Shown piece by piece: positions 1-64,000 of a stretch of 64,000 bases of DNA (positions within the stretch are counted from its first letter, which is position 1; each line of letters starts with the position of its first letter). This DNA comes from an uncultured Gemmiger sp. (lineage in GTDB: Bacteria; Bacillota; Clostridia; Oscillospirales; Ruminococcaceae). A program made the position numbers and the translations under genes. Location of the stretch: assembly GCA_944386495.1 (NCBI GenBank), contig CALXBE010000007.1, positions 48,112 to 112,111 on the forward strand, read 5' to 3'. The notes below the pieces were generated by a model. That model did no database searches. It saw nothing but the letters and a program-made list of their open reading frames with translations, and was not told where the DNA came from.

Positions 1-608
1 GTCCGGGTGGGACAGTCCACAAAAAGATTCCCCGCCACGCAGGCGCTTTGCCGGGCATTGATATGGTCCATGATCCGCTGGACCGCACTTTTTTCCAGGT
101 AGGTGTCTGCATCCACCGTAATAAAGTAAGAGGTCTCCACCTGGGCCAGCCCGGTATTCAGGGCATGGGCCTTCCCCTTTTGGGCACAATACAGGTATTC
201 CACCTGCCGGTTTTCTCGGGCTTGTTCCTTTACCCGGAAAATCTCGCTGCGGGTCCGGTCAGTGGAGGCGTTATCCACCACCAGCACCCGGATTTTTCCC
301 GGATAGTCCTGGTCCAGGACCCCCTGGATGGTCCGGGCCACAGTCTCCTCCTCGTTGTGGGCGCAGAGAATGACGGTGGTATCCTGCCCCGTATGGGGAT
401 AGGTCCTGCATTTCCAGTGAAGCAGGTTGGAGAAGAACATCCCGCTCATCATAAATCCGGGCAGAAGCGCCAGGCCGATGATAGCCCACCACACATAGGC
501 CGCAGGCAGGTAGCAGGAAGCCTCCTGGGCCCAGCCTATGGCAAACCAGACGGAAAGGCCCAGCCAGACACTTGCAAAAATCATGGTTGCCGCAAATTTC
601 CCTTTCAA
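1..608 (-). CDS. Glycosyltransferase family 2, membrane-anchored (3' end beyond window)
   Basis: The reading frame runs off the left edge; 202 codons are visible. I place the start at a TTG (608) because an AAGGGGGTGAT ribosome site lies about five bases before it; the first in-frame ATG is at 584. Residues 9-62 form two hydrophobic segments. The GT-A fold follows: ILCAHNEEE (80-88), VVDNASTD (110-117) and VDAD (165-168), which supply nucleotide and metal binding in GT2 enzymes. The layout of N-terminal membrane helices plus GT2 domain is that of processive or lipid-linked sugar transferases. The sugar cannot be told, and the acceptor-binding part lies outside the window. Confidence 0.85.
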   Translation of the reverse strand, partial: MKGKFAATMIFASVWLGLSVWFAIGWAQEASCYLPAAYVWWAIIGLALLPGFMMSGMFFSNLLHWKCRTYPHTGQDTTVILCAHNEEETVARTIQGVLDQDYPGKIRVLVVDNASTDRTRSEIFRVKEQARENRQVEYLYCAQKGKAHALNTGLAQVETSYFITVDADTYLEKSAVQRIMDHINARQSACVAGNLFVDCPTR

Positions 609-802
609 TGGAATCACCCCCTTTCCCAACCTATGCCGGCCGGGAAAGAAGGGTTCCGGACATTTTCCTGCTAAAAAGCTTCTTTCCTTTCAAAAGCAAA
701 AAAGGACTTTTTCAGATCCTCCCGACGGGAAAAATCTGTTCAAAGTCCATGATTTCATTTATTTATCTTCTCATCCCACGGAGAAAGGAACTGTTCTATT
801 TA

Positions 803-830
803 TTGCTTTTATGTCAGTTTTATATATAAT
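803..830 (+). promoter_or_regulatory. Sigma-A-type promoter of the 909 gene
   Basis: TTGCTT (803-808), 16-base spacer, TATAAT (825-830). Transcription should start near 837. The 300 bases between the divergent genes at 608 and 909 are AT-rich and hold no other clear feature; I see no convincing promoter for the leftward gene. Confidence 0.65.
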
Positions 831-908
831 AGTAATGTATCTGCAAAAAGCCAGAGAGACTTTTGCCGCTCTTTTTCGCCTGGTCAGGAAAAATCCGCAA
901 CTCAGGAA

Positions 909-3266
909 ATGAGGTATCTTTTTATGTCTGCACTTTTAAAAACCGCAAAGGCCCACCGAGCCCTGACATTTCTTCTGATTCTGGAAGTTCTGTTTCTGGC
1001 CGGGCTGCTGGCCGTCTCCCTGATTCGGCCGCAAACGGTGGTAACCATTTCCTGGCAGGACATTCAGCCCACCTATGATTTTCCGGTGACCGCCAGCGCA
1101 GAACAGGGAATCCAAGTATATTCCCCGGAACCGGTGGACCACGAAACTGTCTTTTCCCAGAAAGTTCCTCTGCCCAGCGGAGCCTACGATGTCAATGTCC
1201 AATACCAGTCGGTGTCCAATCCCAAAGACCCCTCTTACAACATGTACAATTTTGCCGGTCATATTTCGTTCCGGCTGGACTCCAACCCCCAGGCCCTCCA
1301 GACAGAATTAATCAATTTGCCTGACAGCGACACTTCCACCAGCGGGCGAATCTGGCTCCGCCTGGGAGCCGGCGCCGATGATTTGACCATGGATGTAGAG
1401 TACTACGGATATGGCTTGCTGGCCATCCAGCAGATAGAGTTCCGGGAGTGCATGCCCTACCGGGCTGCCCGAATCCTTGGCTTTCTGGCCTTCTTCGCCG
1501 TTATTGACCTGGTAATTCTTTTCTTCCTGAATGGTAAACTGCTGGGGCTCACAGAAAAAAAGCAGTATCTGGTTCTGGGGCTTGTGGCAATCACTGTTTT
1601 TTCCAGCCTGCTGTTCTTCAACAGTTCTCTCCTCAATGACGGTGATTTGGAATTTCACCTTAACAGAATCGCTTCCCTCTCCCAAGCCTTTGCAGAGGGG
1701 CAGATTCCCCAGCGCATTCAAACACAGATGCTCAATGGATACGGATATACCACACCTCTGTTTTATGGCGATTTGTTCCTGGTCCTGCCCTCTCTGCTTT
1801 TGCTGTTGGACATTCCCCTCCAGACTGCGTATCAGGTATATGTTGTAGCCGTCAATCTGGCCACCACACTGATCACCTATTGGTGTCTGAAAAAGATGGT
1901 GCAGGATTCCTGGAAGGCTCTGGCAGGGACTACCCTTTATCTTCTCTCCAGCTACCGTCTTCTGAATCTGATTCTTCGCTCTGCCGTTGGGGAGTACACT
2001 GCCATGACCTTTCTCCCCCTGATCCTGTACGGTTTTTATCGGCTCTACACTGCCGGGGAGGACGAAAAACTGGGGCTGCGTCAGTGCGCGCCTTTGATCC
2101 TGGGTTTTTCCGGAATCATCGAGTGTCACATCCTCTCCTGTGAGATGGTTGCCTTTTTCTCCATTGCTTTGATCCTGATCCTCTGGCGAAAAACCTTCCA
2201 GCCCCATCGATTTATGACTCTGGTAAAAGCCGGGGTGGCTTGCCTTCTGCTCAACGCCTGGTTTATTCTGCCCTTCCTTCAGTCCTTTTTGACTATGAAG
2301 GTGAATGTAAATTCCGGCGTGAACAGCGGCATTTCCTCCACTGCCAATTTCTACCAGCTCTTTTCCCTCTTTCCTTCTCCCTCCAACATTTCCGGAAGCT
2401 GTGCTCAAGAGGAGCTTTCCCTCTCCATTGGTCCCGCCTTTGTGATTCTTCTGGGGGCATATCTCTGTTATTTCATCCATCAACTCCATCACCCGGCCAA
2501 GGCAGAGGAATTCCGGAAGCTCAACTTCTTTTTCCTCTTTGGCATTGCAGCCATTTTCCTGTCTTCCTCCCTTATTCCCTGGGGAAACCTGCATCATATC
2601 AGCAGACTGCTTTACAGTCTGGTATCAATGATCCAATTTGCCTGGCGGTATCTGGGAATTGCTCTGGTCTGTCTCACCTTTGGTGCTGTCCTTCTTTGGG
2701 TCCGGCTGGAGAAAGAGATTTCGCCCAGATGGAGCAATCTGCTCCTGGGGATCATGGTGGGTGTGACTGTTTTTTCCGCCGGATACTTCTACACTTCTGC
2801 AGCCGACCGGATGAAATCTGAACAGGTGTTCTATACCGCCGATACCGATACCATGGAGATCATGCTTAAGGAATATCTTCCTTTCGGCACCGACTATGTG
2901 GCCCTGGAAGAGGATCTTCTCGGCACAGGTGATGGTGTGGAAACCGGAAACCTGGAACGGCAGGGTGTCCGGTCCAGTCTCTGGTGCCGAAACAGTTCCA
3001 AAACCGAATCCTGGGTAGATCTGCCCATTCTGGCCTATGACAATTATCATGCCTCCCTGGAGGATGGTTCTCCCGCCACCCTTTCAACGGGGGAGAACAA
3101 CCGGATTCGGGTAACGCTCCCCGCCGGGTATGAGGGAGTCATTACCGTGGAGTACCGTCCCCCGGTTTACTGGAGGGTCTCCGAAGCGGTTTCCCTGGTG
3201 ACCCTGGCCGGATTTACCACTGCTCTGATTCTGGAAAAAAAGAAAAAAGCATCTCTTTCCCAATAA
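909..3266 (+). CDS. Large polytopic membrane protein, PTPS-related (PF10131-like)
   Basis: 785 residues. An N-terminal transmembrane helix (about 20-38) is followed by an extracytoplasmic beta-rich part (45-180). About ten or more membrane helices follow (190-640), then a soluble C-terminal domain (650-770) and a last helix. The stretch beginning DGDLEFHLNRI (about residue 246), with downstream NGYGY and FYGDLF, matches what I remember of the 6-pyruvoyl-tetrahydropterin-synthase-related membrane family, a group with GT-C glycosyltransferase-like topology. The biochemical role is unknown; processing of lipid-linked glycans or surface polymers is inferred. A second in-frame ATG at 924 has better ribosome-site spacing (GAGGT) and may be the true start. 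Confidence 0.75.
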   Translation: MRYLFMSALLKTAKAHRALTFLLILEVLFLAGLLAVSLIRPQTVVTISWQDIQPTYDFPVTASAEQGIQVYSPEPVDHETVFSQKVPLPSGAYDVNVQYQSVSNPKDPSYNMYNFAGHISFRLDSNPQALQTELINLPDSDTSTSGRIWLRLGAGADDLTMDVEYYGYGLLAIQQIEFRECMPYRAARILGFLAFFAVIDLVILFFLNGKLLGLTEKKQYLVLGLVAITVFSSLLFFNSSLLNDGDLEFHLNRIASLSQAFAEGQIPQRIQTQMLNGYGYTTPLFYGDLFLVLPSLLLLLDIPLQTAYQVYVVAVNLATTLITYWCLKKMVQDSWKALAGTTLYLLSSYRLLNLILRSAVGEYTAMTFLPLILYGFYRLYTAGEDEKLGLRQCAPLILGFSGIIECHILSCEMVAFFSIALILILWRKTFQPHRFMTLVKAGVACLLLNAWFILPFLQSFLTMKVNVNSGVNSGISSTANFYQLFSLFPSPSNISGSCAQEELSLSIGPAFVILLGAYLCYFIHQLHHPAKAEEFRKLNFFFLFGIAAIFLSSSLIPWGNLHHISRLLYSLVSMIQFAWRYLGIALVCLTFGAVLLWVRLEKEISPRWSNLLLGIMVGVTVFSAGYFYTSAADRMKSEQVFYTADTDTMEIMLKEYLPFGTDYVALEEDLLGTGDGVETGNLERQGVRSSLWCRNSSKTESWVDLPILAYDNYHASLEDGSPATLSTGENNRIRVTLPAGYEGVITVEYRPPVYWRVSEAVSLVTLAGFTTALILEKKKKASLSQ

Positions 3267-3269
3267 CAC

Positions 3270-3306
3270 AAAAAAGCCCCGCAGGAAACTCCTGCGGGGC
3301 TTTTTA
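3270..3306. terminator. Bidirectional intrinsic terminator
   Basis: Stem GCCCCGCAGGA / TCCTGCGGGGC (3276-3300) flanked by six A on the left and five T on the right. It can stop the 909 gene on the plus strand and pckA on the minus strand. Confidence 0.9.
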
Positions 3307-3319
3307 TTATGAAGATTGA

Positions 3320-4927
<1,608 letters not shown>

Positions 4928-5032
4928 TGTTTTGTCCTCCTAGAATGCAATTTGAAACAGCAGACAGCGGTAAAAACGCATCAGCATATTCCTGAACTAA
5001 AGATGTTGACAGCTTGAAACCATCTTTCGCTG

Positions 5033-5060
5033 TTTATATTATAGCCTTCCCGCCTGTCAA
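5033..5060 (-). promoter_or_regulatory. pckA promoter
   Basis: Read on the minus strand: TTGACA (5055-5060), 16-base spacer, TATAAA (5033-5038). Predicted start near 5026. The -35 is consensus. Confidence 0.7.
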
Positions 5061-5183
5061 GCGCAAGTGGTCAGATGGACTAATTCGGGTAAGCGCCACC
5101 CGCAATTTTGGATATCTTGACCAATTCCCACCTGCAATAGTGCAAAATGTTTTTCCCTTGCGGCCACCTATTCCGGCAGTTAC

Positions 5184-5269
5184 AAAACAGAAGGAGCCGG
5201 GCATCTGCCCGGCTCCTTCTGTTCCCTTGGCGACTTCTCCACAAGCAGTGGAAAAAGTTCCTGTCCCTT
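5184..5269 (-). ncRNA. Candidate small RNA upstream of pckA, ending in a perfect 17-bp hairpin
   Basis: No reading frame with a ribosome site fits this stretch, yet it has a promoter (5276-5304) and an end signal. From a start near 5269 the RNA would be about 85 bases. It begins AAGGGACAGGAAC, forms a first hairpin (CUUUUUCCAC / GUGGAGAAG) and a GGGAACAGAAGG linker. It ends in a perfect 17-bp stem with a 2-base loop (5187-5222) followed by UUUU. The exposed GGA motifs occur about five times, which recalls RNAs that titrate CsrA, but that is only one possibility. If the end hairpin leaks, the same transcript would run on into pckA as a long leader, so an attenuator is the main alternative. I do not recognise an Rfam family. 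Confidence 0.5.
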
Positions 5270-5275
5270 AATTGT

Positions 5276-5304
5276 ATTATATGTCTTTTTCAGGGCAGAA
5301 GCAA
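5276..5304 (-). promoter_or_regulatory. Promoter of the candidate small RNA
   Basis: Minus strand: TTGCTT (5299-5304), 17-base spacer, perfect TATAAT (5276-5281). Three bases upstream of the -35 begins the 36-bp operator at 5308-5343. The same spacing exists between the tctC -35 and its operator. Confidence 0.65.
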
Positions 5305-5307
5305 TCA

Positions 5308-5343
5308 GGGGATTTTTATAGTTGGCAGTTATAAAAGTTATAT
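5308..5343. promoter_or_regulatory. Operator copy A (LysR-type candidate), shared with the tctC/lysR region
   Basis: GGGGATTTTTATA, nine variable bases, TATAAAAGTTATAT. The copy at 9889-9924 has the same 13 + 14 bases and the same 9-base gap (30 of 36 identical). It contains the inverted repeat TTTTATA-N9-TATAAAA. The location just upstream of a -35 is where LysR-type activators bind. By context the likely ligand-sensing protein is the LysR regulator encoded at 9975. Confidence 0.65.
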
Positions 5344-5491
5344 TCTAAGCCTCCTCGCCCCTAAAATCATCGTCTGCTTCCTGTAATTCTTTTGTTTTCC
5401 AGTGGAAATCAGGGCGGAAGCCTCATACAGCAAATGCATGAAAAACCGCCCGCCTTACATCGCTATTTAGAAAATCGGGTTATTGGCAGCT

Positions 5492-5529
5492 AAAAAAGCA
5501 GCGGCCCGGAAAAAGCCTTCCGGGCCGCT
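5492..5529 (-). terminator. Terminator after the esterase
   Basis: Stem AGCGGCCCGGAA / TTCCGGGCCGCT (5500-5529); on the minus strand it is followed by six T (5492-5497). It closes the tctCBA-esterase unit. Confidence 0.85.
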
Positions 5530-5552
5530 GTGCTGTATTTTCCGCCGATGTT

Positions 5553-6482
5553 TTATTTCAGGTACCGGTTGAAAAAATCCAGAATAACCTGTTTTGTGGA
5601 GGGCTGGAAAAACTCCCGTGTTCCATGGCCTCCGTTTTTCAGAATGTACAGCCAGGTCTGATCTTCCAGCCCCAGCTCAATCATTTTCCGGTAAAGTTCT
5701 TCACTGATCTCGCAGTCCACCAGCGGGTCCTGGTCCCCATGAAGAATGGCAAGAGGGGCCATATCCTCATGAAGATACCGGATAGAACTTGCCTTATCTG
5801 CCAGCTCCAGAATCTCCTCCCGGTTCATATCCCGGGTGATCCCCAGCAGGGCACCCTCGTGGGTCTCATCCATACTGTGCCAGCGGTAAGAAGGGTCCTG
5901 AATCAGTTCCATATTCTTTTTGGCACAGTAGCTTACATCCGCCGGGCCAAACATATCCACCGCAGCCTGGATCTTACTGGACTCCTGGCTGTACTCCCGG
6001 GACTCGCAGTCATCCTGGTTCAGCGCCATCCAGGTGGACAGATGTCCCCCCGCAGAGCGCCCTATGACTCCTATCTTATCCGGGTCCAGGTTATATTCCC
6101 GGGCATGGGCCCGGAGAAACCGCACGGCGGTTTTGCAGTCTATCAACTGGTCAGGGAAATGCCCCTGGGCGCTGCTGCGGTAATAAATGCAGGCTACGGC
6201 ATACCCGGCTTCCGCCAGGAATTCCATCTCGGCTGCCATAAGGTTCTTATCGCAGCCCCTCCAGCCTGCCCCGTTGATCCAAACAATCACAGGCTGTTTT
6301 CCGGTGGAGACCTCATCGTCCCTGCCGTCCGCCAGCCGCATTTCGCTGTTGCCGTTCTGAACCATAAGGGATAGGTACAAGTCCAGGGGGCCGCCCTCCA
6401 GGTCCGTCACATGGGAGTAGCAGATATTATCAATAAAATTTATGCTTCTTCGTTCTTTGCCGGGATCAATTACCCTACGCAT
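5553..6482 (-). CDS. Alpha/beta-hydrolase (BD-FAE-like esterase)
   Basis: 309 residues from the ATG at 6482, which has a GAGGTG ribosome site; longer upstream reading lacks one. The triad is visible: nucleophile Ser143 in GRSAGGH, Asp in HGDQDPLVD, His in GGHGTREF near the C-terminus. The oxyanion region reads INGAGW where the family usually has HGGGW, a His-to-Asn change. There is no signal peptide, so it is cytoplasmic. It follows tctA by about 85 bases in the same direction. By context it may hydrolyse an ester of the carboxylate brought in by TctABC, but the substrate is not shown by the sequence. Confidence 0.8.
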   Translation of the reverse strand: MRRVIDPGKERRSINFIDNICYSHVTDLEGGPLDLYLSLMVQNGNSEMRLADGRDDEVSTGKQPVIVWINGAGWRGCDKNLMAAEMEFLAEAGYAVACIYYRSSAQGHFPDQLIDCKTAVRFLRAHAREYNLDPDKIGVIGRSAGGHLSTWMALNQDDCESREYSQESSKIQAAVDMFGPADVSYCAKKNMELIQDPSYRWHSMDETHEGALLGITRDMNREEILELADKASSIRYLHEDMAPLAILHGDQDPLVDCEISEELYRKMIELGLEDQTWLYILKNGGHGTREFFQPSTKQVILDFFNRYLK

Positions 6483-6511
6483 TTTGCACCTCGTTCTCCT
6501 GGAACCGGCAG

Positions 6512-6537
6512 GCCGGACCTGAAAATTCCGGTCCGGC
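6512..6537 (-). promoter_or_regulatory. Intercistronic stem-loop between tctA and the esterase
   Basis: GCCGGACC / GGTCCGGC around a 10-base loop. No T-run follows on the minus strand, so it is more likely an mRNA processing or stability element than a terminator. Confidence 0.45.
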
Positions 6538-6567
6538 GCCGCTTTTTCCAAAATTATCTCAGGGAAA

Positions 6568-8067
6568 TCAGGCGTTCTTACCTGCTTTCCGGCTCTTGAT
6601 CAGCTTCATGATCATGGGGCCAATCACAGACCAGACCGCAATGAGGATGAAGATGAGGGAGATGGGACGGGTCACGAAGGAGGTCAGGTCGCCGCGGGCG
6701 TAGGAGCAGCCCATCCGGAAGTAGCTTTCAATCTTGCCGCCCAGGATAAAGGCCAGCATAAGGGGAGTGGAAGGCATACCGAATACATCCAGCAGAATGC
6801 CCAGCATACCCAGCACCAGCACCAGGTAGACATTGAACATACTGGTGGTGGAGGAGAAAGCGCCCATGAAGCAGATGACCAGGATGGCGCTGAACAGGTA
6901 GTGGTAGGGAGCCTTCAGGAGCAGGGGGAACCACCGCTTGGTGAAAAGCTCAATAAACACGATGGCAATCGAGCTAATCATCATAATAACATAGATATAC
7001 GCAGCCAGAGTGGGATTGGTCTGGATGAACATGGGACCGGGCTGGAGGCCCTTGATGGTCATGGCAGACAGAAGCAGCACGGTGGTAGCATCGCCGGGAA
7101 TGCCCAGAGAGATCATGGGGATCATGGCGCCGCCCACGCCGGCATTGTTGGATACCTCAGTAGCCCAGATGCCGGGATCATAACCAGTGCCAAACTTTTC
7201 AGGATGCTTGTCCATCCGCTTGGCCTGACCGTAGGCAATCAGGTTGGAGATACCAGAGCCCATGCCGGGGAGGAAGCCGATGAACAGACCGATGAGAAGG
7301 GAGACCACAATGGTCTTCATATTGTCGGTAAAGTCTTTCAGGGTCAGGCCGAAGCCGCTCAGGCTCTTGGCATCTACAGGAGGCATCTCCTGCTGGCCTT
7401 TGGCGTAGGCAGTGGCCACCTGCTGGAGGGCAAAGATGCCCATAAGGAGGACCACCACATTGATACCACCGTACAGGTTGGTATTGCCGAAGGTGAACCG
7501 GAGCTGGTTGGTGACCAGGTCGCCGCCGATGCAGCTGAGGAACAGGCCCAGGAAGGCGGAGAGCAGGCCCTTGAAAACAGAGCCGTTGGACAGGCCTACC
7601 ACCATGGTGATGGCCATCAGGCAGAGGGCAAAGTACTCCCAGGGCCCCAGCATCAGGGCCACATCAGCGATGGCGCCGGAACAGAGAACTGCAACCACAC
7701 AGGACACAAAGTTGCCGATAAAGGAGCCCATAATACCGATGGACAAGGCCTTGGCGGCCTTACCGTTCTTGGTCATGGGATAACCGTCATAGCAGGTACC
7801 AATGGAGGCGGCAGAGCCGGGAATACCAATCAGCACGGCAGCGATGAAGGAGCCGGACACACCGCCCACATACATAGCCACCAGCATGGAGAAGCTCAGG
7901 TTGGTGTCCAGAGCAAAGGTCATGGGGAGGATCAGGGTAATACCCAGACCTCCGGAAAGGCCGGGGATCGCGCCCAGGATACATCCGATGACACCACAAA
8001 GGATCATCATGATGAAGTTCATGGGCTGGAACATGATCCCCAATGCTTCAGGAATTGCTGCAATCAT
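6568..8067 (-). CDS. tctA: Tripartite tricarboxylate transporter, large membrane subunit TctA
   Basis: 499 residues, about 12 hydrophobic segments, normal TctA length. The family hallmarks are present: GAIPGLSGGLGI near residue 35, the second glycine/proline loop FLPGMGSGISN, and GIPGDATT. TctA forms the sodium- or proton-driven channel. Substrate is delivered by the lipoprotein TctC. It starts 21 bases after tctB. Homologues carry citrate, tartrate and other di- or tricarboxylates; the substrate here is unknown. Confidence 0.95.
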   Translation of the reverse strand: MIAAIPEALGIMFQPMNFIMMILCGVIGCILGAIPGLSGGLGITLILPMTFALDTNLSFSMLVAMYVGGVSGSFIAAVLIGIPGSAASIGTCYDGYPMTKNGKAAKALSIGIMGSFIGNFVSCVVAVLCSGAIADVALMLGPWEYFALCLMAITMVVGLSNGSVFKGLLSAFLGLFLSCIGGDLVTNQLRFTFGNTNLYGGINVVVLLMGIFALQQVATAYAKGQQEMPPVDAKSLSGFGLTLKDFTDNMKTIVVSLLIGLFIGFLPGMGSGISNLIAYGQAKRMDKHPEKFGTGYDPGIWATEVSNNAGVGGAMIPMISLGIPGDATTVLLLSAMTIKGLQPGPMFIQTNPTLAAYIYVIMMISSIAIVFIELFTKRWFPLLLKAPYHYLFSAILVICFMGAFSSTTSMFNVYLVLVLGMLGILLDVFGMPSTPLMLAFILGGKIESYFRMGCSYARGDLTSFVTRPISLIFILIAVWSVIGPMIMKLIKSRKAGKNA

Positions 8068-8088
8068 ACTATGTCATATCCCCCTCTC

Positions 8089-8583
8089 TTACAGCATTTC
8101 AATGCCCAGCATGTCCCACAGGGAACCGGAGGGCAGCGGGATGAGGAAGCCCCGGGTAAATCCGAAGTAGCAGATGGTACCCAGGAGAATGCTGAACACT
8201 ACGGCAAAAATCACATTGATCTTTTTTTCGCCTTTCAGGGTCCAGGTAAAGACGAAGGTTCCCACCATGGAAGCGATCCAGAAGCCCAGGAACTGCATCA
8301 TAATGCAGAACACCAGCGCTTCAGCCAGGATAATGGCCATCCGAATCCAGCCGGCCTTGTCCAGGTAAGGCTTGTTACCGGTTTTGACTTCCTTGGGGCC
8401 GTCAAATACCATGGAGAGAATCGCAAACAGGGCTATACCTGCCGCAGAAATGTAGGGGAAAAACTTGGGACCTGGTTCGTTGGACACCAGCCGCTCCGGG
8501 ATATTGCCGGTCTCAATGACGATGAAGACCGCCAGCACCAGGAAGACGATGCCCATGATATAGGTGCGGTTGAGCTTTTTCAT
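8089..8583 (-). CDS. tctB: Tripartite tricarboxylate transporter, small membrane subunit TctB
   Basis: 164 residues with four predicted membrane helices (about 8-24, 40-56, 83-101, 118-150), the typical TctB size and topology. The family is poorly conserved in sequence, so the call rests on topology and on its place between tctC and tctA. Confidence 0.88.
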   Translation of the reverse strand: MKKLNRTYIMGIVFLVLAVFIVIETGNIPERLVSNEPGPKFFPYISAAGIALFAILSMVFDGPKEVKTGNKPYLDKAGWIRMAIILAEALVFCIMMQFLGFWIASMVGTFVFTWTLKGEKKINVIFAVVFSILLGTICYFGFTRGFLIPLPSGSLWDMLGIEML

Positions 8584-8645
8584 GCGCTACCTCTTTTCTT
8601 TGTTGACTCATACATAGGGCTGCCAATTGCAGGCCCCTAAAGGAG

Positions 8646-8675
8646 GGGCCCGGCGGGGTTGCCCCGGCCGGGCCC
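8646..8675 (-). promoter_or_regulatory. Strong stem-loop between tctC and tctB
   Basis: Nested GC stem: GGGCCCGG / CCGGGCCC outside, GGGG / CCCC inside. No T-run follows. Such hairpins after a binding-protein gene commonly protect the upstream message, so that the receptor is made in excess over the membrane subunits. Confidence 0.6.
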
Positions 8676-8692
8676 GAAAAACGAAGTTTCAA

Positions 8693-9793
8693 TCAGCGGA
8701 CCTTAATGCCCATCTGCTCGGCACGGGTCTCCATAATACCCCATTCCCGCTGGAAGGTCTCCTGAGCGGTGTCGTAGTCCACAGGCTCCACGAAGGTTGC
8801 CATGGCCTTGTTGCCGTCAATGTAGCTCTGCACTTCGCAGGCAGCGCAGATAGCCTCGTTTACAGCGCGGCATACATTTTCGGGAGTGTCCTTGGGAGCC
8901 CAGATGTAGTAGCTGCACTCAAAGGTGGCATCGGGAATGCCCTGCTCGGGACCGGAAGCATAGTTCTCGGTCAGCTCAGTGCCCAGCAGTTCGCTCATGG
9001 ATTCCAGGGTGGAAACCTCGGGGCCAACAGTGCCCAGAATGGTCAGACGGCCGTCGGCCTCATAGCCCTGTGCGTTGGGGATGGAGCAGTTTGCAATGTC
9101 GATGGAGCCGGAAGCGGTCTGGGTCAGCTTATCAGCCTCGGAAGAGCACTGTACCCAGTTGACCATCTCGCCGTAGCCTTCGCCCAGGCCTTCGATCACG
9201 CTGTAGATGGCAGCCTGAGAAGCACCGCCCAGGGAGCAGCCGATAACGACCTCGCCGGGATGCTCGGCAATATACTCACCCAGCTCTTCAAAGTTGCTGT
9301 AGGGAGCATCGGGACGGGCAATAATGGCCTGAGGGCCGCCCAGGTTGATAACGCCTACGGTGGCGTAATCTTCCATGGAGTTTACATTGGTGCTGCCGGA
9401 CAGGTACTCCAGGCAGGCACCTGCATGGTGGACCAGGAAATGGGTGCCATCGGGATCAGCATTCTTTGCATTCTCACGGCCCACCTCAGTGGTATCGTAG
9501 TTGGTGACCACGAAGTTAACTCCCTCGTACAGCTCGCCCAGAGCCTGGGTCAGATAACGGGTGTACAGGTCGGTGCCGCCACCTGCCTTGGCAGGTACAT
9601 CAATGTATACAGTGGTACCGGCGGGCCACACATCTTCGATGGTCAGAGGCTCATCGGAAGCGGTGGTGTCAGCAGCTGCATCGCTGGCAGAGCTGTCAGC
9701 GGCAGGCTCTTGAGCAGCATCGCTGCTGCCGGAGCAAGCTACCAGGGACAGGCTCATGGTCAGGGCCAGCAAAAGTGCCAGAAACTTTTTCAT
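8693..9793 (-). CDS. tctC: Tripartite tricarboxylate transporter substrate-binding lipoprotein (Bug/TctC family)
   Basis: 366 residues. Residues 1-20 are a lipoprotein signal ending LVAC, so Cys20 would be lipidated. An acidic Ser/Ala/Asp linker (21-48) spaces the domain from the membrane. The Bug fold follows, including the ligand-loop pattern PAKAGGGTDLYTRY that in this family contacts the carboxylate through water bridges. The ATG follows AAGGAAAG. It is the first gene of the tctC-tctB-tctA-esterase unit, and its promoter abuts operator copy B. Confidence 0.95.
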   Translation of the reverse strand: MKKFLALLLALTMSLSLVACSGSSDAAQEPAADSSASDAAADTTASDEPLTIEDVWPAGTTVYIDVPAKAGGGTDLYTRYLTQALGELYEGVNFVVTNYDTTEVGRENAKNADPDGTHFLVHHAGACLEYLSGSTNVNSMEDYATVGVINLGGPQAIIARPDAPYSNFEELGEYIAEHPGEVVIGCSLGGASQAAIYSVIEGLGEGYGEMVNWVQCSSEADKLTQTASGSIDIANCSIPNAQGYEADGRLTILGTVGPEVSTLESMSELLGTELTENYASGPEQGIPDATFECSYYIWAPKDTPENVCRAVNEAICAACEVQSYIDGNKAMATFVEPVDYDTAQETFQREWGIMETRAEQMGIKVR

Positions 9794-9856
9794 GGTAGTT
9801 CTTTCCTTTCATTTTGTGATTCGCTTTGGCTCACCAAGGAGTCTTCTGTTGTCTTA

Positions 9857-9885
9857 ATTTTAGCTGTCACAACCTTAATTGACAA
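9857..9885 (-). promoter_or_regulatory. tctC promoter
   Basis: Minus strand: TTGTCA (9880-9885), 17-base spacer, TAAAAT (9857-9862). The operator begins three bases upstream of the -35, the usual place for LysR-type activation. Confidence 0.7.
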
Positions 9886-9907
9886 TCTGGGGATTTTTAT
9901 ATATTCT
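9879..9907 (+). promoter_or_regulatory. Promoter of the first LysR gene, overlapped by the operator
   Basis: Plus strand: TTGACA (9879-9884), 17-base spacer, TATTCT (9902-9907). The operator at 9889-9924 covers the spacer and -10, so binding would repress the regulator gene while activating tctC on the other strand. This is the classic LysR autoregulation layout. Confidence 0.65.
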
Positions 9908-9924
9908 ATTTATAAAAGTTATAT
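9889..9924. promoter_or_regulatory. Operator copy B in the tctC/lysR divergent region
   Basis: Same 13-base and 14-base blocks with a 9-base gap as copy A at 5308-5343. The TTTTATA-N9-TATAAAA inverted repeat is intact. Confidence 0.7.
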
Positions 9925-9974
9925 AACTTCGGTGATTGCGACAATTTTTTCTCCGCAGGAAAGGAGCCATCTCC

Positions 9975-10991
9975 ATGAATCTGCAGCAACTTCCATACCT
10001 TTCTGCTATAGCGCAGCAGGGTAGTCTGTCTGGTGCCGCCCAGTCTTTGGGAATCACCCAGCCCGCTCTCAGCCGGTATCTCCACGATTTGGAGCACAAT
10101 GTGGGAATGCCGCTCTTTTTTCGGGAGCGAAAAAAAATGTATCCCACGGATGCGGGAAAAATATACTTGCAGGCAGTGCAGGAGATGCAGGATGTGTGGG
10201 ATAACACCCGCCGTTCCATCGCCCTTCTGGACTTTGAACCCACCGAGCAGCTTCGGGTGGGGCTTTCCCCTCACCGGGGTTCCCGACTGCTGGCAGCCAT
10301 CTATCCGCATTTCAACCGGGAATATCCCCAGGTAAACCTGATCGCCTTGGACGGATATTTCCGGGAGGAGCGGGAACGGCTGATACAGGGAGAGGTGGAT
10401 TTGGTGCTCAGCGGCGGTGATGCTTATGACGATTTGGAACATATCGACCTTACCCGGGAGGAAATGGTTCTGGCTGTTCCCGCTTTCCGCCGTCCTTCCG
10501 AAACCCCCATTGCCGACTTCCAGGAGCTTCCCCTTGCAGCGCTGGAGGATTTCAAGGACGAGGTATTCATTATGCCCAGAGGCTCCACCGCCCTCACCGA
10601 CTTGATCCAGCCCCTGTTTGCAAAGGCCAATTTTCAGCCGCAGGTCGCCTTTTCCACCCCCAACATTGTCACGGAGGTCCGGTTGATCCAGGAAGGAATG
10701 GGAATCGGGGTGCTTCCCTCTTTCTATGCAACTCCGGACGACGGGATGCTCTATTATCGTTTTAAAGATCCCGTTTACTTTATGGCTCGGGTCTTTTACC
10801 GGCCCGGCTATCAGTTTTCCAAGGCGGAACGCTTTTTCCTTTATCTGATGGTCCTGTTCCTGTATCAGGACCAGGTAGGAAACGACCGGATAACTTTCTG
10901 CTGGTGCGATTTTACCCGGGAGTTGGTGGAGGAATATGACCCCACCTGGGCACAGGAACTGAGAAGAGAGGACCCTGGTTATGGACACTAA
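9975..10991 (+). CDS. LysR-family transcriptional regulator 1
   Basis: 338 residues from the ATG at 9975 (AAGGAG ribosome site). The N-terminal winged helix-turn-helix (residues 3-60) contains GSLSGAAQSLGITQPALSRYL; a periplasmic-binding-protein-like effector domain follows (about 90-300). It is divergent from tctCBA, so it most likely senses the transported carboxylate or a product of it. Its gene overlaps the next LysR gene by 11 bases. The C-terminus is some 30 residues longer than usual. Confidence 0.93.
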   Translation: MNLQQLPYLSAIAQQGSLSGAAQSLGITQPALSRYLHDLEHNVGMPLFFRERKKMYPTDAGKIYLQAVQEMQDVWDNTRRSIALLDFEPTEQLRVGLSPHRGSRLLAAIYPHFNREYPQVNLIALDGYFREERERLIQGEVDLVLSGGDAYDDLEHIDLTREEMVLAVPAFRRPSETPIADFQELPLAALEDFKDEVFIMPRGSTALTDLIQPLFAKANFQPQVAFSTPNIVTEVRLIQEGMGIGVLPSFYATPDDGMLYYRFKDPVYFMARVFYRPGYQFSKAERFFLYLMVLFLYQDQVGNDRITFCWCDFTRELVEEYDPTWAQELRREDPGYGH

Positions 10992-11904
10992 AATTCTGGA
11001 ATACATCATCGCCATTGCAGAGGAAAAATCCGTATCCCGGGCGGCAGACCGGTTCTACCTTTCCCAGTCGGTGGTCTCCCACCATCTGAAAAATCTGGAA
11101 GAAGAATTCGGAGAGCCCTTCTTTGTCCGGGACCCTAGGGGAATGCAGCTGACCCGCGCAGGCATTATTTTTGTAAATAACGCCCGCACCATTCTCCATA
11201 TGGAATCCCAGCTTGAAGCAAAAATGGAAGCCATGCGCCGCCAGCAGAACAAATCCATCCGTGTTATGGTTGACTCCACCAATCGGAACTTTTTCATCCG
11301 CCGAATCCTCACCGCTTTCCGCGCGGAGTTCCCTTCTGTATCTCTGGAGCTGACTGACTGCAACTTTATTCAGGCTCACCGCACCCTTCTGACCGGAGGC
11401 ACCGACCTGGCTGTCTGCTGTTCCAACCGTCAGGAATTTGAGGGATGCAGCACCCAGCTGCTGTTTCAGACCTGCCTTCATTTTCTTCTTCCCGCTGGCA
11501 AGGAGCATGATTTCTCTCTGGAGGAGTTCCGTTCTGCCCTTGAAAAGAATATGATGGTCAGTCTTCATCCTGTGGGCAGTTCCATGCGTCTGGTCGAAGA
11601 GGATCTTCTGGCCCAGGGCAAAGCCTTCCCTTCCGTCATCATGGAAAGCAGGGGCTTTTTGAATTCCCTTTCTCTGGTGCAGGATGGGCAGTGCGGTGTT
11701 TTCTATCCCCAGGCCATTACTTTCCGGGATGCCGCAAATCTCCGTGAGGTCCCCGATCTCCAGTCCCCGCTTTATACCCAGATGATCTGGCTGGAAGACA
11801 CCAAGCATTCCAAAAGTTTTAACCGGCTTCTGGAGATCGTAAAGGAGGCCTATCTGGAATATCCACAGTACATTCAAAAACCCCCTGCTGTTTCCCCCAC
11901 CTGA
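10981..11904 (+). CDS. LysR-family transcriptional regulator 2
   Basis: 307 residues. The helix-turn-helix KSVSRAADRFYLSQSVVSHHL is at about 16-36, with a standard LysR effector domain after it. The ATG lies inside the last codons of regulator 1 (11-base overlap), so the two should be translated together. The two proteins are clearly different, not a recent duplication. The effector cannot be read from the sequence. Confidence 0.92.
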   Translation: MDTKILEYIIAIAEEKSVSRAADRFYLSQSVVSHHLKNLEEEFGEPFFVRDPRGMQLTRAGIIFVNNARTILHMESQLEAKMEAMRRQQNKSIRVMVDSTNRNFFIRRILTAFRAEFPSVSLELTDCNFIQAHRTLLTGGTDLAVCCSNRQEFEGCSTQLLFQTCLHFLLPAGKEHDFSLEEFRSALEKNMMVSLHPVGSSMRLVEEDLLAQGKAFPSVIMESRGFLNSLSLVQDGQCGVFYPQAITFRDAANLREVPDLQSPLYTQMIWLEDTKHSKSFNRLLEIVKEAYLEYPQYIQKPPAVSPT

Positions 11905-12012
11905 TAACCTGTTTTTCTTTGCCACAAGTGCTGCGGTTTGCCCTATCTTGCTGAAAAAATAAAAACTTTTTGTTAAATTACTCTATTATTTAAGTGTTTT
12001 CTTCAAAAAAAC

Positions 12013-12041
12013 TTGCAATTCTAACCAATCCATCTTATACT
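12013..12041 (+). promoter_or_regulatory. mgsA promoter
   Basis: TTGCAA (12013-12018), 17-base spacer, TATACT (12036-12041). It lies in an AT-rich gap after the second LysR gene. Confidence 0.65.
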
Positions 12042-12138
12042 AATCAAAGATGACACTGTTAAAATGGAGTTTTGGGCGCAGCACCAGGAAGCGGTTTTTC
12101 CCAAAAATCAAATCAAAATGAAAGGCAGGGGTGGCAAG

Positions 12139-12531
12139 GTGACGATCGCTTTAATGGCGGACGATTCCAAAAAAGAATTGATGGTTCAATTTTGCACGGC
12201 ATATTGCCGTATTCTCAGCCAGCACCGTCTGATCGCCACCGGAATCACCGGACGCATGATCTCCGAAGCTACCGGCCTTAAGGTGGAGCAGGTGCTGTCC
12301 GGCAGGCAGGGCGGCGACCAACAGCTGGAAAGCCGGATCGCCTGCAACGAAATCGACATGGTCCTGGCCTTCCGGGACCCCCTGAAAGACAACTCCCAGG
12401 GGATTGTGGGTCTGCTCCGCATCTGCGATGTACATACCATCCCCATTGCCACCAATGTGGCCAGCGCCGAGGTTCTGGTACATGGTCTGGAGCGGGGCGA
12501 TCTGGCCTGGCGGGAGCTGCTGCACGGCTGA
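12139..12531 (+). CDS. mgsA: Methylglyoxal synthase
   Basis: 130 residues from a GTG at 12139, chosen because family members begin at the TIALMADD strand and AGGGG lies eight bases before it; in-frame ATGs at 12118 and 12064 have poor sites. The enzyme converts dihydroxyacetone phosphate to methylglyoxal and phosphate, a bypass used under phosphate limitation. Visible motifs: IATGITGRMI (phosphate loop), SGRQGGDQQ, EIDMVLAFRDPL with the catalytic Asp region, and CDVHTIPIATN. Confidence 0.93.
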   Translation: MTIALMADDSKKELMVQFCTAYCRILSQHRLIATGITGRMISEATGLKVEQVLSGRQGGDQQLESRIACNEIDMVLAFRDPLKDNSQGIVGLLRICDVHTIPIATNVASAEVLVHGLERGDLAWRELLHG

Positions 12532-12550
12532 ACCGATTTTCAAGCATAAT

Positions 12551-12587
12551 AAAAAGCAGGGAGCCCAAAGCTCCCTGCTTTTTTCTT
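12551..12587. terminator. Bidirectional intrinsic terminator
   Basis: Stem AGCAGGGAGC / GCTCCCTGCT (12555-12579) with A-run before and T-run after. It serves mgsA and the converging gene at 12605. Confidence 0.9.
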
Positions 12588-12604
12588 TTAAATGTAAGAA
12601 AGGC

Positions 12605-13000
12605 TCAAATCAGAACCTTCATGGCGCCGGACATGGAGAAGAGGCGGGCGCTGATATGGTCCAGGTAGACGATGGTAAATTCCCGGCCGGATTCCTCATT
12701 GTACAGGTCAGCCAGCTGAGGCATAGCCTTGAAGGCGGCAGCCTTGGCTTCGGGGCTGTCATCGAAATCGATGGTGCCCTGGATCCGGACCCACTCGCCC
12801 CGGTCATTGGCCACACAAATTTCCAGGTTGGTGTTGTTGAGCAGCTGGTCATACATAGCCTTATCCCGGCCTACAGCCAGGCAGAAGTGGCCGTTATACA
12901 CCATGCAGAAGCCCATGGGCCGCACCCGGGGCAGATACCCGTCGGTGGTTGCCATATAAAACACCGGGTTCTCTTTCAGGAATTTCATCAGTTCATCCAT
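12605..13000 (-). CDS. Pyridoxamine 5'-phosphate oxidase-like FMN-binding protein
   Basis: 131 residues, a single split-barrel domain of the PPOX class. YMATTDGYLPRVRPMGF near the N-terminus is the usual flavin-phosphate strand. Small proteins of this type bind FMN or F420 and include nitroreductase-like NimA proteins; the substrate is unknown. A good AAGGAG site precedes the ATG. Confidence 0.85.
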   Translation of the reverse strand: MDELMKFLKENPVFYMATTDGYLPRVRPMGFCMVYNGHFCLAVGRDKAMYDQLLNNTNLEICVANDRGEWVRIQGTIDFDDSPEAKAAAFKAMPQLADLYNEESGREFTIVYLDHISARLFSMSGAMKVLI

Positions 13001-13034
13001 GGTTATACTCCTTCCTCCCCGAAGGGAAATGGAT

Positions 13035-14222
13035 TTACAGAGTTTTCAGGGCTTCCTTCAGCCGCTGGGCCGCCACCTTGGTCTTTTCCGCGTCTCCGAA
13101 GGCGGTGAGCCGGAAATAGCCTTCTCCGCAGCTGCCGAAGCCGCTGCCGGGAGTGCCCACCACGCCGGCCTTATCCAGCAGCCAGTCAAAGAACTCCCAG
13201 CTGGTCATTCCGCCGGGGCACTTGAGCCACAGGTAGGGGCTGTTCTTGCCGCCGCAGTACCAGATGCCGCACTCCTCCAGAGTCTGGGCAATGACCTGGG
13301 CATTCCGGCGGTAGTAGTTCAGGTTCTCCTGGATCTCGGCCATTCCTTCGGGGGTGAACACGGCGGCAGCGCCCTTCTGGACCACATAGGGAACACCGTT
13401 GAACTTGGTGGTCTGGCGGCGGAGCCACATCTTGTTCAGGCTCACTCCTTCCCGCTCCAGGGCCATGGGAACCACGGTATATCCACACCGGGTTCCGGTG
13501 AAGCCTGCGATCTTGGAGAAGCTGCAGAACTCAATGGCGCACTCCTTGGCGCCGGGGACTTCGAAAATGCTCCGGGCCAGTCCCTCCTCGGTGACAAAGC
13601 ACTCATAGGCGGCATCAAACAGGATGATGGCGTTCTGAGCCTTGGCGTACTCCACCCACTGAGCCAGCTGCTCCCGGGTGTAGACGGCACCGGTGGGGTT
13701 GTTGGGGCTGCACAGGTAGATGATGTCTGCCTTTACAGCGGGGTCAGGCATGGGCAAAAAGCCGTTCTCCTGGGTGGCGGGGGCGTACAAAATCTTCCGT
13801 CCGGCCATCACATTGGTATCCACATAGACGGGATAGACCGGGTCAGTGACCAGCACGGTGTTGTCCTTGTCAAACAGGTCCAGAATATTGCCCAGGTCGC
13901 TCTTGGCGCCGTCGCTGATGAAAATTTCATCTGCTGCCAGCTCTACCCCATGGCCTGCGTAGTAGTTCCGGATGGATTCCTTCAGGAATTCATAGCCCTG
14001 CTCCGGGCCGTAGCCGTGGAATCCTTCCTTGGTGCTCATCTCGTCCACTGCATCATGCATGGCCTTGACCACTGCCCCGGCCAGGGGAAGGGTCACATCC
14101 CCAATGGAGAGCCGGATGATTTCCCGGTCAGGATGGGCAGCGGAGAACTCCCGCTGCTTTTTGGCTACGGTGCTGAACAGGTAGCTTTCGGAAATTTCAC
14201 TGTAATGCTTATTGATTTTCAT
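13035..14222 (-). CDS. dapL: LL-diaminopimelate aminotransferase
   Basis: 395 residues, fold-type I PLP enzyme. It converts tetrahydrodipicolinate plus glutamate directly to LL-diaminopimelate, bypassing the acylated intermediates of lysine and peptidoglycan synthesis. The PLP lysine is Lys237 in SFSKIAGFTGTRCGY; DGAKSDLGN and the YLCSPNNPTGA loop fit the DapL subgroup. It sits 37 bases after dapF, the enzyme for the next step, so the two form one unit. Confidence 0.95.
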   Translation of the reverse strand: MKINKHYSEISESYLFSTVAKKQREFSAAHPDREIIRLSIGDVTLPLAGAVVKAMHDAVDEMSTKEGFHGYGPEQGYEFLKESIRNYYAGHGVELAADEIFISDGAKSDLGNILDLFDKDNTVLVTDPVYPVYVDTNVMAGRKILYAPATQENGFLPMPDPAVKADIIYLCSPNNPTGAVYTREQLAQWVEYAKAQNAIILFDAAYECFVTEEGLARSIFEVPGAKECAIEFCSFSKIAGFTGTRCGYTVVPMALEREGVSLNKMWLRRQTTKFNGVPYVVQKGAAAVFTPEGMAEIQENLNYYRRNAQVIAQTLEECGIWYCGGKNSPYLWLKCPGGMTSWEFFDWLLDKAGVVGTPGSGFGSCGEGYFRLTAFGDAEKTKVAAQRLKEALKTL

Positions 14223-14259
14223 ACTTTTCCCTCTTTATTTTTTAAGCCCCTCAGGCTGT

Positions 14260-15114
14260 TTACAAATATGCTGTGCCTCGATAAACGGTTTTGGCAGGCC
14301 CGGTCATGGTCAGTTCCCCATTCTGTCCTACCCGGATGACCAACTCCCCGCCCTTGAGCCGGACGGTAATATCGGTGTCCCGCTTGAAAATTCCCAGCTC
14401 CACACAGGCGGCGGCAGTGGCGCAGGCTCCGGTGCCGCAGGCATAGGTCTCCCCGCTGCCCCGCTCCCACACCCGCATTTCCACCAGGTCGGGGCCCAGC
14501 ACCCGGACAAACTCGGTATTGATCTGGTGGGGGAAGTTGGGATGGCGTTCAAAGTCCGGTCCGATTTTGGAAAGCTCCAGTTCTTCCACCGGCTTATCCA
14601 GGAAGGTAACGCAGTGGGGGTTGCCCACGCTGACACAGGTGACGGTCCAGGTTTTTCCGCCCACTTCCAGGGGCATATTCACCAGGGAGCCCTGCCCCAT
14701 ATTGATGGCGGGAATATCCGCCGCCTGGGTACGGTACCGGCCCATATCCACCTGCCAGATCCCGTCCCCTACCCGGAACAGGGTCTTGGTGGGGGTGGAG
14801 GAGTCCAGGGGGGTATCGATCACCATCCGGTCCTCCTGCACTCCATGCTCATAGAGAAACTGGGCCACACAACGGATCCCGTTGCCGCACATTCTTCCCT
14901 CGCTGCCGTCGGCGTTGAACATCCGCATGGTAGCGTGGCTGCCCTCATTCAAGGGCGGGCAGACGCAGATGATGCCATCCGCCCCCACAGAAGTGTGGCG
15001 GGGAGACAGTTCCACCGCCCAGCGGCTGACTTCCGGAGGCAGACCGGTAGTGCGGCAGTCCAGATAGATATAATCGTTGCCGCATCCCTGCATTTTTACA
15101 AATTCCAGCTCCAT
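14260..15114 (-). CDS. dapF: Diaminopimelate epimerase
   Basis: 284 residues from the ATG at 15114, which has a near-perfect AAGGAGGTGA site; an upstream ATG at 15153 lacks one. It interconverts LL- and meso-diaminopimelate. The two catalytic cysteines are Cys76 in GRMCGNGIRC and Cys226 in YACGTGA. The DapF two-domain fold is complete. It is first in the dapF-dapL unit. Confidence 0.97.
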   Translation of the reverse strand: MELEFVKMQGCGNDYIYLDCRTTGLPPEVSRWAVELSPRHTSVGADGIICVCPPLNEGSHATMRMFNADGSEGRMCGNGIRCVAQFLYEHGVQEDRMVIDTPLDSSTPTKTLFRVGDGIWQVDMGRYRTQAADIPAINMGQGSLVNMPLEVGGKTWTVTCVSVGNPHCVTFLDKPVEELELSKIGPDFERHPNFPHQINTEFVRVLGPDLVEMRVWERGSGETYACGTGACATAAACVELGIFKRDTDITVRLKGGELVIRVGQNGELTMTGPAKTVYRGTAYL

Positions 15115-15305
15115 GCCGGTCACCTCCTTGTTCATGGCATCCCCACAATTCACGCTTTAAAGTCCAGCGGCATATCCCGTCGAAATTTCCCATGACTCTT
15201 TACAAAACGCCGGTCAGGCCCGAAAGAACCGACTGCGCTTTTTGTTTTGTCTGGCGAAAAAATTTCAAGCAGGCTCCCCCGCCCGGAACTGTGTGTTGCT
15301 GCCTT
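15115..15305 (-). other. Long structured leader of dapF
   Basis: The transcript from the promoter at 15312-15340 would carry about 190 bases before the dapF start. A closing stem ACAAAAC / GTTTTGT encloses a GC-rich hairpin (around 15195-15245). I looked for the lysine riboswitch core and do not find it. Its function is open. Confidence 0.35.
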
Positions 15306-15311
15306 GGTTCT

Positions 15312-15340
15312 ATTATATGAATTTTGAAAGGATTCCACAA
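15312..15340 (-). promoter_or_regulatory. dapF-dapL promoter
   Basis: Minus strand: TTGTGG (15335-15340), 17-base spacer, TATAAT (15312-15317). Confidence 0.6.
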
Positions 15341-15407
15341 GGGTCGGGGGAAAATTTTTACCTCATCGGGACTTTCCAAAGGCCGGGAAGAGATTGCGCC
15401 CGGACGG

Positions 15408-15436
15408 TTGATAAAGCCGCCGGGATGTCTTATAAT
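15408..15436 (+). promoter_or_regulatory. Promoter of the surface-glycan operon
   Basis: TTGATA (15408-15413), 17-base spacer, TATAAT (15431-15436); start near 15443. Confidence 0.75.
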
Positions 15437-15471
15437 GGCACTGTATAACATTGTGCGGGGAGAGATGACGG

Positions 15472-17184
15472 ATGAACCATGAAAGCAGGCGCCTGACCCG
15501 GCCGGCCTGGTGGCAGCTGGGGGCTTTGGTCCATTTCATGGCCACCTTTTTCTGGGACAAGCTGATTTTCCGGACAGATACCTACGGCTTTGGTTTGGAG
15601 GTACTGGATGATACAGTCACCCTGGAAACAGAGCGGCTGATCCATCAGCTCTGCGCCCGGGGCCTTTCTTTGGTCCTGATTTTGGGCGTGTGGTACCTGG
15701 GCTATCGGCTGGTGCGGGGGGATTTCTCCAAAAAAGAGCTGCTGGCTTTCTGGGGCATCTTTCTTGGATTTTCCCTGCTCAACCTGTTCTTTTTCCCGGA
15801 GAGCTTTACCCTTATGGAGTGGGACAATGTGATCGCCTACTCCTATTCTATCCGGAATATTCCCTTCTACTGGCACAATGCGCTCACCACCATCTACTAC
15901 GCAGCCTGCTTCTATCTGTTTCCCTTCCCTTTGGTGGTGCAGGAGCTTTCCCTTGCCGCTTACTCCGGTCTGGCCGTTTTCTGCTTTTTCCGGCTGAAAC
16001 GCGCCCGCCTCTTTGCCCTCTTTCTTCTGGTCATGCCCGAAGCCTGGGCGCTGGCCACCAATCCTTACCGGAACGATCTATACGCCCTGGTCCTGCTCTG
16101 GACCACGGTTCTGATCCTTTCCCTGTGGGAGAGGCAAGCCATTCCCAGCCCGGTCTGTTCCCTTGGTCTGACCTTTCTTCTGGCAATCCTGGCGGTATGG
16201 CGAAGCGAGGGCATCCTTTTTTCCCTTATGCTTCTCTCCCTGTTTCTTTTCCTCCGCTGGAATACCGGTCTGCCCCGCCTGCTGGGCTGGGCTGCGCTTT
16301 GGGCTGCTTTGGTAGTGGCCCTGGGTATCCCCCAGAAAATCGGGACCCAAAAATATTACGGGTCCGACTACACCATCGTCACCACTATGGGCTGGCTTCA
16401 GCCGATTCTGAATCAGGAAAACGCCAACCTGTCCTACTCCGGCGCAGAGGAGGATCTGGCTGCCATTGAGGCGGTCACTCCCCTGGAGTGGATTCAGGAA
16501 GGGGGAATCACCGGTTACCGGTCCTATAATGTTTCCCAGGGTCGGGACATCAACCAAAGCGGCGCGGACAGCCGCACCCGGGAGGAATATACCCCTGCCG
16601 CTTTCCGCCTGATCCTGCACAACCTGCCCGCCTTTATTCTGGATCGTCTCAATCTGTTTTTGGAAGCCAACCGCTTTCCTTCTCCCCTGACGGTTCCCGA
16701 ATATACGGGGACCCCCAATCCATTCCCGGAAGACACCTTCCAGGAATATACCACCCTGCTGGACCAGGGGTTGGAGGAACTGTACAACGGGTCCAATCCC
16801 CTGGTGTCCCGGTGGTATCGCAGCAGTTTCCGCAGCATCGTCCGTCAGCGGCTGGATGCTCTGGGAGATGCCTGGCAGCAGCTTTCCGGCTTGGTCAATC
16901 TGCGGCTTTTTGCCTATGCCTTCTCCCTGGGATATCCCCTGCTCTGGGTCATCCGCCAGTTGAAACTGCTCCGGCAGGGCAGCCGGGTGCTGGCAAAGCA
17001 CTGGGACACTGCCCTTCTTTTCCTGATCGGTGCGGGAGAGCTCGGCCTTGTGACCCTGGGTGCTCCGGAACCCCGGGAAGTTTACTACTATCCGGTATAT
17101 TTCTTCCTTACCCTGCTTATGCTCCGCACCCTGGAAGGGCGCTTTCTCCAATGGAAAAAAGAAAGGAAACTGACCCATGGATAA
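15472..17184 (+). CDS. Polytopic membrane protein, GT-C-like, first gene of glycan operon
   Basis: 570 residues with roughly ten membrane helices: one cluster in 45-290, an extracytoplasmic domain from about 290 to 475, and more helices at the end. The MEWDNVIAYSYS loop after the second or third helix is where GT-C transferases place their acidic metal or lipid-phosphate site. I do not recognise a defined family. It overlaps the next gene by eight bases and opens a strictly coupled five-gene operon, so a role as a polyprenyl-phosphate-sugar-dependent transferase is inferred. Confidence 0.6.
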   Translation: MNHESRRLTRPAWWQLGALVHFMATFFWDKLIFRTDTYGFGLEVLDDTVTLETERLIHQLCARGLSLVLILGVWYLGYRLVRGDFSKKELLAFWGIFLGFSLLNLFFFPESFTLMEWDNVIAYSYSIRNIPFYWHNALTTIYYAACFYLFPFPLVVQELSLAAYSGLAVFCFFRLKRARLFALFLLVMPEAWALATNPYRNDLYALVLLWTTVLILSLWERQAIPSPVCSLGLTFLLAILAVWRSEGILFSLMLLSLFLFLRWNTGLPRLLGWAALWAALVVALGIPQKIGTQKYYGSDYTIVTTMGWLQPILNQENANLSYSGAEEDLAAIEAVTPLEWIQEGGITGYRSYNVSQGRDINQSGADSRTREEYTPAAFRLILHNLPAFILDRLNLFLEANRFPSPLTVPEYTGTPNPFPEDTFQEYTTLLDQGLEELYNGSNPLVSRWYRSSFRSIVRQRLDALGDAWQQLSGLVNLRLFAYAFSLGYPLLWVIRQLKLLRQGSRVLAKHWDTALLFLIGAGELGLVTLGAPEPREVYYYPVYFFLTLLMLRTLEGRFLQWKKERKLTHG

Positions 17185-17974
17185 AATTTTGCTTTTTATT
17201 CCCATGTACAACTGCGAAAAACAGATCGTCCGGGTGGTTGACCGTATCAAGGCGCTGGGGGAGGACCAGAATCTTTTCTCCCAGGTCATGATCGTGGACA
17301 ACCGGAGCCCGGACGGCAGCATCCGGGCGGCATTGAATGCCGTCAAGGAGCTTTCCTGCCCTGCCATGGTGGTGCGCAACCTGGAAAATTACAGTCTGGG
17401 CGGCTCCCACAAGGTGGCTTTCCGGTATGCCCTGGAAAACGGCTTTGATTATGTGGTGGTGCTCCACGGGGATGACCAGGGAGACATTGCCGACCTGGTC
17501 CCCCTCATCAAGCGGGGCGACCACCGGAATCTGGACTGCCTGCTGGGCGCCCGGTTCCACCGGGACTCCAAGCTGGTCAACTACAGCCGGTTCCGCATTT
17601 TCGGCAACCATGTGTTCAACGCCCTGGTTTCCCTGTGCACCCTGCACCGGGTCCTGGATCTGGGAGCCGGGCTGAATCTTTACAGCACCCGCTGGCTGAA
17701 AGGGGAACCCTATCTTCCCTTCCCCAACAACCTGACCTTCAATGTATATCTTCTGTTGTATGGAATTTACAGCGGCGCACGGATGACCTTCTTCCCCCTC
17801 ACCTGGCGGGAGGAAGACCAGGTGAGCAACGCAAAGCTGTGGAAACAGACCACCGAAATGCTGCGGCTTCTGGCCCGGTATCTGTTTGGACGGAAAGCCC
17901 TGTTTGCCCCCAGGGAAAATCAGTGGACCCGCCCCGCTTACCGGTTTGAGGAAATGAAGGAGGGAATGGTATGA
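17177..17974 (+). CDS. Family 2 glycosyltransferase (dolichyl-phosphate-mannose-synthase-like)
   Basis: 265 residues, one GT-A domain. LFIPMYNCEKQI at the start and VDNRSPDGS are the nucleotide-binding strands; HGDDQGD is the metal-binding DxD region. No long C-terminal helices, so it is a soluble or peripheral enzyme that probably loads a sugar on polyprenyl phosphate for the membrane partner at 15472. Stop and next start overlap as ATGA. Confidence 0.85.
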   Translation: MDKILLFIPMYNCEKQIVRVVDRIKALGEDQNLFSQVMIVDNRSPDGSIRAALNAVKELSCPAMVVRNLENYSLGGSHKVAFRYALENGFDYVVVLHGDDQGDIADLVPLIKRGDHRNLDCLLGARFHRDSKLVNYSRFRIFGNHVFNALVSLCTLHRVLDLGAGLNLYSTRWLKGEPYLPFPNNLTFNVYLLLYGIYSGARMTFFPLTWREEDQVSNAKLWKQTTEMLRLLARYLFGRKALFAPRENQWTRPAYRFEEMKEGMV

Positions 17975-18705
17975 AAGAGCCTTTGCAGCTGATTTTGCCC
18001 ATGGGCGGAGCCGGGACCCGCTTTTTCAACAACGGATTTGACTGCCCCAAGCCTATGATCCAACTTCACGGAAAGCCCTTCTTCTACTGGGCCACCCAGT
18101 CCATTTATGACCGGGTACCCGTTGGGGGGCTGACCTTTGTGATCCAGCAGGAACACCAGTGCCGGTTTGGCCTGGGGGATGCCATCCGCAGTTATTATCC
18201 CCATGCCCGTATCGTGGAACTGCCTCAGGTGCTGCCCGGGGCGGTGCTCACCTGTCTGAAGGGGGTTGAGGGCCTGCCTGACAACGCGCCCGTTCTTTTC
18301 AATGACTGCGACCACTACTTCCGTTCCCAGGCCCTGAAAGAGTTCCTGGAAAGCGGGGCGGAAGCAGATGGCGCTCTGCTCACTTTCACAGCCCATGAGC
18401 CCCAGTTCAGCTATGTGGAGCTGGATGACCGGGACAATGTTGTCCGCACCGTGGAAAAGCAGGTCATCAGTGACAAAGCCATCTGCGGGGCCTATTACTT
18501 TGGGAGCAAGTCCCTGTTCTGCCGGTATGCGGAACAGTATCTCCAGGAATGCACCTACAAGGAATTTTTCCTCAGCGGGGTTTACAACCCCATGGCCCGG
18601 GATCATCTGCAAATCAAGGCCCTACCCGTTGACCTGCATATTCCCTTCGGCACCCCCGCAGAGTACCAAGCTGCCGGCCTGATGGGGGAGGAATTCACCC
18701 TATGA
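17971..18705 (+). CDS. Sugar- or alcohol-phosphate nucleotidyltransferase
   Basis: 244 residues. The signature LPMGGAGTRF (about 9-18) followed by PKPMIQLHGKP is the NTP-binding loop plus catalytic Lys of the Rossmann-like nucleotidyltransferases; FNDCDHY supplies the metal-binding Asp. It should make an NDP-sugar or CDP-alcohol. The partner kinase fused in the next gene and the phosphatase after it suggest a dedicated activation route, similar in logic to LicA/LicC or heptose activation. Overlaps the next gene by ATGA. Confidence 0.85.
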   Translation: MKEPLQLILPMGGAGTRFFNNGFDCPKPMIQLHGKPFFYWATQSIYDRVPVGGLTFVIQQEHQCRFGLGDAIRSYYPHARIVELPQVLPGAVLTCLKGVEGLPDNAPVLFNDCDHYFRSQALKEFLESGAEADGALLTFTAHEPQFSYVELDDRDNVVRTVEKQVISDKAICGAYYFGSKSLFCRYAEQYLQECTYKEFFLSGVYNPMARDHLQIKALPVDLHIPFGTPAEYQAAGLMGEEFTL

Positions 18706-20603
18706 CCGGAGTGTATTTTGCGGGTGCAGTTATCCTGCTGACCCTGGGACATCTGTGGAAGACCCTTCGGTGGCGGTATTTCACGAAGGTATATGAGGAC
18801 ACCTCCCTGGCTGTGCTGGGAGGTGCCCTGTCCGGGGGATACCTTATCAACTTTTTTATTCCCTTCCATATGGGCGACCTGCTCCGGATCATTGTGGCGG
18901 GCCGCCGGATGAAAAACGGCTATGGCTATTCCGCCGCCACCGTATTGGTGGACCGGGGGCTGGATGTTCTGGCTGTAAGTGTGATTCTGGGAGCCATGAG
19001 CCTGCTCACCCCCGGGGAGACCCTCTGGAAGGCCACCGCAGGATATTTTCTGCTGGTGGCGGTACTGGCAGCCCTCCTGGCGGCAGCATTCCTGTTCAAC
19101 CGGCAGTGCAAGCGGCTGGCGCTGTGGGTATGCTCCCTGTTCAACGACACCATCAAGTTCAGACTGCTTTTTTTCCTGTGGTCCCTTATCTCTTCCTGCA
19201 AAGACGGTTACCGCAAACTGAGCAAAAAGAAACTGCTGTTTCAGACCGCAGCCATGTGGAGCTGTTATCTGCTCTCCTACGCTCTGGCAGCCCGGATGGT
19301 AGCTTCCCTGGAAGGGGCTTTCAGCTTTCAGGACCTGTTCCTTATGCTTTTCCAGTCCGCGCCTTTGGGAGCTTCCACCTTCTCCCTGACCCGGGGCATC
19401 CTGGCCCCTGCCAGCGAGCTGATGCTCTGCCTTTACATCCTTATTCCCCTGCCCGCCATGCTGCTTTTCTGCATCCCTGCGGCCCGGAAAGAGGGCTCTG
19501 CCATCGTGCGCACCCGGCGCATCCTTCCCCAGCGCAACCGGGATGAGCAGCTCAATTTCCTGGGAGCTTATTTTGCCTGTGACGACCGGCAGGCCATCAA
19601 GGAATATCTGGAAATGAACCAGGATGTTCTGATTCTCCAGGACTACTCCTCCGGCTCTGATGCCACCACCATGCTCTGCATCCGGGACGGTCGGACCGTG
19701 TTCCGGAAGTATGCCTTCGGAAACGCCGCCGACAAGCTGTATCAGCAGGCCCTCTGGCTCAAGCGGAACGCCGACCGGCTGCCCATGACCCATATCCTGT
19801 CAGAGAACCGCAGCCAGGTGGCCTACTGCTACGACATGGAGAGCAGCAACGGGGTGGGAATGTTCCAATACATCCACACCCACACCACCCAGGAAAGCTG
19901 GGCCATCCTCCAGGCCGTACTGGAGGACATCCGCACCCGGCTGCATACTCCCGCCCGGGGACCGGTAGACCCCCAGGAAATCAGCCGGTATATTGATACC
20001 AAGGTCACCGGCAACCTGGAAACCATGCGGAAAAACCGGACCCTGAAAGCCCTTATGGAATACCCGTACCTGGTCATCAACGGGGTCCGGTACAAAAACC
20101 TGCCCCTGCTCCAGTCCATGCTGGACAAGCGGAACCTGGTAGAGATTTTCCGGCAGGACCAGCAGGCGGAGACCCACGGGGACCTTACGGTGGAGAACAT
20201 CATCTGCACCCCCGACGGGCCCAGCCCTTACTATCTCATTGACCCCAACCCCGCGGAATTGATGTCGGTGGGGAATCTGGACTACGGCAAGCTGCTCCAG
20301 TCCCTCCACGGAAAATACGAAATGCAGAAGCTCAGCCCGTCCCTGGAGGTCGTGGACAATGAGATACGGTATTTTCTGCCCGACACCGGGGAGTACACCC
20401 GGATTTATCAGGAATATCACCAATACCTGACCCGGTCCTTTGCGCCGGAACAGGTGAAGAGTATTTACTACCATGAAATCATTCACTGGCTGCGTCTGAT
20501 GCCTTACCAGCTGCGCCGGAAAGAGGAGACTGCTCCCCGGTTCTATGCCGCCATGATTCTGGTAATGAACGATGTGGAACGACTGTTTGAGGAAACGACA
20601 TGA
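18702..20603 (+). CDS. Fusion: flippase-like membrane domain (LPG_synthase_TM) + APH/choline-kinase-like domain
   Basis: 633 residues. Residues 1-265 carry seven or so membrane helices with the GGYLINFFIPFHMGDLLR pattern of the lysylphosphatidylglycerol-synthase TM / UPF0104 family. Residues about 270-630 resemble aminoglycoside or choline kinases: the catalytic loop HGDLTVEN begins at His492 and the metal-binding DPN is at Asp514. A membrane translocator joined to a small-molecule kinase is not an architecture I know as standard. The kinase would feed the nucleotidyltransferase encoded just before it. It is coupled to the next gene by ATGA. Confidence 0.75.
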   Translation: MTGVYFAGAVILLTLGHLWKTLRWRYFTKVYEDTSLAVLGGALSGGYLINFFIPFHMGDLLRIIVAGRRMKNGYGYSAATVLVDRGLDVLAVSVILGAMSLLTPGETLWKATAGYFLLVAVLAALLAAAFLFNRQCKRLALWVCSLFNDTIKFRLLFFLWSLISSCKDGYRKLSKKKLLFQTAAMWSCYLLSYALAARMVASLEGAFSFQDLFLMLFQSAPLGASTFSLTRGILAPASELMLCLYILIPLPAMLLFCIPAARKEGSAIVRTRRILPQRNRDEQLNFLGAYFACDDRQAIKEYLEMNQDVLILQDYSSGSDATTMLCIRDGRTVFRKYAFGNAADKLYQQALWLKRNADRLPMTHILSENRSQVAYCYDMESSNGVGMFQYIHTHTTQESWAILQAVLEDIRTRLHTPARGPVDPQEISRYIDTKVTGNLETMRKNRTLKALMEYPYLVINGVRYKNLPLLQSMLDKRNLVEIFRQDQQAETHGDLTVENIICTPDGPSPYYLIDPNPAELMSVGNLDYGKLLQSLHGKYEMQKLSPSLEVVDNEIRYFLPDTGEYTRIYQEYHQYLTRSFAPEQVKSIYYHEIIHWLRLMPYQLRRKEETAPRFYAAMILVMNDVERLFEETT

Positions 20604-21157
20604 AAAAGAAACTGGCCATCTTTGATTTTGACGGGACCCTGTTTGATACGGTATCTGCCAACTGGGCCTCGTATGCAGCAGCCCTCAAGCCCTATGGAGT
20701 CTCCATTACCCTGGAGTACTTTATCGCCAACTGCTACGGTCGGTATTACAAGGAATTCCTGCCTCCCCTCCTTTCTGACCCGGCAGCCATTGAGGCGGTG
20801 CACAAGGAAAAATCGGCCCTGTTCCCCCGGTTCCTGGGGGAGATAAGAGAAAATCAGGCGCTGTTTTCCCTTATGTCCGACCTGCGGCCTGCCTACCACA
20901 CGGCTTTGGTCACCACCGCTGCACGGGGCAGCGTGCTTGCCATTCTGGAGCATTTTCACCGGAAGGATATGTTTGACCTGATTCTGGCCCAGGAGGATGT
21001 GCCCCGGAAAAAACCTGCTCCCGACGGATTTCTTCTGGCCATGGAGCATTTCGGGATCTCCCCCGAAAACTCCCTGATTTTTGAGGATTCCCCGGAAGGG
21101 ATCGCTGCCGCCCGGGCAGCAGGCGCCCCCTTCCTCCTGGTAAAGGACATTCTGTAA
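20600..21157 (+). CDS. HAD-family phosphatase (phosphoglycolate phosphatase-like)
   Basis: 185 residues. Motif I DFDGTLFDT holds the nucleophilic Asp, the cap is helical, motif II VTTAAR, motif III Lys in PRKKPAPDGF, and motif IV FEDSPEGI. Last gene of the coupled glycan operon; a phosphatase next to a kinase and a nucleotidyltransferase suggests removal of a phosphate between two activation steps. The actual substrate is unknown. Confidence 0.85.
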   Translation: MKKKLAIFDFDGTLFDTVSANWASYAAALKPYGVSITLEYFIANCYGRYYKEFLPPLLSDPAAIEAVHKEKSALFPRFLGEIRENQALFSLMSDLRPAYHTALVTTAARGSVLAILEHFHRKDMFDLILAQEDVPRKKPAPDGFLLAMEHFGISPENSLIFEDSPEGIAAARAAGAPFLLVKDIL

Positions 21158-21229
21158 GGGAGCCTCCCGGTTTTTCCCGGGGATAAAATCCCCACAAAAC
21201 AGATCCGGAAATTTCAGGAAATTGTCCCC

Positions 21230-21258
21230 TTGACAATGCCGGGGAGATGGGATATAAA
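21230..21258 (+). promoter_or_regulatory. acpP promoter
   Basis: TTGACA (21230-21235), 17-base spacer, TATAAA (21253-21258). Confidence 0.75.
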
Positions 21259-21293
21259 ATTGTTAGATTCTAAAAGCGAAAAGGAGAATTATC

Positions 21294-21530
21294 ATGGAAT
21301 CCGAACTGTTTGAACGCATCCGCGACCTGCTGGCGGAGCAGCTGGATATCGAACCTTCCACCATTACCATGGACAGCGACATCATGGAGGACTTTGATGC
21401 AGACAGCCTGGATATCGTGGATATGGTCATGACCCTGGAGGACGAGTTCGAGGTTGAAGTTCCTGATGAAGTAGTGGAAAACCTGCGGACCGTGGGTGAT
21501 GTGGTGCGCTTCATCGAGGAAAACACCTGA
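21294..21530 (+). CDS. acpP: Acyl carrier protein
   Basis: 78 residues, highly acidic four-helix protein. The 4'-phosphopantetheine is attached to Ser38 in DADSLDIV. It carries growing acyl chains for fatty acid synthesis. It stands alone between its own promoter and terminator; no fab gene is next to it. Confidence 0.95.
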   Translation: MESELFERIRDLLAEQLDIEPSTITMDSDIMEDFDADSLDIVDMVMTLEDEFEVEVPDEVVENLRTVGDVVRFIEENT

Positions 21531-21556
21531 TTTTTTGACCCGACACTGAAAATTCT

Positions 21557-21590
21557 GCTCCCTGACCACTGGCACAGGGAGCGTTTTTGT
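21557..21590 (+). terminator. Terminator after acpP
   Basis: Stem GCTCCCTG / CAGGGAGC (21557-21582) followed by GTTTTTGTT. A TATAAT at 21593-21598 just beyond may be the -10 of proS, without a clear -35. Confidence 0.88.
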
Positions 21591-21661
21591 TGTATAATAA
21601 CAAAAGACTTTTTTAGCCGGGACTTCCCGGCCATCCATAAAAAGAAAGGGACTATCATCCA

Positions 21662-23101
21662 ATGAGCAAAGAGAACAAGAAGCTGGTGGAAGCCATCACC
21701 GCCCAGGAGGTGGATTTCGCTCAGTGGTACACTGATATCTGCCTGAAGGCTGAGCTGGTGGATTACTCCAGCGTGAAGGGCTGCCTGATCCTGCGGCCCT
21801 ACGGCTACGCCATCTGGGAAAACATCCAGCGGCTGCTGGACGCCGAGTTCAAGAAGACCGGCCATGAGAATGTGGCCATGCCCATGTTTATCCCCGAGAA
21901 CCTGCTGAAAAAGGAAGGGGACCTGGTAGAGGGCTTCGCCCCCGAGTGCGCCTGGGTCACCATGGGCGGCGGCGAGAAGCTGGAGGAGCGGCTGGCTGTC
22001 CGGCCCACCAGCGAGACTTTGTTCTGCGACCATTTTGCCCATGTGCTCCACTCCTGGCGTGACCTGCCCATGAAGTACAACCAGTGGTGCAGCGTGGTCC
22101 GTTGGGAAAAGACCACCCGTCCCTTCCTGCGGAGCCGGGAATTCTGGTGGCAGGAGGGTCACACCATCCATGAGACCGCTGAGGAAGCCATGGACGAGAC
22201 CCTGCAGCAGCTGAACTGCTACGCCGACTTCTGCGAAAAGCAGCTGATGATCCCGGTGGTCAAGGGCCGGAAGACCGACAAGGAAAAGTTTGCCGGTGCG
22301 GAAGCCACCTTTACCATTGAGGCCATGATGAAGGACGGCAAGGCCCTCCAGAGCGGCACCAGCCACTACTTCGGAGACATTTTCAGCCGCGCCTATGATG
22401 TGACCTACGCCGGCCGTGACAATGTGCTTCAGTACCCCTTCCAGACCAGCTGGGGCGTTTCCACCCGTCTGGTGGGCGCCATCATCATGACCCACGGTGA
22501 CGACTCCGGTCTGATCCTGCCCCCCGCCATCGCCCCCTATCAGGTAGTGGTGGTTCCCATTGCCGCCCACAAGCCCGGCGTTTCCGAGAAGGCCGCCGAG
22601 GTAGCCCAGCGGGTCGCCAACTTTGCCCGGGTCAAGCTGGACAACAGCGACAACAGCCCCGGATGGAAGTTCAGCCAGTGGGAGATGAAGGGTGTGCCCG
22701 TTCGTCTGGAACTGGGCCCCAAGGACATTGAGAACAACCAGTGTGTTCTGGTCCGCCGGGATACCCGGGAAAAGGTATTCGTAAGCCTGGACGAGCTGGA
22801 GACTGCTATCCCCGCCCTGCTGGAGCAGGTGGCTCAGGGCCTGTACGAAAGCGCCCTCAAGAACCGGGAAGCCCGCACCTGGACCGCCAACACCTGGGAG
22901 GAAGTAAAGGAGCTGGCTGCTGCCAACAACGGCTACATCCGGACCATGTGGTGCGGCGAACTGGCCTGCGAGGAGAAGATGAAGGAAGAGGTTGGCCTGT
23001 CCAGCCGGTGCATGCCCTTTGGGGAGGAACCCTTCGCTGATGTCTGCCCCTGCTGCGGCAAGCCTGCCAAGAAGGTGGTCTTCTGGGGCAAGGCCTACTA
23101 A
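21662..23101 (+). CDS. proS: Prolyl-tRNA synthetase (short, archaeal/eukaryotic type)
   Basis: 479 residues, the length of ProRS type 3, which lacks the inserted editing domain of the long bacterial form. Class II motifs are visible: motif 2 region [22 protein letters not shown], and motif 3 [16 protein letters not shown]-terminal zinc-type domain with C...C...CCGKPAKK follows, and the protein ends in Tyr (GKAY), as is typical of this type. It charges tRNA-Pro. No T-box leader is present in the 130 bases before it. Confidence 0.97.
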
Positions 23102-23117
23102 TCAATCTCAAGAAACA

Positions 23118-23156
23118 AAAAAAGGAAGATACCCCATCGGGTATCTTCCTTTTTTA
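23118..23156. terminator. Bidirectional intrinsic terminator
   Basis: Stem GGAAGATACCC / GGGTATCTTCC (23124-23149) with A-run before and T-run after; serves proS and the converging antiporter gene. Confidence 0.9.
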
Positions 23157-23161
23157 TTGTC

Positions 23162-24106
23162 TTACTGCTGCACCAGATAGATGAAGTAGGCCAGGTAGCT
23201 TACCAGCATGATGACGCCCCCGGTCCGGGAAATCTTCCGGTCCCGGCAGACACAGAGCCAGAGGAGAGCCATGGAAGCCACAGTGATAATGCTGTCCACC
23301 ATAAAGCTGGAACTGTACACCACCGGGGTAATGAGGCTGGCAGTGCCCACCACAAAGAGGATGTTGAAGATGTTGCTGCCCACAATATTGCCCACGGCAA
23401 TATCGGTTTTGCCCTTGATTCCGGCGGTAACGCTGGTGACCAGCTCAGGCAGGCTGGTGCCCAGGGCCACAATGGTCAGGCCGATGAACCGCTGGCTTAC
23501 CCCGAACATTTCGGCCAGGGCAGTGGCGGCGTCCACGGTCAGGTCAGCGCCCCAGACCACCAGGCCCATTCCCACCACAATAAGGAAGAGGAGCCGGGGA
23601 ATGGTATCTTTTTCTTCCAGCTGGGGAATCTCCTCCCCGTCGTTGCCCCCGTGCTTGGTGCTCCAGAGCAGGTAGGCCAGGTAAGCCAGGAAGAAGGCCC
23701 AGAGGATAACACCGTCCATAAAGCCCACCCAGCCATCCATAAGGCCCAGCACTCCCAGCAGCACCGACACCCCGATGGCAAAGGGGATCTCGTACCGGAC
23801 GGTGGACCGCTGGACCGGGATGACGCAGATAAAGGCGGTCAGGCCCAGAATAATGAGGACATTGAGGATATTGCTTCCCAATACATTGCCAATGGTGATC
23901 TCCGCACTTCCCTTCAAAGCGGAGGTGATACTGACGGCGGCTTCGGGGGCGCTGGTGCCCATGGCCACAATGGTCAGGCCAATGACCAGCTGGGGAATCC
24001 CGAACTTATCCGCAATTTTGGAGGAGCCCTCCACAAACCAATCGGCTCCCTTTACCAGCATGAGAAAACCCACCACCAGCAGAGCCAGCTGCATAATAAT
24101 TTCCAT
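23162..24106 (-). CDS. CaCA-family cation antiporter under manganese-riboswitch control
   Basis: 314 residues from the ATG at 24106 (AAGGAG site). Ten or eleven membrane helices in two inverted halves, each with the alpha-repeat: MGTSAPEAAVS in the first half and LGTSLPELVTS in the second, whose acidic residues bind the cation. The halves are joined by a short acidic loop. The family (YrbG-like) exchanges Ca2+ or other cations for Na+ or H+. Because its leader carries a yybP-ykoY aptamer, I infer that the physiological substrate is Mn2+ (export), not or not only Ca2+. Confidence 0.92.
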   Translation of the reverse strand: MEIIMQLALLVVGFLMLVKGADWFVEGSSKIADKFGIPQLVIGLTIVAMGTSAPEAAVSITSALKGSAEITIGNVLGSNILNVLIILGLTAFICVIPVQRSTVRYEIPFAIGVSVLLGVLGLMDGWVGFMDGVILWAFFLAYLAYLLWSTKHGGNDGEEIPQLEEKDTIPRLLFLIVVGMGLVVWGADLTVDAATALAEMFGVSQRFIGLTIVALGTSLPELVTSVTAGIKGKTDIAVGNIVGSNIFNILFVVGTASLITPVVYSSSFMVDSIITVASMALLWLCVCRDRKISRTGGVIMLVSYLAYFIYLVQQ

Positions 24107-24146
24107 CCTGATTCTCCTTTTCAATTCCCTGCAAAGAGAACGAGGC

Positions 24147-24196
24147 AAAAAAAAGCAAGACCCTCCGCACGGGGATATTCCGTGCTAAAAGTCTTG
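24147..24196 (-). terminator. Expression-platform terminator of the manganese riboswitch
   Basis: CAAGAC + GCACGG pair with CCGTGC + GTCTTG, followed on the minus strand by eight T (24147-24154). The 5' CAAGAC of this stem is also the 3' strand of the aptamer's first helix, so aptamer folding and termination exclude each other. Confidence 0.8.
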
Positions 24197-24284
24197 TCCT
24201 TTGTTTCTATCCGAATCAAAGCCCCGGGCCAGGCAGCTTGTGCCGGGATTGTTGACACCAGGGGATTTTGACTACTCCCTTTTA
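24187..24284 (-). ncRNA. yybP-ykoY manganese riboswitch
   Basis: Read on the minus strand the aptamer opens AAAAGGGAGUAG and closes GGACAAGACUUUU; AAAAG pairs with CUUUU to close helix P1. Between them are the GUCAACA loop and two GC-rich hairpins, as in the known Mn2+-sensing class, whose invariant pieces are GGGGAGUAG and GCAAGAC. It begins about four bases after the predicted transcription start. Mn2+ binding should stabilise P1, release the terminator and turn the antiporter on. Confidence 0.82.
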
Positions 24285-24293
24285 ACAGTGAAA

Positions 24294-24322
24294 ATTGTAG
24301 CACACCGCTCCTACCCTGTCAA
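24294..24322 (-). promoter_or_regulatory. Promoter of the riboswitch-antiporter transcript
   Basis: Minus strand: TTGACA (24317-24322), 17-base spacer, TACAAT (24294-24299); start near 24287. Confidence 0.8.
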
Positions 24323-24373
24323 CACATTTCAGGGCTTCTTTCCTCATATAGTAAAGGGAAAGGAGGGAGGAAG

Positions 24374-25315
24374 ATGATCCTCACATGGGCGGCCCTGATT
24401 CTGGGGCTGTTGTTGATTGTAAAGGGAGGGGACCTATTTGTGGACCAGGCGGTCTGGATGGCCCGGGTCAGCGGGGTCCCTCCTTTCCTGATCGGGGCCA
24501 CGGTGGTCAGTCTGGCCACCACCATGCCCGAATTCCTGGTAAGTGTTATGGCGGCCTTCCGGGGCCAGAACCAGATGGCCTGCGGCAATGCGGTGGGGAG
24601 CGTGATTGCCAACACCAGCCTGATCCTCTCCATTGCCCTGCTGGCTCTGCCAGGGCGGGTCTCCCGAAGGCAGTACCTGGCCAAAGGGCTGCTTCTCACC
24701 GGCACCGTGCTGGTGCTGCTGGCCTCCACCCGTCAGGGGGAACTGGCCGGGTGGGGCTCCCTTGCCCTTCTGGGGATTTTCCTGCTGTTTATGGGGGAGA
24801 ACATCTGGCAGGCCCGGCAGGCGCTGGACGGGCGGAAAGAAAAAAGCCCTCCCCCTTCCGGGGGAGAGCTGGGGAAACATCTGTTCCTGTTCGGGGCAGG
24901 CACGGTGGGTCTGGTAGCCGGGGCCCGGCTGCTGGTGGGCTCCGCCACCCGGCTGGCCCTTCTGCTGGGGGTCTCCCAGGGGGTGGTGGCCGCCACCATT
25001 GTAGCCCTGGGCACCAGTCTGCCCGAGCTGGTCACCACCCTGACGGCGGTGGCCAAAAAGCAGGCTTCCCTTTCCGCCGGGAACATTCTGGGGGCCAACA
25101 TCATTGACAACGCCCTCATCCTTCCCGCCTGCTGGCTGGTTTCGGGGGGCGTCCTTCCCATCAGCCTCCAGACCCGGCTCATTGACCTGCCCTTCTGTCT
25201 GGTAGGGTTGGGGGTAGTGCTGGTCCCCATGGTCCTGCTGGGCCGGTTTTACCGGTGGCAGGGGGCTCTGGGACTGGGGGTCTACCTGGCCTACCTGTTC
25301 CTCCTTATCCGTTGA
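24374..25315 (+). CDS. Second CaCA-family cation antiporter
   Basis: 313 residues, about ten helices. The alpha-repeats read LATTMPEFLVS and LGTSLPELVTT, and the NxxxxNxxLIL helices after them complete the site; the first repeat has Thr-Thr instead of the usual Thr-Ser. It is divergent from the riboswitch-controlled antiporter and only distantly similar to it. Strong ribosome site AAGGAGGGAGG. No riboswitch is seen on this side. Its last 11 bases overlap the end of the convergent epimerase gene. Confidence 0.9.
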   Translation: MILTWAALILGLLLIVKGGDLFVDQAVWMARVSGVPPFLIGATVVSLATTMPEFLVSVMAAFRGQNQMACGNAVGSVIANTSLILSIALLALPGRVSRRQYLAKGLLLTGTVLVLLASTRQGELAGWGSLALLGIFLLFMGENIWQARQALDGRKEKSPPPSGGELGKHLFLFGAGTVGLVAGARLLVGSATRLALLLGVSQGVVAATIVALGTSLPELVTTLTAVAKKQASLSAGNILGANIIDNALILPACWLVSGGVLPISLQTRLIDLPFCLVGLGVVLVPMVLLGRFYRWQGALGLGVYLAYLFLLIR

Positions 25316-26186
25316 AGGTGGTGGACAGGGTGGTGGTAAAGCTCTCCCCGGGAGCCAGACGGGCGGCGGCAGCCTGGTCGGTCCAGTTGCTGCTGCCCCC
25401 CTCTACCCCGGGCAGGCTGTGCCAGGGTTCAATGCAGACAAAGTGGATTTTTTCGGACAGTGCGCTCCAGATAAGGGTATAGGGGAAGGGTGCAATGTTG
25501 CAGACCACGCTCCGGTCCGAGCCCTTCTCGTAGATTCCCAGGGTGGTGCTTTTCAGGTTGCCGAAGCAGAAGCTGTCATGGTCGAAAAGCCGGTCGGTGA
25601 GGGGGATGGCATCCAGGTTGGTGCCGAAATAGCCGCACTCTCCGCTGAGCAGTCCCTTGGCGCTGGTCTTCAGGACCAGGGGGCTTTCCAGTTTGTCAAA
25701 CCGGAACTCGTAGTCCTGGGTGTCGTGGTCCCCGTCAAAGGGGCAGACAAAGGCAGGGTGGTACCCCAGTCCGAACTGGAGGGGGCCGGAGCCGGGATTT
25801 TCCACCGTCAGGGTATGGTGGACGGTGTTCCCTTCCAGGGTAAAGGTGGACCGGAGCAGGAAGGGGAAGGGGAACCGTTCCAGGGTCTCGGGGCTGCTGG
25901 CCAGCTCCAGGACCAGCTTGTCCGGGGTCTGTTCTGCCAGGGTGTGTTCCAGGTCCCGGGCAAAGCCGTGCTGACCGCCGGGGTACTCCTTCCCGTCCAC
26001 CACCAGCTTTCCTTCCGGCAGCTTGCCTGCATAGGGGAAGAGGATGGGAGCATGGCGGCCCCAGACCGCCTTATCCCCCTGCCAGAGACATTCCCGGCCG
26101 GTGGCCTTATACACTACGCTCACCGGTTCGGCTCCGTGGGAGGACACTGTCAGCTTGAGGGCGGCGTTTTCCAATACATATTCCAT
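25305..26186 (-). CDS. Aldose 1-epimerase family protein
   Basis: 293 residues from the ATG at 26186 (AGGAGG at 26195-26200). The mutarotase-type beta-sandwich is recognised by the His of QHGFARD, the His of GYHPAF and the C-terminal Glu in CIEPWHSLPG, which act as acid and base in anomer interconversion. It is closer to the LacX/YeaD-like subgroup than to GalM itself, so the exact hexose or hexose phosphate is uncertain. Confidence 0.88.
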   Translation of the reverse strand: MEYVLENAALKLTVSSHGAEPVSVVYKATGRECLWQGDKAVWGRHAPILFPYAGKLPEGKLVVDGKEYPGGQHGFARDLEHTLAEQTPDKLVLELASSPETLERFPFPFLLRSTFTLEGNTVHHTLTVENPGSGPLQFGLGYHPAFVCPFDGDHDTQDYEFRFDKLESPLVLKTSAKGLLSGECGYFGTNLDAIPLTDRLFDHDSFCFGNLKSTTLGIYEKGSDRSVVCNIAPFPYTLIWSALSEKIHFVCIEPWHSLPGVEGGSSNWTDQAAAARLAPGESFTTTLSTTFNG

Positions 26187-26217
26187 AGGGGAAACCTCCT
26201 TGTCAGGTCTTTTTTTC

Positions 26218-26246
26218 AGTATACTCCACCCCACAGGCGGTGGCAA
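26218..26246 (-). promoter_or_regulatory. Promoter of the epimerase gene
   Basis: Minus strand: TTGCCA (26241-26246), 17-base spacer, TATACT (26218-26223). Confidence 0.65.
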
Positions 26247-26295
26247 GGACAAACTGTCCCGCATAGACTGGCATAACCCAAAAAGGAAAGGGAGT

Positions 26296-26892
26296 ATGCT
26301 TATGTCTACTGGTATTCTGCGGGTCAGCACCTTTGATGTGCGCCAGTCCGCCCCGGTCCCCAATGCGGAGATCCGGGTAACGGGGGAAGGGCTGGACAGG
26401 ACCTTTACCACCGACGGGAACGGACTGTCCCCCGACCTGTCCATTCCCGCCCCGGACAAGAAATACAGTCTGGAGGAATCCAACACCACCGTACAGCCCT
26501 GGTCCAGTGTGGACCTGGTGGCCCGGGCCCCCGGGTATGAGGAACTGACCCTGACCGGCATCCAGATTTTTGACGGTCAGGTGACTCTGGCTCAGCTGGA
26601 ACTGACCCCTCGGATGGGCCGGGCAGGAGGCGAGCCCCAGAAGGTGGAAATCCCGCCCCATTCCCTCTTTGTAGGGGGAGGAGGAAGCGGCCCCGCCCCC
26701 ACCTTTACCGAGGAGGAAGAAAACGCCCGGGTTCTTCAGAAGGTGATCATCCCCAAGTCCATCACCGTCCATCTGGGTTCTCCCTCCTCCAATGCCAAGA
26801 ATGTGACCGTCAGCTTCAAAAGCTATATTGCCAATGTAGCCAGCAGTGAGGTCTACCCTACCTGGGCGGGGGCACCCATCCCAACCTTCTAA
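26296..26892 (+). CDS. 5' part of a split SpoIID-like / peptidoglycan-binding protein gene
   Basis: 198 residues as it stands. Residues 1-105 look like a carboxypeptidase-regulatory (beta-sandwich) domain, then a Gly/Pro linker. From about residue 165 comes the start of a SpoIID-type domain, KSYIANVASSEVYPTW, whose Glu matches the catalytic Glu of that lytic-transglycosylase family. The domain then breaks off, and after Trp190 only eight unrelated residues precede the stop. Those residues are encoded by the inserted element. The missing remainder starts at 29825. A second ATG at 26302 is an alternative start. I see no convincing promoter in the short upstream gap; a sporulation-sigma promoter is possible but not shown. 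Confidence 0.8.
   Translation: MLMSTGILRVSTFDVRQSAPVPNAEIRVTGEGLDRTFTTDGNGLSPDLSIPAPDKKYSLEESNTTVQPWSSVDLVARAPGYEELTLTGIQIFDGQVTLAQLELTPRMGRAGGEPQKVEIPPHSLFVGGGGSGPAPTFTEEEENARVLQKVIIPKSITVHLGSPSSNAKNVTVSFKSYIANVASSEVYPTWAGAPIPTF
26853..26874. other. Left attachment site (attL) of the inserted element
   Basis: Contains CCTGG (26861-26865), repeated at 29820-29824; extended, CCCTACCTGG matches CCCTTCCTGG in 9 of 10 bases. The proposed crossover dinucleotide is TG at 26863-26864. Confidence 0.65.
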
Positions 26893-28421
26893 AACTTCCA
26901 GACCAGGAGGATTTCCTGTGTCCCCTCCTTTCGGGGAGAGACCAGAATCCTTTCCACCAGTCCCACCGCCAGGTCCCGGGTAAGGGCGGGGACCCGGGTC
27001 AATGCCTCTGCCCGGGCCTTCCGGTCCGCCGCCAGGGTCTCGGGGTCAGGCAGCCGGGCCAGGGCCTCCTCCAGCACCTGCCGCTGACGGGTCAGCCCTT
27101 CCTTTTCCAGGAGGAAGGTCCGGGAAAGTTCCTCAAAGGTTGCCCGGTCCAGGGTCCCCTCCCCTCTGTCCAGCCAGAGGGCTTCCAGGGCTTTCTGCCG
27201 CCGGGCCAGCTCCCGGTCTATTCCCCGGATTTCCCCTTCCAGCGCCTGCCGCTGCCGGGCCGGGGAATCTTCCGCCGGAGCAAAGGGTATCTGTTCCGGG
27301 TCAAACCAGGCGGCGGCATACCGGCGAACCCGGTCCAGCACCAGACCTTCCAGGGATTCCAGGGGGGTGCAGGTGCTGTTGGAGCACCGGTCCGGGGCCC
27401 GCTGGTGGACCCGGCACCGGAGATACCGCCGCCCCCCTGTGCCGGTCTGTTCCAGAATACTGCCGCACCCGGCGCAGACCGCCAGCCGGGCCAGGGGATG
27501 TATCTGCCCGCTTCCCCCGCTTCTGGCCCGGTCCCGGAGCAGCTCCTGGACCCGGTCAAAGGTCCGGGGCGGGACCAAAGGCTGGTGGGTCCCCTCCACC
27601 ACCATCCACTGGTCGGGGGGCAGGTTCACCGTCCGCTTGGACCGGTAACTTATCTTCCGGTGGCGGCCCTGGACCAGGTCCCCGGCATAGGTCCGGTTAT
27701 GCAGAATCCGGCTGACGGTGGCAGGAGACCAGAGGGGCCGCTCCCCCGCACCGGGGCAGGGTATCCCCTCCATGGCCTTCCGGGCCGCCGGGGAGGGTAT
27801 CCCCTCCCCGTTCAGCACCCGGGCGATTTTCCGGGCTCCCGCTCCCCCCAGGGCCAGGGCAAATATCCGCCGGACCACCGGGGCGGTCTCCCGGTCCGGA
27901 ATCAGCCGCCCTTTATCCGCCGGGTCCTTCCGGTAGCCGTAGAGGGGAAAGGAAGCAATGTACACCCCCTGCCGCCGTTTCTGGTCCAGCACCGACCGGA
28001 CACTGGCGGACAGGTCCTCCAGATACCACTGGTTGACCAGGCCGTTGATCTGCCTGGATTTCTTTCCTGCCCGGTCCTGGGTGTCCACCCGGTCCACCAC
28101 CGCAATGAACCGAATTCCCCATTCCGGGAACTTTCCGTGAAGATATTTTTCCACCAGCTCCATATCCCGGGTAAACCGGGACTGGGTCTTGGCCAGGACC
28201 AAATCAAACTGATGGGCCTGGGCTGCTCGAATCAATGCCCGGAATCCGGGCCGGTCCCGGTCCATCCCCGAGTAATCCTCGTCCCAGTAGATGCCCGCCA
28301 GCTCATACCCCTGGTCCAGGGCATACTGGGTCAGAAGGGCTTTCTGGTTCCGGATGCTCTCTGACTCCCCCGTTTTCTCCCGGTCCTCCCGGCTCAGCCG
28401 GCAGTAGATGGCAGCTTTCAT
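26889..28421 (-). CDS. Large serine recombinase (site-specific integrase/excisionase)
   Basis: 510 residues from the ATG at 28421 (AAGGAGG site nine bases before). The resolvase domain has the nucleophile Ser10 in YCRLSRED and the active-site arginines of SRFTRD (81-86). A recombinase domain follows, then a zinc ribbon CAGC...C...C near 305-335 and a charged coiled coil (about 400-470), as in phage-type large serine integrases. No damage is visible, so it should be active. The stop codon lies 24 bases inside the element's left border and overlaps the stop of the interrupted gene by four bases. Confidence 0.95.
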   Translation of the reverse strand: MKAAIYCRLSREDREKTGESESIRNQKALLTQYALDQGYELAGIYWDEDYSGMDRDRPGFRALIRAAQAHQFDLVLAKTQSRFTRDMELVEKYLHGKFPEWGIRFIAVVDRVDTQDRAGKKSRQINGLVNQWYLEDLSASVRSVLDQKRRQGVYIASFPLYGYRKDPADKGRLIPDRETAPVVRRIFALALGGAGARKIARVLNGEGIPSPAARKAMEGIPCPGAGERPLWSPATVSRILHNRTYAGDLVQGRHRKISYRSKRTVNLPPDQWMVVEGTHQPLVPPRTFDRVQELLRDRARSGGSGQIHPLARLAVCAGCGSILEQTGTGGRRYLRCRVHQRAPDRCSNSTCTPLESLEGLVLDRVRRYAAAWFDPEQIPFAPAEDSPARQRQALEGEIRGIDRELARRQKALEALWLDRGEGTLDRATFEELSRTFLLEKEGLTRQRQVLEEALARLPDPETLAADRKARAEALTRVPALTRDLAVGLVERILVSPRKEGTQEILLVWKF

Positions 28422-28554
28422 CCCCCATTCCTCCTTCCCGGGCCAGGGCCTGGGCCAGATATTCCCCGAACAGCCGCCGGAACCCTTCCTGCCGTCCGGC
28501 AGGGTCCGGGGCGGCGAACCGCTCCTCCACCCGGAACTCCCGGTTTTCCACCAT
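28303..28554 (-). CDS. Small ORF upstream of and overlapping the recombinase start
   Basis: 83 codons from an ATG at 28554, preceded by AAAGGGGGCGGG. The N-terminal half (MVENREFRVEERF ... RRLFGEYLAQALAREG) looks like a real amphipathic, charged helix; the C-terminal half overlaps the recombinase in another frame and is rich in Pro and Gly. Clostridial serine recombinases are often preceded by such small proteins. A recombination directionality factor is a possible role but pure inference. It may also be non-coding. Confidence 0.35.
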   Translation of the reverse strand: MVENREFRVEERFAAPDPAGRQEGFRRLFGEYLAQALAREGGMGDESCHLLPAEPGGPGENGGVREHPEPESPSDPVCPGPGV

Positions 28555-28640
28555 CCCGCCCCCTTTCGGTGGAATTCTCTCTGTTTCATTTTTATGGACC
28601 GGGCAGGCCGGTGAGAACCGGAAACCGAGGGTTCTCCCTC

Positions 28641-28670
28641 TTGACGGCAGGCCCCGGCCAGGGGTATTCT
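28641..28670 (+). promoter_or_regulatory. Promoter of the alpha-hydroxy-acid oxidase gene
   Basis: TTGACG (28641-28646), 18-base spacer, TATTCT (28665-28670). A leader hairpin CCCGGGG-TTT-CCCCGGG (around 28687-28703) follows before the ribosome site. Confidence 0.55.
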
Positions 28671-28726
28671 TGAATTGAAAATAAAACCCGGGGTTTCCCC
28701 GGGACGGGAATCGAGGAGGAAGTTCC

Positions 28727-29752
28727 ATGACCTATGCTGATGTACTGAGTAACGCCCGCCAGGCTCTGGGGGGAAGCTGCAAAGCCTGCCCTGTCTGCAA
28801 CGGAGTCGCCTGCCGAAACCGAATCCCCGGTCCCGGAGCCAAAGGGGTGGGGGACACCGCCATCCGGAACTATGAAAAGTGGGGGGATATCCGGCTCAAT
28901 ATGGACACCATCTGGGAGGGAGGCCAGACAGATACCTCCTGCACCCTTTTTGGCCGGACCTTCCGGTATCCCTTCTTTGCAGGGCCGGTGGGGGCGGTAA
29001 ACCTCCACTACTCCGATGCCTACAATGACCTGACCTACAATGATGTGCTGGTCCGGGCCTGTGCCGAGAACGGCATCGCCGCCTTTACCGGGGACGGCGC
29101 CGACCCTGCGGTCATGGAGAAGGCCACCCTGGCCATTGGAAACGCCCAGGGTCTGGGAGTTCCCACCATCAAGCCCTGGGACCTGGACACCATCCGGGAA
29201 AAGATGGCCCTGGCCCTGGCCAGCGGCTGTTTTGCCCTGGCCATGGATGTGGATGCCGCCGGCCTGCCCTTTTTGAAGCACCACACTCCCCCTGCCGGCA
29301 GCAAGACCACGGAACAGCTTCGGGAGATTGCGGAGATGGCCGGCCGTCCCTTCATTGTAAAGGGAATCATGACCGTAAAGGGAGCCCTCAAGGCCGCCCA
29401 GGCAGGCGCCGCCGCCATTGTGGTGTCCAACCACGGGGGACGGGTGCTGGACCAGTGCCCCGCCACCGCTGAGGTTCTGCCTGAAATCGCCGCCGCCCTC
29501 AAGGGAAGTGACACCGCCATTCTGGTGGACGGAGGCATCCGCACCGGCACCGACATCTTCAAGGCGCTGGCCCTGGGTGCCAAGGGGGTGCTGATCGCCC
29601 GGCCCTTTGTCACCGCCGTTTACGGCGGCGGGGAGGAGGGGGTCCGCCTTCTCATTGAAAAGCTGGGCGGGGAGCTGGCCGATGCCATGGAAATGTGCGG
29701 GGCCGCCTCTCTGGCAGACATCACCCCCGACATGGTCCGTCTCTCCAAGTAA
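28727..29752 (+). CDS. FMN-dependent alpha-hydroxy-acid oxidase/dehydrogenase (lactate-oxidase-like)
   Basis: 341 residues, TIM-barrel flavoprotein. The catalytic His236 and Arg239 are in SNHGGR, and the FMN-phosphate loop is DGGIRTGTD. The N-terminus has a Cys cluster (CKACPVCNGVAC) not found in classical lactate oxidase but which I recall from clostridial relatives. It would oxidise a 2-hydroxy acid to a 2-oxo acid; the electron acceptor in an anaerobe is unclear. It lies inside the inserted element, as cargo. Confidence 0.88.
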   Translation: MTYADVLSNARQALGGSCKACPVCNGVACRNRIPGPGAKGVGDTAIRNYEKWGDIRLNMDTIWEGGQTDTSCTLFGRTFRYPFFAGPVGAVNLHYSDAYNDLTYNDVLVRACAENGIAAFTGDGADPAVMEKATLAIGNAQGLGVPTIKPWDLDTIREKMALALASGCFALAMDVDAAGLPFLKHHTPPAGSKTTEQLREIAEMAGRPFIVKGIMTVKGALKAAQAGAAAIVVSNHGGRVLDQCPATAEVLPEIAAALKGSDTAILVDGGIRTGTDIFKALALGAKGVLIARPFVTAVYGGGEEGVRLLIEKLGGELADAMEMCGAASLADITPDMVRLSK

Positions 29753-29767
29753 ATATTCTGTTCCCAT

Positions 29768-29799
29768 GCCGCCGGAGGCCCTGGTCCCGGCGGCTTTTT
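29768..29799 (+). terminator. Terminator after the oxidase, inside the element
   Basis: Stem GCCGCCGG / CCGGCGGC (29768-29794) then five T. It would stop transcription from the element just before the right half of the split gene. Confidence 0.85.
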
Positions 29800-29811
29800 C
29801 TTTGGGATAAT

Positions 29812-29833
29812 TGCCCCTTCCTGGCCGGAGGAG
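29812..29833. other. Right attachment site (attR) of the inserted element
   Basis: Contains CCTGG (29820-29824). The circular junction after excision would read TGCCCCTTCC, then TG, then GGCGGGGGCA: ten-base arms that are inverted repeats in 8 of 10 positions, as expected of an attP. Confidence 0.65.
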
Positions 29834-31045
29834 GCCCTGCGGGCCAACATCCATGCCCAGATCAGCCTGGCCCTCAACCGTATTTTTACGGAATGGTACC
29901 CCAGCCGGGGCTATAACTTCAACATTACCGGCAGCCCCAGCTACGACCAGGCCTATGTCCAAGGGCGGACGGTATTCGATGTGATGCAGCGGCTCACCGA
30001 CGAGATATTCAACACCTATGTGCGGCGAAAAGGAAAGATAGACCCCTACTTTACCGAGTACTGCGACGGAAAGACGGTCAGCTGCAAGGGGATGAAGCAG
30101 TGGGGCACCGTGGACCGGGCCAACGAGGGGAAAAAGGCCCTGGAGATTCTCCGGTACTATTACGGCAGCAACATTGAGGTGGTGGAGACCAACAACATCC
30201 AGTCCATCCCGGCCAGCTATCCCGGCAGTCCCCTGCGCCGGGGCAGCAGCGGGGAGAATGTGAAAATCATCCAGCGGCAGCTGAACCGAATCGCCAAGGA
30301 TTACCCGGCTTTCGGCACCCTGACGGTGGACGGCAAATTCGGAAAAGCCACCGAGGACACGGTGAAAAAATTCCAGAAGCAGTTCGGCCTGACCCAGGAC
30401 GGGGTGGTGGGAAAATCCACCTGGTACAAAATCTCCTATATCTATGTATCGGTCACCGACCTGGCCCAGCTGACCAGCGAGGGAATCCCCCAGACCGGCA
30501 CCGTCCCCTATCCCGGTACCGCCCTGCGCCAGGGCAGCACCGGGTCGGATGTGCGGCAGATACAGACCTGGCTCAACGGGGTATCGGACACCACGGCAGG
30601 GGTGACCCCCCTGACCGTGGACGGAAAGTTCGGCCCTGCCACCCAGACCGCCGTCCGGGCCTTCCAGAAAGCCTACGGCCTGAGGGTGGACGGAATCGTG
30701 GGCCGGTCTACCTGGACCTCCCTGAACCAGGCCTACCTGTCCGACACCCAGGGGATAGCCCGGGCTCTGGACCAGGCGCCCCAGCTTCCCGCTGCCCTGG
30801 GGGACCGGGGAGACACGGTGGGAGCCATCGCCCAGCGGCTGGAACTGGTGGCCTATTATCTCCCCGATGTGACCAGCTACGGGTACACCACCCAGTATGA
30901 CGAGCTGCTGGAAGCCAGCGTGAAAACCTTCCAGGCCAGGGAAGGGCTGCCCCAGACCGGAATCACCGACCAGGCCACCTGGGACCGGCTGGAGACAGTG
31001 TATTTTGCCCTGCTGGAGGATGCCGTGGAGATACAGGAGGGATAA
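29825..31045 (+). CDS. 3' part of the split SpoIID-like / peptidoglycan-binding protein gene
   Basis: The frame is open from 29753 but has no start with a ribosome site before ATG 29981, so in the present arrangement the first 52 codons from 29825 would not be translated. PEEALRANIHAQISLALNRI continues the SpoIID-type domain of the left half. Three peptidoglycan-binding (PG_binding_1) repeats follow, each with a G-x-V-x-x-I-Q start and a VDGKFG or comparable turn: about 30221-30440, 30520-30735 and 30780-31015. Together with the left part it would bind and act on spore or vegetative peptidoglycan. The next gene begins two bases after the stop. Confidence 0.82.
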   Translation, partial: PEEALRANIHAQISLALNRIFTEWYPSRGYNFNITGSPSYDQAYVQGRTVFDVMQRLTDEIFNTYVRRKGKIDPYFTEYCDGKTVSCKGMKQWGTVDRANEGKKALEILRYYYGSNIEVVETNNIQSIPASYPGSPLRRGSSGENVKIIQRQLNRIAKDYPAFGTLTVDGKFGKATEDTVKKFQKQFGLTQDGVVGKSTWYKISYIYVSVTDLAQLTSEGIPQTGTVPYPGTALRQGSTGSDVRQIQTWLNGVSDTTAGVTPLTVDGKFGPATQTAVRAFQKAYGLRVDGIVGRSTWTSLNQAYLSDTQGIARALDQAPQLPAALGDRGDTVGAIAQRLELVAYYLPDVTSYGYTTQYDELLEASVKTFQAREGLPQTGITDQATWDRLETVYFALLEDAVEIQEG

Positions 31046-31047
31046 CT

Positions 31048-31731
31048 ATGGCAAAGGTTTTTGTATATGACGAGGCGGAAAACCGGCTCCGCAGCTACAA
31101 TTTGTCCGAGAGCGACCCCATGCCCTACTCTGCCGGGACCACCCTCCGGGTGCGGGAGTTCCGGGGAAGCAGCAAATCCTCGGTGCTCTGGACCACCACC
31201 CGGGCCATGGAGGCCTGGAACCTGACCCGCCGGGCTTACGGGAAGGGAATCTATGTAGGCTACGCCTTCAAGCGTATCTGGGAGGGCGGCCACGGCACCA
31301 CCAGCCAGCACTACGCCGGGGTGGCCTTTGATGTGGGCCAGAACACCACCTCCTCTGCCCGGCAGCAGATTTACAACACCGCCCGTGCCACCGGGGCCTG
31401 GGGATATGTGGAACCCCTCAACCTGACCCCCACCTGGGTCCATTTTGACCGGCGGTACGGCAAGCCCGCCTGCGGAGGGACCAGCGGCTATCCCACCCTC
31501 CGGCAGGGAAGCATCAGCACCTATGTGCTCATCTGTCAGGATGCCCTTAACGCCCTGGGGTACAATGCCGGTTCCCTGGACGGGAAATACGGCAGCAACA
31601 CCATCTCGGCAGTGAAGAAGTTCCAGCGGAACTTTGGGCTGACCGCAGACGGCATCTGCGGCTGCAACACCTGGAAAAAGCTGGCGGGAGCCGCTGTGGG
31701 GATCGGCCGCACCTCCACAGTGCGGGATTAA
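31048..31731 (+). CDS. M15-type peptidase with peptidoglycan-binding domain
   Basis: 227 residues. The zinc-binding motif SQHYAGVAFDVG (about 89-100) and the later His of PTWVHFD are those of the VanY/D-Ala-D-Ala carboxypeptidase M15 fold; a PG_binding_1 domain (about 148-215) ends the protein. No signal peptide is obvious. It is placed two bases after the split gene, which suggests that the two act on the same wall substrate, perhaps spore cortex. Confidence 0.85.
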   Translation: MAKVFVYDEAENRLRSYNLSESDPMPYSAGTTLRVREFRGSSKSSVLWTTTRAMEAWNLTRRAYGKGIYVGYAFKRIWEGGHGTTSQHYAGVAFDVGQNTTSSARQQIYNTARATGAWGYVEPLNLTPTWVHFDRRYGKPACGGTSGYPTLRQGSISTYVLICQDALNALGYNAGSLDGKYGSNTISAVKKFQRNFGLTADGICGCNTWKKLAGAAVGIGRTSTVRD

Positions 31732-31751
31732 ATTCTCTCAAAAATAAGTCA

Positions 31752-31787
31752 GCCCGCCGGGACCTTTCGGTCCCGGCGGGCCTCTTT
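31752..31787. terminator. Bidirectional intrinsic terminator
   Basis: Stem GCCCGCCGGGACC / GGTCCCGGCGGGC (31752-31781) followed by CTCTTTTGTTT; separates the M15 gene and the converging mrdA. Confidence 0.88.
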
Positions 31788-31803
31788 TGTTTATCCAGGG
31801 CGG

Positions 31804-33792
31804 TCAGGCCCGGTTTTCGCTCCACCACCGGAAGATATCCGCCATAAGGGGAGCGCCGTTGGAGCCGCCGCCCCCATACTCTATGACCACCGCCACGGCG
31901 ATTCTCGGGTCCGGCACCGGGCCGTAGGCGATCATCACCGTGTTGGTGTAATACTCCGAGCCGTACATCTCGGGCCGCTGGGGACTGCCGGTTTTACAGG
32001 CGATGGAGAAGGGCAGCTGCCGCAGAGCGGAAAGGGTGGTGGCCATCTGGGTCATCCCCTTTTCCACCGTCTGAAAGGCTTCCTCCCCAGAAAGGGCCTC
32101 CACCTTTTCCGGCAGGGGATCAGGCTCATAGCTGCCGTTGGATTCATTATAATACCCGGCCAGGATATGGGTGGGATACCGGCTGCCGTGTCCCGCCAGG
32201 GTGGCGGCGTAGGTGGCCAGCTGGACCGGGGTAAAGGCATTGTTGCCCTGACCGATGGAGGCCTGCAGGACCAGTCCCTTGGAATAGTTGGAGTCGGATT
32301 CCCAGGTAAGGGAGCCCTCCCCCTGGGGCAGTTCCAGTCCCGTATCCGTGCCCAGCCCCAGAGCCTGGGCATACTCCGACTCCTGGTCCACCCCCAGCCG
32401 CCGGCCCAGGTCATAGAAATAGATGTTGCAGCTGTATTTCAGGGCATTGACCATGGAGATGGGCCCTCCGTGGCTGATTTGGAGACAGCCGGGCTGGTAA
32501 TCCCCGTAAAAAGTGTAGGTCCCGGTACAGTTGACCCGCTGGTCCGGGTCGGTGGTGCCGGTGAGCAGCCCCGCCAAAGCCACGCAGGGCTTGAAGGAGG
32601 AGCCGGGAGCATACTGCCCCTGGAAGGCCCGGTCAAAGAGAGGGTCTCCCTTCTGGGTCAGGTACTGGGAATAGAGGGCGGTGTACTGTTCCAGGTCATA
32701 GGTGGGATAGTTGGCCGAAGCCAGAATCCCCCCGGTTTCCAGGTCCAGCACCACCACCGCCCCGGCGTTTGCCTCCCGGCCCTTTCCCCGGGCTTTGGTT
32801 TTCTGCAGGGTGAGTATCTGCTCCTCCAGCATCTGGTTCACCGCCTCCTGGAACTTGCTGTCCAGGGTGAGAACGGTGGAAAGTCCCGGCTGGGGTTCTG
32901 CGGTCACCTCATCCGACACCAGGTTTCCCTCCCGGTCCAGGGAGATTGTCCGGGTGCCGGGGGTCCCCCGGAGGGTCTCCTGACAAAGGGCCTCCACCCC
33001 CGACCGTCCGATGGATTCATCCATCCCGTACCCCAGGGAGGCCAGCCGGTAATCCCCCGCCGTCCAGTCCTCCCGGGTGATGGCCCCCACCGTTCCCAGT
33101 ATGGAACTGGCCAGGTCCTTGCTGGGATAGGTCCGCAGAGTCCGGGGGGAAAGCTCCAGTCCCCGGTCCAACACCCCCTCCTCCCGGAAGGCGGTCAGGG
33201 CGGTCCGGTTCAGTTCCCGGGCCAGGGTAAAGACCTGGTATTCCTCATACCCCTCCAGCTCCATCTGCCGGCGGATCCCCGCCAGAAGCCGCTGCCACCG
33301 GGGAGCATATCCTTCCAGGTCATACCGTTCCACCAGCCGGGCCATGACCTGGTCCGGGGTGGCGTACTGCTGAAGGCCCAGGGCCTCCTTGAGGGCCGCC
33401 TCCCCCTCCCCCTGGTCCAGGAAAGCGTATTCCTCCCCCTCCGCCCAGAGGGTAAGGGGGAGCGGGTCCTCCCAGCTCTGCCCCGCCTCTTCCAGAAGGG
33501 ACAACGCCTGATACAGCTGCTTGTTCTCCTCCCCTTCCTGAACCAGCAGCCGGTTGATATTCAAATCATACACCGTCCGGGTGGAGGCCAGCACCAGGCC
33601 CCGGCTGTCCAGAATACGCCCCCGCACCGGGTCCAGGGTAAAGGTGTATTCCAGATTCCCCCAGGCCCGGGCATGGTATTCCTCCCCCTTCACCAGCTGA
33701 AAATAGGCCAGCCGGGCCAAAAAGATACCGCCGATAAGGGCGGCTCCCAGCCCGGCCAGCCAGATACGGCGGATTCCTCCATCCCTGTTCAC
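31804..33792 (-). CDS. mrdA: Penicillin-binding protein 2 (elongasome transpeptidase)
   Basis: 662 residues. One N-terminal membrane anchor (about 9-29), a dimerisation/pedestal domain, then the transpeptidase: SSFK (Ser398-Lys401), SCN and KTGS. It crosslinks side-wall peptidoglycan together with RodA and the MreBCD scaffold. It is the last gene of the maf-mreB-mreC-mreD-mrdA series, seven bases after mreD; no rodA is visible here. Confidence 0.95.
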   Translation of the reverse strand: MNRDGGIRRIWLAGLGAALIGGIFLARLAYFQLVKGEEYHARAWGNLEYTFTLDPVRGRILDSRGLVLASTRTVYDLNINRLLVQEGEENKQLYQALSLLEEAGQSWEDPLPLTLWAEGEEYAFLDQGEGEAALKEALGLQQYATPDQVMARLVERYDLEGYAPRWQRLLAGIRRQMELEGYEEYQVFTLARELNRTALTAFREEGVLDRGLELSPRTLRTYPSKDLASSILGTVGAITREDWTAGDYRLASLGYGMDESIGRSGVEALCQETLRGTPGTRTISLDREGNLVSDEVTAEPQPGLSTVLTLDSKFQEAVNQMLEEQILTLQKTKARGKGREANAGAVVVLDLETGGILASANYPTYDLEQYTALYSQYLTQKGDPLFDRAFQGQYAPGSSFKPCVALAGLLTGTTDPDQRVNCTGTYTFYGDYQPGCLQISHGGPISMVNALKYSCNIYFYDLGRRLGVDQESEYAQALGLGTDTGLELPQGEGSLTWESDSNYSKGLVLQASIGQGNNAFTPVQLATYAATLAGHGSRYPTHILAGYYNESNGSYEPDPLPEKVEALSGEEAFQTVEKGMTQMATTLSALRQLPFSIACKTGSPQRPEMYGSEYYTNTVMIAYGPVPDPRIAVAVVIEYGGGGSNGAPLMADIFRWWSENRA

Positions 33793-33798
33793 TCTGCT

Positions 33799-34227
33799 TT
33801 ATCTCTCCTTCCTCAAGGGGGCCAGCAGCCCCCAGATGGGGCTGACCAGCACCGTAAGCCCCCAGACTCCCGCCAGCTCCCACCGAAGCCCTCCGGCCAG
33901 GGCAGACAGAACCACCCCGCCCAGGGCGCCCAGGGCGGAAAGGGTCAGAAACCATCCCGGCCAGAGGGTGAGGGTCCGGACCATCCAGCCGGCGGCAAGG
34001 GCTGCGCCCCCCAACAGGAGGGCGGGGAAAATCCCGCCCCATCCGGAGGCCATGGTCCAGCACAGGCCGCAGAGGGCCCCGTACATTCCCCCGGTCACCG
34101 GTTCCTCCCGGCTGCCCACCGCCAGGGCGGCCAGGACCAGCCCCAGGGGAGCCGCCCCGCCCCAGGGCAGAGTCTGTATGGTTAGGCTTCCCACCAGAAG
34201 GGCAAAATACCCCAGAGCTTTACCCAT
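33799..34227 (-). CDS. mreD: Rod-shape-determining protein MreD
   Basis: 142 residues, four to five predicted membrane helices, very hydrophobic. Assigned mainly by size, topology and its place between mreC and mrdA; MreD sequences are poorly conserved. Its start overlaps the end of mreC by eight bases. Confidence 0.88.
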   Translation of the reverse strand: MGKALGYFALLVGSLTIQTLPWGGAAPLGLVLAALAVGSREEPVTGGMYGALCGLCWTMASGWGGIFPALLLGGAALAAGWMVRTLTLWPGWFLTLSALGALGGVVLSALAGGLRWELAGVWGLTVLVSPIWGLLAPLRKER

Positions 34228-35008
34228 TTTTCACCCCCGTCACCAGATAAAAGCACCGCTCCCCCTCCCAGTCTCCCAGAGAGGTGAGGGTGCCGGTCCG
34301 GGTCCCGGAGGCGGGGTCCAGTTCCGGGGTCTCCAGAATCCCCACCGGAATCCCCTGGGGGATCTCCCCGGAAAGTCCGCTGGTAATCACCAGGTCTCCT
34401 TCTTTGGCCGGGGTATCCCGGGGCAGGTCGGTGACTGCCGCCTTTCCCTCCCGGCCGGTGACCCAGCCGGATTCCCGGCTCTCCCCCGCCCAGCAGGGGA
34501 CGGAGAAGGCGGGGTCAGTGAGGGGGAGGACCAACCCCTGTTCCTCCCCCTTTCCGGTGATTCCCACCAGGTAACCCTGCCGGTCCACCACCGCCATTCC
34601 TTCCGGCACGCTCCCCCCTTGGGCCAGGGCCACCCAGAACCGGGCTCCCAGGGCGGGGTCCCGGCCTACCAGCCAGAGTTCCGCCAGTTCCAGCTGGGGG
34701 AACTGCTGTTCCAGGGCTTCCAGCCCGGTCCGGCTTTCCATTCTGGCCAGGGACTGCTGTGCCTGGGCCAGCTGAGAGACCAGCCGGGCGTTCTCCTCCT
34801 CCAGTTCCCGGACCCGGCCGGGAGCCTCCCAAAGCTGGTCCCAGCCATCCCAGGTCCGGGCCGCCAGCATCCGCACCGGCAACAGTCCGGTGCGGAATAC
34901 CCGGGCGGTCTGGACCGGCCAGAAGGCCCAGGCGCAAAGCCCCGCCCCCAGCAGGGTCCCCACCGCCCAACGGGTGAGTTTTGATTTTTTACGGGTATCT
35001 ACTGCCAT
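34220..35008 (-). CDS. mreC: Rod-shape-determining protein MreC
   Basis: 262 residues: a cytoplasmic basic start (KKSKLTRW), one membrane helix (about 13-31), a coiled coil (about 63-95, RELEEENARLVSQLAQ), then the double beta-barrel of MreC. It links MreB inside the cell to PBP2 outside. Eleven bases after mreB. Confidence 0.92.
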   Translation of the reverse strand: MAVDTRKKSKLTRWAVGTLLGAGLCAWAFWPVQTARVFRTGLLPVRMLAARTWDGWDQLWEAPGRVRELEEENARLVSQLAQAQQSLARMESRTGLEALEQQFPQLELAELWLVGRDPALGARFWVALAQGGSVPEGMAVVDRQGYLVGITGKGEEQGLVLPLTDPAFSVPCWAGESRESGWVTGREGKAAVTDLPRDTPAKEGDLVITSGLSGEIPQGIPVGILETPELDPASGTRTGTLTSLGDWEGERCFYLVTGVKNG

Positions 35009-35019
35009 GGTCCGCCCCC

Positions 35020-36099
35020 TCAGTCATAGCTGCGGGGATTGCTCTCCAGAATCTGCCGCAGCAGCCGGGGCCGGTCCAGCATGGCCCCCGCCCCCAGCAC
35101 CACGCAGTCCAGGGGATTTTCCACCGTTTTCACCGGGATTCCGATTTCCCCGGCCAGCACCTGGTCCAGTCCCGGCAGAAGGGAGCCGCCCCCGGACAGG
35201 GTGATGCCCCGGTCCACAATATCGCTGGACAGCTCGGGCGGGGTCACCTCCAGGGCGGATTTCACCGCTTCCACGATTTCGGACACACTGTCCGCCAACG
35301 CTTCCCGCACCTCCCGGGTGCGGAGGGTGACATTTTTGGGCAGGCCGTCCACCAGGTTCCGGCCCTTCACCTCCATGGCCAGTTCCTCCTCCACGGGGCC
35401 TGCACCCCCCAGGGCGATTTTTACCCCCTCGGCGGTGCGCTCCCCCACCAGAAGGTTATGTTTCTGCTTGATGTACCCGGCGATGGCCTTGTCAAAGGCG
35501 TCGCCCCCTACCCGGAGGCTCCGGCTGGCCACCACCCCTCCCAGGCTGATGACTGCCACCTCGGTGGTGCCGCCCCCGATATCTACAATGAGGTTTCCCG
35601 CAGGCTCCTCAATAGGAAGCCCTGCCCCGATGGCGGCGGCCATGGGTTCTTCCAGAATGTCCACCTGGCCTGCTCCCGCCCGCCGGGCGGCGGACTGGAC
35701 TGCCCGGCGCTCCACCTCGGTGACCCCGCCGGGGACGCAGATGACCACCCAGGGCCGGAAAAACAGGCTTTTGCCGCAGGCTTTTTTAATGAAGTGTTCC
35801 AGCATGGCGGCGGTAATCTCAAAATCCGCAATGACCCCCTGACGCAAAGGCCGCACCGCCAGAATGGATTCCGGGGTCCGGCCTATGACCGCCTTGGCCT
35901 CGCTGCCGAAAAACCGGGGCTGGCCTGTGGCCGCCTCCACCGCCACCACGCTGGGTTCCCGGAGAATGATCCCCTTCCCCTTCATATACACCAATGTGTT
36001 GGCAGTACCCAGGTCAATGCCGATACTGCTGCAAAAAGAAAAGCCCATGCCTCTCATCCCCTTTTCCAAAATAGTCCTGAGACCTTCCCATCCATTCAT
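35020..36099 (-). CDS. mreB: Rod-shape-determining protein MreB
   Basis: 359 residues from the ATG at 36099, eight bases after AAGGAG. Actin-fold ATPase: GIDLGTANTLVY (phosphate 1), VDIGGGTTEVAV (phosphate 2) and LSGGGSLLPG (adenosine). The start gives an extension of about 25 residues before the usual MreB start; an internal ATG at 36048 (MGFSFCSS) would give the normal length, though its ribosome site is weaker. The filament guides side-wall synthesis. Confidence 0.95.
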   Translation of the reverse strand: MNGWEGLRTILEKGMRGMGFSFCSSIGIDLGTANTLVYMKGKGIILREPSVVAVEAATGQPRFFGSEAKAVIGRTPESILAVRPLRQGVIADFEITAAMLEHFIKKACGKSLFFRPWVVICVPGGVTEVERRAVQSAARRAGAGQVDILEEPMAAAIGAGLPIEEPAGNLIVDIGGGTTEVAVISLGGVVASRSLRVGGDAFDKAIAGYIKQKHNLLVGERTAEGVKIALGGAGPVEEELAMEVKGRNLVDGLPKNVTLRTREVREALADSVSEIVEAVKSALEVTPPELSSDIVDRGITLSGGGSLLPGLDQVLAGEIGIPVKTVENPLDCVVLGAGAMLDRPRLLRQILESNPRSYD

Positions 36100-36177
36100 A
36101 CGCTGCACTCCTTTGTTTTAGAGCACAGTCCCGGATCTCGTTTTGGAAAAAGAGGAAAAAAGGCTGGGCTCTTTCAT

Positions 36178-36744
36178 TCAGAACGCTGCTTCTTCCTCAA
36201 AATGTTTCAACATCTGACCTACCAGGCAGACCGGCAGGCCCATAATGTTGAAGTAGGTTCCCCGGATGGCACTGCACCAGAGGGCCGCATGGCCCTGGAT
36301 GGCGTAGCCTCCCGCCTTGTCGTAGGGTTCCGGGGTGTCCAGATAGGCTTCCAGGTCCTCCCCTTCAATGGGAAGGAAATCCACCTGGCTGGTCTCCACC
36401 CGGCTGAGAATCCTGCCGTCCCGGGCCAGACAGACCCCGGTGTGGACCAGGTGGGTCTGTCCCGACAGGGCGGTAAGCATCCGCCGGGCGTCCTCCTTGT
36501 CCCTGGGCTTTCCAAAAACCTGGCCCTGGAACTCCACCACCGTGTCGCACCCCAGCACCAGGGCCCCCGGGTTTTCCCAGGAAACGGCCAGGCACTTTTC
36601 CCGGCCCAGGGCCTGGGCCAGGGCGGCGGGGTTTGGTGCGGTGATGGCGGATTCATCCACCTGGCTTACCTTGATGGTGAAATCCCGGGTGATCATTCCC
36701 AGCAGCTCCTGCCGCCGGGGACTTGCCGATGCCAAAATCAACAT
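36178..36744 (-). CDS. maf: Maf family nucleotide pyrophosphatase
   Basis: 188 residues from the ATG at 36744 (AAGGAGG). LILASASPRRQELL at the N-terminus and GCDTVV are the family signatures; Maf proteins hydrolyse dTTP, UTP or modified nucleotides and are linked to septum formation. The usual next-door position to mreB is kept. Confidence 0.94.
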   Translation of the reverse strand: MLILASASPRRQELLGMITRDFTIKVSQVDESAITAPNPAALAQALGREKCLAVSWENPGALVLGCDTVVEFQGQVFGKPRDKEDARRMLTALSGQTHLVHTGVCLARDGRILSRVETSQVDFLPIEGEDLEAYLDTPEPYDKAGGYAIQGHAALWCSAIRGTYFNIMGLPVCLVGQMLKHFEEEAAF

Positions 36745-36757
36745 ATTCCGCCCCTCC

Positions 36758-37006
36758 TTACAGCCGTTTGATCCGGGTGTACACATAGAGGGCTGCCCCG
36801 ATGGTGAAGATCTGGGCCACATTTACCCCCATGTAAAAGTCCATGTTCAGCCGGACCACCCCAAAGTCAAAGTTGGGCGAAATACTGATTCCCTGGGCGT
36901 AGGCCAGCCAGGCCAGGGCAGGGACCCCGGCGCAGAGCCCGGCGATCATCCCGCCCAGCACGATTCCGGCCAGGACACAAAAAATCAGAAGAAGTGTTCT
37001 TTTCAT
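36758..37006 (-). CDS. DUF4321 family small membrane protein
   Basis: 82 residues with two membrane helices (about 5-28 and 58-77) around a conserved loop (SPNFDFGVVRLNMDF). From memory this matches DUF4321, found in Clostridia beside maf and mreB. Function unknown; a link to wall elongation is inferred from context. Confidence 0.8.
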   Translation of the reverse strand: MKRTLLLIFCVLAGIVLGGMIAGLCAGVPALAWLAYAQGISISPNFDFGVVRLNMDFYMGVNVAQIFTIGAALYVYTRIKRL

Positions 37007-37087
37007 TAGAATAATCCTCCCTGAGGTCGAAAAATAGTAAAGGCTGGAAGGAACTGGAAAATTTTACCAATTTTCCCTTTTCCCTTC

Positions 37088-37537
37088 TCAGGTAGTCCCG
37101 GTGGAGCCAAAGCCTCCCTGGCCCCGCTGGGTGTCGTCCAGGGCCTGGGCCTGGACAAAGGCGGCCTGATAGACCGGGGCAATGCTGAGCTGGGCCACCC
37201 GCTCCCCGGGCTGGATGGTGTAGGCCTCGCTGCCCAGGTTGATCATGGGGACCTTCAGCTCTCCCCGGTAGTCGGAGTCCACCACTCCCACTCCGTTGGC
37301 CATGCAGAGGCCGTGTTTGATGGACAGGCCGCTCCGGGCATAGACCAGGGCCACACATCCCGCATGGGGCAGCTGGATGGCAATGCCGGTGGGAACCAGT
37401 GCCCGCTGACCGGGGGCGATGGTCATGGGGGCGGGAATGCAGGCGGACAGGTCCGCAGCTGCCGCACCGGGGGTGGCGTACCGGGGCACCTGGGCCGCCG
37501 GGTCAAGCTGCAAATATTTTACTTCAATGGATTCCAT
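37088..37537 (-). CDS. dut: dUTP diphosphatase
   Basis: 149 residues, trimeric dUTPase. Motifs in order: AAAADLSA (1), ARSGLSIKHGL (2), GVGVVDSDYRGEL (3, with the uracil-discriminating loop), ERVAQLSI (4) and the flexible GQGGFGSTG (5). It removes dUTP and makes dUMP for thymidylate synthesis. Confidence 0.97.
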   Translation of the reverse strand: MESIEVKYLQLDPAAQVPRYATPGAAAADLSACIPAPMTIAPGQRALVPTGIAIQLPHAGCVALVYARSGLSIKHGLCMANGVGVVDSDYRGELKVPMINLGSEAYTIQPGERVAQLSIAPVYQAAFVQAQALDDTQRGQGGFGSTGTT

Positions 37538-37551
37538 GGAATGGTTCCTCC

Positions 37552-39606
37552 TCAGTTGGTTCCTTTATAGTAGAGGCCCCGGGTAAACTCCCCGGCAAAG
37601 GGACGGCGGGCCTTCATATCTTCCAGCACAGCGGCGGCTTCCTCCCGGGTTTCCAGGGTGAACCAGGCCAGCTTTATCTCCCCGGGCAGGGGCTTGTCCC
37701 CCATGTAGAGAGGCACCGGGTTATAGATGGTCCGAATCCCCAGGCCGCACCGGACCGGGAATTTCTTGGCTTTCCGGTCGGTAAGGGTCCCCGCCTTGGA
37801 GCACCGGTCACAGTCGGTGACATTTTTCAGGGGGCAGGCCCGGGTGAACATAAGGGGCAGATGACCGTAAGCCACCACTCCTACCGGGATTCCGGGGGTG
37901 ATGTTCTCCATGTCCCCCAGGGTGACTTCGGGCAGGGGGGTAATGCTCTTGCAGCCCAGGGCCTTGGCTTCCAGGGCCGAGAGGGGGTTGGTGATGTTCA
38001 GGCCCATTCCCCCGAAGAGGGGCAGACCCTTGGCCAGCCGGAACTGGCCCAGGTTGTTCACCTCATACCCCAAAAATCCCTGGTCCCGGGTATTCTTAAT
38101 TTGAGTTTCCAGGCTGGCTTCCACCGCCCCGAACATGACCCGGGGCAGTTCCAGCACCACCTTTTTCCGCAGCTGGGGGGGCACTTTCCGTGCCTGGGCA
38201 ATGGGAAGCTGGAAATAGGTGAGCTTTTCCGCCCATTCCCGGGGAATCTGGTCCCAGGATTCAAACCGGGCGGCCAGGGCCTGGCCCTTGAGGGCAGGCC
38301 GGGGGGCAAAGGCGGGCAGAGTGTAGGCTGCCACCGGGATGGGCCGGGGGGTGCTGCGGAGGGCCAGCAGCTTTTCCAGCACCTGCCGGCGCAGTTCGTT
38401 CCACTGGGCGGCGGGGAGGAAGGAGGGGGCTCCCGGCTCCCCGGTCAGTTCCATCCCCTCAAAGAGGAAGGGGGTCCCTCCCGTTTTGGAGAGGGCTTTC
38501 TCAATGGCGGGGGCCTGGTCCTTCTGGGCAGGCTGGGGGGCGGCTTCCGAGTAGGCGGAAGCCCGGTTCTCCTCCCCGTCGGCGGCGGTGACCTTCACCC
38601 CATCCGGGTCCAGTTCCACGGTGAATCTCACCGGGACCCGGGGCCGTTCCCGCCGGTAAAGTTCCCGCAGGCCGGGCAGGCTTTCCTTGGTCCGGGCGGT
38701 GTCCTCCTGGGTGCGGGTGCCGAACATGGTCCGGTCGATTTTTCCTTCCAGATACCCTTTTGTAAAGCCGGACCGGGAAAAGACCGATTCCAGCAGGGTC
38801 TTGTCGTAGGGTTTCCCCTCCCGGGCCAGCAGGCAGGCGTTTACCGCTGCCGCCACATATTCCGGGGGACGGAGCCGTCCCTCGATTTTGGCGCTGGCCA
38901 CCCCCATTTCCTGGAAGCGGGGCAGGTATTCAATGAGGGACTGGTCTTTCAGGCTGAGATGGTGTTCCTGACCGGGCATTCCTGCGGGAAGGTTCCGGGC
39001 ATCAAAGGGAAGGCGGCAGGGTCCGGCACAGCTGCCCCGGTTCCCGCTTCGTCCCCCCAGGAAAGCGCTCATATAGCACTGGCCGCTGACACTCATGCAG
39101 AGGGCGCCGTGGACGAACACCTCGGTCTCAATGCCGCAGTGTTTGGTGATATGCTCGATTTCTGCCAGGTTCAGTTCCCGGGCCAGGATGACCCGGGTGA
39201 ATCCCATCTCCGCCGCCTGCAAAGCCCCGGACAGGGAATGGACGGTGAGCTGGGTGCTGGCATGGCGGGCCAGGGCGGGGGCAATGTCCCGGGCCAGGGC
39301 GGCGGTGGCCAGGTCCTGCAGGATGACCGCATCCGCTCCGGCGGCGGCTACCTCCCGGATGCACTGGGCCATCTCCTCCAGTTCCCCGGCATAGAGGGTG
39401 GTGTTGAGGGTCACATTGACCTTTACCCCCCGGGCATGGCAGAACTGCACCGCCTGAGCCAGACGGTCAGGGGTGAAGTTTCCGGCGCTCCGCCGGGCAT
39501 TGAACCGGGTAAACCCCAGATAAACAGCATCAGCGCCGCTGTAAACAGCGGCGCTCAGCATTTCCTCGTTTCCTACCGGGGCCAGGATCTCGATGGTATT
39601 CCTCAT
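37552..39606 (-). CDS. U32 family peptidase-like protein with C-terminal DUF3656-type region
   Basis: 684 residues from the ATG at 39606, which overlaps the zapA stop as ATGA. The N-terminal half carries the U32 features: DAVYLGF near residue 27 and the signature with clustered cysteines VHGALCMSVSGQCYMS...GSCAGPCR (about 165-200). The long C-terminal half resembles DUF3656 and ends with a CDRCSK cysteine motif. Several U32 proteins turned out to be prephenate-dependent tRNA/rRNA hydroxylases (TrhP, RlhA), so an RNA-modifying role is as likely as proteolysis. Confidence 0.88.
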   Translation of the reverse strand: MRNTIEILAPVGNEEMLSAAVYSGADAVYLGFTRFNARRSAGNFTPDRLAQAVQFCHARGVKVNVTLNTTLYAGELEEMAQCIREVAAAGADAVILQDLATAALARDIAPALARHASTQLTVHSLSGALQAAEMGFTRVILARELNLAEIEHITKHCGIETEVFVHGALCMSVSGQCYMSAFLGGRSGNRGSCAGPCRLPFDARNLPAGMPGQEHHLSLKDQSLIEYLPRFQEMGVASAKIEGRLRPPEYVAAAVNACLLAREGKPYDKTLLESVFSRSGFTKGYLEGKIDRTMFGTRTQEDTARTKESLPGLRELYRRERPRVPVRFTVELDPDGVKVTAADGEENRASAYSEAAPQPAQKDQAPAIEKALSKTGGTPFLFEGMELTGEPGAPSFLPAAQWNELRRQVLEKLLALRSTPRPIPVAAYTLPAFAPRPALKGQALAARFESWDQIPREWAEKLTYFQLPIAQARKVPPQLRKKVVLELPRVMFGAVEASLETQIKNTRDQGFLGYEVNNLGQFRLAKGLPLFGGMGLNITNPLSALEAKALGCKSITPLPEVTLGDMENITPGIPVGVVAYGHLPLMFTRACPLKNVTDCDRCSKAGTLTDRKAKKFPVRCGLGIRTIYNPVPLYMGDKPLPGEIKLAWFTLETREEAAAVLEDMKARRPFAGEFTRGLYYKGTN

Positions 39607-39980
39607 ACTTTCCCCTTTTCCAGACGCTGGAGGGCCAGGTTCAGTTTCCGGCTCAGCTCCTCGTTTTCCTTTTTCAGCCGGGCGGCCTCCTCCCGGGCTT
39701 CCCGCAGCCCCAGCTGGGCCCGGGCCGCATCTTCCAGGTAGTCCTTCAGCTGCCGGCGCATATTCTCCACCGTGGTCTCCGCCTTTTCCAGTTCGTCCAG
39801 GTAGCTCAGGGCCACCAGCACCGTGGCCCGGCTCATGGACAATCCGTACCGGGGCGAAGTATATTCGTTGATGTCCCGCTCCATCCGCTGGGCCAGAGTG
39901 CGGAAATACTCCTCGGACTGGGTGGAAGTCAGGTAGTAATCCGTGCCGCAGATGTTCAGCTTTACATGATTGGGGGTCAA
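39603..39980 (-). CDS. zapA: Cell division protein ZapA
   Basis: 125 residues from a TTG at 39980 with AAGAAGGTG before it; no ATG is available in frame near the conserved start. The N-terminal ZapA domain (NHVKLNICGTDYYLTS) is followed by a long coiled coil (about 70-120). It crosslinks FtsZ filaments. It leads the zapA-U32-dut-DUF4321-maf-mre series on the minus strand. Confidence 0.88.
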   Translation of the reverse strand: MTPNHVKLNICGTDYYLTSTQSEEYFRTLAQRMERDINEYTSPRYGLSMSRATVLVALSYLDELEKAETTVENMRRQLKDYLEDAARAQLGLREAREEAARLKKENEELSRKLNLALQRLEKGKV

Positions 39981-40141
39981 CAGAGGGCACCTTCTTTCTA
40001 TGGAAAATTTCCCCCCTTTCTCCGGCCGGGTCAGAGGGAAAACTGCTTTTTTCGGTGGTTTCATTATATAATAAATTCCCTTCCAGGAAAAGCCCCGGGC
40101 CGGAAAATTTATTCTCCTGCCATAAAATGGCCCTTTTTTTC

Positions 40142-40170
40142 TTGCCAGCGGGGAATAAATCAAGTATAAT
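40142..40170 (+). promoter_or_regulatory. glgP promoter
   Basis: TTGCCA (40142-40147), 17-base spacer, TATAAT (40165-40170). The roughly 85-base leader can fold GGAGGG / CCCTCC. On the other strand a TATAAT near 40070 may serve zapA, with a weak -35. Confidence 0.75.
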
Positions 40171-40262
40171 ATGGTTACTTGCGGAGGGCTTTTGCGGCCT
40201 CTGAGGGCCCTTTCCCTCCCGGCACAGTTCCAAAATCATCTTTTTGAGGAGTGTATATCGTT

Positions 40263-42665
40263 ATGAATCTTTCCAAAAAAGAGTTCAAAGAACTGCTGGT
40301 GAGCCGTCTTCAGAGCGACAGCGGCGTCACCCTGGACATGGCTTCCCATCAGCAGCTGTATCGGGCACTGGCCCTTATCGCCCGCAAACTCATGAGCGAC
40401 CAGCATAAGAAGTTCCTCTCCAAGGCCCTGGGCCACGGGGACAAGCAGGTGTACTACCTCTGCATGGAATTCCTCATGGGCCGCAGCCTGAAAACCAGCC
40501 TGTTCAACCTGGGCCTGGACAAGGTTGCCGCCGAGGTGCTCCGGGATGCGGATGTAAACCTGGACAGCGTTTACGAGGAAGAGCCGGATGCCGGTCTGGG
40601 CAACGGCGGTCTGGGCCGTCTGGCCGCCTGCTATCTGGACGGCATGGCCACCGACTGCATTGCAGGCAGCGGCTACTCCATCCTGTATGAGTACGGCATT
40701 TTCAAGCAGAAGATCGTGGACGGCTGGCAGCAGGAAACTGCCGACAACTGGCTGCCCGGCGGCCGTGTATGGCTGAAAGAGCATCCCGACCAGGCTCAGG
40801 AGATCCGGTTTGACGGCCATATCAAGGAGAGTTGGGACCACGGCTTCCACTATGTACAGCACCTGGGCTACAACAGCGTTATGGCTGTGCCCAACGATAT
40901 GTATGTGCAGGGATATGACGGCCAGGGCGTAGCCAAGCTCCGTCTGTGGCAGGCCAAGGCACCCGACTTTGACATGGCTTCCTTCAACGCCGGCGAGTAC
41001 GGCAGCGCCATGAGCAAGAACGCCTCCGCCGAGCTTATCTCCAAAATTCTCTACCCCAACGACAACCACACTGAGGGCAAGATCCTTCGTCTCCGCCAGC
41101 AGTATTTCCTGTCCGCTGCCTCCATCGGGGACATTGTCCAGCAGCACCTGAACACCTACGGCACCATGGACAACCTGCCCGACAAGGTAGCCATCCAGCT
41201 CAACGACACCCACCCCACCCTGGCCATTCCCGAGCTTATGCGGATCCTGCTGGACGAGTGCGGCTACGAGTGGGATGCCGCCTTCGACATCTGCCGCCGG
41301 ACCTTCGCCTACACCAACCACACCGTTATGAGCGAGGCTCTGGAAAAGTGGAATGTGGACATCTTCAAGGCCACCCTGCCCCGCATCTACTCCATCGTAG
41401 CTGAGATGGACCGCCGGGCCCGCATCGACCTGTTCAAGGCTTTCCCCGGAGACAAGGGCAAGGTGGACTACATGGCTATCCTGGGGGACAATCAGGTACG
41501 GATGGCCAACATCTGTGTCTTTACCTGCCACTCCATCAACGGCGTTTCCAAGCTCCACAGCGAGATCATCAAGGACAGTGTCTTCCACGACTACTACCTG
41601 TACAAGCCCGAGGCTTTCAAGAATGTGACCAACGGTATCGCCTACCGGCGGTGGCTGCTGGCCTCCAACCCCGGCCTGACCAACCTGCTTTCCGAGACCA
41701 TCGGGGACGGGTTCAAGAAGGACGCCTCCAAGCTTGCCCTCTTTAACCAGTACGCCGACGACAAGACCGTCCAGGAGAAGCTGGAAAAGGTGAAGAAGGG
41801 CAACAAGGAAGCCTTTGCCGAGTACCTGAAAAAGGCTACCGGCCAGGTCATTGACCCGGATTCCATCTTTGACTGCCAGGTCAAGCGGATGCACGAGTAC
41901 AAGCGGCAGCACCTGAACGCCCTCAACATTGCCGCCCAGTATCTCTACCTGAAGAACAACCCCAACGCAGATTTCCTGCCCAAGACCTACATCTTCGGCG
42001 CCAAGGCTGCTCCCGGCTACTACATGGCCAAGCAGATGATCCGGATGATCTGCAAGCTGGGCGACCTGATCGACAACGATCCCGCCGTCCGTGAGAAACT
42101 GCGGATCGTCTATCTGGAGGAGTACTGTGTCTCCCTCAGCGAGCGGCTCATGCCCGCTTCCGAGGTTTCCGAGCAGATTTCCCTGGCAGGCACCGAGGCT
42201 TCCGGCACCGGCAACATGAAGTTCATGCTCAACGGCGCCATCACCCTGGGCACCCTGGACGGCGCCAATGTGGAGATCGCCGATGCCGCCGGCAAGGAGA
42301 ACGAGATCATCTTCGGTATGCTCACCCCCGAGGTGAACGCCCTCAAGAACATGGGCTATCATCCCAGCATGTTCTACGGCAACGACGAGGTGGCCATGGA
42401 AGTGCTGTCCTTCCTGGAGCGGGGCTGGAACGGGGAGAACTTCCACGAGGTAGTCTCCAACCTGCGGACCAGCGACCCCTACATGGTCATGGCCGACTTC
42501 AAGGATTACCGCCGTGCCCAGGCCGACCTGCAGAAGCTCTACGCAGACCGGGCCAAGTGGAACCATATGTCCATCAAGAACATTGCCAACAGCGGTATCT
42601 TCAGCGCCGACCGGAGTGTGGCCGATTATGCCCGGGATATTTGGCACGCCAACCCTGTCAAGTAA
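40263..42665 (+). CDS. glgP: Glycogen/maltodextrin phosphorylase
   Basis: 800 residues. It releases glucose 1-phosphate from alpha-1,4-glucans. The PLP-binding Lys653 lies in GTGNMKFMLNG; NGGLGRLAACYLD is the N-terminal active-site strand. The ATG at 40263 lies 11 bases after GAGGAG; an in-frame GTG at 40251 overlaps that site and is less likely. Biased codon use suggests high expression. The GH13 hydrolase downstream fits a shared role in alpha-glucan use. Confidence 0.97.
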   Translation: MNLSKKEFKELLVSRLQSDSGVTLDMASHQQLYRALALIARKLMSDQHKKFLSKALGHGDKQVYYLCMEFLMGRSLKTSLFNLGLDKVAAEVLRDADVNLDSVYEEEPDAGLGNGGLGRLAACYLDGMATDCIAGSGYSILYEYGIFKQKIVDGWQQETADNWLPGGRVWLKEHPDQAQEIRFDGHIKESWDHGFHYVQHLGYNSVMAVPNDMYVQGYDGQGVAKLRLWQAKAPDFDMASFNAGEYGSAMSKNASAELISKILYPNDNHTEGKILRLRQQYFLSAASIGDIVQQHLNTYGTMDNLPDKVAIQLNDTHPTLAIPELMRILLDECGYEWDAAFDICRRTFAYTNHTVMSEALEKWNVDIFKATLPRIYSIVAEMDRRARIDLFKAFPGDKGKVDYMAILGDNQVRMANICVFTCHSINGVSKLHSEIIKDSVFHDYYLYKPEAFKNVTNGIAYRRWLLASNPGLTNLLSETIGDGFKKDASKLALFNQYADDKTVQEKLEKVKKGNKEAFAEYLKKATGQVIDPDSIFDCQVKRMHEYKRQHLNALNIAAQYLYLKNNPNADFLPKTYIFGAKAAPGYYMAKQMIRMICKLGDLIDNDPAVREKLRIVYLEEYCVSLSERLMPASEVSEQISLAGTEASGTGNMKFMLNGAITLGTLDGANVEIADAAGKENEIIFGMLTPEVNALKNMGYHPSMFYGNDEVAMEVLSFLERGWNGENFHEVVSNLRTSDPYMVMADFKDYRRAQADLQKLYADRAKWNHMSIKNIANSGIFSADRSVADYARDIWHANPVK

Positions 42666-42686
42666 TCCCACCCTTTTGTTTCCCAG

Positions 42687-42720
42687 GGCCCCCGGAATTT
42701 TTCGGGGGCCTTCTTTTATT
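42687..42720 (+). terminator. Terminator after glgP
   Basis: Stem GGCCCCCG / CGGGGGCC (42687-42710) followed by TTCTTTTATT. Confidence 0.87.
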
Positions 42721-42743
42721 CTGAATCACAGGAATGGTATGCC

Positions 42744-44594
42744 ATGGAACACCTTTTTTTCAACAGCACTGACCTGGCCTGCAAGACCCCTGCGGGGGGC
42801 GTGCCCGCAGGCCAGCCCTTTACCCTGCGGCTGAATGTGCCGGTCTCTTACGGGTTCGTCCAGCCCCACCTGGTCCTGACCAAGGACCGGGAGCAGCCGG
42901 TGGAATACCGGATGGATTTCCTGGAACACGCCGGGCAGGAGGATCACTTTGCCATCACCCTGACCCTGGACAAGCCCGGTCTTTACTTTTATTATTTCGA
43001 CCTTCACGCCTGGGGGCGGAAGGTCTACCGGGGTATGATGGAGGAGGGATACCCCTCCCTGGACAAGGAGGGGCCTCAGTGGCAGCTTACCGTCTACCAC
43101 CCGGACTTTGTCACCCCCGGCCCTCTCAAGGGAGGCACCTTCTACCAGATTTTCCCCGACCGGTTCTATGAGGGGGACCCCAATAAGCCCTGGCCCTTCC
43201 CGGAGCGGGTCTACCGGCCCAAGAAGGACCGGGAGCCCTACTTCTGGCCCACCGAGCAGGGAGGGCTCCTCAACAACGATTACTTCGGGGGGGACCTGAA
43301 GGGAATCATGGAGAAGCTGCCCTATCTGGCTAAGATGAATATTTCCATTATCTACCTGAACCCCATTTTTGAGGCCCATTCCAACCACCGGTACAACACC
43401 GCCGACTATCTCAAGGTGGACCCCCTTCTGGGAACGGTGGAGGACTTTGAGGCCCTCTGCAAAAAGGCCAAAAAATACAGCATCCGCATCATTCTGGACG
43501 GGGTGTTCAGCCACACCGGCAGCGACAGTGTCTATTTCAACCGGGAAGGCCGGTACGGCGCCGGAGGATCCTGGCGGGACCCGTCCAGCCCCTACCGGAA
43601 ATGGTTTGATTTCAGCCATCGGTACCCCTGCGGCTACCGGAGCTGGTGGGGCTTTGAGACTCTGCCCGAGGTCAACGAGACCGACCCCTCCTACCAGGAG
43701 TTCATCTGCGGGGAGAACGGGGTCATTGACACCTGGATGAAGCGGGGCGCCGGTGGATTCCGGCTGGATGTAGCCGACGAGCTGCCCGATGATTTCATTG
43801 AAAAGATTCGTTCAGCCGTAAAAAAGCATGGGTCCGACAAACTCCTGCTGGGGGAGATCTGGGAGGATGCCACCAACAAGGAGGCGTACAGCCGCCGCCG
43901 GACCTATCTGCTGGGGAAGGGGCTGGACGGAGTAATGAACTATCCCTTCCGCACCGCCGCCCTGGACTTTGTGAAAGGTGCCCCCATGGAGCAGGTGGCG
44001 GACCAGATCCTCTCCATCTGCGACCATTACCCTGCCCCCGCCCTGCATTCCATGATGAACTTCCTCTCCACCCACGACACCGAGCGGGCCATGACCGCCA
44101 TCGGGGATGAGCCTGCCGCCGGGCGGGACCGGTACTGGCAGAGCGGCCGCCGGATTCGGGGCCAGGCCTACGAGGATGCCATCCGGATGGTCCGGCTGGC
44201 CTATGCCCTTATCTTTACCCTGCCCGGAATTCCCAGCATCTACTACGGGGACGAAATCGCCATGCAGGGCTACCGGGACCCCTTCAACCGGGGATATTTC
44301 AACTGGGAGTCCACCGAGGAACGGCTCCGGCCCATGCTGGCCAACCTGGCCAAGCTCCGCCGGGAATGCGATGCCTTCTCCACCGGACGGTTTGAGCTGG
44401 TCCAGGCCCAAGGGGACCTGCTCCAGTTCCGCCGGGTGGGAAAGACCGAGACCGCCCACATTGCCATCAACCGGGGACCTCACCTTCAAATCATCAATGC
44501 CTTTGATGGTTCTGCCGAGGTAAACCCCTACGGCTTCACCATTCTGGTGGAGGAGAACCAGAAAGACCGTCCCGGATACTTTAAGATTCGATAA
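42744..44594 (+). CDS. Glycoside hydrolase family 13 (alpha-glucosidase/neopullulanase-like)
   Basis: 616 residues. An N-terminal beta-sandwich (1-125) precedes the catalytic barrel. The triad is Asp342 (GFRLDVAD), Glu371 (LLGEIWED) and Asp445 (STHDTER); the substrate-binding block is DGVFSHTGSDS. No signal peptide, so it works inside the cell on imported maltodextrin or glycogen. It could be a cyclomaltodextrinase or neopullulanase. Confidence 0.93.
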   Translation: MEHLFFNSTDLACKTPAGGVPAGQPFTLRLNVPVSYGFVQPHLVLTKDREQPVEYRMDFLEHAGQEDHFAITLTLDKPGLYFYYFDLHAWGRKVYRGMMEEGYPSLDKEGPQWQLTVYHPDFVTPGPLKGGTFYQIFPDRFYEGDPNKPWPFPERVYRPKKDREPYFWPTEQGGLLNNDYFGGDLKGIMEKLPYLAKMNISIIYLNPIFEAHSNHRYNTADYLKVDPLLGTVEDFEALCKKAKKYSIRIILDGVFSHTGSDSVYFNREGRYGAGGSWRDPSSPYRKWFDFSHRYPCGYRSWWGFETLPEVNETDPSYQEFICGENGVIDTWMKRGAGGFRLDVADELPDDFIEKIRSAVKKHGSDKLLLGEIWEDATNKEAYSRRRTYLLGKGLDGVMNYPFRTAALDFVKGAPMEQVADQILSICDHYPAPALHSMMNFLSTHDTERAMTAIGDEPAAGRDRYWQSGRRIRGQAYEDAIRMVRLAYALIFTLPGIPSIYYGDEIAMQGYRDPFNRGYFNWESTEERLRPMLANLAKLRRECDAFSTGRFELVQAQGDLLQFRRVGKTETAHIAINRGPHLQIINAFDGSAEVNPYGFTILVEENQKDRPGYFKIR

Positions 44595-44602
44595 AATTTT
44601 CA

Positions 44603-44630
44603 GCCGTCCCCTTCCGGGGACGGCTTTTCT
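44603..44630 (+). terminator. Terminator after the GH13 gene
   Basis: Stem GCCGTCCCC / GGGGACGGC (44603-44624) followed by TTTTCT. Confidence 0.87.
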
Positions 44631-44682
44631 ATTGCAAGGGATATGCAAACATGGTATTCTGAGAAAAAAGGAGGGGATGCCT

Positions 44683-44973
44683 GTGAACATCGGCGAGAAC
44701 GACTGGCTGGCCCGGGAATACAAACGGGAAGGCCGGACCATCACCCCCCAGGCCGCAAAAAAGCTGGCCCGGGAGCATATGCTGGACTGTGATGCCCGGG
44801 GAATCCGGGTCCGTCACGCCATGGACTGCGAAGCCAGGCAGGTTCAGAACCAGAGCCGGTCCAGGGCCAGGCGGGACAAAGCCGCCTCCCTCCGCCGTCT
44901 GGGGCAGGGGCAGGGCTCTTCCCTCAACCGGCTCATGACCCAGCTGCGGGAACTGCTGGACCTGACCAAGTAA
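44683..44973 (+). CDS. Small basic hypothetical protein
   Basis: 96 residues if it starts at the GTG (44683), eight bases after AGGAGG; an ATG two codons earlier (44677) is only two bases from that site. No membrane segment, no signal; rich in Arg, Lys and Gln, largely helical (RSRARRDKAASLRRLG). I do not recognise the family. It is 25 bases before the SPFH gene and probably co-transcribed. Confidence 0.65.
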   Translation: MNIGENDWLAREYKREGRTITPQAAKKLAREHMLDCDARGIRVRHAMDCEARQVQNQSRSRARRDKAASLRRLGQGQGSSLNRLMTQLRELLDLTK

Positions 44974-44998
44974 AAATGACAAAAGAGGAGGAACTATT

Positions 44999-45895
44999 AT
45001 GGGATGGGTTATTCCGGTAATTATTCTGGCAATTGTAGTAATTGTGCTGCTCCGGTGCGTGCGAATCGTGCCTCAGGCAGACGCCTGGGTGTTGGAACGG
45101 CTGGGCCGGTATCAGAAAACCTGGGAGGCCGGCATCCATTTCCGCATTCCCATCATTGAGCGGGTGGTGCGGAAAATCAGCCTGAAAGAGCAGGTGGCCG
45201 ACTTTGAGCCCCAGCCTGTCATCACCAAGGACAATGTGACCATGATGGTGGACAGCGTGGTCTTCTTCAAGATTTTTGACCCCCGGCTCTTCGCCTACGG
45301 GGTAGAGCGGCCCATCGCCGCCATTGAGAACCTGTCCGCCACCACCCTGCGGAACATCATCGGCAGCATGGACCTGGACAGCACCCTCACCGGACGGGAA
45401 GCCATCAACGGGGAAATCACCAAGACCCTGGACGAGGCCACCGACCCCTGGGGCATCCGCATCACCCGTGTGGAGGTAAAGAACATTGCCCCGCCCAGAA
45501 GCATTACCGAAGCCATGGAGCGGCAGATGAAGGCCGAGCGGGAGAAGCGGGAAGCCATTCTCCGGAGCGAAGGCGAGAAGCAGGCCGCCATCCTCTCCGC
45601 CCAGGGCGAGAAGGAAGCTGCCATCCTCCGGGCTGAGGCCGTCAAGCAGAAGATGATCCGGGAAGCCGAAGGTGAAGCCCAGGCTCTGCTGGCGGTTCAG
45701 CAGGCCAACGCCAATGCCATCCGGCTTTTGAATGAGGCCATGCCCAGCGACAAGGTCCTGGCCCTCAAGAGCCTGGAAGCCCTGGAGAAGGTGGCGGACG
45801 GCAAGGCCACCAAGCTGATCATCCCCAGCAATCTGCAGAATCTGGCCGGTACCGTAGCCAGCATTCAGGAGCTGCTCTCGGGGTCCGGCTCCTGA
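44999..45895 (+). CDS. SPFH/stomatin-prohibitin family membrane protein
   Basis: 298 residues. One N-terminal membrane helix (4-20), the SPFH (band 7) domain (about 22-185), then an alanine/glutamate-rich coiled coil with the repeat pattern EGEKQAAIL / QGEKEAAIL (about 195-235). Such proteins form large ring-like scaffolds at the membrane and are often linked to quality control by FtsH or NfeD-type partners. No NfeD gene is adjacent; the next small membrane ORF at 45926 may be a partner. Confidence 0.93.
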   Translation: MGWVIPVIILAIVVIVLLRCVRIVPQADAWVLERLGRYQKTWEAGIHFRIPIIERVVRKISLKEQVADFEPQPVITKDNVTMMVDSVVFFKIFDPRLFAYGVERPIAAIENLSATTLRNIIGSMDLDSTLTGREAINGEITKTLDEATDPWGIRITRVEVKNIAPPRSITEAMERQMKAEREKREAILRSEGEKQAAILSAQGEKEAAILRAEAVKQKMIREAEGEAQALLAVQQANANAIRLLNEAMPSDKVLALKSLEALEKVADGKATKLIIPSNLQNLAGTVASIQELLSGSGS

Positions 45896-45925
45896 CAGCC
45901 GAGCTATCGGCAGGAAGGGTTTACT

Positions 45926-46162
45926 CTGGATAAGCGCAGAAAAGTAAAAGTTACCACGACCATTGTCTGTCTCATATTCAGCATTTTTGCCTTGTATACC
46001 TTTATCTTTGTTGTAGAGGTATCTTCCGGCTGGCGGACCTTTCTGGTGGTGATAGGGATTTCCTGGATCATATCGCCCTGGCCAACCTGGTTGAATATTA
46101 CGGTAAGAAGTGATTCTGACCGGATGGACGGAACCGGAAAATTGTTTCGGTTCGTGGGCTGA
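45926..46162 (+). CDS. Small two-helix membrane protein with an apparent CTG start
   Basis: 78 codons, in the same frame as the SPFH stop. No ATG, GTG or TTG exists between that stop and the first membrane segment, but AGGAAGGG stands six bases before CTG 45926. The product begins DKRRKVKVTTT and has helices at about 12-31 and 41-58 (with SPWPTW), then a short polar tail. The coding-like pattern (basic start, two helices, own terminator) argues for a real gene. A decayed gene that lost its ATG is the alternative. Confidence 0.45.
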   Translation: MDKRRKVKVTTTIVCLIFSIFALYTFIFVVEVSSGWRTFLVVIGISWIISPWPTWLNITVRSDSDRMDGTGKLFRFVG

Positions 46163-46176
46163 TAGCAAAAAATAAA

Positions 46177-46217
46177 CGGCGGGCGCTGACATTTTGTCAG
46201 CGCCCGCCGCTTTTTTC
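46177..46217. terminator. Bidirectional intrinsic terminator
   Basis: Stem of 15 bp, CGGCGGGCGCTGACA / TGTCAGCGCCCGCCG, with A-run before and six T after (46211-46216). Confidence 0.9.
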
Positions 46218-46235
46218 AATGGTTCTCCGCCCTTA

Positions 46236-46862
46236 TTACAGTTCCTTATAAAAGTCGGTGCGGACCGAGGGGCGGGGTGCGGGAGGATTGACCCCTGCTT
46301 CCTTTCCCGCCTGGATACACTTGAGCATCCATGCCATGTTCCGGCCCAGCCGGTCCATGATCTGAAGTCCCTCCTGGTCCTGCTGTACCTGCTGGGGGTT
46401 GCTGCCGTGGACCATGGGCCAGTACTGGCTGCTGACCAGGGGCATTTCCAGGAACTGGGGGACCTTGTTCAGCACTTCCAGGGCGGCGGTGGTGCCGCCC
46501 CGCCGGGCGCTGACCACGCAGGCTGCGGGTTTATGCCGCAGCTTGGCCCCGGCGCTGATGGCCAGCCGGTGCATGACCCCCATCATGGTAGCGCTGGGTG
46601 CGGCATAATGGACCGGGCTGCCGAACACCACCCCGTCCGCCTCATCCAGCAGGGCCGCTGCCCGGTTGACTCCGTCCTCGTAGATGCATCTGCCGTTTTT
46701 TCCACAGTTGCCGCAGCCGGTGCAGCCGCCGTAGTTTTTTCCGCCTACATGGAGAATTTCGGTCTGGATCCCTTCCTCCTCCAGGGCCTGAGCCACCCGC
46801 TCCAGGGCGGTATAGGTACAGCCCCGGGGTTTGGGGCTTCCGTTGAGCAGCAATACTTTCAT
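46236..46862 (-). CDS. Flavodoxin-fold NAD(P)H:FMN reductase family protein
   Basis: 208 residues. LLNGSPKPRGCTYTAL is the flavin-phosphate loop; the CTGCGNCGKNGRC cluster after residue 47 is typical of the clostridial iron-sulfur-flavoprotein-like branch, and FGSPVHYAAPS binds the isoalloxazine. It likely transfers electrons to an unknown acceptor. Divergent from the methyltransferase at 46944 across an 80-base AT-rich gap that holds both promoters. Confidence 0.88.
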   Translation of the reverse strand: MKVLLLNGSPKPRGCTYTALERVAQALEEEGIQTEILHVGGKNYGGCTGCGNCGKNGRCIYEDGVNRAAALLDEADGVVFGSPVHYAAPSATMMGVMHRLAISAGAKLRHKPAACVVSARRGGTTAALEVLNKVPQFLEMPLVSSQYWPMVHGSNPQQVQQDQEGLQIMDRLGRNMAWMLKCIQAGKEAGVNPPAPRPSVRTDFYKEL

Positions 46863-46943
46863 GGATTTTGCCTCCTCTGTTTAGTTTTATTCTATTTTAT
46901 GTTATACTGATTCTCAGAAGATTGCAAGAAAGGGTTTGACTGT

Positions 46944-48080
46944 ATGGAATGTTCCGTTGCCCGCCAGTGCGGAGGCTGTCTGGGTCCCCGCCGCTCCTAC
47001 CGGGAGCACCTGGCCCAGAAGGAAAAGGAGATGACCGCTCTGCTGGGACGGTTCTGTCCGGTGGAACCCATTCTGGGGATGGAAGACCCTTACCATTACC
47101 GGAACAAATCCATCGCCACCTTTGCCCAGGACCGGGCCGGGAAGCTGGTCAGCGGGATTTATGCCCAGGGCACCCACCGGGTCATTCCGGTGGAGGACTG
47201 TCCCCTCCAGATGGAACTGCTCAACCGGACCCAGGCCGCCGTACTGGCCGCCGCCCGCCGGTGCCGTCTTACCCCTTACCAGGAGGACCGGGGGCAGGGA
47301 CTGCTCCGCCACTGCATGGTACGGTGCGACACCGCCCAGACCCAGGCCCTGGTCACCCTGGTGACCCCCTCGGCCTATTTCCCGGGAAGCCGGAACTTCT
47401 GCAAGGAGCTGACCCGGCTGGCCCCCTGGGTGGTGGGGGTGGTCCAGAGCATCAACCCCCGGGCCACCAGCGCTGTGCTGGGCAAGACCGGGAAGACCCT
47501 TTGGGGAAAGGATTTTCTTCTGGACACCCTGCTGGGCCAGAAGTTTGCCTTGTCCTGGGCCAGCTTTTACCAGGTAAATCCCCGGCAGACCCCACGGTTA
47601 TATGAGACTGCCCTGGACTTTGCCGGGCTGGACGGCACCCAGACGGTGCTGGACGCCTACTGCGGCATTGGGACCATCGGCCTTTGCGCCGCCGTCCGGG
47701 CCGGGCAGGTCATCGGGGTGGAGCTGAACCAGGCCGCCGCCCGGGACGCTGCCGCCAACGCCCGAAGGAACGGGGCGGAGAACGCCCGGTTTTTCCAGGG
47801 GGACGCCACCGAGTGGATGGAGGAGCAGGCCCGCCGGGGCCAGAGCCCCCAGGTGGTATTCCTGGACCCGCCCCGGGCGGGAACCACCCCCCGGTTCATC
47901 CAGGCGGTAAAGGCCATGGGCCCGGAAAAGGTGGTCTATGTAAGCTGCAATCCCCAGACCCTGGCCCGGGACCTGGCGGATTTTGCCGCCGCCGGGTACA
48001 AGGCGGTAAAATGCCGCCCGGTGGATATGTTCCCCTTTACGGCTCATACAGAAGCGGTCTGTCTTTTGGAGCGGCGGTGA
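46944..48080 (+). CDS. 23S rRNA (uracil-C5)-methyltransferase, RlmD/RlmCD/TrmA family
   Basis: 378 residues. A C...CGGC cysteine set at the N-terminus (residues 3-12) binds an iron-sulfur cluster in this family. SAM motif I is LDAYCGIGTIGL, the catalytic Cys is in VSCNPQTLARDL, and LDPPRAG is motif IV. There is no TRAM domain, so the protein is shorter than E. coli RlmD. Which uridine it modifies cannot be told. Confidence 0.92.
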   Translation: MECSVARQCGGCLGPRRSYREHLAQKEKEMTALLGRFCPVEPILGMEDPYHYRNKSIATFAQDRAGKLVSGIYAQGTHRVIPVEDCPLQMELLNRTQAAVLAAARRCRLTPYQEDRGQGLLRHCMVRCDTAQTQALVTLVTPSAYFPGSRNFCKELTRLAPWVVGVVQSINPRATSAVLGKTGKTLWGKDFLLDTLLGQKFALSWASFYQVNPRQTPRLYETALDFAGLDGTQTVLDAYCGIGTIGLCAAVRAGQVIGVELNQAAARDAAANARRNGAENARFFQGDATEWMEEQARRGQSPQVVFLDPPRAGTTPRFIQAVKAMGPEKVVYVSCNPQTLARDLADFAAAGYKAVKCRPVDMFPFTAHTEAVCLLERR

Positions 48081-48099
48081 AGAGCCGACAGCCTTTCTC

Positions 48100-48128
48100 T
48101 TGACAGTCCTTCCGGAAATTGCTATTCT
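48100..48128 (+). promoter_or_regulatory. Promoter of the potassium-uptake genes
   Basis: TTGACA (48100-48105), 17-base spacer, TATTCT (48123-48128). A GCCGGGG / CCCGG leader hairpin follows. Confidence 0.65.
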
Positions 48129-48182
48129 CAAACCAGAAGCCGGGGGTTATCCCGGTTCCTTATTTTGAAATCGAGGCGTAAT

Positions 48183-49481
48183 ATGTTCAGTTTTCTGAAA
48201 AAACAATCCCCCGCCAGAATCATTGCCGGCGGCTTTGCCCTGGTGATCCTGCTGGGGTCCATTCTTCTCTGTCTTCCCTGCAGTGTCAAGGAGGGGGCAA
48301 CCATCCGGTATATTGACGCCCTTTACACCTCCACCAGCGCGGTCTGTGTTACCGGGCTGATTGCGGTGGATGCAGGGGATACCTTCACCCCCCTGGGTCA
48401 GTTTTTCCTGGCCAGTCTCATCCAGATCGGCGGGCTGGGGGTCACCTCCATCGGAGCCGGGGTCATCCTCCTTATGGGAAAGCGGGTGAACCTGAAAGGC
48501 CGGAATCTGATCCGGGAATCCATGAACCTGGATTCCGGCAAGGGAACGGTCCGGTTTTTGAAAAGTGTATTTCTTACCACCATGGCCTTTGAGCTGGCCG
48601 GGGCGGCCTTGAGCTTCCTGGTCTTTATCCGGGACTACCCGCCCCTGCGGGCTTTGGGCATCAGTTTATTCCACTCCGTAGCCGCCTTCAACAATTCCGG
48701 CTTTGACATTCTCGGAAACTATCAGAACCTTATCCCCTACCGGGACAGCGTTCTTCTCAATCTGGTCACCTGCGGCCTTATCTTCTTCGGAGGCATCGGC
48801 TTCCTGGTCATCCGGGAAGTGATTCAGAAGCGGTTCCGGTGGAAGGCCCTTTCCATGCACGCCCGGGTGGTCCTGTCGGTGAGCGGCGTTCTCATTCTGG
48901 TGGGCACCCTGCTGCTCAAGCTCACCGAGAACATCTCCTGGCTGGGCGCCCTTTTCCACAGCGTTTCCGCCCGTACCGCCGGATTCTCCACCTACGCCCT
49001 GGGGGATTTCACCAATGCCGGGCTTCTGGTACTCATCGTACTCATGTTCATCGGCGCTTCCCCGGGGTCTACCGGCGGCGGTATCAAGACCGGCACCTTC
49101 TTTGCCCTGCTCCAGGGAGTGAAATCCGCAGCCACCAACCACTCGGAAAAGGCCTTCCGGTATGCCCTGCCCCCGGATTCCTTCCGGAAGGCGGCGGTCA
49201 TCACCCTGCTGGCCCTCAGCGTGGTGGTGAGCGGCACTTATATCATGGCGGTGATGGAGCCCCAGCTGGACCTGATGGACATTCTTTTTGAGGTGACCAG
49301 CGCCTTTGGCACCGTGGGCCTGTCCACCGGAATCACCACCACCCTTTCCGACGGCAGCAAGCTGCTGTCCATTCTCATTATGTATATCGGGCGGCTGGGG
49401 CCCTTGACCGTGGCCTCCCTTTGGTACTTTACCCGTGGGGAGCGCATCAGCTACCCTGAAGGAAACATTGCCATCGGCTGA
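48183..49481 (+). CDS. Trk/Ktr-type potassium transporter, membrane subunit
   Basis: 432 residues from the ATG at 48183. Four membrane-pore-membrane repeats with filter-like sequences: TSAVCVTGL, FNNSGFDI, SARTAGFST and FGTVGLST. It carries K+ (with Na+ or H+) and forms a complex with the RCK protein made by the next gene, 17 bases on. Length and short termini favour KtrB over TrkH. Confidence 0.94.
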   Translation: MFSFLKKQSPARIIAGGFALVILLGSILLCLPCSVKEGATIRYIDALYTSTSAVCVTGLIAVDAGDTFTPLGQFFLASLIQIGGLGVTSIGAGVILLMGKRVNLKGRNLIRESMNLDSGKGTVRFLKSVFLTTMAFELAGAALSFLVFIRDYPPLRALGISLFHSVAAFNNSGFDILGNYQNLIPYRDSVLLNLVTCGLIFFGGIGFLVIREVIQKRFRWKALSMHARVVLSVSGVLILVGTLLLKLTENISWLGALFHSVSARTAGFSTYALGDFTNAGLLVLIVLMFIGASPGSTGGGIKTGTFFALLQGVKSAATNHSEKAFRYALPPDSFRKAAVITLLALSVVVSGTYIMAVMEPQLDLMDILFEVTSAFGTVGLSTGITTTLSDGSKLLSILIMYIGRLGPLTVASLWYFTRGERISYPEGNIAIG

Positions 49482-49498
49482 CCGGGAGGAAAAATATT

Positions 49499-50173
49499 AT
49501 GTTCAACAAAAAGAAATCCGAAAAAAACACTTACGGCATTGTGGGCCTGGGACGGTTCGGTACTGCTCTGGCTCTGGAGCTGGCTGCTGCCGGCGCCGAG
49601 ATCATTGTCCTGGACCGGGACGAGGAGAAAGTGCGGGAGCTGCGGGATTACACGGAAAACGCCTTTGTGGTGAAGAGCCTGGACAAAAAGACCCTGGCTG
49701 AGACCGGGATCCAGAACTGTGATGTAGGGGCGGTCTGTATCAGTGAGCATATGGATTCCTCCATTCTGACCACCCTGAACCTGGTAAGCCTGGGGGTGCC
49801 CCTGGTGGTATCCAAGGCTTCCAGCCCGGAGCACGGAGAGATCCTGGAAAAGCTGGGGGCGGAAGTGGTCTACCCCGAGCGGGACATGGCCATCCGTCTG
49901 GCCCACCGGCTGGAAGTCTCCAAAATGCTGGACTACATCCAGCTCAGCGAGAAGCTGAACATCTCCAAGCTGATGGTCCCTGAAAAGATGGTGGGGCAGA
50001 CCGTTCTGCAGGTGGACCTGCGAAAGAATTTCGGGGTAAACATCATTGCGGTGGAAAACGGCAAGACCCTGCTGGAATCGGTGGTTCCCGATTACACCTT
50101 CCGTGCCGGGGATATTCTGTTTCTGTCCGGAAGCCGGGCAAATCTGAATCAGTTGGCCGATTGGGCCCGGTGA
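49499..50173 (+). CDS. Trk/Ktr-type potassium uptake regulatory subunit (RCK)
   Basis: 224 residues. The N-terminal RCK domain has the Rossmann GLGRFGTALALEL and an acidic strand end (VLDRD); the C-terminal part (about 140-222) is RCK_C (TrkA-C). It gates the membrane subunit in response to nucleotide. Confidence 0.95.
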   Translation: MFNKKKSEKNTYGIVGLGRFGTALALELAAAGAEIIVLDRDEEKVRELRDYTENAFVVKSLDKKTLAETGIQNCDVGAVCISEHMDSSILTTLNLVSLGVPLVVSKASSPEHGEILEKLGAEVVYPERDMAIRLAHRLEVSKMLDYIQLSEKLNISKLMVPEKMVGQTVLQVDLRKNFGVNIIAVENGKTLLESVVPDYTFRAGDILFLSGSRANLNQLADWAR

Positions 50174-50208
50174 CCTGCCGGCCCTGAAAATAAAAGGAGG
50201 TGCTGTCC

Positions 50209-50469
50209 ATGAAACGGTTGTTTGCTTTGGCGGACGAATACCTGGACCAGTCCGACTGGAAGGTTCTGGCCGCTTTGAAATTCTGTCTGCTTTCCCTGGG
50301 GATCCTCATTGGTCTTTACGCTCCCCGGCGGTACCGCCGGAGCCTTACCCTGACCTGTGTTCCCCTTTTCCTGCTTACCTACCTGCCCCTTATGGACAAG
50401 CTGTTCCGCATCTGGCGGGAGCAGAACCCTCCGGCCCAGCCTGCCCAGGAGGAGACTGACAGCCTGTAA
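50209..50469 (+). CDS. Small hypothetical membrane protein
   Basis: 86 residues from the ATG at 50209, seven bases after a perfect AGGAGGT. Two membrane helices (about 21-39, 48-62) with a basic loop (PRRYRR) between, and a Pro/Gln/Glu tail. Family not recognised, although permease-like small proteins of this shape are common in Clostridia. It follows the K+ regulator by 35 bases and shares its terminator. Confidence 0.7.
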   Translation: MKRLFALADEYLDQSDWKVLAALKFCLLSLGILIGLYAPRRYRRSLTLTCVPLFLLTYLPLMDKLFRIWREQNPPAQPAQEETDSL

Positions 50470-50484
50470 TCATTCTTATAACTG

Positions 50485-50516
50485 CCGTGGGACGGACACC
50501 GTCCCGCGGTTTTTTA
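50485..50516 (+). terminator. Terminator after the potassium-uptake operon
   Basis: Stem CCGTGGGACGG / CCGTCCCGCGG (one mismatch) then six T. Confidence 0.85.
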
Positions 50517-50682
50517 TTCTTTCTTCCATCCTGAAAGATTTTCCCGGAAAAACCTTTCAATTTTTGAACCATAACCATTTTTTCCCTGCGTCTTTGTACC
50601 CTTTTTCCATTGTCTTCCCTCCCTTTTTCCCATACACTTAATATGTAATTATCATGTTAAAATGAGGGAAAGGATGATTTAA

Positions 50683-51378
50683 ATGCCGTTTGGCGTTCTG
50701 GTAAACTGCGGGTGTGTTCTCTGCGGCGGTCTTTTGGGGACCGCTCTCAAGCAGGTGATTCCCCAAAAGCTGAATCACTATCTGCCTATGGCTTTCGGCT
50801 GCTCCTCCATCGCCATCGGAATCAACTCCATCATCAAAGCCAATGCCATGACTGCCGTGGTCCTGGCCATTCTGACCGGCTTCACCCTGGGGCAGCTTAT
50901 GGGGCTGGAAGAAAAGAGCGCCCGTTTTTTCGGCTGGCTGGTCCGGGCACTCCATCTGGGCGGAAAAGACATTGACATGGAATTTTATATTACGGCAGTT
51001 GCTCTTTTCTGCTGCAGCGGTTTCGGCTGGTACAGCACTCTGACCGAAGGAATCACGGGAGACCCTTCCCTGCTTCTCTCCAAGTCGGTGCTGGACTTTT
51101 TCACGGCTGTGGTCTTTGCCGCTTCCCTGGGGCTTTCCATCTGCGCTATCCCGCTGCCCCAGGTGGTCATCCTGTTGGGGGTGTTCGGAGCCGGGCGGGT
51201 ACTGGCCCCCTTGCTGACCCCTGCCATGTTTGCAGACCTGTCCGCCTGCGGGGGGATTCTGACCATGGCCGCCGGGCTTCGGGTTTCCAAAATCAAGGTC
51301 ATTCCCCTTGTGGACATGATGCCGGCCCTGATTCTGGTCATGCCCTGCAGTGCCCTCTGGACCGCAGTCATGGGATAA
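50683..51378 (+). CDS. DUF554 family membrane protein
   Basis: 231 residues, six to seven membrane helices. The glycine-rich start VNCGCVLCGGLLGTALKQ and the GFTLGQLMGLEEK block match DUF554 (YdfK-like), a family of unknown function thought to be a transporter. It stands alone between terminators. Confidence 0.88.
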   Translation: MPFGVLVNCGCVLCGGLLGTALKQVIPQKLNHYLPMAFGCSSIAIGINSIIKANAMTAVVLAILTGFTLGQLMGLEEKSARFFGWLVRALHLGGKDIDMEFYITAVALFCCSGFGWYSTLTEGITGDPSLLLSKSVLDFFTAVVFAASLGLSICAIPLPQVVILLGVFGAGRVLAPLLTPAMFADLSACGGILTMAAGLRVSKIKVIPLVDMMPALILVMPCSALWTAVMG

Positions 51379-51391
51379 CCCTTTAAAATCG

Positions 51392-51432
51392 AAAAAGCCG
51401 CCCGGAAGGAAAATCCCTCCGGGCGGCTTTTT
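51392..51432. terminator. Bidirectional intrinsic terminator
   Basis: Stem GCCGCCCGGA / TCCGGGCGGC (51397-51427) with A-run and T-run. Confidence 0.9.
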
Positions 51433-51441
51433 GTGTTTATT

Positions 51442-52311
51442 TTACCGTCCGTCTCCCCAGAAGAAGAGGGCAACGGTGCCGGGGCCGCTGTGGGCTCCGA
51501 TTACCGGGCCGATGGTGCCCAGGTAAACTTCCTTGGCTCCGGCCTGGCGGACCTGCTGTTCCAGGTACTTGGCATCTTCCAGGCAGTCCCCGTGGCTGAT
51601 AAAGACCACATTGTTCTCCTTATCCAGGCCATGCTCCCGGTAATGGCGGGCCAGGCTGTCCAGGCTGGTCTTCCGGCCCCGGACCTTTTCCATGTTGATC
51701 AGGTGTCCCTCCTGGTCCACATGAAGCACCGGCTTGATGCCCAGCAGAGTCCCGGCAATGGCAGCGCCACCGGAAAGCCGGCCGCCCCGCTTGAGGAACA
51801 TCAGGTCATCCACCGTAAACCAGGAGTTGAAGCTCTCCCAGTTCTTTTCCATATAATCTGCCACCTGGTCCAGGGAATCTCCCTTTTCCCGCATTTTGGC
51901 AGCGTACCAGACCATCAGGCCCTCCCCCATGCTGGCGTTGAGGGTGTTCACAAACCGGATGTTCCGCTGAGGGAACTCCTCCTTCAGGTCCTCCAGGGCC
52001 AGCTGGGCAGACTGCCAGGTACCGGACAGTCCGCTGGAAAAGACCAGATAGAGCAGGTCCTTTCCCTCGGACAGCACCGGACGGAAGGCATCCTTCATCC
52101 GCTCGCTGTTCACCTGGGCGGTGGTGGACTTGCCTCCGTTCCGCAGACCGTCATAAAATTCCTTGGGGGAAAGCTGACGGTTGTCCGGATAGTTGAGGTA
52201 ATCCTTCCCATCCAGGGTGAACTCCATGGGAATGACCTGCACCCCCAGCTGGTCCACCAGTTCCTGGGTCAGGTCGGCAGTGGATTCGGTAAAAATTTCG
52301 TAGTTGTACAT
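51442..52311 (-). CDS. DegV family fatty-acid-binding protein
   Basis: 289 residues. EIFTESTADLT at the start, VFSSGLSGTWQSA and the RLSGGAA region frame the fatty-acid cleft; these proteins act as FakB subunits, presenting fatty acids to FakA kinase. No fakA is near. Last gene of prmA-rsmE-degV. Confidence 0.93.
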   Translation of the reverse strand: MYNYEIFTESTADLTQELVDQLGVQVIPMEFTLDGKDYLNYPDNRQLSPKEFYDGLRNGGKSTTAQVNSERMKDAFRPVLSEGKDLLYLVFSSGLSGTWQSAQLALEDLKEEFPQRNIRFVNTLNASMGEGLMVWYAAKMREKGDSLDQVADYMEKNWESFNSWFTVDDLMFLKRGGRLSGGAAIAGTLLGIKPVLHVDQEGHLINMEKVRGRKTSLDSLARHYREHGLDKENNVVFISHGDCLEDAKYLEQQVRQAGAKEVYLGTIGPVIGAHSGPGTVALFFWGDGR

Positions 52312-52351
52312 ACCTTGAAATCTCCTTTTTATTAAACCAACGGGTCCCAGA

Positions 52352-53086
52352 TCATTCCAGGTTTCCCGTGAGGGTCATAACAGCGGCCAGAGCGGCCAGG
52401 GGTGCAGTCTCGCACCGGAGGATGCGGGGGCCCAGCCCCACCCGGGTGACCAGGGGGGCTATCTGCTCCACCTCCTGGGCGGAGAATCCTCCCTCCGCCC
52501 CAGTGATGAGGGCGATTTGTTTCAGGCCGGGGTGACGGGCCAGCACCTGGGCCAGGCTCTCCCCGCCTCCCTCGTAGAAGAAGAGGACCAGGTCATATTG
52601 TTCCTCTTCCAGCCGGGCGCAGAGGGCGGAAAAGTCCGGCAGGGCCACCTCCACCTGAGGCAGGATGCCCCGACCGCACTGTTTGGCGGCCTCCTGGGCG
52701 ATTTTCTGGTACCGCTGCTGTTTCTGGTCCTCCTTTTTGGGAGTGGCCACACAGTACCGGCTGAAAAAGGGAACGAACCGGCTGGCGCCCAGTTCCACCC
52801 CGTGGCGAATTTCATCCTCCAGTTTTCCCTGTTTGGGATAGCCTAAAAAGAGGGTGACTTCCACCCCGGGCTCGGCCACGGTGGGGTACCCCTCACTGAG
52901 GGAGAGGGTCACATCCTCCCCCTCTATGGCGGTGACGGTGCCTATATATTCCACTGCATTGGTATCGCAGATGACCAGCTGGTCCCCCACCTTTCCCCGC
53001 ATGACCCGGACAAAGTGGTGTCCGTCCTCAGGGGACAGCCAGGCTTGCCCATTCCGCACTTGGGTGGTAAAATAGCGATGTGGCAT
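52352..53086 (-). CDS. rsmE: 16S rRNA (uracil1498-N3)-methyltransferase
   Basis: 244 residues. An N-terminal PUA-like domain (HHFVRVMRGKVGDQ) and the SPOUT methyltransferase knot with GAEGGFSAQE and LGPRILRCETA at the C-terminus. It modifies U1498 in the ribosomal decoding region. Located 24 bases after prmA, a common pairing. Confidence 0.96.
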   Translation of the reverse strand: MPHRYFTTQVRNGQAWLSPEDGHHFVRVMRGKVGDQLVICDTNAVEYIGTVTAIEGEDVTLSLSEGYPTVAEPGVEVTLFLGYPKQGKLEDEIRHGVELGASRFVPFFSRYCVATPKKEDQKQQRYQKIAQEAAKQCGRGILPQVEVALPDFSALCARLEEEQYDLVLFFYEGGGESLAQVLARHPGLKQIALITGAEGGFSAQEVEQIAPLVTRVGLGPRILRCETAPLAALAAVMTLTGNLE

Positions 53087-53110
53087 AAATGGTTTTTCCT
53101 TTCCCCGGCC

Positions 53111-54025
53111 TTAAGCCAGACCGCAGACCAGGCAGACCCAGCCCTTCTTTTCCTTTACTTCCCGGATGACCAGGCCCTGAGCCTGGAGAGCGGAGATGAC
53201 CTCCTCCTTCCGGGTATCAATGATGCCGCTGGCCACAAACAGGGTCTCGGGCTTCATGAGGGCAGGCAGGGCCGGGGCCAGGGCACAGATGGCAGCCGCC
53301 ACAATGTTGGCAGTGATAATGTCATATTTTCCGCTGGCCTTGTCGCTCAGGTCCCCTACCAGCACCTGGAATTCCTCCCCGATACCGTTGGCGGCGGCGT
53401 TTTCCCCGGCGGTCCGGACACACATGGGGTCGATATCCACACCCTCGGCCCGGGCAGCCCCCAGCTTGAGGGCGGCAATGGCCAGGATTCCGCTGCCGGT
53501 GCCGATGTCCAGCATCCGCTCCCCGCCCTTGATGTTCTCATCCAGGACTTCCAGGCAAAGGCTGGTGGTCTCGTGGGTGCCGGTGCCGAAAGCCATGCCC
53601 GGGTCCATTTTCAGGACGATGCGGTCGGTCTCAAATTCTTCCCAGCTGGGAACCACTGCCAGCCGTTTGCCCACGGTGGTGGCGTGGTAATACTTTTTCC
53701 AGGCGTTCTGCCAGTCCTCCTGCTCTACCCCGGCAGTACCCAGGACATAGGAGATGCCGGCTTCCTCCAGCCGGTCATGGAGCAGCCCCAGAATCTGGCT
53801 GGGCTCCTCGTCGGGGGCCAGGTAGAGGTGAACGATGACCTGGTCCCGGGGCTTGTCCAGCAGTTCCTGCTCGATCAGGTCCACATGGGCGATTTCCTGG
53901 ACCTGCTGTTCCAGGTCGCTGTAATCCTCCACATAAATGCCTCCGTTGGCGATCATGGTAGCGATGGCCTCGGCGGTGTCGGCGGCGGATTTGGGTACGG
54001 TGAGAGTAATATCAGTCCATTCCAT
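53111..54025 (-). CDS. prmA: Ribosomal protein L11 methyltransferase
   Basis: 304 residues. The N-terminal substrate-recognition domain is followed by the SAM fold: MAFGTGTHETTSLCLE, MLDIGTGSGILAIAA (motif I), and the NIVAAAI catalytic loop where the family has N-I-x-x. It methylates L11 lysines and the N-terminus. Confidence 0.95.
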   Translation of the reverse strand: MEWTDITLTVPKSAADTAEAIATMIANGGIYVEDYSDLEQQVQEIAHVDLIEQELLDKPRDQVIVHLYLAPDEEPSQILGLLHDRLEEAGISYVLGTAGVEQEDWQNAWKKYYHATTVGKRLAVVPSWEEFETDRIVLKMDPGMAFGTGTHETTSLCLEVLDENIKGGERMLDIGTGSGILAIAALKLGAARAEGVDIDPMCVRTAGENAAANGIGEEFQVLVGDLSDKASGKYDIITANIVAAAICALAPALPALMKPETLFVASGIIDTRKEEVISALQAQGLVIREVKEKKGWVCLVCGLA

Positions 54026-54097
54026 GGAGTTTTTCTCCTTACATTCAGATTCGTTTATTTTTTCTCCCTCAGGGAGTTTTCAGAAAGGCAGGTTTTT

Positions 54098-54670
54098 ATG
54101 ATCACATTCCAGACCCTCTCTCCCCAGCAGATTTCCCAGATTTATTCCCGGTACATGGAAAAGGATTTTCCCGTTCCTGAGCTGAAACCTCTGTCCAGCA
54201 TTCTCCGGATGATGGAGGACGGTATCTACCTTTCCCTTTCCGTTCTGGAGGAGAGGGAGCCGGTAGGGTACGCCCTTTTCCTGGACCCTCCCGGCGGTGA
54301 ATATCTTCTTTTGGATTACTTTGCCACCTTCCCCGAAAAGCGGGGCGGCGGCCTGGGTGCCCGTATTCTGGAAGCCATGGAGCTTTACCTGGCGCCCCGG
54401 GTGGTGCTTTTGGAAAGCGAGTGGCCTCCCCTGGCCCCCGACCCGGTCATGGCCCAGCGGCGGCTCTCCTTCTATCTTCGGAGCGGCTGCCTGGAAGCCC
54501 CTGTCCAGAGCCGGGTGTTCGGGGTCCGGTATTCTCTCCTGGCTTTGAGCCAGGATCCCCGTCACCTGGAAAAGGTGGGTCCCGCCATGGAGGAATTCTA
54601 CCGGCTCATGGTCCGGAACCCTCAGGTCCGGGAGCGGGAAATTTCCATCTTTCCTTCCCCGTCCCTGTAA
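54098..54670 (+). CDS. GNAT family N-acetyltransferase
   Basis: 190 residues from the ATG at 54098 (AAAGGCAGG). The acetyl-CoA pyrophosphate loop is KRGGGLGARIL (about 88-98), preceded by the LLLDYFATFP strand. The acceptor is unknown. The long open frame upstream of this ATG is antisense to prmA and not coding. Confidence 0.82.
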   Translation: MITFQTLSPQQISQIYSRYMEKDFPVPELKPLSSILRMMEDGIYLSLSVLEEREPVGYALFLDPPGGEYLLLDYFATFPEKRGGGLGARILEAMELYLAPRVVLLESEWPPLAPDPVMAQRRLSFYLRSGCLEAPVQSRVFGVRYSLLALSQDPRHLEKVGPAMEEFYRLMVRNPQVREREISIFPSPSL

Positions 54671-54680
54671 CCTTTTCCTG

Positions 54681-54712
54681 CCGGCCCTCTTTGGAGGGCC
54701 GGTTTATTTTTT
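54681..54712. terminator. Intrinsic terminator between convergent genes
   Basis: Stem CCGGCCCTC / GAGGGCCGG (54681-54702) followed by TTTATTTTTT. Confidence 0.88.
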
Positions 54713-56323
54713 CTCTTTAGGCTCCTTGGTCAGGTCCAGCCCCCGGAGGAACGCCTTGATTTGGGGCATGCCTCCGGCGTGAAGGCCGATCTGCCGGATT
54801 CCCGCCCGGACACAGTTTTCCACCATGGCAGGCTCGCTCATGGCAATACCGGTGACCGTGACCGGCACCCGGCCTGCCACATCCTCCAGGATGAGATGGA
54901 AGAGCCGTTTCATTCCGTCGGTAAAGGGGTCGTAGTAAGTTCCCATAGCCGGGTCATACCGGTCCGCCCCGCAGACATACTGGACCAGGTCGTTGGTGCC
55001 GATGGTGACGAAATCCGCCCCCGCATCCACGATCTGCCCGCATTCCAGGGCGGCGTTGGGCACCTCCACCAGCACCCCCACCTGCATATTTTCATTGAAA
55101 GCCACTTTCCGGCGGCGGAGTTTTTCCTTGGCGTGTTCCACCGCTTCCAGGCACCGCTTCCAGTCCTTTACGGAAGTGACCATGGGCATGAGCACCCGCA
55201 GGTCCCCCTTGGCGGCGGCCCGGAGCAGGGCGCAGAGCTGATTTTCAAATACACTGGGACGGCCCAGCATCATCCGGACCCCCCGCATTCCCATGGCAGG
55301 ATTTTCCTCCACCCGGCTGCCCGGGCTGAGGGTGGAAAGCCCCAGGTCAAAGCACCGGATGGTGATGGGCTTGCCTTCCGCTGCTGCCAGGCAGCTGATG
55401 TAGAAATAATACTGCTGTTCCTCCTGGGGCAGGCTTCCCGCCTGGCAGAGGCTTTCGGTCCGGAGGATGGCCACCCCCTCCGCCCCCATTTCCAGGGCGG
55501 TCTCAATATCCTCGGGACAGGTGCAGTTGGCCATGACCGCCACCGGGGTGCCGTCCGCTGTTTTTCCCGGCCAGAGCAGGGTGGGGTCCGGTTCCTGGCG
55601 GCTCTTATGTTCCTGCCGGCGGCGGTTTACTTCCCGCAGGGTATCCTGATCCGGGTCCGCCACCACCAGATGGTTCTCCCCGTCCAGCACCACGGTGGTG
55701 CCGTCGGGATAATCCAGAATCCCGCTGCCCACCTGGGTCATGGTGGGAATCCCCATCCCCTCGGCAATAATGGCCGCGTGGCTCCGGATGCTGCCTTTGG
55801 CAGCTATGAACCCCAGCACCATTCCCTGGCCGAAGCTGAGGATGTCGCTGGGATAAAAACTCTCGGAGACCAGAATGGAGGGCTCGCTGAGGACCGCCTG
55901 TTTCCGGGGCCGTCCGTCCAGCACATCCACCACCCGGTGGCAGGCATCCAGCACATCGGCGCTCCGGAGGCTGAAATACTCATCCTCCATGCAGCTGAGC
56001 TTGGCAGCGTAGATCTGCCCGGCCCGTTCCACGGCGGCAGCCGCTCCCGCTCCGGCGTTGATATAGTCGTCGATTTCCCGGAGCAGCCCCCCGTCCTCCA
56101 GCAGCATTCTCTGGAACATCAGGATATCCTGGTCTCCTCCGTCCGGCCGGTCTTCCAGCTGGAGCAGTTCCTTTTTGGCCTGCTCCACCGCCTGAATCAG
56201 GGTGTTCTTCTCCTCCAGCGGGGACATGACCCGCCGGTACTGGGCATCCACAATACGGTCCAGATGGACGATGGGACCTACCACCAATCCGGATTGTCCC
56301 GTGATTCCCCGCAGCACTTCCAT
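54704..56323 (-). CDS. PEP-utilising enzyme, PTS enzyme I-like (atypical)
   Basis: 539 residues from the ATG at 56323 (AAGGAGG), near the 570 of enzyme I. The swivelling His domain has GSIRSHAAIIAEG with His182 as the phosphorylated residue; the PEP barrel has ILRTESL and GTNDLVQYVCGADR. Classical enzyme I has a catalytic Cys in VCGEMAGD; here the same position reads VTGIAMSE, so the Cys is missing. No ptsH or sugar permease is near. It may be a regulatory or alternative-substrate paralogue. It starts 13 bases after the patatin gene. Confidence 0.85.
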   Translation of the reverse strand: MEVLRGITGQSGLVVGPIVHLDRIVDAQYRRVMSPLEEKNTLIQAVEQAKKELLQLEDRPDGGDQDILMFQRMLLEDGGLLREIDDYINAGAGAAAAVERAGQIYAAKLSCMEDEYFSLRSADVLDACHRVVDVLDGRPRKQAVLSEPSILVSESFYPSDILSFGQGMVLGFIAAKGSIRSHAAIIAEGMGIPTMTQVGSGILDYPDGTTVVLDGENHLVVADPDQDTLREVNRRRQEHKSRQEPDPTLLWPGKTADGTPVAVMANCTCPEDIETALEMGAEGVAILRTESLCQAGSLPQEEQQYYFYISCLAAAEGKPITIRCFDLGLSTLSPGSRVEENPAMGMRGVRMMLGRPSVFENQLCALLRAAAKGDLRVLMPMVTSVKDWKRCLEAVEHAKEKLRRRKVAFNENMQVGVLVEVPNAALECGQIVDAGADFVTIGTNDLVQYVCGADRYDPAMGTYYDPFTDGMKRLFHLILEDVAGRVPVTVTGIAMSEPAMVENCVRAGIRQIGLHAGGMPQIKAFLRGLDLTKEPKEKK

Positions 56324-56336
56324 TCCTTTCCCTCCT

Positions 56337-57491
56337 TTATTCCTGTAAGATCCATCCCAGGGCCTGGCAGACCACAGCCTGCCCCAGCCAGGCGGGACGG
56401 GAAAGTATCTGGGCATTTTCGCCCAGGGTGATGGGGTCTTCCTCCCCAAACAGGAGCTTCCTGATTTTGGTGGCTCCCTCCCCGCTTTCCTCCAATACCC
56501 GGCGGCCCAGCTGCCGGGGGGTATAGACGATGGTGGGGTCCAGGTCCAGTTCCCGGGCTTCCCGTTCCAGAGTAGGCAGGGCCAGCTTCTGGGAAAGGTC
56601 CAGGCTCTGGCTCAGGGAGGCGGCGCCCTCCATCAGTCCGGCCAGGCCGCTGCCCGCCATCCGCTGAACGGCCTGGGAGGCAGCCACTCCCACAGCATCC
56701 CCCAAATCAGCCCAGAATTCCGGGTCAGGGGTGAGGGCATACCATTCCCCCTCATACCGGCCAAAACTCCGCAGGCAGTCCAGCTGTCCCAGGGCAATAT
56801 TCCGCCGGGCATTTTCCGGGGAGAAGGTGAGCAGGCCTCCCAAAGACCACCGGCTTCCTATTACCTTGGTGGGAAGGCCGGTGTTGTTGATTCGGTTGAT
56901 GCCGATTCCGTTCAAATCCACGCAGAGCAGCTCGGTGGCTCCCATCCGGGCCGCCAGGTGGAAAGGCATATTGTCGGTGTAGCCCCCGTCAATGTACTTG
57001 ACCCCGTCGATTTCCCGGGGCCGGAAGGCGGGGAAACAGGCAGAGGAGGCCATCAGGTAATCCCCCAGCTTTCCCCGGGGAATCTCTTCCAGGGTCAGCT
57101 CGTGGGGTTTCAGCCCCCGCATTTCCACCGTGACCAGTCCGAATTTAATGGGAGAGTTCCGGGTCTCCTCCTCTTCCAGATACTGGTCTATCTGGTTCTG
57201 GAGGGGGGTCACATCCAATCCTCCCGACTGGATCAGTTCCAGCATGAAGGTCCGCCATTTATCCTTTTCCTGGGGTTCCGGGGGATAGACCGCCACCTCC
57301 TGGGGGGTGAGGGTGAGCCAGAGCTGTTCCAGCTCTTCCACCTTGCCGGCGGTGAGCATGGCCCCGTTCAGGCTGCCCACGCTGGTGCCGGTAATGACTC
57401 CCGGTTTCCAGTCCAGCTGTTCCAGAGCCTTCCAGACCCCTACCTGATAAGAGCCCCGGGCTCCGCCGCCTCCCAACACCAAGCCTTTCAT
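56337..57491 (-). CDS. Patatin-like phospholipase
   Basis: 384 residues. The oxyanion hole GGGGARG (7-13), nucleophile Ser37 in GTSVGS, and Asp168 in YIDGGYTDN form the Ser-Asp dyad. The C-terminal 130 residues are helical and less conserved. No signal peptide. Co-transcribed with the enzyme I-like gene. Confidence 0.92.
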   Translation of the reverse strand: MKGLVLGGGGARGSYQVGVWKALEQLDWKPGVITGTSVGSLNGAMLTAGKVEELEQLWLTLTPQEVAVYPPEPQEKDKWRTFMLELIQSGGLDVTPLQNQIDQYLEEEETRNSPIKFGLVTVEMRGLKPHELTLEEIPRGKLGDYLMASSACFPAFRPREIDGVKYIDGGYTDNMPFHLAARMGATELLCVDLNGIGINRINNTGLPTKVIGSRWSLGGLLTFSPENARRNIALGQLDCLRSFGRYEGEWYALTPDPEFWADLGDAVGVAASQAVQRMAGSGLAGLMEGAASLSQSLDLSQKLALPTLEREARELDLDPTIVYTPRQLGRRVLEESGEGATKIRKLLFGEEDPITLGENAQILSRPAWLGQAVVCQALGWILQE

Positions 57492-57526
57492 GGCCAGCCC
57501 CCCTTCAAAAGGTTTTATACGGAGTT

Positions 57527-57535
57527 ATTATATCA
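57527..57535 (-). promoter_or_regulatory. Extended -10 promoter of the patatin gene
   Basis: Minus strand: TGATATAAT, an extended -10 with a weak -35 (TTCTCT) 17 bases before. Confidence 0.5.
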
Positions 57536-57573
57536 CAGTTTCCCGCAAAAGAGAATGGATTTTGTCCCTCCCC

Positions 57574-57602
57574 TTGCGCCTTTCCCGGTTTTGGCGTACA
57601 AT
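57574..57602 (+). promoter_or_regulatory. Promoter of the nucleotidyltransferase gene
   Basis: TTGCGC (57574-57579), 17-base spacer, TACAAT (57597-57602). Confidence 0.6.
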
Positions 57603-57640
57603 AGTGCAAAGCCTTTACTACAAAAAAGGAGTTGCAGAAT

Positions 57641-58564
57641 ATGAGCAAAAAACCGATTCTGGTGGTTCTGGCCGCCGGTATGGGCAGCCGTTACGGCGGC
57701 CTGAAGCAGATCGACCCTGTGGGACAGCAGGGGGAAGCCATTCTGGATTACAGTCTTTACGATGCCCGCCGGGCCGGATTCGACACGGTGGTGTTTATTA
57801 TCAAGCATGAGATCGAGGCCGATTTCAAGGCCACCGTGGGCGCCCGGGCCGCCAAAAGCGGCATGGAGATCCGGTACGCCTTCCAGCAGCTGGAAAAGCT
57901 GCCTCAGGGGTACGCTGTGCCGGAAGGCCGGGTAAAGCCCTGGGGCACCGGCCACGCCATCCTCTGCGCAGAGGAGGCCATTGACGCCCCCTTTGCAGTC
58001 ATCAACGCTGACGACTACTACGGCCCCGCCGCCTACAAGGAGGTTTACGACTATCTGTCCCAGGCTCAGGAAGGCCCGGACAGCTACTGCATGGTAGGCT
58101 TCCTGCTCAAGAACACCGTAAGCGAAAACGGCACCGTCAGCCGGGGGGTATGCACCCTGTCCGGGGAAGGCACCCTGGACACCCTGACCGAGCGGACCGC
58201 CATTGCCCCCTATGAGGGCGGCATCCATTACACCGAGGACGGGGGCGCCAGCTACACCGACCTTGCCCCCGACACCATCGTAAGCATGAACCTGTTCGGG
58301 TTCCCCGCCGATTTTGTGGCCCAGACCCGGGAAGGGTTCGCCCCCTTCCTGGACACCGCCCTCAAGGAGAACCCCATGAAGGGAGAATACTTCCTGCCCA
58401 GCGTGGTCAACCGGCTGATGGCCGAGAACAAAGCCCGGGTGAAGGTGCTGACCAGTCCGGACAAATGGTACGGCGTCACCTACCAGGAGGATAAACCGGT
58501 GGTCCAGGCCGCCATTGCCGCCATGACCGCCCAGGGGCTTTACCCCTCCCCCCTCTGGGGCTGA
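57641..58564 (+). CDS. Nucleotidyltransferase family protein
   Basis: 307 residues from the ATG at 57641. LAAGMGSRYGGLKQ is the NTP loop with an altered Lys position, and NADDYYG holds the metal-binding Asp pair; PWGTGHAI binds the sugar side. It probably makes an NDP-sugar; the sugar is not clear. It stands alone. Confidence 0.85.
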   Translation: MSKKPILVVLAAGMGSRYGGLKQIDPVGQQGEAILDYSLYDARRAGFDTVVFIIKHEIEADFKATVGARAAKSGMEIRYAFQQLEKLPQGYAVPEGRVKPWGTGHAILCAEEAIDAPFAVINADDYYGPAAYKEVYDYLSQAQEGPDSYCMVGFLLKNTVSENGTVSRGVCTLSGEGTLDTLTERTAIAPYEGGIHYTEDGGASYTDLAPDTIVSMNLFGFPADFVAQTREGFAPFLDTALKENPMKGEYFLPSVVNRLMAENKARVKVLTSPDKWYGVTYQEDKPVVQAAIAAMTAQGLYPSPLWG

Positions 58565-58612
58565 GATTTTTCAGCCAAGCCCAAACGATTAATGACGCAC
58601 TAAAATAATAAA

Positions 58613-58650
58613 GGCCATTCTAAGTAGCTTTATCTTAGAATGGCCCTTAT
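58613..58650. terminator. Inverted repeat/terminator at the left edge of the AT-rich island
   Basis: Perfect 12-bp stem GGCCATTCTAAG / CTTAGAATGGCC (58613-58645) followed by CTTATTGTTTTA. Confidence 0.7.
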
Positions 58651-58760
58651 TGTTTTAATAATATTTCGAAGACTAATCTCGCTTTTGTTAATACTATTGA
58701 GTGTAATGTCACCACTTTACCAACAATTCGCTTTTCTTTTTATTCTATACACTGTTGTTT

Positions 58761-59492
58761 TTAATCTTCAGGAGTTGATTTCATTATACTCAATAATGTT
58801 GCGTATATTTCCTGAGCTGTTTTCCACAACTCTTTATACTGTTCACTTTCTTTTTTCACCGGACTAGTAATTAGCGGTATCATTACGAGTGCATCATTTA
58901 TGTCTGATGTACTAATCCTTATAGATAGGCTGTTTACTATATTCTTACTCTTACGAGTGACTGCTCCAACAATCGCACCCGTTCCTCCTGCAATAATGCC
59001 TCCTGCGATAGCACGACCAACGCCGCCCGATAATACAGTCTCATTATCCTCAATAATTTTGCATTCTATTAAATTTTGGAATGGAATAATTTTTAAGCTT
59101 CCAGTTGTATAGTCACAGATTGCGATTTGCTTGCTTGTCACATCAATTTTCATCTTGGGAGAAGAACTGTTATATCCCAAATAGAATTCTCTGCCGGGGC
59201 AAAATGAAAGTTTCTCAAGTTCTTCTTTGATTTTTTGGGAATTTTTTTCCCACAGTTCTTTATTTTTCTTTTTCTGTTCATTATCACTTTGGGCAGCGAA
59301 TGCTATAAGTAGCGCCGCAAAAACAAGCAGTGCTAATCCAAGCCCCAAATTCACAGTGCATAGTCCCACAAAAATAATGATTATAAAAAGTAGAACCAAC
59401 AAGCCCATATCTTTCACTTTCCTTCCTAGGATATCAAATTCATTCCTTTGAAAAGATTCATCCAGATTCATTAAATCACATTTGCTCGTCAC
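58761..59492 (-). CDS. Hypothetical membrane protein with glycine-zipper segment
   Basis: 243 codons from a GTG at 59492 (GATGGTGG upstream); an ATG at 59471 is an alternative. Two adjacent membrane helices (about 30-67), a Lys/Glu-rich helix (about 70-95), a small beta domain, then a glycine-zipper hairpin GGVGRAIAGGIIAGGTGAIVG. Codon use is AT-rich and unlike its neighbours, pointing to recent acquisition. I recognise no function. Confidence 0.7.
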   Translation of the reverse strand: MTSKCDLMNLDESFQRNEFDILGRKVKDMGLLVLLFIIIIFVGLCTVNLGLGLALLVFAALLIAFAAQSDNEQKKKNKELWEKNSQKIKEELEKLSFCPGREFYLGYNSSSPKMKIDVTSKQIAICDYTTGSLKIIPFQNLIECKIIEDNETVLSGGVGRAIAGGIIAGGTGAIVGAVTRKSKNIVNSLSIRISTSDINDALVMIPLITSPVKKESEQYKELWKTAQEIYATLLSIMKSTPED

Positions 59493-59655
59493 AATTATGC
59501 CACCATCTCATTTCTTTTGTCAATCAAATATTCCTCCACTTTTCTCAAATTTCATAGCTATAAGCGGGCGTTACTTTTTTCATTAAAAAAGCTGAACCAC
59601 TTATGATGACTGAATCTCATAAATAGCACAGCTTCTGCATTTCATGGTTTTACTC

Positions 59656-59781
59656 CTAGCGTGATATTAACAAGTCTGCGCCAGGATCGGCAAATTCTCC
59701 TCCACAATCTGGCCCAAGGTAACAGCGTAGGCGCTGACTCCGCCCCCCGCCGATAACGACCACATCGTATTTCATGTCCAT
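59656..59781 (-). pseudogene. Truncated FAD-dependent dehydrogenase start (glpA-like remnant)
   Basis: Starting three bases after the glpK stop, the frame reads MDMKYDVVVIGGG, the FAD-binding Rossmann start of glycerol-3-phosphate dehydrogenase-like proteins, which often follow glpK. After a run of six G it turns into unrelated sequence and stops at codon 42. A one-base slip in the G-run would open another frame that also stops soon. The rest of the gene is gone; the AT-rich island now occupies its place. Confidence 0.6.
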
Positions 59782-59785
59782 ATAC

Positions 59786-61282
59786 TCAGTCCTCTTGTGC
59801 CCAGCCGTAGGCGCATTTCAGGGCTTTGTTCCAGCCCTTGATTCGTTTCTCCCGCTCCTGGGCGGTAATGTCCGGGCGGAAAATCCGGTCAGCGGCCCAG
59901 TTCTGGACAACCTCCTGCCGGTCCTTCCAGTACCCTACTGCCAGTCCGGCCAGGTAGGCGGCTCCCAGGGCGGTGGTCTCCACGCACTTGGGCCGGATGA
60001 CCGGGGCGGCGGACAGGTCCGCCTGGGTCTGGAGCAGGTAGTTGTTGGCGCTGGCGCCCCCGTCCACTTTGAGGGCGGAGAGGGTGATCCCGCTGTCCGC
60101 TTCCATGGCCCGGACCACATCGTTGACCTGGTAGCAGAGGCTGTCCAGGGTGGCACGGACCAGGTGATTTTTGTTGCAGCCCCGGGTCAGGCCCACAATG
60201 GCGCCCCGGGCATACTGGTCCCAGTGAGGCGCCCCCAGTCCCGTAAAGGCGGGGACCACATAACAGCCCCCGGTGTCCTGGACCTTGAGGGCCATGTACT
60301 CGCTGTCCCGGGAATCCTCCAGAATTTTCAGTTCATCCCGCAGCCACTGGATGGCGGCTCCCGCCACAAAGATGGAGCCTTCCAGGGCGTAGTTCACCTT
60401 TCCTTCCAGGCCCCAGGCGATGGTGGTCACCAGGCCGTTCCGGGAGAACACCGGCTTTTCTCCGGTATTCATCAGAAGGAATCCCCCGGTGCCGTAGGTA
60501 TTTTTCACATCGCCCGGCTCAAAGCAGGTCTGGCCGAAGAGGGCCGCCTGCTGGTCTCCCGCCGCCCCCGCAATGGGGATGGGCGCCCCGAAGTGGATGG
60601 CCTCGCTCTCCCCATACACTCCGCTGGAGGGGACCGGTTTGGGGAGGATGCACCGGGGAATCCCCAGCAGGTCCAGAATCTCCTGGTCCCAGTCCAGAGT
60701 ATGGATGTTGAACATCATGGTCCGGCTGGCGTTGGAGTAGTCGGTAATATGGACCCTGCCCCCGGTCAGCTTCCAGATAAGCCAGGTCTCCACAGTGCCA
60801 AAGAGAAGCTCGCCCTTTTCGGCCCTTTCCCGGACCCCCGGCACCGTCTCCAGAATCCACCGCAGTTTGGTTGCGGAGAAATAGGCGTCAATGACCAGCC
60901 CAGTCTTCTGGCGGAAAAAGTCGGTATATCCATGGGCTTTCAGTTCATCGCAGTACCGGCTGGTCCGGCGGCACTGCCAGACAATGGCCCGGCAGACCGG
61001 CTCCCCGGTGGCTTTATCCCACAGGATGGTGGTTTCCCGCTGGTTGGTGATTCCGATGGCTGCAATATCCCCGGGGCCTGCCCCCACCTGATTCATGGCG
61101 GAGAGGGCCACCCCCAGCTGGGTGGTCCATATCTCGTTGGCGTCATGCTCCACCCAGCCGGGCTGGGGGAAGTATTGGGTGAATTCCTTCTGCGCCACGC
61201 TGCACATTTTTCCCTGCCGGTCAAAGAGAATGCACCGGTTGGAGGTGGTGCCTGCATCCAGCGCCATCACATACTTGGCCAT
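59786..61282 (-). CDS. glpK: Glycerol kinase
   Basis: 498 residues, full length. FGGY-family fold: [13 protein letters not shown] (phosphate 1), [13 protein letters not shown], and the second domain [16 protein letters not shown] and [11 protein letters not shown]. It phosphorylates glycerol to glycerol 3-phosphate. No glpF is near. Translation starts after AGGGGG. Transcription passes an intrinsic terminator in the leader (61301-61338), so antitermination control is likely. The oxidase gene that would normally follow is a remnant. Confidence 0.97.
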
Positions 61283-61300
61283 GGAAAAGCCCCCTTTTGA

Positions 61301-61338
61301 TTTTAAAAAAGCGCATAGGGTATCTCCTATGCGCTTTT
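61301..61338 (-). terminator. Intrinsic terminator in the glpK leader
   Basis: Perfect 13-bp stem AAAAGCGCATAGG / CCTATGCGCTTTT (61307-61338); on the minus strand a TTTTTT run and AAAATC follow. The predicted glpK transcription start (near 61343) lies just before it, so every glpK transcript must read through. It can also stop dnaJ transcripts. Confidence 0.8.
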
Positions 61339-61349
61339 CGCTTTATTTC

Positions 61350-61377
61350 ATTGTAACACCCTTTGGGGGGATTGCAA
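61350..61377 (-). promoter_or_regulatory. glpK promoter
   Basis: Minus strand: TTGCAA (61372-61377), 16-base spacer, TACAAT (61350-61355). Confidence 0.65.
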
Positions 61378-61435
61378 TTCCCGGGGCGGATTTTCCACGA
61401 AACGCCAAATTCCCGGTGGAATTTTCGGCATTTTG

Positions 61436-62593
61436 TTACCGGAACATATCCTTCAGCTTTTTCATAAAGCCTTTCCGCTGCTCGTAATTGCTGTCCTCCA
61501 GGGTGGCCTCGAAGTTCTTGAGGGCTTCCCGCTGGTTCTTGTTCAGCTTCTTGGGAATCTCCACTTCCACCACCACATACTGGTCGCCCCGGCCTCTGCC
61601 GTTCAGGTACTGGATGCCCTTGCCCCGCAGACGGAACCGGGTACCGCTCTGGGTGCCTTCGGGGACCTGGTATTCCACCTTCCCGTCAATGGTGGGGACC
61701 ACCACGCTGGCGCCCAGCACAGCCTGGCTGTAAGTGATAGGTACCTTGACCCATACATCGTAGCCGTCCCGCTCAAAGAGGGGATCGGGACGGACGGCGG
61801 CGGTGACGATAACATCTCCGGCAGGGCCGCCGTTTACACCGGCGTCTCCCTGGCCCCGGAGGGCAATACTCTGGTCATCGTCAATACCGGCGGGGATATT
61901 TACCTCCAGAGTCTTCCGGCGGGCGTTCCGTCCGGTGCCCCGGCACTTTTTGCAGGGGTCCTGGATGATTTTGCCCTTGCCGCCGCAGCGGGAGCAGGGC
62001 CGCTGGCTCTGCATCACTCCGAAGGGAGTCCGCTGCTGGGTCACCACAAAGCCCCGGCCTCCGCAGTCAGGGCAGGTGGTGGGGCTGGTGCCCGGGGCTG
62101 CGCCGCTGCCGTGGCAGTCGGGACAGGTTTCCTGGGCATTTACAGTAATGGTCTTTTTGCAGCCGTGGGCCGCCTCCTGGAAGGTGAGCTCGATCCGGAC
62201 CCGGATGTCGCTGCCCTTCCGGGGTGCATTGGGGTTGGACCGGCTGCCTCCGCCGAATCCTCCGAAGCCGCCCCCGAAGAGATCCCCGAAGATGTCTCCC
62301 AGGTCCACCCCGCCGCCGAAGCCGCCGAACCCGGCACCGCCGCCGGCTCCTGCTCCGTAGTTGGGGTCCACCCCGGCAAAGCCGAACTGGTCGTACCGCT
62401 GGCGCTTTTCAGGATTGGAGAGGACATCGTTGGCTTCGTTGACCTCCTTGAACTTCTCCTCGGCTTCCTTGTCGCCGGGGTTCAGGTCAGGGTGATATTT
62501 CTTAGCCAACTTCCGGTAGGCTTTTTTGATCTCGTCGTCGCTGGCGCCCTTGGACAGGCCCAAGACCTCGTAGTAATCTCTCTTTTCTGCCAT
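61436..62593 (-). CDS. dnaJ: Chaperone protein DnaJ
   Basis: 385 residues. J domain with HPD (residues 34-36), a Gly-rich G/F stretch (about 78-115), four CxxCxGxG-type zinc repeats ([32 protein letters not shown]) and the C-terminal substrate domains. It stimulates the ATPase of DnaK, encoded just upstream. Confidence 0.98.
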
Positions 62594-62624
62594 ACTTAAT
62601 CCCTTACCTCATTACGCCGCAAAT

Positions 62625-62648
62625 GCCGCCCGTCAATGGGCGGGCGGC
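62625..62648 (-). promoter_or_regulatory. Intercistronic stem-loop between dnaK and dnaJ
   Basis: GCCGCCCG / CGGGCGGC with an 8-base loop and no T-run; likely a stability or attenuation element that sets the DnaK:DnaJ ratio. Confidence 0.5.
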
Positions 62649-62677
62649 CTGCGGATGAATTTATTGGATGGGGGGAA

Positions 62678-64000
62678 TCAGACTTCCTTGAAGTCTGCGT
62701 CCACCACGCCGTCGTCGTTAGGACCCTGCTGTGCGCCGGCACCGGGGTTGGCTCCCTGAGCGCCTGCGGCAGCCTGAGCCTGCTGATACATCTTCTCAGC
62801 GATGGGGTAGAAAGCCTTTTCAGCCTCCTCCTTCTTGGCCTTGATGGCCTCCATGTCGGTGCCCTTGAGGGCTTCCTTCAGCTCGTTGATTTTGGCGGTG
62901 ACGGCTGCCTTCTCGTCGGGGGTAGCCTTGTCGCCAATTTCATTCAGGCTCTTTTCCAGCTGGAACACGGTCTGGTCGGCGCTGTTCCGGAGATCAACAT
63001 CCTCACGGCGCTTCTTATCCTCGCTGGCGAACTGCTCGGCCTCCTTGACGGCCTTGTCGATGTCCTCCTTGCTCATGTTGGTGGAAGCGGTGATGGTGAT
63101 GGACTGTTCCTTGCCGGTGCCCATATCCTTGGCGGATACATGGACGATGCCGTTGGCGTCAATGTCGAAGGTGACTTCGATCTGAGGGATGCCGCGGGGA
63201 GCGGGGGCAATGCCGTCCAGATGGAAGGTTCCCAGGCTCTTGTTGTCCCGGGCAAACTCACGCTCGCCCTGGAGCACATTCACTTCTACGCTGGGCTGGT
63301 TGTCAGCAGCGGTGGAGAAGATCTGGCTCTTCTTGGTGGGGATGGTGGTGTTCCGGTCGATGATCTTGGTGCAGACACCGCCCAGAGTCTCAATGCCCAG
63401 GCTCAGAGGAGTAACATCCAGCAGGAGCAGGCCCTTTACATCGCCCTGGAGCACGCCGCCCTGGATGGCAGCACCGATGGAAACGCACTCATCGGGGTTG
63501 ATGCCCTTGAAGGGCTCGCAGCCCAGTTCCTTCTTGACGGCTTCCTGAACGGCAGGGATACGGGTGGAACCGCCTACCATCAGGACCTTGGCCAGCTCGG
63601 AGGGGCGCAGGCCGGCATCGGCCAGAGCCTTCTTGACGGGGGTCATGGTCCGCTCTACCAGATCGGCGGTCAGCTCGTTGAACTTGGCCCGGGTCAGGGT
63701 CATATCCAGGTGCTTGGGGCCGGTGGCATCGGCGGTGATGAAGGGCAGGTTGATGGCGCTGGAAGTAGCGCTGGACAGCTCGATCTTGGCCTTCTCGGCA
63801 GCTTCCTTCAGCCGCTGGGCAGCCATCTTGTCGCTGCGCAGGTCAATGCCGTTCTCGGCCTTGAAGCCCTCGGCCATCCAGTTGATGATACGCTCGTCGA
63901 AGTCGTCGCCGCCCAGGTGGGTATCGCCGTTGGTGGCCAGAACTTCGGTGACGCCGTCGCCCATCTCAATGATGGAGACATCGAAGGTGCCGCCGCCCAG
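62678..64000 (-). CDS. dnaK: Chaperone protein DnaK (5' end beyond window)
   Basis: The C-terminal 440 residues are visible. The nucleotide-binding half enters with GGGTFDVSI and [25 protein letters not shown] closes it. The substrate-binding half follows with [15 protein letters not shown], and the lid ends in the conserved DADFKEV tail. It starts outside the window, in the usual order dnaK-dnaJ. Confidence 0.98.

Follow-up and report, generated by a model that had tools for sequence, protein, structure and literature searches.

The window, a 64,000-nucleotide stretch of a contig from an uncultured Gemmiger sp., carries in two pieces on the forward strand the gene sleC, encoding the pre-pro-form of the spore cortex-lytic enzyme. 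The 5' half (26296..26865), which runs to the TGG of the motif ...SEVYPTW, was identified by residues 58-258 of PDB 9h68 (E 5.9e-14) and by relatives; the 3' part (29825..31045), with the remaining SpoIID-like domain and three PG_binding_1 repeats (PF01471, 3 stretches), aligned with residues 259-476 (E 1.3e-55), the halves lying back to back at residues 258/259. The joined protein gave a SleC match over the same structure (E 2.2e-78; joined residues 2-405 on chain 58-476). The first-pass annotation had described a SpoIID/peptidoglycan-binding gene; SpoIID-like and PG_binding_1 domains are indeed present, and the gene can be named more exactly as sleC. A SleB identity (TIGR02869) for the right half was rejected, with 113.8 bits against a cut-off of 236.5. 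A neighbour gene with one PG_binding_1 stretch by Pfam match (31048..31731, forward strand) is also found downstream of sleC in several relatives. The sleC gene of C. difficile is described as a member of the sigmaK regulon (PMC3789822).

The break cuts the SpoIID-like domain. It had been placed seven residues after the presumed catalytic Glu, and this count was corrected to five residues after the Glu of SSE. Re-checking of the sequence reproduced the coordinates, the frames and the CCTGG reported at both borders, as well as the fate of the two reading frames: the left one continues into the element and stops at 26890-26892, eight residues beyond ASSEVYPTW, and the right one, read from the stop that precedes it, meets its first in-frame start codon (ATG, GTG or TTG) at residue 53, as the GTG at 29981. 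As had been predicted, the halves put together translate without stops, and in the sequence precise joining at the shared core restores the frame; the junction is crossed without gaps by PDB 9h68 and by five relatives (G014, G020, G010, G022 and G033). These comparisons establish that a mobile element lies inside sleC, at a TG dinucleotide within the codons of a conserved catalytic motif, and that the rejoined flanks would make up the whole gene. That the halves might instead be two separate proteins cooperating without DNA joining draws on 11/61 relatives' genomes in which the front and catalytic parts of the gene match in different frames, but that change falls at about residues 105-150 and not at 189, and homologues naturally split at the junction were not seen among them; with a right half that has no start codon before residue 53, and a domain cut through by the break, this reading is scarcely credible.

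Content and ends of the element

The insert, whose length of 2,959 bp between positions 26865 and 29825 was confirmed, contains a large serine recombinase, a small ORF ahead of it and an FMN-dehydrogenase gene. Putative attL (26841..26886) and attR (29800..29845) sites were placed by dyad and junction comparison, with crossover dinucleotides TG at 26863-26864 and 29822-29823, each inside CCTGG. The inner ends of the element form a dyad around TG that is paired at 15/22 positions, as expected of attP; the fraction of regional position pairs with a shared dinucleotide that pair this well is 1.4e-4. In the dyad search alone, the att pair of the window was not among the pairs listed, and its placement came through the protein junction.

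The recombinase (510 aa; 26889..28421, reverse strand) passed the Pfam cut-offs for all three domains, Resolvase, Recombinase and Zn_ribbon_recom (PF00239, PF07508 and PF13408), in line with the initial description; its Ser10 and neighbouring residues were invariant in 15 aligned sequences, and about 25 nt separate its 3' end from the sleC half. Its top NCBIfam match was XisF of the cyanobacterial fdxN element, itself a developmental excision recombinase; membership of that family was rejected, the score of 89.7 bits falling short of the cut-off of 375. The small ORF (83 aa; 28303..28554, reverse strand), just before the recombinase start and overlapping it, is a candidate recombination directionality factor. 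A profile of such ORFs found matches upstream of 17/17 sleC loci outside the training rows, eight of which share a genome with training rows or lie in G002, and in 1/86 antisense controls. Ahead of it, a CATA box (28593..28596, reverse strand) weakly resembles a sigmaE/K -10 element; such boxes were seen upstream of several recombinase operons and were missing from others.

The cargo gene (28727..29752, forward strand) encodes an FMN-dependent dehydrogenase family protein (PF01070, E 5.5e-68), which among the three genus genomes searched was present in G000 and G002 and absent from G001. A prophage was discarded as an identity for the element: what was found between the att sites, namely FMN_dh, the recombinase gene and the small ORF, includes no phage structural genes and leaves no room for a phage. 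The attP dyad, the cargo gene and the small ORF had all been missed in the first-pass annotation.

Recurrence of the break in related genomes

In at least 15 of the 396 family genomes searched, belonging to 8 genera, sleC was cut after the same codon, and each of these genomes had a recombinase of one clade close to a junction. Both halves were on one contig in seven of the 15; in the other eight they were on different contigs, so that their belonging together is something we infer. Where an insert could be followed on a single contig or record, it measured from 3 to 32 kb; in Subdoligranulum variabile OY725846.1, a record labelled circular plasmid, sleC is split by about 32 kb. The element had been considered a small one in one gut clostridium; the 3 kb size holds here, but not the restriction to one host or to small inserts. 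attP-like dyads, paired at 11-21/22 positions and centred on the same TG, were detected in 15/15 elements, with the TG core at both ends, and the sleC-site recombinases formed one clade for 24/24 rows in a quick tree (SH-aLRT 100). The same break in at least 15 family genomes and the dyad level of 1.4e-4 speak for more than chance. Uninterrupted sleC was also found, in 7 of the 8 genera. Among the named genomes, only the left sleC half was seen in those of F. prausnitzii and F. longum, and the nearest phage record among those listed, MT837840.1, is a fragment with the left half beside a recombinase. A split point shared across genera suggests excision of the element, with restoration of sleC, when these bacteria sporulate.

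Selection on both halves and spore genes in the hosts

The aligned stretch was free of stops in 40 left and 40 right sleC sequences, taken from all split genomes except G310 (14 of 15) and 26 intact ones. In 10 split pairs dN/dS was 0.10-0.34 for the left and 0.03-0.23 for the right half, and in 15 intact pairs, where dS was computable, 0.04-0.37 and 0-0.27, respectively; judged by these ratios, purifying selection acts on both halves as it does on intact sleC. In 15/15 split genes, as in intact ones, conservation extended to residues 1-51 of the right half, a stretch that no start codon precedes. Insertion into a coding gene usually means its loss, and no excision was observed here, so sleC might be permanently inactive in these strains and the cortex opened by another enzyme; selection on both halves, the stop-free alignments, including a stretch without a start codon unless joined, and the retention of recombinase and att-like ends make such inactivation very improbable.

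SpoIVA was found in 14/15 split genomes. SpoIIIAE and SpoVAD were matched in the genome of the window, a MAG 81% complete without a SpoIVA or Spo0A match; G002 has both. Faecalibacterium is not known to sporulate; Spo0A and SpoIVA were matched in G310, whose recombinase equals that of Faecalibacterium sp. An121.

Sister recombinases and the search for excised forms

A scan of named genomes, from which the best 80 of 235 recombinase loci were kept, placed 47 of these 80 beside a piece of a PRK06851/CD3298-like ATPase gene, 17 beside a sleC piece, 10 beside a cotJC piece and six beside none of the three. Loci from Faecalibacterium, Gemmiger, Fournierella and Subdoligranulum are among those named, and strains bearing an sleC element include Fournierella massiliensis DSM 100451, Gemmiger formicilis An812 and Subdoligranulum variabile TSDC17.2-1.1. 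In C. difficile, CD3298 is reported to belong to the SigE-controlled genes of the mother cell (PMC5509370), and sleC is a mother-cell gene as well; no mention of 3298 was found in PMC10449524. We lean towards a gut-Clostridia recombinase family specialised in mother-cell sporulation genes, with clades for sleC, the CD3298-like DPA-packaging ATPase gene and cotJC. Such genes would give small metabolic islands a place to reside without harm, the cargo being FMN dehydrogenase in the window and, at other loci, bile salt hydrolase and oleate hydratase; the ability to germinate would then depend on each sporulating cell excising the DNA.

Neither an excised junction nor a circle was seen in the assembled sequences examined. 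Viral contigs yielded 14 relatives, in none of which sleC or PRK06851 was matched, and nothing when scanned with one attP pattern. In Subdoligranulum variabile OY725852.1, also labelled circular plasmid, a cotJC end adjoins a recombinase; it was rejected as an excised cotJC-element circle, since such a circle would hold no cotJC end.

In G001, a contig ending 4 bases past the junction shares an overlap of exactly 127 bases with a contig that crosses the empty site; a mixed population could produce such a fork in the assembly graph at the att site. It would suit a reversible, non-developmental process, in which the element is in or out in some cells at any stage, giving mixed germination-competent and -incompetent spores, whether as bet hedging or as an ordinary mobile element that often leaves; the yin element of C. 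botulinum yabG is likewise reported as excised at all time points, the excised share rising with sporulation (PMC10747680). The fork, however, may have other causes; a related recombinase and the cargo gene were searched for in G001, and neither was found. The neighbours of this recombinase family (sleC, CD3298-like and cotJC) also point to sporulation genes as targets and not to random ones. We regard this process as unlikely.

Discussion

The one-dinucleotide recurrence, the attP-like dyads, the site-tied recombinase clade, selection on both halves, the spore genes of the hosts and the finding of sister recombinases next to two further sporulation genes support a site-specific element whose precise excision would restore the sporulation gene that it splits, the skin-like arrangement that had been proposed for this locus. 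Its best reading, which we hold with good confidence, would be mother-cell excision during sporulation, as with skin. In the mother cell the recombinase would recombine attL with attR, with the small ORF probably assisting as directionality factor; this would release a circle and rejoin sleC in frame, allowing pre-pro-SleC to be synthesised and packed into the spore. In the forespore the element would be kept, and would thus be inherited, and the insertion would cost little because vegetative cells would not need sleC.

Like skin in sigK of B. subtilis and C. difficile, the element carries a large serine recombinase and occupies a mother-cell sporulation gene; skin is excised to restore its gene, as would be expected here. 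Target and recombinase differ, and skinCd is described with 19 genes (PMC5025042), where the element of the window has two and a small ORF. The gin element in gerE of B. cereus shares a non-phage cargo, a serine recombinase and a sporulation gene as target, but is reported as 28.6 kb with three recombinases (PMC5595907), compared with 3 kb and one recombinase in the window. Yin is clostridial too, and its target would belong to the same germination pathway as sleC, since YabG is reported to process pre-pro-SleC in C. difficile; it is prophage-like and described as unique to one strain, whereas the sleC elements recur over genera (PMC10747680). The elements vfbin (spoVFB), vrin (spoVR) and SPbeta (spsM) follow the same principle, but as described they carry phage genes and have Bacilli as hosts and other target genes (PMC4191935). 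Our literature search found no report of an interrupted sleC.

If this reading is true, programmed DNA excision would be common in gut Clostridia, beyond a few Bacillus and Clostridium strains, and could gate germination directly via SleC. It would put many new recombinase/att pairs on offer, and would explain the broken sleC, CD3298-like and cotJC genes in assemblies, which annotation may label pseudogenes.

Structure and identity of the interrupted gene

An insert of 2,959 bp between positions 26865 and 29825 of the window (G000:C7:48112-112111; assembly 81% complete, 1.89 Mb, 26 contigs) separated a left half (26296..26865) from a right half (29825..31045) of one gene. On rereading of the sequence, the halves were ORFs in different frames and CCTGG was present at each border, as the first-pass annotation had described, and the large serine recombinase that it reported proved to be a protein of 510 aa with all three Pfam domains above their cut-offs. 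An FMN_dh-family gene and a small ORF of 83 aa, which overlaps the recombinase start, were also found inside the insert. The break, formerly placed seven residues past the Glu, lies five residues past the Glu of the SSE motif, presumed, by analogy with SpoIID, to be the catalytic one. The joined protein matched the chain titled "Spore cortex-lytic enzyme pre-pro-form" (PDB 9h68) at E 2.2e-78, with the left half alone aligned to residues 58-258 and the right half alone to residues 259-476, back to back on the same chain; by this homology the split gene is a sleC that carries additional PG-binding repeats.

Recurrence at a single sleC site

A 166-aa query spanning the junction matched 216 of the 396 family genomes searched; 25 of the matching genomes were rechecked, and junctions were read. 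Among the matches listed, sleC was broken after the identical codon in at least 15 genomes (G000, the window's own, G002, of the same genus, and G027, G231, G162, G329, G245, G073, G229, G380, G412, G297, G310, G289 and G159). Both halves were on a single contig in seven of them, with inserts of 2,959 bp (G000 and G002), 7,866 bp (G027), 7,875 bp (G231), 9,919 bp (G162), 8,512 bp (G329) and 12,046 bp (G245); the halves of the other eight were on separate contigs, so that their pairing is presumed and carries no insert size. Outside these 15, inserts of 3,910 bp and 31,979 bp were found in a Subdoligranulum MAG (L207) and in S. variabile OY725846.1, respectively.

Uninterrupted sleC was present in seven of the eight genera with split genes, the eighth (g72) being represented by G073 alone, and an empty site was found in G001, of the window's genus. 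One G001 contig (end of locus L065) stops 4 bases beyond the sleC junction and shares exactly 127 bases with the contig crossing the empty site (start of L066), so that the assembly forks at the att site; the fork is suggestive, but not proof, of occupied and empty forms in one sample.

In each of the 15 elements, the inner ends formed a dyad about the TG within CCTGG, with 11 to 21 of 22 positions pairing. This dyad was the best pair in the scanned region of G027, and the 15/22 score of the window element was attained by 1.4e-4 of dinucleotide-sharing pairs. Ends drawn from different elements paired on average at 11.6 of 22 positions, indicating that part of the dyad signal is a common arm motif.

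Selection on both halves

For each half of sleC, 40 sequences were compared, 14 from split genomes (all of the 15 except G310) and 26 from intact ones, and the aligned stretch was stop-free in every one. Stops within the left match were seen in G018, G029 and G046, none of them among the 15. The dN/dS values were 0.10-0.34 (left) and 0.03-0.23 (right) for 10 split pairs, and 0.04-0.37 (left) and 0-0.27 (right) for those of the 15 intact pairs that had a computable dS; pairs have genomes in common and are non-independent, and several intact pairs are close to saturation. Right-half residues 1-51 were equally conserved in the 15 split genes and in 12 intact genes, and the first possible start in the window's right half is residue 53; we see no way other than gene joining by which these codons could be read.

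In 11 relatives (G005, G012, G015, G021, G028, G030, G032, G036, G049, G057 and G059; loci for some, L024-L027, L030 and L032) the sleC front part was in a different frame from the catalytic part, as if a separate ORF, the frame change falling at about residues 105-150, away from the element site.

Proposed mechanism, cargo and hosts

At the level of sequence, these comparisons demonstrate single-site insertion, a restorable gene and selection across the whole gene; excision would be carried out in mother cells by the element's own recombinase. The small ORF before the recombinase may act as its directionality factor. A profile built from 12 such ORFs found a match upstream in 17/17 further sleC loci (eight from genomes already among the training rows or from G002, nine new), in 11/49 PRK06851 loci, 3/19 others and 1/86 antisense controls. 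The C. difficile directionality factor CD1234 has 53 residues (PMC10747680). CATA boxes were present upstream of several element operons, not of all.

As cargo, sleC elements of one genus carried a bile salt hydrolase (L114:9755-10726, NF038245) and an oleate hydratase (L063:7143-8915, NF010584), both above cut-off.

Of the 15 split genomes, 14 had a SpoIVA match, as did 17/19 of all tested; the two without one were G000 and G001. Spo0A was matched in four of five genomes tested, G000 being the one without, and a search for SpoIIIAE in G002 gave no match. Since G000 has both SpoIIIAE and SpoVAD, such gaps may reflect assembly incompleteness.

Recombinase family and other target genes

The named-genome scan yielded 235 recombinase relatives, and the best 80 of these (L135-L214) were retained. 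A sleC piece adjoined 17 of them, a piece of PRK06851 (the ATPase family of C. difficile CD3298) 47, a piece of cotJC (manganese-catalase coat protein) 10, and none of the three 6; both PRK06851 pieces were within the locus in 13/47.

A further 21 loci, from the window and other genomes, brought the total to 101, or 93 after removal of 8 identical proteins. With the last sense codon as starting point, median distances between the recombinase and the sleC, PRK06851 and cotJC pieces were 44, 79 and 829 nt, with maxima of 2,189, 3,905 and 2,715 nt, so "beside" a target piece does not equal "inside" at every locus. A quick maximum-likelihood tree built from the 93 proteins placed the 24 rows of the window's sleC site in a single clade (SH-aLRT 100); the PRK06851 rows were not one clade and required 7 changes, several long branches being uncertain. 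The recombinase of G026 (L064), whose sleC is split at another site, fell outside the sleC clade; that gene is interrupted in a PG-binding repeat, with ACACAG common to both ends. A second insert of ~8.2 kb, near an unlike recombinase, was observed in sleC of G231 (L112, L230), which is thus interrupted twice. The sleC left half also adjoins a recombinase in MT837840.1 (L229), titled Bacteriophage sp., which looks like a bacterial chromosomal fragment.

In the one PRK06851 copy scanned (L194), the break fell between positions 93 and 94 of profile NF005320, and across these loci every front piece present ended at residue 93 or 94 of the query, and every back piece present began at residue 1. 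The break point, between DGTAP and HVVEP, was observed in 47 of the 80 loci and in L069 and L072; hosts with pieces beside sister recombinases included Flintibacter, Lawsonibacter, Oscillibacter, Flavonifractor, Anaerotruncus, Marasmitruncus and Clostridium aestuarii, among others. The dual-wield NTPases paper (PMC10949312) equates PRK06851 with CD3298, and for CD3298 (Cd630_32980) SigE-dependent mother-cell expression and a requirement in DPA packaging are reported in PMC5509370.

The third target was assigned to cotJC by visual inspection; against the manganese catalase model NF052557 its front piece scored 59.9 bits, below the whole-protein cut-off of 350. Pieces lay by related recombinases in L071, L067, L070, L186, L188, L191, L192, L195, L196, L201, L204, L205 and L208, and both pieces occurred kilobases apart in L186, L188, L196 and L201.

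Sporulation gene-intervening elements are a known kind, with sigK, spsM, spoVFB, spoVR, gerE and yabG as targets in the published texts available to us. No report of an interrupted sleC, CD3298-like gene or cotJC was found in the accessible literature, most subscription journals being outside its scope. As far as could be seen there, the novelty lies in sleC as a target, in a recombinase clade linked to that gene and in the small metabolic cargo. PRK06851 and cotJC, reached by following the recombinase, are a separate sign of the family's tie to sporulation.
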